Positions 1 to 35,137 of a stretch of 35,137 nt of DNA are shown here, piece by piece; the stretch's first letter is position 1, and the number at the start of each line of letters is the position of its first letter. The notes under the pieces were generated by a model that saw only the letters and a program-made list of their open reading frames with translations, searched no databases and was not told the origin of the DNA. The position numbers were made by a program, and so were the translations under genes. Origin of the DNA: Candidatus Rokuibacteriota bacterium (GTDB lineage Bacteria > Methylomirabilota > Methylomirabilia > Rokubacteriales > CSP1-6); the NCBI GenBank assembly GCA_003220335.1, contig QHSB01000242.1, positions 1-35,137 of the forward strand, given 5' to 3'.

Positions 1-2
1 CG

Positions 3-287
3 AGCACTCTCAAGGTCTTCATCACGCAGCCGCGGAACAACGACACCGTCAGTGGCACCGCCTGGGTCGTGATCTGGGTGGAGGGCACGAGCGGGTCGTC
101 CAACGTCTTCACGCTGAGTGCCGATGGCAAGCAGGTCGGCACGCAGACGACGTCATCGCGCGGGCCCGTTACCTTGCCGTGGGACACGCGGTCGGTGATC
201 AACGGCACCCACACGCTGACGGCGACGGTGCGAGACGCGCAGGGCAACACCGGCACAGCCAGCATCACCGTCATCGTGAGGAACTAA
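3..287 (+). CDS. Ig-like domain protein, C-terminal fragment
   Basis: The reading frame is open from the window edge, so the N-terminus lies outside. About 94 residues are visible and form one bacterial Ig-like repeat: an opening strand (VFITQPRNNDTVSG), a middle with FTLSADGKQVG, and the typical ending GTHTLTATVRDAQGNTGTAS followed by a last strand ending in RN. Such beta-sandwich modules are found in secreted or surface proteins and often carry other domains upstream. The family assignment rests on this pattern; the function of the whole protein cannot be judged. Its TAA stop shares three bases with the TAG stop of the convergent cheD gene. Confidence is good for the fold and low for the role. 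Confidence 0.7.
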   Translation, partial: STLKVFITQPRNNDTVSGTAWVVIWVEGTSGSSNVFTLSADGKQVGTQTTSSRGPVTLPWDTRSVINGTHTLTATVRDAQGNTGTASITVIVRN

Positions 288-859
288 CGGCCCGCGTCGG
301 CAGGCGGAAACAGGGTCACGCCGCCGGAACGCGGCGACCGCTGCAGGGTGGAGAGATGCGTGGTTTCCTCCATGGACGTCTGGCGGATGGTGCGGCGTCC
401 GAGTCGCTTCACGTACGCCGCCCCGGTGTCCGTGTAGAAATGGACGCGCCTCGGCAGATATCCCCCCAGATCCCAGCCGAGCACGGGAACGCGTTCGGTC
501 GCCAGGAACTGCTGGATGAATCTGATGTTCTGGGCGGGCACGCTGTCGGTCTGCGCGCTGAAGGCGAGCACGTGACCGCCGCCGAAGACCTTCGCTTGCA
601 GGCGGCGCCGGTCGCCACCGCTCTTTTGCATGGCCCCGATCAGCAGCTCCATGGCGTGGATGCCGAATCGCGCGGGATCGGCAGGCGTATCGCCGTTGCA
701 GGGCGTCGGGAGCAGGAAGTGATTCATCCCTCCCAGCCGCAGAACCGGATCGAACAGGCAGACGGCGATGCACGATCCCACGACCGTCTTGATCACGGTC
801 GGTTCCTTGGCGACGTGAATCTTGCCGATGTGAATCGTGACGCCCGGGCGAGGGGTCAT
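284..859 (-). CDS. cheD: Chemoreceptor glutamine deamidase CheD
   Basis: CheD deamidates specific glutamines on methyl-accepting chemotaxis proteins and in some bacteria also interacts with a CheC phosphatase. This 191-residue protein has the family core: the nucleophile motif GSC with C30, the strand CLFDP, and GGMNHFLLP with H47 as catalytic base; T25 is the likely third member. Downstream, KVFGGGHVL and the closing segment with GGYLPRRVHFYTDTG fit the family. The C-terminal 25 or so residues are an extension without a recognised motif. The gene is last in the chemotaxis operon; its ATG overlaps the cheR stop (ATGA), so the two are probably translationally coupled. No CheC is encoded nearby, so CheD may act only as a deamidase. 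Confidence 0.93.
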   Translation of the reverse strand: MTPRPGVTIHIGKIHVAKEPTVIKTVVGSCIAVCLFDPVLRLGGMNHFLLPTPCNGDTPADPARFGIHAMELLIGAMQKSGGDRRRLQAKVFGGGHVLAFSAQTDSVPAQNIRFIQQFLATERVPVLGWDLGGYLPRRVHFYTDTGAAYVKRLGRRTIRQTSMEETTHLSTLQRSPRSGGVTLFPPADAGR

Positions 860-1773
860 GGGGCGGGCGGCCGGTCAGTGTGACGCGCCCGGTTTCGGTA
901 GACGGAATTGGCCACGTGCTCGAGGCCCGCCTGAAGACCGAGCAGCGACTCGGAATGTCCGAGAAACAGCAGACCGCCGGGCCGCAGGAAGTGGACCAGC
1001 CGTTGCAGTATCCCTCGCTGGCCCGGCTTGTCGAAGTAGATCGTGACGTTGCGGCAGAAGATCGCGTCGAACTGGGTACGGATCGGCCAGCCCTCGTGCA
1101 CCAGATTGATGCGCCGAACCTTCACGAGCTCTCGCACCTCGGGAGCGATCTGGACCAGATGTCGACCGTGAATCGAGAGCCGGGTGAAGTAGGGCTCGCG
1201 CAGCCGCGGAGGGACGGACCGCAGCGACTCCTCGGGGTACAGACCCGCCTGGGCGACCGACAGCATGTCGGTATCGATGTCCGAGGCGAGGATTTTCACG
1301 TCCCAGCGCGCCGGAGCGAGCGCCGCCAGCACGGTCATGGCGATGCTGTACGCCTCTTCCCCACTGGAGCACCCCGCGCTCCACAGCCGGAGCCGTCGCA
1401 CATCCTCGCCGGGACCGGCCGCGCGCGCCCGCTGCTCCGTCACGTAGCCTCGAAGGACGTCGAAATGATGGAGCTCGCGAAAAAATTCCGTCTTGTTGGT
1501 GGTGATGGCGTTGATCAGCGCCTGCCGCTCGGCGCCGGCGGGATCGCGCTCGCGCAGATGCTCGTGATACTGCTGGAATGTCCGGTAGCCGTAATGCCGC
1601 AAGCGCTTGCCGAGTCTCGCGCACACCAGCTCCCGCTTGCTGTCGCCAATGGCGATGCCGGTGCACTCGCGCACCAGCACCTGGAACAATTTGAACTCCG
1701 CCTCGGTGATCCGCGCCGAGGCGGTGGAGGCGTCGCCGTCGAGTCGCCCGTGTCCGGCCATCTCGTGACGCAC
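856..1773 (-). CDS. cheR: Chemotaxis protein methyltransferase CheR
   Basis: CheR transfers methyl groups from S-adenosylmethionine to glutamates of chemoreceptors during adaptation. The 305-residue protein has the N-terminal helical domain with TNKTEFFRE, the SAM-binding motif SAGCSSGEEAYS, a middle ASDIDTDML segment and FCRNVTIYFD near the C-terminus, followed by GGLLFLGHSES; all are CheR signatures. I chose the GTG at 1773 because AGGAGG lies four bases upstream; an ATG at 1761 is the alternative and would be too far from it. There are 14 bases between the cheW stop and this start. The usual antagonist, CheB methylesterase, is absent from the operon. There are about 20 poorly conserved residues after the last motif. 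Confidence 0.95.
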   Translation of the reverse strand: MRHEMAGHGRLDGDASTASARITEAEFKLFQVLVRECTGIAIGDSKRELVCARLGKRLRHYGYRTFQQYHEHLRERDPAGAERQALINAITTNKTEFFRELHHFDVLRGYVTEQRARAAGPGEDVRRLRLWSAGCSSGEEAYSIAMTVLAALAPARWDVKILASDIDTDMLSVAQAGLYPEESLRSVPPRLREPYFTRLSIHGRHLVQIAPEVRELVKVRRINLVHEGWPIRTQFDAIFCRNVTIYFDKPGQRGILQRLVHFLRPGGLLFLGHSESLLGLQAGLEHVANSVYRNRARHTDRPPAP

Positions 1774-1787
1774 GCGCCCTCCTGGGG

Positions 1788-2234
1788 TTACGCCGGGCTC
1801 GGTAGCGGCGTGGACGGGTCCTCTCGCAGGATCGTGTCGAGGCTCAACAGCACGATCAAGCGCTCGCCGACGTGCACGAGGCCGGCGATGAATCGCGTCT
1901 CGGCGTGGGCGCCGAACTCGGGCGGCGCCTGGACCTCGGCGTGCTGGATATCGGCGACATCCGAGACCTCGTCGACGAAGAGCCCGACGATCTTCGCTCC
2001 GACGGTGACGACGACGATCGCCGAAAACCGCATGTCGGAGGTTTCCGGCATGCCGAGGCGGCAGCGGAGATCGACGACCGGCACCACGGTGCCCCGCAGG
2101 TTGATCACGCCCTTGACGTAGGCGGGCGTGTTGGGAATCGGCGTGATCCGCGAATGGCCCCTGATTTCCTGGACCCTGAGGATCTCGATCGCGTACTCCT
2201 CGCGCCCGAGCTTGAACGTCAGATACTGTGCCAT
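1788..2234 (-). CDS. cheW: Chemotaxis coupling protein CheW
   Basis: CheW links chemoreceptors to the CheA kinase in the signalling array. The 148-residue protein starts [18 protein letters not shown] and continues with VQEIRG, the motif GVINLRGTVVPVVDLR and GLFVDEVSDV, which define the single CheW-like SH3-type domain; length is normal. The ATG at 2234 overlaps the last base of the mcp TGA stop, and its ribosome-binding site GAGGAG lies inside the last codons of mcp. Translation of receptor and coupler is therefore probably linked. No unusual residues were noticed beyond a proline-rich last ten residues. Confidence 0.95.
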   Translation of the reverse strand: MAQYLTFKLGREEYAIEILRVQEIRGHSRITPIPNTPAYVKGVINLRGTVVPVVDLRCRLGMPETSDMRFSAIVVVTVGAKIVGLFVDEVSDVADIQHAEVQAPPEFGAHAETRFIAGLVHVGERLIVLLSLDTILREDPSTPLPSPA

Positions 2235-3895
2235 CAAAACTCCTCGAAGCTTTCGTCGCCCCGGAGCGCCGCCCCGTTCGTGGTCGGCGCCGTCATCACG
2301 GCGGCCGACCGCCGGGACGAGCGATGCGCGGTGGTCCGGACCTGCCGTCCGAGCGACACGGTAGCCGGCGCCGCCGGCGCGGTCTGCCGGCCACCGTCGT
2401 CGAGGCGGAACCGACCGACCAGGTCCTGCAGCTCGCCCGACTGGGCCGCGAGTGTCTCCGCCGTCGACGTGAGCTCCTCCGTCTGGGCGGCGACGCCCTG
2501 GACCACCTGGTCCATCTGCGTGACGGCCCGGTTCACTTGCTCGATCCCGACCGCCTGCTCGCGCGAGGCACTCGCGATGTCCGTCACGATCGTCGTCACC
2601 TGTTTCACCGACCCCACGATGTCGTGCAACGTCTGACCGGACTTGTTGACGAGCCCGGCCCCGTCGTCGATCTTCATCACGGAGTCCTGGATGAGCGCCT
2701 TGATCTCCTTGGCCGCTTCGGCGCTTCGCTGCGCGAGGCTGCGGACTTCCGCGGCGACCACCGCGAAGCCGCGGCCTTGCTCGCCCGCGCGCGCCGCCTC
2801 GACGGCGGCGTTGAGGGCGAGCAGATTCGTCTGGAACGCGATGTCGTCGATCACGGCGATGATCTCGGCGATCTTCCGCGCCGCGCGCGTGATTTCCTGC
2901 ATCGCGGTCACCGCCTCGGACACGACCTGACCCCCCGCCTCGGCCGTGTCCCGCGAGCCGATGGCGAGCCGGCTGGCCTCCTGGGCGTTGGCGGCGTTCT
3001 GGCGCACGGTCCCCGTGAGCTCCTCCAGCGAGGCCGCGGTCTCCTCCAGGGAGGACGCCTGCTGCTGCGAGCCCGTCGACAGCTGCTGGGACGCCTCGGA
3101 CAGCTGCTCGGCGGCGATGCCGACCTGCGCCGACGCCTCGCGGATCTGGCGGACGAGCCGCTGCATGTTGTCGAGGAAGGTGTTGAGCGAGCGCGCGAGC
3201 TGTCCGGTTTCATCCTGCGAACGGGCGTCCAGCCGGACGGTCAGGTCGGCCTCGCCGGCCGCCAGCTCCTGAAGCCGCTGCGCGGCCTGCCGCAGCGGAC
3301 GCACCATCAGGCGGGCGACATACACGTAGACGCCGACGCCGAGCACCAGCGCCAGCAGCCCGACGCCGCTGAAGGTCCACGCCGCCGACTGCGCCATGGC
3401 CGTGATCTCCTCGGTCGACACGCCGATGCGCAGGACGCCGAGCCGGTTGGACTGCGCTTTCACGGGCACCGCCACCTCGTACACGCCGCTCGAAGGGGTC
3501 GGGCGCCGGACGAGACTGTGGATCCTCAAGGCGGCGGCCTCGAACTCCGTCCGGGTGAGCGTCTGGTTGCGCAGCGTGACGTCGGTGCTGGCGACGCCGC
3601 GGCCGTCGTTGCCGACGAGGATGGCGTAGGCGATGTCGCGATCCGCGGCCTTGGCCGCCTCGAGGATCTGCTGAAGCTGGTCGTATTCGCCCATCGCGAA
3701 CGGATCGCCGGCCGCGGTGGCGAGGTTACGCGCCAGACTCTCGGACTTCCGCTCCAGCGAGCGCGACAGCGAGGCGTTCTGCGCCTGCACGAACATGACC
3801 CCCAGCGCCACGATGGCGCCCACGAAGATGCTGATGAAGGGCACCACCAGCTTCACGGTCAGGCTCCAGCGTCGAAGACCGGATTCGGCCACCAT
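2234..3895 (-). CDS. mcp: Methyl-accepting chemotaxis protein with periplasmic sensor
   Basis: Transmembrane chemoreceptor of 553 residues. The layout is: cytoplasmic start, TM1 about 12-35, a periplasmic sensor about 36-172 that looks like a single-Cache/PAS-like fold ([15 protein letters not shown], then [22 protein letters not shown]), TM2 about 173-195, HAMP about 195-250, then the long signalling coiled coil. The hairpin tip at about 350-382 ([32 protein letters not shown]) is the CheA/CheW contact region. The start is set by AAGGAGGAG before ATG 3895; the frame stays open far upstream but that part overlaps the binding-protein gene. The C-terminus reads SFEEF, matching the x-aromatic-x-x-aromatic tether pattern used by CheR/CheB. 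The upstream binding protein is the likely ligand partner (inference). Confidence 0.93.
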
Positions 3896-3912
3896 GGAAC
3901 GCTCCTCCTTGC

Positions 3913-5094
3913 TCACCGCGTCTTCTGGAGTTCTCTCCAGTCGGCGAAGACCGTGGCCCGGCCGTCCCGCACCAGGGTGTAGTACACGCTGCTGAATCCC
4001 TTGTGATTGCGGGGGCCGTAGCTGAGCTTGAGCTGGGGACCGAGTCCGATGTCCAGGTCCCGGATGGATTCGATCGCGTCCACGAGCCGCTCGCGCGTGA
4101 GGTCTCGGCCCGCGCGCTTGAGCCCCTCGACCATGACCACCGCGTCGACGTAGCCCTCGAGGCTGACGAAGTTCGGCTGGGCCTCGGGGAAGTATTTCTT
4201 GAGCGCCTTCTGATAGAGGGCGACGGTCGGGATGTCGGCGCGCGTGGGCGGCGGCACGACCTGGGTGATCACGACGCCCTCGCCGTCCTTGCCGGCGGCC
4301 TTGATGAACGCCTCGGTCCCGACGAACGAGACGGTGAGATACAGCGGATTCCACCCCGCGGTCCGGCCCCGCTTCACCATCTCGGCGAGCGGCGCGTACG
4401 GTCCCACCATGACCACCGCGTCGGGGGCGCCCGCCCGCACCAGCTCGAGGCCACGACCGACGTCGAGCGTGTTGCGCGGAAATGAGCCGAGGGCGACGGG
4501 GGCGGCGTTGTATTTCGCGAGGGCGAGCTTCACGCCCTCCAGCACCGCGACGCCGAACGCGTCGTCCTGGTAGAAGACGGCAATCTTGCGCATCCCCAGG
4601 GCGTTCCACAAGTTGTCGACCTGCTCGCGCGCTTCGTCGTAATAGGACGCCCGGACGTTGACGACGTAGCGCTTGAACGGCTCGTGGAGCAGCTGCGCGC
4701 CGGTGAACAGTCCGATGATCGGGATCTTGCTGCTCTCGGCCATGGGCGCGTGCTTGGCGCCGGTCGGGGTTCCGACGAAGAATCCCGCCGCGAACACGTG
4801 CTCCTGCTTCAGCCGGTTGAAGCACTCGATCGCCTTGGCCGGCTCGTAGCTGTCGTCGAGCGACAAGAGCTTGAGCTTTCGGCCGTGGATGCCGCCCTGG
4901 TCATTGACGGTCTGCAGATACGCCCGCGCCCCGAGCACCGTCTGCTGACCAAGGAAGTTCGCGGGACCGTCCAGGGCGGCGCACGACCCGATGAGCACTT
5001 CGGTGTCGGTCACGCCCGGCTCCGCCATCGCGCGCGCGGCCATCGCCAGGCTCGCGAGCAGCATTGCGATTGTCACCACCGTGCTGGCCTTCAT
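3913..5094 (-). CDS. Periplasmic substrate-binding protein in the chemotaxis operon
   Basis: A 393-residue type I periplasmic binding protein of the branched-chain amino acid/amide class (Peripla_BP_6). A Sec signal peptide ([21 protein letters not shown], cleaved near AMA-EP) precedes [19 protein letters not shown], the usual first strand and ligand-loop region. [20 protein letters not shown] and the later [20 protein letters not shown] also fit. ATG 5094 overlaps the cheA stop and has GGAGGGAACCC upstream. No ABC permease or ATPase is encoded in the operon; 17 bases separate it from mcp. By analogy with the maltose-binding protein and Tar, it probably presents a ligand to the adjacent receptor, but this and the ligand are inference. 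It could alternatively feed a transporter encoded elsewhere. Confidence 0.88.
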
Positions 5095-6725
5095 GGGTTC
5101 CCTCCGGTCGTTGTCGACGGCGCCATGGCCCGACGGTCCGGTCTCGCACGGCTCGACGCCAGCAAGCCCGGCACGTCGACGATCAGCGCCACGCTGCCGT
5201 CCCCGAGAATCGTGGCGCCGGCCAACCCCTCGATCTTCCGGTAATTGGTTTCCAGGCTGCGGATCACCACCTGCTGCTGGGCGAGCAGCTCGTCCACGAG
5301 CAGCGCGATTTTCTCGCCGTCGCGCTCGACGATGACCACGACACCGTCCGTCGCCTCCCGCGAAGAGGGCTCGAGGCTGAAGAGCCGGTGCAGCCGGATC
5401 AGGGGCAGCACTTCGCCTCGCAGCGTGAAGGTCTCGACGCCGTGCAGCAGGACGTGGAGATCGCTCGCCCGCGGTCGGACACACTCGACGATCGACAACA
5501 GCGGGACGATGTAGACGCCGCCACCGACCCGCAGGCATTGGGCTTCCAGGATCACGAGGGTCAGGGGCAGCGTGAGGTGAAACGTCGTCCCGCGCCCGCG
5601 CTCGGTCCGGATACCGATCGAGCCGCCGAGCGCCTCGATGTTGCGGGCCACGATATCCATTCCGACCCCACGGCCGGAAATCTCGGAGACGCGGTCGGCC
5701 GTCGAGAATCCCGGCCGGAAGATGAAGGCGAACAGCTCGCGGTCACCGAGGACGTCCGTGGCGGCGATCAGGCCGCCGGCCACCGCCTGCGCGCGGATGC
5801 GGTCGCGGTCCAGGCCCCGGCCATCGTCCGAGACCTCGATGTGGATGTTGCCGCTCTGCTGATACGCGCTGACCTCGACGCGGCCGACGCGATCCTTGCC
5901 CGCGCGCTCACGCTCGTCCGGCGCCTCGATGCCGTGATCGACGGCGTTGCGAACGAGGTGCGTCAGCGGGTCCACGATGTATTCACTGACACTCTTGTCG
6001 ACCTCGGTGGTTTCGCCGCGCGTGTGGAGGACGACGTGCCGGCCGGCGGCGTGGGCGAGATCCCGCACGAGCCGCGGCAGACGGGCGAACACGTGCTGGA
6101 TCGGGACCACGCGGACGTTCATGACCCGCTCCTGGAGCTCGCGCACGCGCCGATCCATGCGTGTCACCGCCTCCTGGAGCGGGCCGTGCACCGGCCCGAT
6201 CCGGGCCACCAGCTCCGCGACCATGGACTGCGAGACGGCCAGTTCGCCGACGAGGTCGACGAGGCGGTCGACTTTTTCCGTTGCCACGCGCAGCGTGCCG
6301 CCGTCGGTCGCCGCGTCGCTCGCGCGCGGAGCCGGCGACGCGCGGCGGATGTCGGCGACGTCGGCAAGCATGCCGAGGGATTCGTCGAGGTCGACGGCGC
6401 TGGTCGGGGACGCCTCGCCCGCCTCTCTGACGAGCGTGCCGAGCGCGTCGGCGGCCGCGAGCAGCTTGTCGGTCACGGCCGCGGTGACGGCCAGATCCCC
6501 CTTGCGCAGGCGCGTCAGAAAATCCTCCAGGCCGTGCGTGAAGCGCGCGATGCGGTCATAGCGCAGCATCCCGCTGAGCCCCTTCAGCGTGTGCGCGCCC
6601 CGGAATATGCGGTCGAGCGTCTCGCGGTCGGTGGGCTCGTGTTCGAGCCGCAGCACGCCTTGCTCGAAGTGACGAACGAGGTCGGCGGCTTCCACGAAGA
6701 ACATCCGCCGGATGTCCTCGCTCAC
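5091..6725 (-). CDS. cheA: Chemotaxis histidine kinase CheA, compact form
   Basis: CheA autophosphorylates and passes phosphate to CheY. The 544-residue protein has an N-terminal Hpt (P1) domain with H45 in AHTLKGLSG, a short Ala/Pro linker, the dimerisation helices (KVDRLVDLVGELAVSQSM), the ATPase domain with N-box HLVRNAVDHGIE, G1 DDGRGLD and G2 GRGVGMDIV, and a C-terminal CheW-like P5 domain that includes SGVYIVPLLSIVE-like residues. It is about 110 residues shorter than E. coli CheA, and the missing piece is the P2 CheY/CheB docking domain between P1 and P3. The GTG start at 6725 overlaps the upstream cheY stop (GTGA). An open frame continues upstream to 7124 but overlaps cheY and has no P1-like content. 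Confidence 0.95.
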   Translation of the reverse strand: MSEDIRRMFFVEAADLVRHFEQGVLRLEHEPTDRETLDRIFRGAHTLKGLSGMLRYDRIARFTHGLEDFLTRLRKGDLAVTAAVTDKLLAAADALGTLVREAGEASPTSAVDLDESLGMLADVADIRRASPAPRASDAATDGGTLRVATEKVDRLVDLVGELAVSQSMVAELVARIGPVHGPLQEAVTRMDRRVRELQERVMNVRVVPIQHVFARLPRLVRDLAHAAGRHVVLHTRGETTEVDKSVSEYIVDPLTHLVRNAVDHGIEAPDERERAGKDRVGRVEVSAYQQSGNIHIEVSDDGRGLDRDRIRAQAVAGGLIAATDVLGDRELFAFIFRPGFSTADRVSEISGRGVGMDIVARNIEALGGSIGIRTERGRGTTFHLTLPLTLVILEAQCLRVGGGVYIVPLLSIVECVRPRASDLHVLLHGVETFTLRGEVLPLIRLHRLFSLEPSSREATDGVVVIVERDGEKIALLVDELLAQQQVVIRSLETNYRKIEGLAGATILGDGSVALIVDVPGLLASSRARPDRRAMAPSTTTGGNP

Positions 6726-7102
6726 TGGGGCGCCTGCACGCGCAGGACGTCGCCGACCACGTCCCGCAGCTGCGCGGGATCGAAGGGCTTGGTGATCCAT
6801 CCGGTCGCGCCGGCGGCCCGGCCCCGCTGCTTGGCCTCGTCGCTCGACTCCGTCGTGAGGATGAGAATCGGAACCGAACGGAAGGCCGGGAATGTCCGCA
6901 TCCGCCTCACCAGGCTGATGCCATCCAGCTCGGGCATGTTGACGTCGGCGATCACGAGGTCGGGGGCGACCTCCTGCACGACGGCCAGGGCCTGCAGCGC
7001 ATCCTCGCTCTCCGCCACCCGATACCCGCCCTCTTCGAGCGCGGAGCGGATCAGCATCCGCATCGTGGGCGAGTCTTCGACGATCAGGATCCTGGCGCTC
7101 AT
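6722..7102 (-). CDS. cheY: CheY-type response regulator (first upstream of cheA)
   Basis: A single-domain receiver of 126 residues. Acidic residues E9 and D10 (IVEDSPTMR) bind Mg, D53 in IADVNMPELDG is the phosphoacceptor, T83 or T84 sits in LILTTES, and K105 in ITKPFDP completes the site. There is no output domain. The ATG at 7102 overlaps the stop of the CheZ-like gene; an open frame reaches 7174, but the extra 24 residues lie inside that gene and lack receiver features. Its position directly before cheA suggests it is a CheA phosphorylation target. It could be the motor-binding CheY or a phosphate sink for the second CheY; sequence alone does not decide. Confidence 0.93.
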   Translation of the reverse strand: MSARILIVEDSPTMRMLIRSALEEGGYRVAESEDALQALAVVQEVAPDLVIADVNMPELDGISLVRRMRTFPAFRSVPILILTTESSDEAKQRGRAAGATGWITKPFDPAQLRDVVGDVLRVQAPQ

Positions 7103-7680
7103 GCCTGGGACGCCTTCGCAGCACCGTCCGCGTTGCGCTCCTTCGTCAGGTGGTCGGCCAGCTCCTGGCGCCACGGCGCCACCATCGCCGGCGAACCGAG
7201 CTTGGCGGCCAACCGGCCGGGAGCCGCCTGCTCGTCAGCGGCGCCGGATGGCAGGATCATCAGCACCTGTGACAGCTGCTCCTGCAGCTCCTCGATCGTA
7301 TCGATGGCCGCCCGCAGATATTGGGCCGTGAGGTCCTGGAACTGCATGTCGTCGCCGATCCGGGCGATCGCCGTCCCCAGCACCTCGAGCGACTGGGAGA
7401 CGTCATCCCATGCCTCCTGGGTTTCGGGGATCTCGCGGGAGGCGGCGCTCGAGAGCAGGGTGACGCCGTCGCGCAGTCGCGCAACGGCGGCGGACGAGCG
7501 ATCGGCCGCGTCGAGTACGTGCTGAGCCGCCGTCTCCGTCGATTGGATGATTCCCTGCAGCGTCACGATCACAGAAGGCAGCGTCGTGCCGCAGGCCGGT
7601 CGAATCGTGGCGAGTGCCGCCCCGGCGAATTCCGCCGCCACCTGCAGCGCCCGGTCGTCGGCGCCCGCGTCGACCGTCAC
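7099..7680 (-). CDS. cheZ: CheZ-like CheY-P phosphatase
   Basis: CheZ dephosphorylates CheY-P. This 193-residue, mostly helical protein carries MQFQDLTAQYL in its second half. That matches the CheZ active-site helix, where an Asp and a Gln four residues later (D143/Q147 in E. coli CheZ) contact CheY; here they are D116 and Q120. The flanks (long alpha-helical stretches, a charged variable tail) also fit, though overall length is slightly below the E. coli protein. The GTG start at 7680 overlaps the upstream cheY stop (GTGA) and its own stop overlaps the next cheY. Placement between two cheY genes supports the role. I see no obvious C-terminal CheY-tethering peptide, although the tail is basic and alanine-rich. 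Confidence 0.8.
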   Translation of the reverse strand: MTVDAGADDRALQVAAEFAGAALATIRPACGTTLPSVIVTLQGIIQSTETAAQHVLDAADRSSAAVARLRDGVTLLSSAASREIPETQEAWDDVSQSLEVLGTAIARIGDDMQFQDLTAQYLRAAIDTIEELQEQLSQVLMILPSGAADEQAAPGRLAAKLGSPAMVAPWRQELADHLTKERNADGAAKASQA

Positions 7681-8072
7681 GGCCGTCCTCCTGGTACCGT
7701 CGGGCGCGGGCCGACGAGATCATTGACCTTCTCGGCCAGCGTGTCGGCGTCGAACGGCTTGATGATGTAGGCATTGACGCCCGCCTCGAGGGCTTCGCGA
7801 ATATCCTCCTCCGCGCCCACGCCCGTGATCATGAGCACCGGGAGATCGCGCAGCGATGGCGCGCTTCGGAGGGCACGCAGCAGCTCGAGGCCCGTCATTT
7901 CCGGCATCGCCCAGTCGACGATGAGCAGATCGACCGTGCTCCTAAGCATCTTGATGAGGGCGACGCGCCCATCTTCAGCCTCGTCGATGCCGTCGAAGCC
8001 GGCGCTTTTCAGATTCGTCGCGATGATTCGCCGCATGGTCGGTGAGTCGTCGACCACCAGGATTCGGGTCAT
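7677..8072 (-). CDS. cheY: CheY response regulator, first gene of the operon
   Basis: A 131-residue single receiver domain: VVDDSPTMRR at the N-terminus gives D8/D9, D53 lies in IVDWAMPEMTG, T83 in LMITGVG and K105 in YIIKPFDAD. The DWxMP sequence at the phosphorylation site resembles motor-type CheY proteins more than the paralog next to cheA does. The ATG at 8072 is preceded by GGGAGGG; the longer open frame to 8231 adds residues with no receiver character. The gene leads the chemotaxis operon, so the operon promoter should lie in 8073-8347, but I could not find a convincing sigma-70 or sigma-28 site there. Confidence 0.94.
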   Translation of the reverse strand: MTRILVVDDSPTMRRIIATNLKSAGFDGIDEAEDGRVALIKMLRSTVDLLIVDWAMPEMTGLELLRALRSAPSLRDLPVLMITGVGAEEDIREALEAGVNAYIIKPFDADTLAEKVNDLVGPRPTVPGGRP

Positions 8073-8347
8073 GGCTCGTAACCCTCCCGCCCCGACGGGC
8101 CGCCTGATAACAGCAACGTCGATACCAAACGCTCCGTGAGGGCTGTAAACGACTACGGGGATTGACGTTTCGACGCCACAGCCGAAGCACAGATGGGCCT
8201 GGGACGAACCAACCCGCTGGCGCGGGATCATCCGATCTGATCAGAGACTGCTCGGCCTCCGACCAGTCGTCCGGACGCCCAATCGCCTCGAAGTTCGTGA
8301 TCTTGCGACGCTCTCGATTCGGTACAGGATTTGCGCTCCGAACGGCC
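8073..8347. other. Divergent intergenic region between cheY and the transglycosylase
   Basis: This stretch of 275 bases should hold promoters for the chemotaxis operon (minus) and for the transglycosylase (plus). I looked for TTGACA/TATAAT pairs and for the flagellar sigma-28 pattern TAAA-N15-GCCGATAA on both strands and found none that convinced me. A TTGACG at 8162-8167 on the plus strand has no -10 partner at the right distance. The plus frame of the transglycosylase stays open back to 8162, but that part lacks a ribosome-binding site and would precede the signal peptide with a charged segment. Confidence 0.5.
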
Positions 8348-8863
8348 ATGGTCCTGTCTCGACACGCGCTCGACACGCGCCACGCAAGGCTCCGGCGCCG
8401 GCTTGGCCTTGGGCTTCTTCTGCTGAGCATCGTCGCGGCGTATGCGGCGTCTCGCCAGGAACGTCCCCGCGCCTACTCCAGCGCCATCGACTCGCATATC
8501 ACGGAGGCGGCAACCCGGTATGCCGTGTCCAAGGAACTCGTCGTGGCGGTCATCGAAGTCGAATCCCAGTTCAACACGCGCGCCGTGTCGCACCGCGGCG
8601 CCCAGGGGCTCATGCAGCTCATGCCGGCGACGGCGGCATCGCTCGGGGTGCGCGATGCCTTCGATCCGCGCGACAACATCGACGGCGGAGTTCGGCATCT
8701 GCGCTGGCTGATGGACCGATTCGACCACGACGTGCCGACCGTCCTCACCGCCTACAACGCCGGCGAGAAAGTGGTGCTGAAAAATCAGCGGGTGCCGCGA
8801 GAAACGCGCGAGTACGTGAAGCGTGTCATGCGGCGGATGAACCGAGAGCACGTGAAGAGCTGA
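8348..8863 (+). CDS. Lytic transglycosylase, SLT family (copy 1)
   Basis: Soluble lytic transglycosylases cleave peptidoglycan between MurNAc and GlcNAc, giving anhydro-muropeptides. The 171-residue protein starts with a basic stretch and a hydrophobic segment (RRLGLGLLLLSIVAAYAAS) that acts as signal or anchor. The catalytic domain then shows the family motifs in order: AVIEVESQF with the catalytic Glu, GLMQLMPATA, and LTAYNAGE. An upstream open frame to 8162 would bury the signal peptide, so I chose ATG 8348; no clear ribosome-binding site decides it. The last 125 residues (8486-8863) are 108/125 identical to the transglycosylase at 20051-20428 on the opposite strand. The gene ends six bases from the convergent nitrilase. 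Confidence 0.88.
   Translation: MVLSRHALDTRHARLRRRLGLGLLLLSIVAAYAASRQERPRAYSSAIDSHITEAATRYAVSKELVVAVIEVESQFNTRAVSHRGAQGLMQLMPATAASLGVRDAFDPRDNIDGGVRHLRWLMDRFDHDVPTVLTAYNAGEKVVLKNQRVPRETREYVKRVMRRMNREHVKS
8486..8863 (+). repeat. Inverted-repeat copy A: transglycosylase catalytic domain
   Basis: This segment encodes the catalytic domain of the first transglycosylase and is matched in reverse orientation by 20051-20428, position p pairing with 28914 minus p. The proteins differ at 17 of 125 positions, and the DNA includes a 50-base stretch without mismatch (8773-8822 against 20092-20141). The similarity ends at the stop codons and at the N-terminal side; the two signal segments are unrelated. 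It looks like a gene duplication kept alike by selection or conversion, not a mobile element. Confidence 0.85.
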
Positions 8864-8869
8864 GAGCGC

Positions 8870-9895
8870 TCACGCGGGGCCGCTCGGCTCCTCCTCGGCC
8901 CCTGCCACCGCCGGGTCCTCGCCTCCCCGCCACGCCACCGGCCTTCGCCGGGTGCGATCGACCGTCAAATTGAACACGTCGAACCGGTTGTAGTAGCCGA
9001 CGACGTCGTGGAACTGCTTGGGCTCCACGCACGCGCGCGTGTCGATCGACGCGTACAGCAATCCCTCGCGGTCCGATAGCACGTCGCCCACCGGCTCCCC
9101 GGTCGGCCCGATCACCATCGAGACCGCGCGCGGGCTCTCCTCGAGCACACGCATGGCATCCTTGCCCAGCGTGGCCAGCTCCTCGCGCATGGCGGCGTCC
9201 ATGAAGCCGGAGGCGACGATGTTGAAGGCCTTGGCCTCGAAGGAATGGGCGCCGGCGCGGATGCGGATGGCGCCGGCCAGGTCGTAGTTCGCCCCACCGC
9301 CGCCGCGAGGGTCGCGCGTGGGCCATACGGGCGGATACGTGGACACGTGGACCTGCTCGCCCTGCGCCATCAGCGTGAACCGCGCGAGCCGGTTGGTGTT
9401 CTCACCGCAGATGAGCATGCCGATGCGGCCCAGGCGCGTCTCGACGACGCGCAGGCCGGAGCCGTCGCCGTTGGCCCACGTGAGCTTTTCCCAGAACGTG
9501 GGCACGAGCTTGCGGTGATGGTTCAGGATCGCGCCATCCTCGCCGATCAACACGTTGCTGTTCCAGAGGCAGCCGACGCTGTCCGCCGTGCCCTCGTTGA
9601 AGCCGAGCGACACCACCATCCCGTGGCGGCGCGCGGCGCCGGCGATGCGCTCCAGCTCGGGGCCGGGACAGCGGATGCTGCTGGCGGCCAGGCGCTTGAA
9701 CCACTCGTGGTTGTGGATGGGCGCGACGACGGCGGACCAGAGCGGGAACGCGGGGATGTACGTCTCGGGGAACGCGATCAGCGCGGCGCCGTTGCGCGCG
9801 GCCTCCTCGATGAGGCTGCACGCCTTCGCGACCGTCTTCGGCGCGTCGAGGAAGACGGGCGCGACGTGGGCGGCCGCGGCCTTGAACGGCGTCAT
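8870..9895 (-). CDS. Nitrilase (carbon-nitrogen hydrolase)
   Basis: Nitrilases hydrolyse nitriles to carboxylates and ammonia. The 341-residue protein has the full catalytic triad of the superfamily: E44 in FPETYIPAFP, K129 in HHRKLVPT and C163 in LICGENTNRLAR. Features such as EQVHVSTYPPVWPTR and a second half with EAKAFNIVASG match true aliphatic/aryl nitrilases (EC 3.5.5.1) more closely than amidase or NAD-synthetase branches, so a nitrile is the likely substrate. ATG 9895 overlaps the stop of the upstream binding protein by one base (TGATG). A frame open to 10717 is a shadow of the binding-protein gene. It is the last gene of a three-gene operon. Substrate and product are inferred from the family. 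Confidence 0.9.
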   Translation of the reverse strand: MTPFKAAAAHVAPVFLDAPKTVAKACSLIEEAARNGAALIAFPETYIPAFPLWSAVVAPIHNHEWFKRLAASSIRCPGPELERIAGAARRHGMVVSLGFNEGTADSVGCLWNSNVLIGEDGAILNHHRKLVPTFWEKLTWANGDGSGLRVVETRLGRIGMLICGENTNRLARFTLMAQGEQVHVSTYPPVWPTRDPRGGGGANYDLAGAIRIRAGAHSFEAKAFNIVASGFMDAAMREELATLGKDAMRVLEESPRAVSMVIGPTGEPVGDVLSDREGLLYASIDTRACVEPKQFHDVVGYYNRFDVFNLTVDRTRRRPVAWRGGEDPAVAGAEEEPSGPA

Positions 9896-11268
9896 CAGGC
9901 GCCCGCTTTCTTCCACGTCTTGATCCAGTTGACCGTCGCCGACGGGTCGTTGTGGCCTTTGCCAGGCTTGGGCCAGTTGGGCGGCGCGGTCATCTGGCCG
10001 ACGGGGATGGTCATGATGCGCTCGGGGTCCCACACGGGAAACGGGTAGTCCGGCAGGTTCTTGCTGAAGCCGACCTTCACGTCCTTGAACGCGCGGTGGT
10101 CTTCCTTGCGAATCGTGACGACGCCCGCGGGCGCCTCGATGCTGAGCCCTTCGAGCTGCCGGATGATCGCGTCGTCCTCCGGCCAGCCGCCGCCGGCCTG
10201 CTTGTTCGCCTTCTCGACGGCGTTCTTGAAGAGATAGAGCCCCGTGTAGGCGGCCTCGGCGGCGTAGGACGGGTACTCGTTCCAGCGCTTCTGGTAGGCG
10301 TCCACGAAGCGCTTGTTGGCGGCGGAGGCGCCGGCCGGCGCGTACGTGAAGTGATAGTTGGAATGCACGCCGGCCAGCGCGCCCTCCGGATGGTCCTTGC
10401 CGATCGCCTGCGGCACGACGCCGAAATTGATGTTGCCGGCCAGGCGCGCTTTGCCGAACATCCCATGGCGCAGCGCCTGCTTGTAGAACGCGACGTACAT
10501 GCCGCCCCACATCGACGTCACGATGATGTCGGGCTTGGCGGCCAGCGTCTTGGTGATGTGCGAGTTGAACTCCGTGGTGCCGAGCGGCGCCCACACCTCC
10601 GAGACGATCTCGGAGGCGGGCAAGAGCTTCTCGCGCGCGGCGTCGAAGTGGATCTGGAACCACCGGCCGAACGCGTAGTCGGGGTTGATCACGGCGATGC
10701 GCCGCACGTCCGGCCACGCCTTCGCGATGGCGAGCGCGGTCGTCACGCCGTCGGCGGACAGGATGTTCGTCATGCCGAACAGGTAGTGCGGGTTGGGCAC
10801 CTCGACCTCGAACAGCTTGTCGATGCAGCCCTCGGTCATGATCGTCAGCAGCTTCAGCTCCTCGACCACGGGACCGACGGCGAGCTGGTTGTGCGCGGCG
10901 ATGACGCCCGAGAAGTAGTCGATCTTCTCGGAGAGCTTCATGCGCTTGACTTCCTTCACCGTGGCCTCGGGCCCGGCCGCCTCGTCGGCGGTGATCGTCT
11001 CGATCTTGCGCCGGCCCAGCAGCCCGCCTGTCGCGTTGATCTCCTCGGCGGCCAGCGTGTGGCCCTTCAGCGAGGGCAGGCCCAGGATCGCGCCGGGCCC
11101 CGACTGGATCGTGATGTGGCCGAACTTCACCGGCGTCTCGGGAATACGGCCCTTGGGCGTGTCCTGCGCGGCGGCGTCGCCGACGGCCGCGAGCTCGCCG
11201 AGCGCCGCGCCGCCGAGCGTGACGCCGAGCCCGGCCAGGAAATCACGCCGATCCAGATCGTTGGCCAT
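9895..11268 (-). CDS. ABC-type substrate-binding protein with Tat signal
   Basis: A 457-residue Peripla_BP_6 protein. The N-terminus MANDLDRRDFLAGLG followed by a hydrophobic stretch and AAAQD is a twin-arginine signal, so it should be exported folded. The mature part has KFGHITIQSGPGAI, AAEEINATGGLLGRR and DYFSGVIAAHNQLA, then NPDYAFGRW, which are typical of amide/urea/short-chain-amide or branched-chain binding proteins. The start is set by AGGAGGGCGT before ATG 11268; a second possible start lies 18 bases upstream. No permease or ATPase is encoded next to it, only the oxidoreductase before it (21-base gap) and the nitrilase after it (one-base overlap). A nitrile or amide ligand is inferred from that context. 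Confidence 0.88.
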   Translation of the reverse strand: MANDLDRRDFLAGLGVTLGGAALGELAAVGDAAAQDTPKGRIPETPVKFGHITIQSGPGAILGLPSLKGHTLAAEEINATGGLLGRRKIETITADEAAGPEATVKEVKRMKLSEKIDYFSGVIAAHNQLAVGPVVEELKLLTIMTEGCIDKLFEVEVPNPHYLFGMTNILSADGVTTALAIAKAWPDVRRIAVINPDYAFGRWFQIHFDAAREKLLPASEIVSEVWAPLGTTEFNSHITKTLAAKPDIIVTSMWGGMYVAFYKQALRHGMFGKARLAGNINFGVVPQAIGKDHPEGALAGVHSNYHFTYAPAGASAANKRFVDAYQKRWNEYPSYAAEAAYTGLYLFKNAVEKANKQAGGGWPEDDAIIRQLEGLSIEAPAGVVTIRKEDHRAFKDVKVGFSKNLPDYPFPVWDPERIMTIPVGQMTAPPNWPKPGKGHNDPSATVNWIKTWKKAGA

Positions 11269-11289
11269 ACGCCCTCCTGTCGCCATGCC

Positions 11290-12273
11290 TCACGCCACCG
11301 CGACGCTGATGATATGGATGCGGTTGCGACCGGCGGCCGGCTGCATCCGGCTCTGCGAGTCGGTCGCGCGCGCGTGCAGCTCGTAGCGGCCGGGCGTGGC
11401 GACGTCCCACGCGTGCGTGAACATCTGCCACTGGTGATCGGCCCCGCGCGGCCTCACGCCCGCCGGCTGCCACGTCTTGCCGGCGTCGGTGCTGACCTCC
11501 ACCGCGCTCACGGGCCAGGCACTCCAGGCCCATCCGGCGATCATGTGGCGGCCGCGCTCCAACGTCGCGCCCTCCGCCGGCGACACGATCACCGCGTGTA
11601 CGTCCAGCTCGCGCACCGGGCGCGGCTCGCCGTCCACGCGGCGCATGTACAGCCGCGTCGTGAACAGGCTTTCCGGGCGCTCGGCGGCCAGCGTGAGGCG
11701 CGAGAGCCACTTCACGTTGTTGGTGCCGAAGTAGCCCGGCACGAACACGCGCGCCGGGAAACCGTGCTCGGCGCTGAGCGGCTCGCCGTTCATCGCCCAC
11801 GCCACCAGCACATCGGGCTCCATCGCGCGCGCCAGCGGCAGATCCTTCACGTAGCGCTCGCTGTGGACGTTGGCGAAGCTGCCGGAGTCCAGGCCCGCGG
11901 GACACACGTAGCGCGCCTCGGGCCGCACGCCGGCGCGCTCGAGCAGATGCGACAGCCGCACGCCGCGCCAGACGACGTTGCCGACGCGGCGCGTGGCGAC
12001 CTCGGGCTCCACGGGGTTGCCGAAGCACTCGAGCACCGCGGTGACGTCGGTCGCCGGCAACGAGGTCAGCGCGTCGTAGTCCAGCTCGAACGGGCGCTCG
12101 ACCAGGCCGTCGACGCTGAGCCGCCACTGCTTGACGTCCACGCGCGCGATGCCCATGTGGGCAATGACGTAGACGTCGTCGCTCGGCGTGACGGGCGACG
12201 CCAGTCGATCGACGGGCACCAGCCGTCGGTACGTCGCGCTCGGATCCATCACCACGCGCGGCTTGTCCGCCAT
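11290..12273 (-). CDS. Molybdopterin-binding oxidoreductase, sulfite oxidase family
   Basis: A 327-residue protein with the two domains of the sulfite oxidase family: an N-terminal molybdopterin domain (ISVDGLVERPFELDYDAL-like start, then C83 in LECFGNPVEP as the likely Mo ligand, VVWRGVRLSHLL, and GYFGTNNVKWLSRL) and a C-terminal Mo-cofactor dimerisation domain with Ig-like fold (EVSTDAGKTWQPA, HAWDVATPGRYELHARATDS). There is no signal peptide or heme domain visible, so it may be cytoplasmic and use an external electron acceptor. The usual CAGN at the cofactor site reads CFGN here, which argues against a standard sulfite oxidase; the substrate is unknown. It leads the operon with the binding protein and nitrilase. 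ATG 12273 has a good promoter just upstream. Confidence 0.85.
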   Translation of the reverse strand: MADKPRVVMDPSATYRRLVPVDRLASPVTPSDDVYVIAHMGIARVDVKQWRLSVDGLVERPFELDYDALTSLPATDVTAVLECFGNPVEPEVATRRVGNVVWRGVRLSHLLERAGVRPEARYVCPAGLDSGSFANVHSERYVKDLPLARAMEPDVLVAWAMNGEPLSAEHGFPARVFVPGYFGTNNVKWLSRLTLAAERPESLFTTRLYMRRVDGEPRPVRELDVHAVIVSPAEGATLERGRHMIAGWAWSAWPVSAVEVSTDAGKTWQPAGVRPRGADHQWQMFTHAWDVATPGRYELHARATDSQSRMQPAAGRNRIHIISVAVA

Positions 12274-12283
12274 CGTGGGCCGG

Positions 12284-12311
12284 ATTATGAGCCGGGTCGC
12301 CGGGGAGTCAA
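12284..12311 (-). promoter_or_regulatory. Sigma-70-like promoter of the oxidoreductase operon
   Basis: On the minus strand, TTGACT (12306-12311) and CATAAT (12284-12289) are 16 bases apart, each one base from consensus. The expected transcription start falls within about three bases of the ATG at 12273, giving a nearly leaderless message; no Shine-Dalgarno sequence is present. The whole 28-base block matches 27255-27282 at 24 positions, including the spacer segment CGACCCGGCT. Confidence 0.6.
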
Positions 12312-12339
12312 GGATCGCGTGCGTATCGAACATTGGCCA

Positions 12340-12370
12340 TTGACGAGCGCACGACGGGCGCGCGTACTAT
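12340..12370 (+). promoter_or_regulatory. Possible leaderless promoter of the Uma2 gene
   Basis: TTGACG (12340-12345) and TACTAT (12365-12370) are separated by 19 bases, slightly long. Six bases then lead to ATG 12377, so transcription would begin at or next to the start codon. No ribosome-binding site is visible before the ATG, which fits a leaderless message. The site is divergent from the oxidoreductase promoter at 12284-12311. Confidence 0.4.
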
Positions 12371-12376
12371 GACGGC

Positions 12377-12943
12377 ATGGCGGTCGACGTCGAGCTGACC
12401 AGGCGACGATTCACGCTGGACGAGTACCACCGGATGACACAAGTCGGAATCCTCAATAGAGGAGACCGCGTCGAGCTCATCCGCGGGGAGATCGTCCAGA
12501 TGACCGCCATCGGCCCCGATCACGCGTCGTGCGTCGCACGACTGAACCACCTGCTGATGGGCCGCTTGCACGGCCGCGCGCTCCTGTGGCCGCAGAATCC
12601 GCTCGTCATCCTCCCGGACTCCGAGCCGGAGCCGGACATCATCCTGCTCGGCTGGCGCGACGATTTCTATCGCCACGCCCTGCCCGGGGCCGAGGACGTC
12701 GCGCTGCTCATCGAGGTCGCGAACACGTCACTTCGTTACGACCGCCACGTGAAGGGACCGCTCTACGCCGAGGCGGGCGTGCGGGACTACTGGATCGTCG
12801 ATCTCGAAGGCGACGCGGTCGAGATCTATCGGGAGCCTCAGGCCGGACGGTTTCACCACACCGACCGCGTCACCCGCGGCGGGACGCCGTTGCCACTCGC
12901 GTTTCCGGACACGCCGCTCGCCGTCGCCGACGTTCTCGGCTAG
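12377..12943 (+). CDS. Uma2 family protein (PD-(D/E)xK nuclease-like)
   Basis: A 188-residue member of the Uma2/DUF820 family, proteins with a restriction-endonuclease-like fold but largely unknown function that are often present in many copies in cyanobacteria and some soil bacteria. The start RRFTLDEYHRMTQVGIL and DRVELIRGEIVQM are typical, followed by the putative metal site: EPDIILL (Pro-Asp), LLIEVANTS (Glu) and KGPLYAEAGVRDYWIVDL (Lys and the closing strand). All residues expected for activity seem present. It stands alone, divergent from the oxidoreductase and convergent with the amidase, with which it shares a four-base stop overlap (CTAG). No toxin/antitoxin or transposase partner is nearby. 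Confidence 0.88.
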   Translation: MAVDVELTRRRFTLDEYHRMTQVGILNRGDRVELIRGEIVQMTAIGPDHASCVARLNHLLMGRLHGRALLWPQNPLVILPDSEPEPDIILLGWRDDFYRHALPGAEDVALLIEVANTSLRYDRHVKGPLYAEAGVRDYWIVDLEGDAVEIYREPQAGRFHHTDRVTRGGTPLPLAFPDTPLAVADVLG

Positions 12944-14454
12944 CCCGCCAGCTTCGGCGCCTGCAGCGGGCGAAAGGCCGACTCCTCGAGCGCAAGCCCG
13001 ATGCTGAGGAGGAGACGATCGCTGCCCATCGGGCCATCGAGCTCCATGCCCACCGGCAAGCCGGAGCGCGTGCGCCCCGCGGGCATCGAGAGGCCCGGAA
13101 TGCCGGCGACCGCGTCGGCATCGGTGTTGCGAATGAACGTCGTGAAGGTATCGACCTGGCGCCCGTTCAGCTCGACGGTCTGGTCCTGGCCGATCGGTCT
13201 GGCCGGCAGCACGGTCGTCGGGAACACCATCGCGGTCACGCCGTTGTCCGCGAAGTAGCTCGCGTAGAGAGCCTGCAGCTCCGGGCGCACCACGTTGAGC
13301 GCGTGCTCGTAGACCGGCTGGGGGATCGCTCCGCCACGGGCGGCGGCGATCGCCCCGGCGACGTCCGGACTGGCGATCTGCCGCTGGATGTCGTCGAAGG
13401 TGATCCCGTTGCCCTCGGCGGCGAGGTACGCGGGGATATCGATGTTGGCCTCGTACAGCGCGATCGGGAAGCCCGCCTGCTGGTCCAGCGTCGTGATTCC
13501 GGGAACGTCGACCTCGACGAGCACCACGCCCAGCGCGCGCAAACGGTGCAGCGCGTCGTCCATCACGGCCGCCAACTCCGGGTCGAGATCTTGCCAGAAC
13601 GGATCCCGGGGGACGCCGAGTCGCAGCCCACGGAGCCTCGTCGGGCGCGCGGGCGTCGTCCCCGTCTCGACGGCATCGAGAAGCGCGACGTCGGCCACGG
13701 TGCGGCCCATCGGCCCCGGCGTGTCTCGCGTGTGGCTGATCGGGACGATCCGCGTGATCGAGTAGCGCCCCTTGGTCGGTCGCAGGCCGACCACGCCGCA
13801 GAGCGCGGCCGGGATGCGGACCGATCCGCCCGTGTCCGTGCCCACGCCGGCCGGGCACAGTCGCGCGGCGATCCCCGCGCCGGTCCCGCCGCTGCTGCCG
13901 CCCGGAATCAGCGTCGCGTCGTACGGATTGTGCACGGCGCCGAAGTGGTAATTGTGGCTCGTGATCCCGAACGCCAGCTCGTGCATGTTGGCCTTGGCGA
14001 ACAGCAGCGCGCCCGCCTGGAACAGGGGGTTCAGCACCGGCGCGTCCGCTGTCGGACGGTTCGAGAGCAGACCCGGCGTCCCGGCAGTCGTGGGGAGGGC
14101 TTTCGTGTCGATGTTGTCCTTGACCAGCAACGGAAGGCCAGCGAGCGGGCCGAGCCTCCGCCCTCGTCGCCGTGCCATGTCGACCTGGTGCGCGGCCTCG
14201 AGCACGGCATCGGGATCGATGCTGATGATCGTGTCCAGGAAGTTCAGCCGCTCGGCCTGAGCCAGCAGCGCACGCGCGTAGGTCTCCGCCGACAGCGAGC
14301 CCTCGGAGATGTGGCGCACCGCCTCCGTCGCCGTCAGGTGCAGCAGGCCTCCGTGCTCGGCCTCGTCACCGCCGAAGGCCAAGGGAATCCTGGGTGCTGC
14401 CGTGGCGAGTGCAGTGATACCGGCCAGCTTCAGGAACCGTCTGCGGTTCAGCAT
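12940..14454 (-). CDS. Exported amidase (amidase signature family)
   Basis: A 504-residue amidase-signature enzyme, which hydrolyses amides to acids and ammonia. MLNRRRFLKLAGITALATAA is a twin-arginine signal, so export is likely, unusual for a family that is mostly cytoplasmic. The Ser-cisSer-Lys triad is complete: K112 in LLVKDNID, S187 in GGSSGG and S211 in GTDTGGSVRIPA, at the 75- and 24-residue spacings seen in fatty acid amide hydrolase. The start is chosen for GGGAGGG upstream of ATG 14454; the frame is open to 14550 but lacks a ribosome-binding site there. Substrate cannot be deduced; peptide amides or aryl amides are both possible. Transcribed divergently from the esterase, with a 126-base gap. 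Confidence 0.9.
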   Translation of the reverse strand: MLNRRRFLKLAGITALATAAPRIPLAFGGDEAEHGGLLHLTATEAVRHISEGSLSAETYARALLAQAERLNFLDTIISIDPDAVLEAAHQVDMARRRGRRLGPLAGLPLLVKDNIDTKALPTTAGTPGLLSNRPTADAPVLNPLFQAGALLFAKANMHELAFGITSHNYHFGAVHNPYDATLIPGGSSGGTGAGIAARLCPAGVGTDTGGSVRIPAALCGVVGLRPTKGRYSITRIVPISHTRDTPGPMGRTVADVALLDAVETGTTPARPTRLRGLRLGVPRDPFWQDLDPELAAVMDDALHRLRALGVVLVEVDVPGITTLDQQAGFPIALYEANIDIPAYLAAEGNGITFDDIQRQIASPDVAGAIAAARGGAIPQPVYEHALNVVRPELQALYASYFADNGVTAMVFPTTVLPARPIGQDQTVELNGRQVDTFTTFIRNTDADAVAGIPGLSMPAGRTRSGLPVGMELDGPMGSDRLLLSIGLALEESAFRPLQAPKLAG

Positions 14455-14483
14455 GACGCCCTCCCTCGCGTAAACATAAACCC

Positions 14484-14513
14484 TTGACACCGGAATCACG
14501 CGCCGCCTAGCAT
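14484..14513 (+). promoter_or_regulatory. Possible sigma-70 promoter of the tannase-like gene
   Basis: TTGACA (14484-14489, perfect -35) and TAGCAT (14508-14513, four of six for a -10) are 18 bases apart. The predicted start near 14520 would give a leader of about 60 bases before ATG 14581. It lies in the divergent gap that also holds the amidase promoter on the other strand. Confidence 0.4.
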
Positions 14514-14580
14514 CAGCGCCTTCGCGGTCACCGTTCACTGGGTGGAACACTGCTGTTCACTCGCTCCGAAGAGGTGCTCC

Positions 14581-16137
14581 ATGACACGCCGCTCGATCCT
14601 GCTCCTCGTCTCCCTCACGTTCGTCACCGCGCTTGCGCTGGCCCCGGTGTCGGCCCACGCCGCCGGCGTGCCGTGCGCCGCGCTCACCCATGCTGCGATC
14701 GCGGATACCACCATCACCTCGGCCACGATCGTCGCGGCGGCCGGGACCGCACCCGAGCATTGCCTCGTCGTCGGCCACGTCGACACGGAGATCGGCTTCG
14801 AGCTGCGGCTGCCGACGACGACGTGGAACGGCAAGTTCTATCACGCCGGCGGCGGCGGCTTCGTCGGAAGCATTCCACGCTCACCGGGCGCGCTCGCCCG
14901 CGGGTATGCCGTCATCGGCACCGACACGGGTCACGTCGGCGGCGGAGCGTTCGGAGCGGCCCTCGACGGCTCGTGGGCGCTCAACAACCTCGAGCGTCAG
15001 GTCAACTTCGGTCACCGCGCGGTGCACGTGGTGACGGTGGCCGGCAAGAAGATCGTCAAGGCGTTCTACAACCGCCACGAGCGGCTGGCGTACTTCGAAG
15101 GCTGCTCCAACGGCGGGCGTCAGGCCATGCAGGAGGCCGAACGGTACCCGACCGACTTCGATGGCATCATCGCCGGCGCTCCCGCCCTCGACTGGGTGGG
15201 AACGATGAGCGGCTTCGTCTGGAACGAGCAGGCGGTCAACGCGGCGCCGCTCTCCGTCGACAAGGTGGCGCTCCTCGCGGGGGCGGTGCTCACGGCGTGC
15301 GACGCGAAGGACGGTCTGAAGGACAACCTCATCAGCGATCCGCGTCGCTGCCAGTTCGATGCGAAGACCCTGCAGTGCACCGCCGGTGACGCGCCGACCT
15401 GCCTGACGGCCGGTCAGGTGGAGACGGCGAAGCGCATCTATCACGGCGCCACCAGCTCGTCCGGCCGGCCGCTCTACTTCGGGTGGCCGCAGGGGCACGA
15501 GGACGGCGCCGCGACCGGCTGGCCGCTGTGGATCACCGGTAACGGCGCGATCCCGCCGCTGCAGTTCCTGTTCGCGGACGGGTATCTGAGGTACTTCGTC
15601 TTCGATCCGAGCTTCAACTTTCTGACGTCGAACCTCGACAGCGATATCAGCGCCGCGCGGCCCACGGGCAAGTTCCTGAACGCGACGAACGCCGATCTCT
15701 CGGACTTCAGCGCGGCCGGCGGCAAGCTGATCATGTGGCACGGCTGGGCCGACGCGGCCCTGACCGCGTTCCGGTCCATCGCCTACCTCGAGGAGGCCGC
15801 CGACAAGACGAAGCATGGCAACCGGCTCGACGAGTTCTTCCGCCTGTTCCTTGCGCCGGGCATGCATCACTGTGGCGGAGGCCCCGGCCCCAACACCCTG
15901 GACGCGCTCAGCGCGCTCGAGAGCTGGGTGGAGCACGGGATCGCGCCCGAGCAGATCGTCGCCACCCACCGCACGGCGACGGGAACGGTCGACCGTACCC
16001 GCCCGCTGTGCGCGTACCCCAAGGAGGCGACGTTCAGGGGATCCGGCAGCCCGGACGAGGCGTCGAACTTCGTCTGCCGCGTCCCGCGCGATCTCTTCGA
16101 CCGCCACGACCGATTGGACAACGAGGACGACGACTAG
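14581..16137 (+). CDS. Tannase/feruloyl esterase family protein
   Basis: Secreted esterase of 518 residues (tannase_feruloyl family), which cleaves ester bonds of plant phenolics such as gallate or ferulate. A signal peptide (LLVSLTFVTALALAPVSAHAA) precedes the mature protein. The serine-hydrolase triad reads S176 in EGCSNGGRQ, D391 in HGWADAAL and H430 in MHHCGGG. C175 and C431 next to the Ser and His form the CS-D-HC arrangement of this family, where a disulfide joins the two. The lid-like insertion contains Cys-rich segments (TACDAKDGLKDN, CQFDAKTLQC). ATG 14581 follows a GAGG-type site; an upstream in-frame start at 14542 would push the signal peptide inward. A terminator hairpin follows. 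Confidence 0.9.
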   Translation: MTRRSILLLVSLTFVTALALAPVSAHAAGVPCAALTHAAIADTTITSATIVAAAGTAPEHCLVVGHVDTEIGFELRLPTTTWNGKFYHAGGGGFVGSIPRSPGALARGYAVIGTDTGHVGGGAFGAALDGSWALNNLERQVNFGHRAVHVVTVAGKKIVKAFYNRHERLAYFEGCSNGGRQAMQEAERYPTDFDGIIAGAPALDWVGTMSGFVWNEQAVNAAPLSVDKVALLAGAVLTACDAKDGLKDNLISDPRRCQFDAKTLQCTAGDAPTCLTAGQVETAKRIYHGATSSSGRPLYFGWPQGHEDGAATGWPLWITGNGAIPPLQFLFADGYLRYFVFDPSFNFLTSNLDSDISAARPTGKFLNATNADLSDFSAAGGKLIMWHGWADAALTAFRSIAYLEEAADKTKHGNRLDEFFRLFLAPGMHHCGGGPGPNTLDALSALESWVEHGIAPEQIVATHRTATGTVDRTRPLCAYPKEATFRGSGSPDEASNFVCRVPRDLFDRHDRLDNEDDD

Positions 16138-16156
16138 ACCACGGCGGCTCGCCGCT

Positions 16157-16184
16157 CGGCCGCGAGGCACCCGCCTCGCGGCCG
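16157..16184 (+). terminator. Stem-loop after the tannase-like gene
   Basis: A perfect 12-base-pair stem (16157-16168 with 16173-16184) with a four-base loop begins 20 bases after the esterase stop. Four T residues occur only at 16196-16199, 12 bases past the stem, so it is a poor match to a classic intrinsic terminator but probably ends transcription in this GC-rich genome. Confidence 0.65.
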
Positions 16185-16239
16185 GGCCGCGCTCGTTTTA
16201 AGACCCCACCCCGACCCGAAAATAGGGTAGGCTCCGACG

Positions 16240-16398
16240 ATGAGCAAGCTTCACGATGCCGTGTGCCCAACCTGCAGCAGGACCGTGACCGTCACCTACT
16301 GGCCGTACAACGTCCCGTTGTACACGCAGCACTCGGTCCCCGGCACCGAGCGCGAGTGTCGGTCGGGGCTGCGTCCCGTCGAAACCAACGAGACGTAA
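16240..16398 (+). CDS. Small Cys-rich protein, putative zinc-ribbon-like
   Basis: A 52-residue frame starting MSKLHDAVCPTCSRTVTVTY. It holds a CPTC pair (C9, C12), H31 and C39, which could bind a zinc ion, but no family is recognised. Codon use supports a real gene: roughly 90 percent of third positions are G or C, as in neighbouring genes, and the frame is free of stops. It sits alone between the esterase terminator and the convergent lon gene, 24 bases from the lon stop. No Shine-Dalgarno sequence is obvious. It is short, so chance coding remains possible. Confidence 0.45.
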   Translation: MSKLHDAVCPTCSRTVTVTYWPYNVPLYTQHSVPGTERECRSGLRPVETNET

Positions 16399-16422
16399 CA
16401 CCGTCCGCGCCGCACCCTTCGC

Positions 16423-18840
<2,418 letters not shown>

Positions 18841-18848
18841 TGACCGGG

Positions 18849-19253
18849 TTACGTTCTCTTCGGGAGCGTGACCAGCAGGAGGCCACGCTCGTAGCGCGCG
18901 TCGACGCGCTCGGGGTCGACGCGCGCGGGCAACGGCAGCTCGAGGCGAAACAGGCCCTGCGGGATGCCGGCCGCGTGGTACACCGCGCCCTCACCACACG
19001 ACGGCAATATCCGGCGCCCCTCGACGACCAGCGCATTGTCGAACAGCTGGACCTCGAAGTGGTCCTCGTCGACGCCGGCGAGATCCACGGTGACCTCGAT
19101 CGTCGTGCGTGTTTCGGACATGTCAGCGGCGGGGCGCCACCGGGCCTGCAGCAGCAGGCGCAGGCTCTCGTGCTCCCACGCTCCGCCGAAGGGCCACGGC
19201 TGGCCGCTGATGCGCAGGCTCGCAGAGCTGTACGTCAGGCGTCGGTAACGCAT
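18849..19253 (-). CDS. Small heat shock protein, Hsp20 family
   Basis: A 134-residue alpha-crystallin domain protein that acts as an ATP-independent holdase for unfolding proteins. The central segment TTIEVTVDLAGVDEDHFEV and ALVVEGRRI start the beta-sandwich, and FRLELPLPARVDPERVDA followed by GLLLVTLPK closes it with the usual GxLxVxxPK end. The N-terminal arm is about 45 residues. I chose ATG 19253 because GGAAG lies just upstream and the predicted promoter ends at about 19268; a GTG at 19271 is an alternative but would lie at the transcription start. Directly followed by lon, giving a refolding/degradation pair. No CIRCE operator is seen. Confidence 0.87.
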   Translation of the reverse strand: MRYRRLTYSSASLRISGQPWPFGGAWEHESLRLLLQARWRPAADMSETRTTIEVTVDLAGVDEDHFEVQLFDNALVVEGRRILPSCGEGAVYHAAGIPQGLFRLELPLPARVDPERVDARYERGLLLVTLPKRT

Positions 19254-19274
19254 ATCCGCTTCCGGGTGCACTCG

Positions 19275-19302
19275 ATTGTGCCCGCCGCTTTCGGATTGTC
19301 AA
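19275..19302 (-). promoter_or_regulatory. Promoter of the hsp20-lon operon
   Basis: On the minus strand a perfect TTGACA (19297-19302) lies 16 bases from CACAAT (19275-19280), four of six for a -10. The start would fall around 19268, leaving about 15 bases of leader to the hsp20 ATG with its GGAAG site. The -10 is weak for sigma-70; a heat-shock sigma factor would need a different -10, which I do not see clearly. Confidence 0.5.
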
Positions 19303-19378
19303 TCGTAGGTCTGACCAGCCCACCATCACCCCACCGACACGGGGCGGGATGGCGCCCGCGTTGCACTCACTCAGATGC

Positions 19379-19765
19379 ATGAGCTTGTTGCAGACTCGAC
19401 CGCTCGAAGGCGTCGAGGTCTCCGTCGTCAGCGAGGTGCCCGACCTCGTGGAGCTGCTGCAGACCACCTTGCGCATCTGCGGCGCCGACACGGTGACCGC
19501 GGCCACCTCGTGCCGCCAGCTCATGCGGCAACGTGAGGGACGCCACGTTGATGCGATCATCGTCGACAGCCTCACGCGGGACCTCGATGTGAGGTTCCTC
19601 ACGTGGGCCAACGACTACGGCGCTGCCGTCGTTGCCCTGACCTTGTGGGAAAGCGATCCGCGCCGGCGCCCCGAGTGGCTCAAGGCGTTCAACGTTCGGC
19701 TGCTGCGCTCGACGGATGTCCGCGCGCTCTGCAACGCCATCCACGACGCCGTCGTCAGGCCCTGA
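19379..19765 (+). CDS. Receiver-like protein (degenerate response regulator)
   Basis: A 128-residue protein with alternating strands and helices like a CheY receiver: VEVSVVSEVPDLVELLQTTL, then VDAIIVDSLT with an Asp at the phosphoacceptor place, a middle strand AAVVALTLW, and a last NVRLLRSTDVRALCNAIHDAV. The N-terminal acidic pair needed for Mg binding is missing and the expected Lys near the end is absent, so phosphorylation is doubtful; it may be a pseudo-receiver. No kinase is adjacent. The start is uncertain: ATG 19379 lacks a clear ribosome-binding site, and ATG 19349 in the same frame is an alternative. It is divergent from hsp20. Resemblance is by pattern only. Confidence 0.55.
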   Translation: MSLLQTRPLEGVEVSVVSEVPDLVELLQTTLRICGADTVTAATSCRQLMRQREGRHVDAIIVDSLTRDLDVRFLTWANDYGAAVVALTLWESDPRRRPEWLKAFNVRLLRSTDVRALCNAIHDAVVRP

Positions 19766-19780
19766 GCGATGTCGTCGCCT

Positions 19781-19966
19781 TCATGGGCCGGTCGGCGGCG
19801 TCGACGCGGCCGGTTGCGGCCCGAGCGGCTTCTGGTGCTCGGCAATCACTTCATTCCAGCGCTCCCGCCGCTCGGCAGAGTCTGCCTTGAGCTGGTCGTT
19901 GCGATGAGACAGGGCCGACGGACGCTGGCGAAAAAACGGCACGCGAGAGAGCAAACCTTTGAGCAT
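19781..19966 (-). CDS. Possible small hypothetical protein
   Basis: A 61-residue frame beginning MLKGLLSRVPFFRQRPSALS. It is basic at the N-terminus, then charged and proline-rich at the C-terminus, and no family is recognised. ATG 19966 has GAGG seven bases upstream, which is the main evidence; a longer start at 19978 lacks one. An overlapping plus-strand frame (19769-19981) is about as long, so which strand is coding, if either, is not settled. It sits between the receiver-like gene and the second transglycosylase. Confidence 0.3.
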   Translation of the reverse strand: MLKGLLSRVPFFRQRPSALSHRNDQLKADSAERRERWNEVIAEHQKPLGPQPAASTPPTGP

Positions 19967-20050
19967 GGCCGACCTCATTGAAACAGAGGATGAGCTACGG
20001 CTCGAATCTACTCGGTGGCGTGCGGCCGGCGTTATTGGACCTTGGTCTCA

Positions 20051-20428
20051 TCAGCTCTTCGCCTGAGAGCGGTTCATCCGCCGCATGACCTGCTTCACGT
20101 ACTCGCGCGTTTCTCGCGGCACCCGCTGATTTTTCAGCACCGCTTTCTCGCCGGCGTTGTAGGCGGCGAGGACGGTCGGCACGTCGTGGTCGAAGCGGTC
20201 CATCAGCCAGCGAAGGTGCCGGACGCCCCCGTGGATGTTGTCGCGGGGATCGAAGGCATCACGCACACCGAGCGATGCCGCCGTCGCCGGCATGAGCTGC
20301 ATGAGACCCCGGGCACCGCGGTGGGAGACGGCGCGCGCGTCGAAGCGCGATTCGACTTCGATGACGGCGATGACCAGGTCCTCGGACACGGCATATCGGT
20401 TTGCCGCCTCCTTGATATGCGATCGGAT
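20051..20428 (-). repeat. Inverted-repeat copy B: transglycosylase catalytic domain
   Basis: Reverse-oriented partner of 8486-8863. The 50-base block 20092-20141 is identical to 8773-8822 in reverse complement. The two copies enclose about 11 kb carrying ten or more genes and could recombine to invert that segment. Ends coincide with the stop codon on one side and the start of the catalytic domain on the other. Confidence 0.85.
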
Positions 20429-20590
20429 GGCCGGGGCGGAGGCGTCGGCGGCGACGTGGCCTCCGTCGTTCGCTCCCCGCAGGTGAGACGCCAGGTAACC
20501 CGGGACGACGGCCAGAAGAAGAACGCCACCGCCCAGCAGATGCCGGAGCCCGAGTTGGCGCGCTTCGAGCGCTCGTCTGGAGCTGTTCAT
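20051..20590 (-). CDS. Lytic transglycosylase, SLT family (copy 2)
   Basis: A 179-residue paralog of the transglycosylase at 8348-8863. A hydrophobic N-terminal segment (LLGGGVLLLAVVPGYLAS) serves as signal or anchor; it shares no similarity with copy 1. The catalytic domain has AVIEVESRF with the catalytic Glu, GLMQLMPATA and LAAYNAGE, and a closing KNQRVPRETREYVK segment. Catalytic residues are intact in both copies, so both may be active. ATG 20590 is preceded by AGGAGAG. The gene is isolated: about 90 bases upstream lies the stop of the secreted protein gene, with a 32-base palindrome between them. Confidence 0.88.
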   Translation of the reverse strand: MNSSRRALEARQLGLRHLLGGGVLLLAVVPGYLASHLRGANDGGHVAADASAPAIRSHIKEAANRYAVSEDLVIAVIEVESRFDARAVSHRGARGLMQLMPATAASLGVRDAFDPRDNIHGGVRHLRWLMDRFDHDVPTVLAAYNAGEKAVLKNQRVPRETREYVKQVMRRMNRSQAKS

Positions 20591-20634
20591 GTGATCTTGG
20601 CTCTCCTGAATTTCGTCGTGTACTGACTCGAGAG

Positions 20635-20666
20635 CCGGGCATCCCGGCTCGAGCCGGGATGCCCGG
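20635..20666 (-). terminator. 32-base perfect palindrome, likely terminator
   Basis: The two 16-base arms (20635-20650 and 20651-20666) are exact reverse complements with no spacer, centred on CTCGAG. It lies 16 bases after the stop of the secreted protein gene (minus strand) and 44 bases before the transglycosylase start, so a terminator for the former is the simplest role. There is no T-run after the stem on the minus strand. A dyad binding site or a REP-like element are alternatives. Confidence 0.55.
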
Positions 20667-20682
20667 GGACTTCAGCGGTCGA

Positions 20683-21471
20683 CTATGGGCAGGTGTTCGT
20701 GAGCTTGCAGCGTCGGCCCACCATGTCGATCACGTGCTCGGTGTCGTTGCCGCCGATGAACCCGTGCGTCAGTCCATCGGGGTGGGCGGCCAGGCGAAAG
20801 TGATCGAACGGGAACCGCCACACGCGCGGCCAGCCGGCGCCCGTATTGGGATCCACCGTGGACGGCTCGACGCACTGCCAGTAGATGGCACCGGGATCGG
20901 AGGCATTATAGTTGGCGCACTGGGCGGCGCGGTCGGCCGCAGGCACCTGCGCGATGTACTTCCGGAGCCACGTCGTCGTCACCCGCATGACGTTGCTCGT
21001 CGAGGGGCACGGGCCGGGCTGGGGGCCTGGGCTGTCGACCACACACTGGGTCACCAGCGACTTGTTGCCGACGGGCGGGCCGTCATCGTACGTGTTGCCG
21101 AGGATGTTGTAGTCGAGCGTCAGATGAGCCGAGCCGTTGCCCCAGCTGTCGGTCACGAAGGTCACGCCAGGGTCCAGTCCCATGCCGTTCGTGAACTCCG
21201 CGGACAATGACGCCGTCGGCGCGACGACGCCGCCGTCGACATAGTACCCGGCCGGTCCGGTCGGATAGTTCGGATCGAGCGCGGGCCGGACGCTGCCGGA
21301 CGCGAAGTACATGGGCCACTGCAGCGGATAGAAGATCGTCCAGATCGTGTAGATCGTGTTCGGCCGCAGGTTTGTCACGGAGAACCGCAGATCCGTCTGG
21401 CCGTTGGACACGCTGAGCGTCATCCCGATGATGGCTGAAGCGAGTGTCGCCGAGCGTCTGGTGAGCCTCAT
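20683..21471 (-). CDS. Secreted protein of unknown function
   Basis: A 262-residue protein I do not recognise. It begins MRLTRRSATLASAIIGMTLS, probably a signal peptide, followed by a beta-rich part (RFSVTNLRPNTIYTIWTIF, GVTFVTDSWGNGSAHLTLDY) that suggests a beta-sandwich. The second half has six cysteines, enough for three disulfides (for example QCVV, GPCPS, AAQCAN, YWQCVE, RRCKLTNTC). Segments such as FRLAAHPDGLTHGFIGGND near the end look like a binding or metal site but match no family known to me. The start has AAGGAGACGAC before ATG 21471. It follows the hybrid kinase gene by 34 bases and may be co-transcribed with it. Confidence 0.6.
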   Translation of the reverse strand: MRLTRRSATLASAIIGMTLSVSNGQTDLRFSVTNLRPNTIYTIWTIFYPLQWPMYFASGSVRPALDPNYPTGPAGYYVDGGVVAPTASLSAEFTNGMGLDPGVTFVTDSWGNGSAHLTLDYNILGNTYDDGPPVGNKSLVTQCVVDSPGPQPGPCPSTSNVMRVTTTWLRKYIAQVPAADRAAQCANYNASDPGAIYWQCVEPSTVDPNTGAGWPRVWRFPFDHFRLAAHPDGLTHGFIGGNDTEHVIDMVGRRCKLTNTCP

Positions 21472-21505
21472 GTCGTCTCCTTGTGCGGCTGTTGTGCCGT
21501 GCGTC

Positions 21506-24490
21506 TTACCGCGGGAACCCGGCGATCTCGCCGGCGTGTGACTCGAGCACCGTGTCGACCATGCGATTGAGCTCTTCCATCGCGACGGGCTTCGGCAGGA
21601 TCGGCCGCCCGGCCGCCTCCAGAAAACGGTGCGAGCCCGGGCTCAGCGTGTCGCCGGTCATGAAGACCACGCGGTCGGCCAGCACCGGCCGGTGACGCGT
21701 GATCCACTCCCAGACCGCCTTGCCGTCGACGTCGGGGAGCCTGAGGTCGAGGATCACGACGTCGTACGTCTCGCGCGCGAGCGACTCGATGGCGGCGCGA
21801 CCGGTCGCGGCCGCCATCGTTCGGTGTCCGTGCAGGGTGAGGACCTCGACGAAGACCGCGCGCAGAGCAGCCTCGTCTTCGATGACCAGGATCTCGGCGG
21901 CGCGCGCCGGGCTGCCGCCGGCCGGCGCGTCCTCGATCGCCTCGACGTGCTGTCCGATCGGAAGCTGGATGGTGAAGCGCGCGCCCGAGGCCGGGACGTT
22001 CTCGACCGTCATGCGCCCGTCGTGGGCCTCGATGATGCCGATACAGAGGCTGAGCCCGAGCCCGGTGCCTTCGCCCACCGGCTTGGTGGTGAAGAAGGGG
22101 TCGAAGACCCGACGGAGGTGCTCGGTCGGGATGCCGGGGCCGTTGTCCTCGACCACGATCGTGACGCCGTGCTCGCTGTCCGCCGTGCGCACGCTCAGCA
22201 CGCCGTCGCGCCCGCTCGCGCTGAGCGCGTGAGCCGCATTCGTGAACAGGTTGAGGAGCACCTGCTGGAGCTGGTACGGGTCCGCCGAGATCTTCGGCAG
22301 CGTCGCCCCGAGCTCGCTGACGACCCGCACGCGCTTGAGCGCGAGGTCGGGACCGTGCAGCTGCAGCGTGTCGCGGACGACCTCGTTGACGTCGACGCGG
22401 CGCCGCTCCGGCGCCCGTCGCCGCGCGAACGCCAGCAGCTCCCGGATGATGCGCGAGGCGCGGTGGCACTCGCTCTCGATGGCGCCGGCGCGCTCCCGCA
22501 CCGCGCCGGGGAGCACCTCGTTGGTGCGGAGCAGCTGGGCCGACATCAGGATCGTCGACAGCGGGTTGTTCAGCTCGTGGGCGACCCCGGACAGGAGCGT
22601 GCCGAGCGCCTTCAGCTTGTCGGCCTGGATGAGCTGGTCCTGCGTCTGCTGCAGCTCGCGCAGCCGCGCCTGCAGCTCGGCATAGAGGCGGGCCTTCTCG
22701 AGCGCCAGCGCCGTCTGGTGCGCGATGCTGCCGAGGACGCGGCCCTCCTCGTCGCTCAGGCGGCGCGGAGAGCGATAGTAGACGGCCAGCACGCCGACCG
22801 GCTGATCGCGAACGCCGAGCGGCACGGCCACGCCGGCGTGGATGCCGTGAGCCGTGAGATGCGCGGGGATGCCGAAGCGGCGCTCGGCGGCCAGGTCGTC
22901 GACCTGCACGAGCGTCTTCTTCAGAAACGTGTAGCCCGCGAAGGAATCGGTCGAGGCCAGGATCGTCAGCGCGCCGATGTTGCCCGGGTGCCAGCCCACG
23001 CCCGCTTCGAGCCGCAGGCAGCCGCCCGCGACGTCGAACAGGAACAGGCCGACGAGATCGGCGCCGAGCGCATCGCGCGTCAGGCGCATCGTCTCATCGC
23101 GGATCGCGTCCTCGTCGGTGAGCTGCAGCAGATGCTGCGCGAAGTCGTGCAAGCTCTCGTCGTGGCGCGCCCGCCGCGCCAGCGCGTCGAACGAGCGTCC
23201 GTTCTCGATCGCGGCCGACGCCTGGGTGCCGAACGCCGAGAGCAGCTCGACGTCGCCTGGCGTGAAGTCGCGCTGCCGGAGATAGAAGACGGACAGCGCG
23301 CCGTACACCTCGCCGGTCTGGCCCGTGAGCGGGATGGCCAGGACCGAGCGGAGGCCTTCGCCGCGCATCCGGGTCACGACCTCGCGGGGAAAGGGCACGG
23401 CCGGATCGTCGTCGAGCAGCGAGGTGAAGACGGCGCGCCGCTGGGCGACCGAGACGCCCGAGGCGCCCTGCCCCAGCGGCAGCGCCAGCCCCGACACCAG
23501 CGTGTCGCTGATGGCGCCGGCGCGGCTCATCGCGATCAGCACGCGGCCATGCGCGTCGTAGCGGAAGAGGATCGCGCCGTCGGCCCCGGAGATCTCCAGC
23601 GCCTTCGTCGCGATCGTGTCGGCGATCTCGCGGAGGTCGAGGCTGCGGACCAGCGCCTGTCCGCCGCGATGCAGCGCGTCGAGATCACGCTGGCGCGCCC
23701 GGGCTTCGCGGTAGAGCCAGACCTGCTCGCGCAGCAGGCCCACGAAGATGACGCCGACGCCGAGCGGCCGCGCGAACCCGGCGAGATACCACGGAATGCT
23801 GTAGCGGAACGGATGGAGCAGGAAGCCGAGCAGGCCGAGGATCCAGATGAACGCGGCGAGCAGGAAGTACCCGCCGAAGGCATCGCGCGCGGCGTAACGG
23901 CGCAGTCCGCCCCACAGCGCCCACACGCCGGCGGTGGCGAGCACGAAATAGCCGGCGCCCAGACCGAACGGCGTGAAGCGCCCGCCGGCCACGGGCGGCA
24001 GCAGCGGCCGCACGTGCAACACCGCGGTCATGAGCACGCCGCTGAGAACGACCACCGCGGCGCCGATGGCGAGCCGGCCGCGGCCCGTCAGCGGAAAGCC
24101 GCGCTCACCGCAGTGCGCGGCGAGGCCGATGCCGGCCAGGCCCGCGAAGTAGCTGAGGAAGAAGAAGTACGGCGCGATGCCCGCGTTGACCCCGGGGTTC
24201 GCCGGATAGTCGGGCTGGGCGAGGACGTGCGACAGCGCGAGCAGCGCGGTCAGCCACAACGTGGTGCCCATGCCGGCGGACCGGGCGTCCTGGCGCAGAC
24301 GGTGACGCTCGAGACACAGATAACCGATGCCAACGGCCACCAGTGCGAACGGCACGTCGAAGATCGGCACCGCGTAGGGCGTGGGAAAGCGCGGCATCAG
24401 CGTGCCCCAGCCGGACCAGACGAGGCCTTCGTAGAGCACGCCGATGGCCACGTAGAGCAGCACCACGAACACGCGTCGCCCGAGCACCAT
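21506..24490 (-). CDS. Membrane hybrid sensor histidine kinase with GAF domains
   Basis: A 994-residue two-component kinase. The first about 270 residues form seven or eight transmembrane helices (LLYVAIGVLYEGLVW, FFFLSYFAGLAGIGL, YFVLATAGVWALWGG, FIWILGLLGFLL), a MASE-like sensor. Two GAF domains follow at about 280-430 and 450-600 (GVAVPLGVRDQPVGVLAVYY). A histidine kinase core then has H638 in GVAHELNNPLS, N-box NLFTNAAHAL, G1 DNGPGI and G2 GTGLGLSL. A C-terminal receiver carries D915 in VVILDLRLPDVDG. The start is set by AAAAGGAACTGACA before ATG 24490. Two bases separate it from the upstream receiver-like gene. Ligand is unknown; the next genes in the cluster probably receive the signal. 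Confidence 0.92.
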   Translation of the reverse strand: MVLGRRVFVVLLYVAIGVLYEGLVWSGWGTLMPRFPTPYAVPIFDVPFALVAVGIGYLCLERHRLRQDARSAGMGTTLWLTALLALSHVLAQPDYPANPGVNAGIAPYFFFLSYFAGLAGIGLAAHCGERGFPLTGRGRLAIGAAVVVLSGVLMTAVLHVRPLLPPVAGGRFTPFGLGAGYFVLATAGVWALWGGLRRYAARDAFGGYFLLAAFIWILGLLGFLLHPFRYSIPWYLAGFARPLGVGVIFVGLLREQVWLYREARARQRDLDALHRGGQALVRSLDLREIADTIATKALEISGADGAILFRYDAHGRVLIAMSRAGAISDTLVSGLALPLGQGASGVSVAQRRAVFTSLLDDDPAVPFPREVVTRMRGEGLRSVLAIPLTGQTGEVYGALSVFYLRQRDFTPGDVELLSAFGTQASAAIENGRSFDALARRARHDESLHDFAQHLLQLTDEDAIRDETMRLTRDALGADLVGLFLFDVAGGCLRLEAGVGWHPGNIGALTILASTDSFAGYTFLKKTLVQVDDLAAERRFGIPAHLTAHGIHAGVAVPLGVRDQPVGVLAVYYRSPRRLSDEEGRVLGSIAHQTALALEKARLYAELQARLRELQQTQDQLIQADKLKALGTLLSGVAHELNNPLSTILMSAQLLRTNEVLPGAVRERAGAIESECHRASRIIRELLAFARRRAPERRRVDVNEVVRDTLQLHGPDLALKRVRVVSELGATLPKISADPYQLQQVLLNLFTNAAHALSASGRDGVLSVRTADSEHGVTIVVEDNGPGIPTEHLRRVFDPFFTTKPVGEGTGLGLSLCIGIIEAHDGRMTVENVPASGARFTIQLPIGQHVEAIEDAPAGGSPARAAEILVIEDEAALRAVFVEVLTLHGHRTMAAATGRAAIESLARETYDVVILDLRLPDVDGKAVWEWITRHRPVLADRVVFMTGDTLSPGSHRFLEAAGRPILPKPVAMEELNRMVDTVLESHAGEIAGFPR

Positions 24491-24492
24491 TG

Positions 24493-24963
24493 TCAGTTCC
24501 TTTTCTCGGCGTGGCCGCGCTCGATGAGCTCCGCGACGATCGCGGCGCTCAGTCGGCGCGGCAGCCAGGACTGTCTGGCGGCCACCATGCGCACGGCCTT
24601 GGGGAGATCTCGCGACAGGTCACGTTCGGCCAGGTGCCCCCACGCGCCCCGACGCACGGCTTGCAGAAGCAGCGTGGTCGATGCGCGCCGGCGGCCGAGC
24701 AGGACGACGCCCGTGTCAGGGCTGAGGCGCTTCAGCGCCGGCAGTGCCCCGAACGCCCGACGCGGGGAGCGCGCGGCATCGAGCAGCAGCACGCGCGGTC
24801 GATAGCGGCGAAGCACCCGGTGTGCTCCGGCGAGCGACGTACCCCGGCTGGCCATGCGCTGCTCGGCGAGAATCGTCTGGCATCGCAAACGCAACGCCGC
24901 GTCTGCAACGACGACGATTGACAGATTGGCTTCGCTGGTTTTCGGGGTGTCGGCTCGAGTCAC
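24493..24963 (-). CDS. Stand-alone receiver-like protein
   Basis: A 156-residue protein with an Asp in RVLLLDAARSP (D62) where a receiver phosphoacceptor should be, preceded by IVVVADAALRLR as first strand and followed by GVVLLGRRRASTT and AVRRGAWGHLAERD. This resembles the N-terminal receiver of NarL/LuxR-type regulators, with a helical tail (WLPRRLSAAIVAELIE) similar to the linker that normally precedes the DNA-binding domain, which is absent. It may therefore sequester phosphate or bind the kinase. The only acidic residue in the N-terminal pocket is D21, so phosphorylation may be weak. The GTG start at 24963 lacks a clear ribosome-binding site; internal ATGs could serve. Two bases separate it from the kinase. 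Confidence 0.6.
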   Translation of the reverse strand: MTRADTPKTSEANLSIVVVADAALRLRCQTILAEQRMASRGTSLAGAHRVLRRYRPRVLLLDAARSPRRAFGALPALKRLSPDTGVVLLGRRRASTTLLLQAVRRGAWGHLAERDLSRDLPKAVRMVAARQSWLPRRLSAAIVAELIERGHAEKRN

Positions 24964-25013
24964 GGCATAGCTTCATGCCACGAGACGACCGACGCGAACA
25001 ATCGGACCTGGGT

Positions 25014-25694
25014 CTATCCGACCTTCGTCCGAAGCGCGGTGGCGCGGCCGATGGCGACGGCCAGCTCGAGCCGCGTGGAGAGACCGAGCTTGCCGAAGAT
25101 GCTGGTCAGGTGCGTCTTGACGGTGCTGACCGAGATGGACAGCCGTCGCGCGATGTCCTTGTTGCTGGCTCCGGCGGCCACGAAGCCGACCAGCTCGCGC
25201 TCGCGCGGCGTGAGCTCCTCGCCGCCGGTGACGGCGGGCATCGCGGCCGTGCGCAGCGCGAGCTCCTCGATGAGACGGACCATGACGCGCCGGCCGACCC
25301 AGATCTCGCCCGCCTCGACGAGCTGGACGGCTCGTCGCAGGAGGTCCGTGGACGTGTCGCGCGGACAGAACCCGGCGGCGCCGGCCTTCAGCGCCTGGAC
25401 GGCGAGGGCGTCGTCGTCCGTGCCGGCCAGCACGATCGTCTTCGCCAGACGGCTCAGCGCCGAGACGATCGCCAGGCCCTTCGCATCCGGGCTCGGCCCG
25501 AGATCGAAGAGGATGACCGACGGCACCGAGGCCGCGATCTGCTTCGGCAGATCGTCACCGGCCGCAAGCGTCGAGATCGGCCGCGAGCCGTTGTCGGCGC
25601 GAAGGCTCTGGAGCAAGCGACGACAGTAGGAGGCGTCGACGCCGGCGATCGCGACCGCGCCGCCCGGGGCCCGAGATGCTGTCCTCACGCTCAT
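25014..25694 (-). CDS. LuxR/NarL-type response regulator
   Basis: A 226-residue regulator with an N-terminal receiver-like domain and C-terminal GerE/LuxR helix-turn-helix (LTPRERELVGFVAAGASNKDIARRL, then VSTVKTHLTSIFGKLG). D64 in ILFDLGPSPD is the likely phosphoacceptor. The N-terminal acidic pair is reduced to D20, and the usual Lys before the last helix reads CPRD, so the receiver may be partly degenerate. It lies 50 bases upstream of the stand-alone receiver and the hybrid kinase, suggesting one signalling unit. ATG 25694 is preceded by AAGG within a hairpin at 25698-25720, which may control translation. Target genes are unknown; self-regulation or the adjacent secreted protein are possibilities. 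Confidence 0.85.
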   Translation of the reverse strand: MSVRTASRAPGGAVAIAGVDASYCRRLLQSLRADNGSRPISTLAAGDDLPKQIAASVPSVILFDLGPSPDAKGLAIVSALSRLAKTIVLAGTDDDALAVQALKAGAAGFCPRDTSTDLLRRAVQLVEAGEIWVGRRVMVRLIEELALRTAAMPAVTGGEELTPRERELVGFVAAGASNKDIARRLSISVSTVKTHLTSIFGKLGLSTRLELAVAIGRATALRTKVG

Positions 25695-25697
25695 ACG

Positions 25698-25720
25698 ACC
25701 TTGGTCAGAGCAACCAAGGT
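25698..25720 (-). promoter_or_regulatory. Hairpin that covers the ribosome-binding site of the LuxR-type regulator
   Basis: An eight-base perfect inverted repeat (25698-25705 with 25713-25720) has a seven-base loop. On the minus-strand message its second arm contains AAGG, the only Shine-Dalgarno-like sequence, ending three bases before the ATG at 25694. If it folds, ribosome access would fall. As DNA the repeat could equally be an operator for the regulator itself. Confidence 0.5.
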
Positions 25721-25842
25721 GCCATACCGGGAACAGCGCGAAAAACCGTGCGTTCTCGGCTCATGGCGCCGGGCATCGGAAAGCTTTGAGCCACAGCGGC
25801 ACCCGGCACCCGGTCGACGATCATCCAACCGTTGGCGGCTGC

Positions 25843-27246
25843 TTATGTCGCCGCGTCCGGCGGCCGCCGCTCCTTCCACTCGCTCGCCTGCTCGTAGGCC
25901 CAGCCGATGCGGAGCGCGGTCGCCTCCTGCCCCGCGTGGCACAGGATCTGGAGCGACGTCGGCAGGCCGTCGACGGTGAAGCCGTTCGGCAGCGCGAGGC
26001 CGCACAGACCGAGGTAATTGCCCGCGCGCGTGAAGAACGCCGCCGTGCCCGACTGATCGACCTTGGCGATGGGGATCGCCGCCGTCTGCGCGGTCGGCGT
26101 CAGGAGCGCGTCCACGTTGGCCAGCGCGGTCACGAACGCGCGGCGGTGCTCCTCGCGCTCGGCCAGCGCCATCAGATAGTCGCGCGCGGACATGCCGCGG
26201 CCCACCTGGATGCGCGGGCGGATGTGCGGGTCGACGGGCAGGCTCATGTCGTCCACGAGGTGGCCGACGAAGCGATACCCCTCGGCGCCGATGATGCGGC
26301 CGGTGCCGGCGGCGTAATCGGCGAAGCGGTTGGGCAGCGCGACGCGGACGATCTCGGCACCGAGGCTCGCCAGCTTCTTCACCGACGCGTCGTAGGCGGC
26401 GAGCACCTCGGCATCCACGCCGACGCGTTCGTCGTCCGGCAGCGTCGCCAGACGAAGCCCGGCGACGCCGCGGCGCAGCGTGGGCAGCGGATCGGCGGGC
26501 GCCCACGCCAGCGTCGGCAGGTCGCGCGGGTCGGGACCGCTGAGCACGCGGAAGATCAGGGCGGCGTCCTCGACCGAGCGCGCGATGGGGCCCGGCGTGT
26601 CGAGCGTGAACGACAGCGGCAGGACGCCATACGTGCTGATCCGCCCGGCCGTCACCTTGAGGCCGACGACGCCGCACCACGCGGCGGGCAGGCGTACCGA
26701 GCCACCCGTGTCGGTGCCGATGGCGACGGGCGCCAGGCCAGCGGCGACCGCGACGGCCGAGCCGCTGGACGAGCCACCGGGCGTGCGGTGCACCGTCAGA
26801 TCCCACGGGTTCCACGGCGTGCCGAGGTGCGTGTTGGTGCCGAAGGAGCCCATCGCGAACTCCACGGTGTGGGTCTTGCCGAGCACGATCATGCCGGCGC
26901 CGATGAGCCGCTCGGCCAGGGTGGCCGTCGTCGGCGACACGCGGTTGATCCACACCTTCGAGCCGCCGGTGGTGACGCGACCCCGGAGATCGATCAGATC
27001 TTTCAGGCCGATGGGAACGCCGTGCAGCGGGCCGACGCGGTGGCCGCTCTTGATGGCCCGGTCGGCGGCCTCGGCGGCCAGGCGCGCCTCGGATTCGTAT
27101 ATAGCGATATAGGCATGGAGCGCCGGATCGCGGCGCGCGATGCGCGCGAGCAGCGCGTCCACCACGTCCACCGGTGACAGGGCGCGGGTCTCGAACGCGC
27201 GCGACAGCTCGGCGACGCCGGCCCAGACGGGATCGAGAGTTTTCAT
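25843..27246 (-). CDS. Amidase (amidase signature family), cytoplasmic
   Basis: A 467-residue amidase-signature enzyme that hydrolyses amides to acids and ammonia. The Ser-cisSer-Lys site is intact: K82 in GLKDLIDL, S159 in PGGSSSGSA and S183 in GTDTGGSVRLPA, with the usual 24-residue Ser-Ser spacing. There is no signal peptide, unlike the amidase at 12940. The substrate pocket residues do not allow a specific call; GatA-like sequence is seen but gatB and gatC are absent nearby, so a catabolic amidase is more likely than a tRNA amidotransferase subunit. The gene starts one to two bases from the predicted transcription start and shares its promoter block with the oxidoreductase operon. Confidence 0.9.
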   Translation of the reverse strand: MKTLDPVWAGVAELSRAFETRALSPVDVVDALLARIARRDPALHAYIAIYESEARLAAEAADRAIKSGHRVGPLHGVPIGLKDLIDLRGRVTTGGSKVWINRVSPTTATLAERLIGAGMIVLGKTHTVEFAMGSFGTNTHLGTPWNPWDLTVHRTPGGSSSGSAVAVAAGLAPVAIGTDTGGSVRLPAAWCGVVGLKVTAGRISTYGVLPLSFTLDTPGPIARSVEDAALIFRVLSGPDPRDLPTLAWAPADPLPTLRRGVAGLRLATLPDDERVGVDAEVLAAYDASVKKLASLGAEIVRVALPNRFADYAAGTGRIIGAEGYRFVGHLVDDMSLPVDPHIRPRIQVGRGMSARDYLMALAEREEHRRAFVTALANVDALLTPTAQTAAIPIAKVDQSGTAAFFTRAGNYLGLCGLALPNGFTVDGLPTSLQILCHAGQEATALRIGWAYEQASEWKERRPPDAAT

Positions 27247-27254
27247 GACACGGG

Positions 27255-27282
27255 ATTATCAGCCGGGTCGGCGAGGTGTCAA
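27255..27282 (-). promoter_or_regulatory. Sigma-70-like promoter of the second amidase
   Basis: On the minus strand a perfect TTGACA (27277-27282) is 16 bases from GATAAT (27255-27260, five of six). Eight bases separate the -10 from ATG 27246, so the message should be leaderless or nearly so; there is no Shine-Dalgarno sequence. Twenty-four of 28 positions are identical to 12284-12311, most strikingly the spacer CGACCCGGCT. Confidence 0.65.
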
Positions 27283-27297
27283 GCGAGCGGCCCGGTG

Positions 27298-27939
27298 CTA
27301 GATCGCGCTCGCGGCGATGTTGACCGTGAGCGCGAGCAGCGCGGCGTTGAAGACGAAGGACACGACGCCGTGGGCGGCGACGGTGCGGCGGATCTCCTTG
27401 TGCGTGACGCCCACGTCGGACACCTGCGACGTCATGCCGATGACGAAGGAGAAGTAGACGAAGTCCCAGTAGTCCGGCTCCGTCTCGCCGCCCGGGAATG
27501 CCAGGCCACCGCCGATGTCCTCGTCGTAGAACTCGTGGGCGTAGTGCAGCGCGAAGATCGTGTGGATGAACGCCCACGACAGCAAGATCGTGAGCGCCGC
27601 CAGCACGACGTGGGCCGGCCGGCGGCCGGTGCCGATGCCGAGCTCGGAGAAGATGGCGCCCAGGCTGGCCAGCGCCGCGACCACCGTGAGCATCAGGATG
27701 GCGAACTGTCCCTCGTCTTCCACGGCGGCGCGGGCGCGGATCCGCTCGATCTCGGCACCCGACATCAGGTGGGCGACCAGCGCCAGGTAGAGCCCCACGT
27801 AGATGTCCCAGCCCACCAGCAGCCGGGTCGCCGTTCGCCAATCCGTGAAGACCGTCAGGACCACGCTGACGAGCGCGCCGATGCCCAGCGAGATGAACAG
27901 CCGCGGCCGGATCCGCACGATGCGAAAGAGCAGAGGCAT
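27298..27939 (-). CDS. DUF1345 membrane protein
   Basis: A 213-residue integral membrane protein of the DUF1345 family (function unknown). About five hydrophobic segments can be seen, including LFISLGIGALVSVVLTVF, IYVGLYLALVAHLM, AILMLTVVAALASLGAIF, VVLAALTILLSWAFIHTIF and VVSFVFNAALLALTVNI. The hallmark segment DFVYFSFVIGMTSQVSDVGV, with charged HEFYDEDIGG before it, is present; this stretch resembles a channel pore loop, a guess not established for the family. ATG 27939 is preferred because GGTGGGTGAG precedes it; a GTG at 27948 is possible. It is 51 bases upstream of the amidase in the same direction and divergent from the methyltransferase. Confidence 0.85.
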   Translation of the reverse strand: MPLLFRIVRIRPRLFISLGIGALVSVVLTVFTDWRTATRLLVGWDIYVGLYLALVAHLMSGAEIERIRARAAVEDEGQFAILMLTVVAALASLGAIFSELGIGTGRRPAHVVLAALTILLSWAFIHTIFALHYAHEFYDEDIGGGLAFPGGETEPDYWDFVYFSFVIGMTSQVSDVGVTHKEIRRTVAAHGVVSFVFNAALLALTVNIAASAI

Positions 27940-27992
27940 CTCACCCACCGGCCAGCATCTTAGCCGTGTCGCCGACGATCCGCGCCATTGTC

Positions 27993-29576
27993 ATGACGCT
28001 CGATTTCGTCTATGTTCGTCGCCGCGTGGAGACGGGAACGAGGCTGCCGACAGCTGTCGCCGGGGGGCTGCTGGACCCCGGGGCGGGCGAGCGCCTCGCC
28101 TGCCTGCGGCAGATCTTCGACGCCGTCGGCTACACCGGCCCGGCCGCGCGCGCCGCGCTCGGCGCCGAGCTGGGCCCCTCCTATCGTCGGGCGGATCTTC
28201 CGCTCTACCTGGAGCGCCTGACCGCCGCGACGCCCCTCAACACGCTCATCAAAGTCTTCGGGCTCTTCCTCTGGGTTGACGAAGCCGAGCTACGGGCCGC
28301 CGTCGCGCCGCTCGAACCGGATGAGCTCGTCGCGCTCGGTGTCGTCGAGCGAAGCGGGCACCGAGTCCGCGCCGCGGTGGGGCTGTCGGCCCGGAGCGAC
28401 GTCCTGCTCGCTCACGATCGGTACGACACCGAGGCCCCGGATCCGAGCCGGGACCATGTCCTGGGTGTGAACACCGCCGCGGTGACGCTGGAGAGCCTCA
28501 CCGTGCGGCGTCGCGTCCGCTCGGCGCTCGACCTCGGCTGCGGCGGCGGCATCCAGGCCCTGTTCGCGGCGCGCCACAGCGAGCACGTGATCGCGGTGGA
28601 CAAAAATCCCCGGGCCCTCGACTTCACGCGATTCAACGCGCAGCTCAACGGGCTGCGCAACGTCGAGGGCCGGCAGGGCGACCTCTTCGAGCCGGTGGCG
28701 GGACTGCGCTTCGACCTCATCGTGTGCAATCCGCCCTACGTCATCTCCCCGGAGTCCCGCTACACGTTTCGCGACAGCGGCCGCCGCGGCGACGCTCTCT
28801 GTGAGGACGTCGTGCGCCGGGCGCCCGCGCATCTGGAAGAGGGTGGGTTCGCGACGATCCTGTGCAACTGGACGCTCCGGGCCGGAGAGGAATGGTCGGC
28901 CCCCCTGCGGCGGTGGGTGGAAGGCTCGGGGTGCGACGCGTGGCTGCTCCGCGGAGCGACGCAGGATCCCCTCACCTACGCCGCCGTCTGGAACCGCGGT
29001 CCCGACGGCGCAGCATACGCCGACGCGCTCGCGCGCTGGCAGCGCTATTTCCGGGAGATCGGCGTGGCGGCGGTCGGCATGGGCGGGGTCATTCTCCGCC
29101 GGCGCACGGCGGCGCAGAACTGGGTGCGCGCCGATGACCTGCCCGGTAACCCGGCCGAGCCCTGCGGCGAGCAGATCCAGCACATCTTCCGCGTGGAGGA
29201 TTACCTGCGCGGCCTCGGCGACGACGCCCGGCTGCTCGACCGGGCGTTCTCTGTCGCCGAGGGTCAACGGCTGCGGCAGACGCTGGCGCCGCGGGGAACC
29301 GAATACGTCGTGGAGGAGGCGGAGGTCGAGCTCCGGGGCGGGCTCGCATTCAGAGGCACGGTCGACGCGTACGGCTTTCATCTCCTGCGTCAATGCGACG
29401 GGCGTCGCCCGCTTCGCGAGGTGGTGACGGAGCTGGCTCGACTGGGCGGCGTCGACGTGGACGCGCTGGCGGCGACCGTCATCGGCGTCGTCCGGCGGCT
29501 CATCGCGTTCGGCTTTCTGCTGCCCGTCGATCCGAAGCTCGGACGGACAACCGAAGGAAGGGAGGAGGAAACATGA
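27993..29576 (+). CDS. SAM-dependent methyltransferase with PqqD-like C-terminal domain
   Basis: A 527-residue protein. The N-terminal part (about 1-165) is a helical and winged-helix-like region. The central class I methyltransferase has D180-LGCGGG as SAM site and the N246-PPY catalytic motif seen in PrmC/HemK-type and other N-methyltransferases. A C-terminal domain (about 415-514) with GFHLLRQCDGRRPLREVVTE and VVRRLIAFGFLLP reads like the winged-helix PqqD/RRE fold, which binds leader peptides. The fusion suggests a peptide or protein substrate (inference). The start is uncertain: ATG 27993, or GTG 27966, without a clear ribosome-binding site. Its TGA overlaps the ATG of the next gene (ATGA). 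Confidence 0.75.
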   Translation: MTLDFVYVRRRVETGTRLPTAVAGGLLDPGAGERLACLRQIFDAVGYTGPAARAALGAELGPSYRRADLPLYLERLTAATPLNTLIKVFGLFLWVDEAELRAAVAPLEPDELVALGVVERSGHRVRAAVGLSARSDVLLAHDRYDTEAPDPSRDHVLGVNTAAVTLESLTVRRRVRSALDLGCGGGIQALFAARHSEHVIAVDKNPRALDFTRFNAQLNGLRNVEGRQGDLFEPVAGLRFDLIVCNPPYVISPESRYTFRDSGRRGDALCEDVVRRAPAHLEEGGFATILCNWTLRAGEEWSAPLRRWVEGSGCDAWLLRGATQDPLTYAAVWNRGPDGAAYADALARWQRYFREIGVAAVGMGGVILRRRTAAQNWVRADDLPGNPAEPCGEQIQHIFRVEDYLRGLGDDARLLDRAFSVAEGQRLRQTLAPRGTEYVVEEAEVELRGGLAFRGTVDAYGFHLLRQCDGRRPLREVVTELARLGGVDVDALAATVIGVVRRLIAFGFLLPVDPKLGRTTEGREEET

Positions 29577-30133
29577 ACGGTCCGGGATCACCGAATAGAC
29601 GCACCCTCTTGCGGCGAGGCCTGCTCATGATTGCGGGCGCGCTCGGCCTGGTGGCCGCCGAGCGGCGCTCGCCAGGACAGGCTGTTGCCGCGCCGTCGCG
29701 CCCCGAGGCGGCGCTCACACCGGGGCCCACCTCGCTCAGGTTTTACGGTCGCGGGTGGCGGCCCCAGGCGCAGGCGTCTCTGCTGGGCCGGCGCTCGGAC
29801 GGCGATCACCTGGTCGGGTATGGCGACTTGCTGGACGCGCCCGACGGTGTCCTCGTTGGCCGCTTCTGCACCAACGGATTCTGCCCCGAGACGCCATTCG
29901 GCCACGCGATCGCGGCGGCGCCGACGATCGAGTTCCAGACGCTCGCGCTGAAGGATGGCACCGTGTTCGGAATGGGCGCCGGCGCGCTGAATGTCGGCGG
30001 CGAGCGGACCTACGCAATCCTCGGAGGGACCGAGCGGTACGCCGGCGCCCGTGGCACGTACACAGCCCGCACGACGTCCGCCGAGCCGACAGGCCGCAGC
30101 GCCGTGGATTTCATCCTCACTCTGACCGCCTAA
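29573..30133 (+). CDS. Exported barrel-like protein, allene oxide cyclase-type fold
   Basis: A 186-residue protein. RRTLLRRGLLMIAGALGLVAA gives a twin-arginine signal. The mature part ends with TVFGMGAGALNVGGERTYAI, GGTERYAGARGTYTA and AVDFILTLTA, which resembles the beta-barrel end of allene oxide cyclase/dirigent-like proteins, where the GGTG-Y-GArG pattern is common; the resemblance is by motif only and no activity should be assumed. A pair of cysteines (FCTNGFCPE) may form a disulfide. The start overlaps the methyltransferase stop (ATGA) with GGAGGAGG upstream, so the two are coupled. Fourteen bases separate it from hcp. Confidence 0.6.
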   Translation: MNGPGSPNRRTLLRRGLLMIAGALGLVAAERRSPGQAVAAPSRPEAALTPGPTSLRFYGRGWRPQAQASLLGRRSDGDHLVGYGDLLDAPDGVLVGRFCTNGFCPETPFGHAIAAAPTIEFQTLALKDGTVFGMGAGALNVGGERTYAILGGTERYAGARGTYTARTTSAEPTGRSAVDFILTLTA

Positions 30134-30147
30134 AGGGGGACTGACCT

Positions 30148-30612
30148 ATGGCGTTCGACGCCTTCATCAAGATCGGGAACATCAAGGGCGAAAGCACGGA
30201 CTTGAAGCACAAGGACGAGATCGAGGTCCTGAGCTTCAGCTGGGGCGTGATCCAGCCCTCGCAGCAGGGAGGGCGCGCGGCGGGGCGCGCCGACGTGCAG
30301 GACTTCACGATCGTCAAGAGGCTGGACAAGTCCTCGCCGCTGCTCTTCGCGGCCGCGTGCCACGGCGACCACTTCAACGAGGCCACCTTCACCGCGCGCA
30401 AGGCCGGCGGAACTGCCGTCGAGTTCTACAAGGTCACCATGTCGGACGTCCTGGTCTCGAGCGTACGCCCGGGCGGGAGCGCGGGGGGTGAGACGCTTCC
30501 CCTCGAGGAGGTCAGTCTCAACTTCGGCGCGCTCAAGATCGAGGTCACGCCTCAGGACCAGGAGGGCAAGCCGGGAACTCCCGTGGCGGCGCTGTGTAAC
30601 TCTCACCGCTGA
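30148..30612 (+). CDS. hcp: Hcp family protein (type VI secretion tube-like), orphan
   Basis: A 154-residue Hcp family protein. Hcp forms stacked hexameric rings that make the inner tube of type VI secretion systems. The start MAFDAFIKIGNIKGESTD, the segment IEVLSFSWGVIQPSQ, the later SPLLFAAACHGDHF and the closing LNFGALKIEVTPQDQEG are typical of the Hcp1 class. Length is slightly under the usual 160-170. No tssB, tssC, vgrG or clpV lies in the window, so it is orphan. A strong AAAGGGGG ribosome-binding site precedes ATG 30148. Orphan Hcp proteins outside T6SS exist and their roles are poorly known. A stem-loop follows the gene. Confidence 0.88.
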   Translation: MAFDAFIKIGNIKGESTDLKHKDEIEVLSFSWGVIQPSQQGGRAAGRADVQDFTIVKRLDKSSPLLFAAACHGDHFNEATFTARKAGGTAVEFYKVTMSDVLVSSVRPGGSAGGETLPLEEVSLNFGALKIEVTPQDQEGKPGTPVAALCNSHR

Positions 30613-30621
30613 CGGTCGCAC

Positions 30622-30651
30622 CCCGACCCTCTCCGTGTGGAGAGGGTCGGG
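30622..30651 (+). terminator. Stem-loop after hcp
   Basis: A perfect 13-base-pair stem (30622-30634 with 30639-30651) closes a four-base loop GTGT, starting nine bases after the hcp stop. No T-run follows. The CCCTCTCC/GGAGAGGG arms resemble dispersed REP-like hairpins of some GC-rich genomes, so it may be a repeat as well as a terminator. Confidence 0.6.
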
Positions 30652-30695
30652 ACCCGCCGACCTCGTCGCCCGGATCTCGTGTTACCGTCTCGCGC

Positions 30696-32699
30696 ATGAC
30701 GGGCAGCAGCGTCGGCATCGACGTCGGCGGGACGTTCACGGACTTCGTCGTGCGTGCGCCGTCGGGCCGGCTGTCCAGCGGGAAGGTCCCGACGACGCCG
30801 GCCAACCCCGCCCTCGGGGTGATGCACGGGCTGACGACGCTGGTCGGCAGCGCGCCGCTGGCCTCCGTCGCGCACGGCACGACCATCGTCACCAACGCGA
30901 TCGTCGAGGGCCGCGGCGCCGTCGTCGGCCTGATCACCACGCGTGGCTTCCGGGACGTGCTCGAGATCGCGCGCGTGAGCCGCCTGCATCTCTACGACCT
31001 CAAGGCCGCGCCCAAGCCTCCGGCGCCCGTGCCGCGGCGGCTGCGACTCGAGGTGACCGAGCGCGTCGGTCCCGACGGGGCGATCGAAACGGCGCTCGCC
31101 CTCGACGAGATCCCCGAGCTCGTGGCGACGCTGGCGCGCGAGGGCGTGCAGAGCGTGGCCGTCTGCCTGCTGCACAGCTACGCCAACCCCGAGCACGAGC
31201 GCGCGCTGCGCGCGCATCTGGAGCGGCACTTCGCCCACGTGTGCGTGTCCAGCGACATCAACGCCGAGTTCCGCGAGTACGAGCGCTCCTGCACGACCGT
31301 GCTCAACGCCGCCGTGATGCCGCTGGCTTCCTCTTATATAGACCAGCTGGCCGAGCGCCTCGGCCTTGCGGCCGCGGGCGCCACGCTGCACCTGCTGCAC
31401 TCCGCCGGCGGCATGATGTCGGTGGAGACGGCGCGGGCACGGCCGCTGGCGCTGGCGTCGTCCGGCCCTGCGGCCGGGGTCGCCGCCGCCGCGCACGTCG
31501 CGACGACACTCGGTATTCAGCGCGCGCTCGCCTTCGACATGGGCGGCACCACCACCGACGTCTGCCTCATCGCCGACGGCGTCGCCGAGACCTCCTCGCA
31601 GCGCAAGCTCGGCGGCTACCCGGTGCGGCTGCCGATGGCCGCCGTGGAGTCGATCGGCGCAGGCGGCGGCTCCATTGCTCACGTGGACGCCGCCGGCGCG
31701 CTGCGCGTCGGGCCGCGCAGCGCCGGCGCTGCGCCCGGGCCCGCCTGCTACGGGCTCGGCGGCACCGAGGCCACGGTCACCGACGCCAATCTCCTGCTCG
31801 GCTATCTCGATCCCGAGCGCGTGTACGGCCGCGCCATCCGCCTGGACCGCGAGCGCGCCCGCGCCGCGCTGGAGGCGCTGGCGCGGCGGCTCGGGCTGTC
31901 GCTTCTCGAGACGGCGTCGGGCGTCATCGAGGTCGCCAACGCTGCGATGCTGCGCGCGCTGCGCCTGGTCTCCGTGCAGCGCGGCTACGACCTGCGCGAC
32001 TTCACGCTGATCGCCTACGGCGGCGCCGGCCCCATTCACGCCGGGGCGCTGGCCGTCGCGGCCGGGATCGCGCGCGTCCTGGTGCCGGCGCACTCGGGCG
32101 CCTTCTCGGCCCTCGGCTGCCTGGTCTCGCCGCTGCGCTACGACGCCGTGCGAACCTATCGAGGGCTGCTGTCGGCGTGGGACGCCAAGCCGGCGGACCA
32201 GCGGCTGCGCGAGCTGCAGGAGCAGTGCGTGGCGCCGCTGACCGACGAGGGCATCGCGCTCGACCGCATCGCCGTGCAGTGGAGCGCCGACCTGCGCTAC
32301 AGCGGCCAGAACTACGAGATCGAGATCCCGTGGCGCGACACGCCGGAGGCGCTGCGCGCCGAGTTCGAGGCGCGCCACCGCCGGCTCTACGGCTACGCCA
32401 CCGGCGAGAGCGTGGAGTGCGTCAACCTGCGCGTCGTCGCGCGGGTGCCCGACGTCGCCGCCGAGCTGTGGGATTTCGAGCCGGCCGGCACGCCGGTGTT
32501 GAGCGGCGATCAGCGCGCGCACTTCCCCGGCCTCGGCGAGGTCGCGCTGCCGCGCTACGACCGCGCGGCGCTGGCACCCGGCCGCGTCGTGCTCGGCCCC
32601 GCGCTCATCGAGGACGAATGGTCCACCACGCTCGTCTACCCCGGCCAGCGCTGCGCCGCCGACCGGCTCGGCAACCTGCTCATCGAGACCGGCGCGTGA
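30696..32699 (+). CDS. hyuA: Hydantoinase A / 5-oxoprolinase family subunit A
   Basis: A 667-residue protein of the HyuA family, the ATP-binding half of hydantoinase/5-oxoprolinase/acetophenone-carboxylase-type enzymes that use ATP to open cyclic amides or carboxylate ketones. The N-terminus GIDVGGTFTDFV is the first phosphate-binding segment of the actin-like ATPase fold; HGTTIVTNAI, FDMGGTTTDV and GGAGPIHAGALA give further ATP-site strands. Length is typical. ATG 30696 lacks a Shine-Dalgarno sequence; a weak TACCGT is 7 bases upstream and leaderless initiation is possible. The GTGA overlap with hyuB shows the two subunits are co-translated. Substrate is not determined by sequence. Confidence 0.92.
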   Translation: MTGSSVGIDVGGTFTDFVVRAPSGRLSSGKVPTTPANPALGVMHGLTTLVGSAPLASVAHGTTIVTNAIVEGRGAVVGLITTRGFRDVLEIARVSRLHLYDLKAAPKPPAPVPRRLRLEVTERVGPDGAIETALALDEIPELVATLAREGVQSVAVCLLHSYANPEHERALRAHLERHFAHVCVSSDINAEFREYERSCTTVLNAAVMPLASSYIDQLAERLGLAAAGATLHLLHSAGGMMSVETARARPLALASSGPAAGVAAAAHVATTLGIQRALAFDMGGTTTDVCLIADGVAETSSQRKLGGYPVRLPMAAVESIGAGGGSIAHVDAAGALRVGPRSAGAAPGPACYGLGGTEATVTDANLLLGYLDPERVYGRAIRLDRERARAALEALARRLGLSLLETASGVIEVANAAMLRALRLVSVQRGYDLRDFTLIAYGGAGPIHAGALAVAAGIARVLVPAHSGAFSALGCLVSPLRYDAVRTYRGLLSAWDAKPADQRLRELQEQCVAPLTDEGIALDRIAVQWSADLRYSGQNYEIEIPWRDTPEALRAEFEARHRRLYGYATGESVECVNLRVVARVPDVAAELWDFEPAGTPVLSGDQRAHFPGLGEVALPRYDRAALAPGRVVLGPALIEDEWSTTLVYPGQRCAADRLGNLLIETGA

Positions 32700-34327
32700 G
32701 CCCCGCGGTCCACCCCGTCACGCTCGAGGTCGTGCGCAACGCGCTCTATGCGATCGCCGAGGAGATGAGCGTCGTGCTCATGCGCTCGGCGCGCTCGCCG
32801 CTGCTCAAGGAGGCGGGCGACCTGTCCTCCGCGCTGACCGATGCCGAAGGGCGGCTGGTCGCCCAGGGGCGCGACATCCCGATCCACATGGGCGTGATGG
32901 CGTTCACCGTGAAGGAATTCCTCAAGCGCGTGCCTGCCGAGCGCCTGCGCGAGGGCGACGTCTGGTTCCTGAACCTGCCGGAGGTGGGCGGCAACCATCT
33001 GCCCGACGTCAAGGCCATCCGGCCGGTGTTCGCCGGCGGGCGGCTCGTCGCCTTCGCCATCAACCTGGCGCACTGGGCCGACATCGGCGGCGCCGTGCCC
33101 GGCTCCTACGTGCCGTGGGCCACCGAGTCCTATCAAGAGGGCGTGCGCATCTCGCCGATCCGTCTCTTCTCGGCCGCCGGGCCAGATGAGGAAAACATCG
33201 GCCTGATCCTGGCCAATATACGAGCCCCCGACGAGCGGCGCGGCGACATCTTCGCGCAGTTCGCGGCCGACGACGTGGCGGCGCGCCGGCTCGGCGAGCT
33301 GGTCGAGCGCTACGGCGCCGACACGCTCCGCGCGTGCTTCGACGCGCTGCACGCGGCGTCCGAGGCGGCGATGCGCGCGGCGATCAGCGCGCTGCCCGAC
33401 GGCGTGTGGACGGGCGAGGACTGGCTCGACGACGACGGCGTGGACGACAAGCCGTTGCCCATCCGCGTGCGCGTGGAGATCCGCGGCGACGAGGCGACGT
33501 TCGACTTCACGGGGACGGCGCCGCAGGCGCGGGGGCCCGTCAACACCACGTACTACATCGCGTGCTCGTCGGTGTACTACGCGATGAAGACACTGGCCGC
33601 GCCAGAGGTGCCGCCCAACGACGGCTGCTACCGGCCGCTGCGCGTGATCGTGCCGCCGCGTAATCTCATGAACGCCGACGCCGACCGGCCGGTCGTCGGC
33701 GGCAACCACGAGACCTCGCAGCGCGCGGTCGATGCCATCTTCAACGCGCTCGCCCCCGCCCTGCCCGACCGCGTGACAGCCAGCGGCCCGACGACCTCGG
33801 GCGTGCTCATCTTCGGCGCGCGCACCCCCGACGGCCGCTGGACGATCTTCTACGAGACCCACGGCGGCGGCGAGGGCGCCGGCGCGACTCGCGACGGCGG
33901 CTCGGCGCTGCGCGTGTACATGTCGAACGTGATGAACACGCCGACGGAAGTCGTGGAGGCGGAGTATCCGCTACGCGTGGAGGAGCACGCGCTGCGGCCC
34001 GGCTCGGCCGGCGACGGCCGGCAGCGTGGCGGCCTCGGCTTCCGCCGCGCCTATCGCGTCGTCGCGCCCGAGGTCACGCTGACCAGCATGCTCGACCGCC
34101 GCGTGGTGCCGCCGTGGGGCGTGCTCGGCGGAGGCGACGGGCTGCCGTTCCGCATCACGCTGAATCCGGGCACGCCCGGCGCGCGTGACGTCGGCGGCAA
34201 GGTCAGCCTGCGCCTCACGCGTGGCGACCTCGTGCTGATCGAGACCTGCGGCGGCGGGGGCTTCGGCCCGCCGGCCGAGCGGCCGGCCGAGGCGCGCGAG
34301 GCCGACCGACGTGAGGGGTACGTGTGA
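32696..34327 (+). CDS. hyuB: Hydantoinase B / 5-oxoprolinase family subunit B
   Basis: A 543-residue protein, the second half of the HyuA/HyuB enzyme. PVTLEVVRNALYAIAEEM and LMRSARSPLLKEAGDLSSAL open the protein. The core contains NHLPDVKAI, HWADIGG, PGSYVP and a late NHETSQRAVDAIF, followed by GGGEGAGATRDGGSALRVY and CGGGGFG at the C-terminus, all HyuB signatures. The start is the GTG at 32696, overlapping the hyuA stop; the frame is open far upstream to 30488, but that part is a shadow of hcp and hyuA. The gene also overlaps the following DUF885 gene (GTGA), so three genes form one operon. Confidence 0.92.
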   Translation: MSPAVHPVTLEVVRNALYAIAEEMSVVLMRSARSPLLKEAGDLSSALTDAEGRLVAQGRDIPIHMGVMAFTVKEFLKRVPAERLREGDVWFLNLPEVGGNHLPDVKAIRPVFAGGRLVAFAINLAHWADIGGAVPGSYVPWATESYQEGVRISPIRLFSAAGPDEENIGLILANIRAPDERRGDIFAQFAADDVAARRLGELVERYGADTLRACFDALHAASEAAMRAAISALPDGVWTGEDWLDDDGVDDKPLPIRVRVEIRGDEATFDFTGTAPQARGPVNTTYYIACSSVYYAMKTLAAPEVPPNDGCYRPLRVIVPPRNLMNADADRPVVGGNHETSQRAVDAIFNALAPALPDRVTASGPTTSGVLIFGARTPDGRWTIFYETHGGGEGAGATRDGGSALRVYMSNVMNTPTEVVEAEYPLRVEEHALRPGSAGDGRQRGGLGFRRAYRVVAPEVTLTSMLDRRVVPPWGVLGGGDGLPFRITLNPGTPGARDVGGKVSLRLTRGDLVLIETCGGGGFGPPAERPAEAREADRREGYV

Positions 34328-35137
34328 GGGCCGCGCAAGGCTCCATCTGTGCCGCGGTGATTGTCACGATCGCCGTGGCGGCGCAGGCGTGCGCGTCGAG
34401 GTCCACGCCTCCGGTTTCAAGGCTCGGTGCCCTCGTCACCGCGTTTGACCGGGCAAGCACACCGTACTTCCCGTTCACAGCGAGCGAAGCCGGGCTGCGC
34501 CAGTACGACCGCGTGCTGGCCAACACCATCGGCGAGGAGTATCGGACGGGGCTCGCCGCACTGTGCTCGCGCTATCACAGCGAGCTGCGTCGGATCGAGC
34601 CGGCCACGCTCGACGAGCACGACCGCCTGACGCGTGACATCTTCCAGTTCAATCTCGAGACGTGCGTGGAGCGGTTGCGTCTGCCGTGGCACCTGCTGCC
34701 TGTCGATCAGGTCGGGCGCAGCCTGCCGAGCGAGTTTGCGGTCATCGGCGCGGGTCGGGGTGTGCATCCGTTCAAGACGCCACGGAACTACGAGGACTTC
34801 CTGGGCCGCATCGACGGCTTCGTGACGTGGATGGATACCGCGATCGCGAACATGCGCACCGGCATGGAGCGCGGCATCACGCAGCCGCGCGACATCATGG
34901 TGAAGATGCTGCCCCAGCTCGACGTCCACATCGTCGCCGACCCGCGCGCGAGCGTGTTCTATGAGCCCATCAAGAACTTGCCGCCGGACTTCGACGAAGC
35001 CACCCGCAACACCCTGACCGACAAATATGTGCGGGCCATCGAGGGCCAGATCGTGCCGGCCTACCGGCGGCTCCGCGCCTTCGTGCACGACGAATATCTG
35101 CCGCGGTGTCGAGCGACATTTGGCCTCGCCGACCTCC
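34324..35137 (+). CDS. DUF885 family protein, N-terminal part
   Basis: The first 271 residues are visible and the frame runs off the window. The N-terminus has a hydrophobic stretch AAVIVTIAVAAQACASRS, which could be a lipoprotein signal with the Cys in AQAC as lipidation site, though the position before it is not a perfect lipobox. The mature part starts with RLGALVTAFDRASTPYFPF and has HDRLTRDIFQFNLETCVERL, PWHLLPVDQ and FLGRIDGFVTWMDTAIANM, typical of DUF885 proteins, which are alpha-helical and proposed to be metallopeptidase-like. The metal-site motif lies beyond the visible part. The GTG start overlaps the hyuB stop (GTGA). Confidence 0.8.
   Translation, partial: MRAAQGSICAAVIVTIAVAAQACASRSTPPVSRLGALVTAFDRASTPYFPFTASEAGLRQYDRVLANTIGEEYRTGLAALCSRYHSELRRIEPATLDEHDRLTRDIFQFNLETCVERLRLPWHLLPVDQVGRSLPSEFAVIGAGRGVHPFKTPRNYEDFLGRIDGFVTWMDTAIANMRTGMERGITQPRDIMVKMLPQLDVHIVADPRASVFYEPIKNLPPDFDEATRNTLTDKYVRAIEGQIVPAYRRLRAFVHDEYLPRCRATFGLADL

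Follow-up and report, generated by a model that had tools for sequence, protein, structure and literature searches.

Maltose-binding protein of E. coli presents its ligand to the periplasmic domain of the chemoreceptor Tar. In TorT-TorS and LuxP-LuxQ, a dedicated type-I binding protein is encoded with its receptor and without a transporter; TorT and LuxP presumably belong to SBP families other than Peripla_BP_6. Activation of receptors by SBPs is an accepted mechanism in which at least 13 SBP families are involved (PMC9602780), and in archaea BasB, CosB and two further putative binding proteins were copurified with their transducers (PMC3579733). The BasB-BasT and CosB-CosT pairs of Halobacterium salinarum are credited to Kokoeva et al. 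(2002) in PMC3579733; BasT senses Leu, Ile, Val, Met and Cys. The best-known examples of binding protein-assisted chemoreception are dual-use transporter receptors and a few archaeal pairs. A literature search, thin on subscription journals, returned no Peripla_BP_6 gene in a che operon and no description of chemosensing binding proteins in Rokubacteria.

The window, that is, the whole stretch of 35,137 nucleotides analysed here, is contig C72 of the genome of a soil bacterium from the Candidatus Rokuibacteriota, an uncultured group (G000; 5.5 Mb in 743 contigs, 95% complete, 7% contamination). On its minus strand a binding protein (BP) gene stands within a che operon in the order cheY-cheZ-cheY-cheA-BP-mcp-cheW-cheR-cheD, with the following features:

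284..859, minus strand: cheD (Pfam)
856..1773, minus strand: cheR (Pfam)
1788..2237, minus strand: cheW (Pfam)
2234..3895, minus strand: mcp, two-TM chemoreceptor (MCP) with HAMP and MCPsignal domains, 553 aa (Pfam; TM segments by inspection and AF2 helices)
3386..3778, minus strand: sCache_3_2 ligand-binding domain (LBD) of the MCP, residues 40-170 (Pfam, 3.8e-10, above cut-off); proposed docking site of the BP
3913..5094, minus strand: BP gene, Peripla_BP_6, 393 aa from an ATG start (translation; Pfam, 9.9e-54)
5091..6725, minus strand: cheA with Hpt, H-kinase_dim, HATPase_c and CheW domains, 544 aa (Pfam)
6722..7102, minus strand: cheY-like response regulator (Pfam)
7099..7680, minus strand: cheZ-like phosphatase (Pfam CheZ, 7.4e-8, just above cut-off)
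7677..8072, minus strand: cheY-like response regulator (Pfam)

The cheA stop and the BP start share ATGA at 5094-5091, a 4-bp overlap, and the BP stop codon (3915-3913) is separated by 17 bp from the mcp ATG, which begins at 3895; both distances agree with the first-pass annotation, on the minus strand. AAGGAGGAG stands upstream of mcp. Junctions of 4 and 17 bp are typical of a translationally coupled operon. The same annotation had noted that no permease or ATPase is encoded, and indeed the LivG and LivM profiles had zero matches in the window and Pfam scans of its main ORFs revealed no transporter permease or ATPase. A second Peripla_BP_6 gene of the window (9895-11286, minus strand) adjoins a sulfite-oxidase-type molybdopterin oxidoreductase (11290-12333, minus strand); no adjacent transporter gene was found there either.

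Like BasB-BasT and CosB-CosT, the pair in the window combines a periplasmic-type BP with a methyl-accepting transducer. The archaeal pairs serve flagellar taxis, whereas the window pair belongs to a full bacterial che operon in genomes where FlhA was mostly not found; moreover, it has an sCache_3 LBD and its BPs form a clade that is presumably separate from BasB. As in the case of maltose-binding protein and Tar, the BP would give its ligand to the periplasmic domain of a chemoreceptor (mechanism summarised in PMC9602780). However, maltose-binding protein serves mainly in transport and its gene lies with those of its transporter, while the BP in the window has no transporter genes alongside, and Tar has a four-helix LBD that also binds aspartate directly, whereas the LBD of the window MCP is sCache_3_2. 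TorT-TorS and LuxP-LuxQ resemble the window in the pairing of BP and receptor genes, but their output is a histidine kinase.

Genome G000 contains 47 Peripla_BP_6 matches, two MCP matches and two CheA matches, and a Peripla_BP_6 gene is located directly upstream of both MCP genes. The second MCP/CheA pair lies on contig C162, where the stop of the Peripla_BP_6 gene precedes the mcp start by 11 bp. In this genome the target BP is most similar to two proteins, the BP of C162 (40% identity) and one on contig C314 (35% identity), which sits in a Liv operon. This C314 paralogue has an open frame of 1051 aa and was considered as a signalling-domain fusion, which was rejected, as it is a normal Liv operon in which frames run together. 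Assuming about 5,000 genes in 5.5 Mb (estimated) and the 47 matches, the chance of a Peripla_BP_6 gene beside one given MCP is p ~0.02, and directly upstream of both it is roughly 1e-4.

The pairing was then followed in relatives, in which 48 CheA neighbourhoods were scanned with purpose-built profiles. Clusters of the C162 type read cheY-cheW-BP-mcp-cheA-..., and the BP is kept in most family members having the cluster. The closest homologue of the target BP, with 67% identity, was found in genome G076 directly upstream of an sCache MCP; there the operon reads BP-mcp-cheW-cheA-cheR-cheY-cheD, so that the pair is retained and the other genes are reordered. The LivG and LivM profiles had no match directly beside this homologue. 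Among the members of the BP clade defined by the tree below, that of L166 is next to the MCP of a deltaproteobacterial che cluster, and others are next to histidine kinases (G117, G165, G188 and Bdellovibrionota). In the acidobacterium L178 the adjoining gene begins with two TM segments, and profiles alone indicate receiver and kinase pieces. The idea that an unrelated transport gene had been inserted was rejected, as the pair of BP and MCP is seen again in the rearranged G076 operon and, in many genomes, in the second cluster. At L031:10440-10520, the MNRRRFLG (Tat-like) signal peptide of the C162-type BP is one frame off the mature protein, by either an assembly error or a real frameshift.

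In the reverse direction, 290 genomes were searched with an alignment of BP-linked LBDs. This revealed 31 LBD loci scoring at least 185 bits, of which one is cut by a contig end. In 29 of the 30 informative loci the BP was directly upstream, including G038:C59 with a C-terminal remnant only; the one locus without it was G025:C17. Among weaker sCache matches (about 64-100 bits) a BP was present in 1/25 fetched loci, and among LBD loci of 100-126 bits in 1/7. Comparing 29/30 with 1/25 gave a Fisher p of 2e-13, which overstates the independent evidence because the loci are related and some helped to build the alignment; a good part of the 30 loci are closely related to one another, and therefore they represent few independent events. 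Distances of BP and LBD correlated with r = 0.98 over 31 pairs and 0.90 over 11 divergent pairs, although shared descent alone could also give this correlation. In G025 no orthologous BP was found anywhere in the genome at clade-typical profile scores, though the sCache LBD is kept; its best matches to the BP profile reach 172 bits and are Liv-linked.

Alternatively, the BP gene might have been inserted between cheA and mcp by chance, from among the many Peripla_BP_6 genes, and have no function there. The 47 matches of this very abundant family would allow for such an event, as would closely related operons without the BP. Nevertheless, the pairing occurs at both MCPs, is conserved in many genera and appears again in other phyla as well as in a reordered operon, the junctions are of the coupled-operon type, and the reverse search already largely refutes the idea, which we regard as extremely improbable.

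Two of the related operons lacking the BP were compared with the window. Genomes G005 and G026 contain an orthologous operon in the same order, with CheA 54-55% and the cytoplasmic part of the MCP 57-59% identical. The BP slot is occupied by a protein of ~190 residues whose start resembles a signal peptide and which matches dCache_1 weakly. The secreted Cache-like slot proteins of these operons are located as follows:

L071:9097-9668, plus strand: secreted Cache-like slot protein
L070, ~7000-7650, minus strand: secreted Cache-like slot protein

The MCPs of G005 and G026 have a TarH/4HB LBD without detectable similarity to the LBD of the window. In G014, which has the other cluster type, the BP is absent and the MCP LBD is dCache-like, below the Pfam cut-off. 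According to the first-pass annotation, relatives that keep the operon and lose the BP without change in the receptor would speak against a dedicated pair. The opposite was found in G005 and G026, where the LBD differs too, while a loss of this kind does occur in G025. The soluble Cache-like protein of ~190 aa between cheA and mcp in G005 and G026 is possibly a second kind of detachable sensor.

Both MCPs of G000 have an LBD that matches sCache_3_2 above the Pfam cut-off, and the same holds for the MCPs of G076 and L166 and the kinases of L139 and L172. The L183 kinase matched sCache_3_2 below the cut-off, and the G165 kinase beside a clade member showed a weak match to the TorS sensor domain instead. 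In the AF2 model helices flank the LBD of the window MCP, as for a periplasmic domain between two TM segments. The LBD itself was modelled as single-Cache/PAS-like with a moderate pLDDT of 75, and its Foldseek neighbours are WalK, DcuS and CitA. With phmmer, the window LBD had no meaningful match in the PDB, and a profile search against solved structures reached DcuS, weakly. At the positions of the DcuS carboxylate arginines the window LBD has no arginine, and the position of the DcuS histidine is a serine. The missing arginines agree with an LBD that would read a BP and not a free acid.

DcuS and CitA bind small carboxylates directly. The MCP could therefore sense a ligand of its own via the sCache domain, in which case the BP would serve transport or scavenging and have only the operon in common with the receptor; DcuS, CitA and WalK are indeed among the nearest solved relatives of the sCache_3_2 LBD, and G025 keeps this LBD without the BP. 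Against this, the LBD class is near-obligately linked to the BP, the carboxylate arginines and the histidine of DcuS are not kept in the window LBD, and orthologous operons that differ in the slot protein also differ in the LBD. We consider this explanation very unlikely.

To place the BPs relative to transport proteins, a tree of 93 rows was calculated with IQ-TREE (LG+C20, PMSF). All receptor-linked BPs (31/31, with five of these labels set by hand from the neighbour scan, and that of L148 by near-identity to L149) fall within one clade of 39 rows with support 100/99, which comprises several phyla, with MCP neighbours in Rokubacteria and a deltaproteobacterium and histidine kinase neighbours elsewhere. 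The target BP forms a subclade (100/99) with those of G076, G117 and an acidobacterium. Liv-transport BPs are for the most part not in the receptor-linked clade; the Rokubacterial ones (C314 type) branch just outside it. For eight of the 39 rows of the clade no receptor neighbour was recognised, and in two of these cases Liv genes are in range. Tandem arrays of up to ~10 Peripla_BP_6 genes were observed at L184 and L187 (Desulfobacterales, deltaproteobacterial genome).

The tree also bears on a possible dual use of the BP, which might supply a Liv-type ABC transporter from another locus, either an orphan or a promiscuous one, and in addition report to the MCP, as maltose-binding protein does with MalFGK and Tar. 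The many Liv-type BPs and Liv genes of G000 and the two clade members with Liv genes nearby would be in line with this. However, transporter genes are absent from the operon and from the homologous che operons (G076 and C162 type), and the tree sets the Liv BPs of Rokubacteria apart from the receptor-linked ones at full support; dual use is therefore unlikely, in our view.

The BP scored 183.7 bits against Peripla_BP_6 (curated Pfam cut-off 31.7). By inspection, residues ~1-24 form an apparent cleavable signal peptide in which a lipobox cysteine is absent. The AF2 model (pLDDT 92.5) shows the two-lobe fold of type-I SBPs. The closest solved homologue, 4kv7 (phmmer 5e-57; Foldseek TM 0.87, 34% identity), is a putative Leu/Ile/Val-binding protein of Rhodopirellula baltica. 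Glu226 of LivJ (reference sequence identical to PDB 1z15), the residue holding the amino group of bound leucine, aligns with Ser256 of the BP in a sequence-based alignment, and Ser is likewise present in the 17 clade members compared. Against NCBIfam NF011933 (branched-chain amino acid binding protein) the BP reached 55 bits, below the cut-off of 477. An ordinary leucine-binding protein is a weakened candidate, given the lost amine anchor, the low NF011933 score and the tree. Since the anchor Glu226 of LivJ aligns with Ser256, the ligand may perhaps, with low confidence, lack an alpha-amino group.

Taken together, the BP is probably the ligand-capturing half of a two-part chemosensor formed with the adjacent MCP. 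The claim of the first-pass annotation that the operon carries its own BP-receptor pair, with the BP as a dedicated chemosensor, is supported by the comparative tests: the pairing at both MCPs of G000 and in G076, the contrast between 29/30 and 1/25 loci, the change of the LBD along with the slot protein, and the clade. The BP-mcp pairing in other genomes, which it had suggested to look for, holds for nearly the whole LBD class and extends to the rearranged operon and the deltaproteobacterial cluster (L166). In the proposed mechanism, the BP would be secreted to the periplasm and capture a ligand as a type-I binding protein; the loaded BP would then dock on the periplasmic sCache_3 domain of the neighbouring MCP, which would relay the signal via HAMP to the CheA/CheW/CheY/CheZ module, with CheR and CheD in adaptation. 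As output, type IV pilus-dependent surface motility or other pilus-linked behaviour would be likelier than swimming.

FlhA (FHIPEP profile) was not found in G000; it was present in 6/80 genomes and absent from most Rokubacteria examined. An assembly gap could explain the missing FlhA in G000 alone, though not in most relatives. PilT-family ATPases were detected in 9/9 genomes examined, including G000 above the cut-off. An MshEN-PilB-like ATPase adjoins the G076 operon, and an Arf-like GTPase and a PilB-like ATPase adjoin the C162-type cluster of G002; the Arf-like GTPase beside such clusters is presumably MglA-like. No pilus-related genes were seen beside the window operon. Rokubacteria reportedly carry genes for twitching but none for the flagellar filament (PMC5712423). 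As FlhA was not found and PilT-type ATPases are present, swimming is doubtful, and a pilus-linked or some other output is probable, the link to pili being drawn from neighbours in other genomes. The designation as a chemotaxis operon is therefore correct for the che genes but doubtful in the sense of swimming, and we read it as a chemosensory operon. C162-type clusters are followed by the Arf-like GTPase and an MshEN-domain PilB-like ATPase at L102 (9817-10425 and 10882-13116, plus strand) and L031 (306-914, minus strand), an arrangement that is Myxococcus Frz/Mgl-like.

Three aspects were not found described and are apparently new: a signalling clade of Peripla_BP_6, its near-obligate tie to one sCache_3 subclass in MCPs and kinases, and its location inside chemosensory operons of bacteria in which no FlhA was detected. 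The partner can be predicted from a sequence signature of the receptor domain (29/30 loci), and orthologous operons differ in both, and therefore the docking interface becomes testable by comparison. The pair also suggests a route to the ligands of unculturable bacteria, in which a soluble BP is assayed in place of a membrane receptor. More tentatively, as a reading that is quite possible though not one we would favour outright, the Peripla_BP_6 clade may be a dedicated signalling family over several phyla that forms a portable two-piece sensor with one sCache_3 subclass; the LBD would no longer bind the signal itself, the cassette would have been exchanged between MCPs and histidine kinases, and it might inform pilus-driven, flagella-less Rokubacteria of nearby solutes. 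Where FlhA was not found, chemosensory operons that include a BP point to solute-guided behaviour of another kind than swimming.
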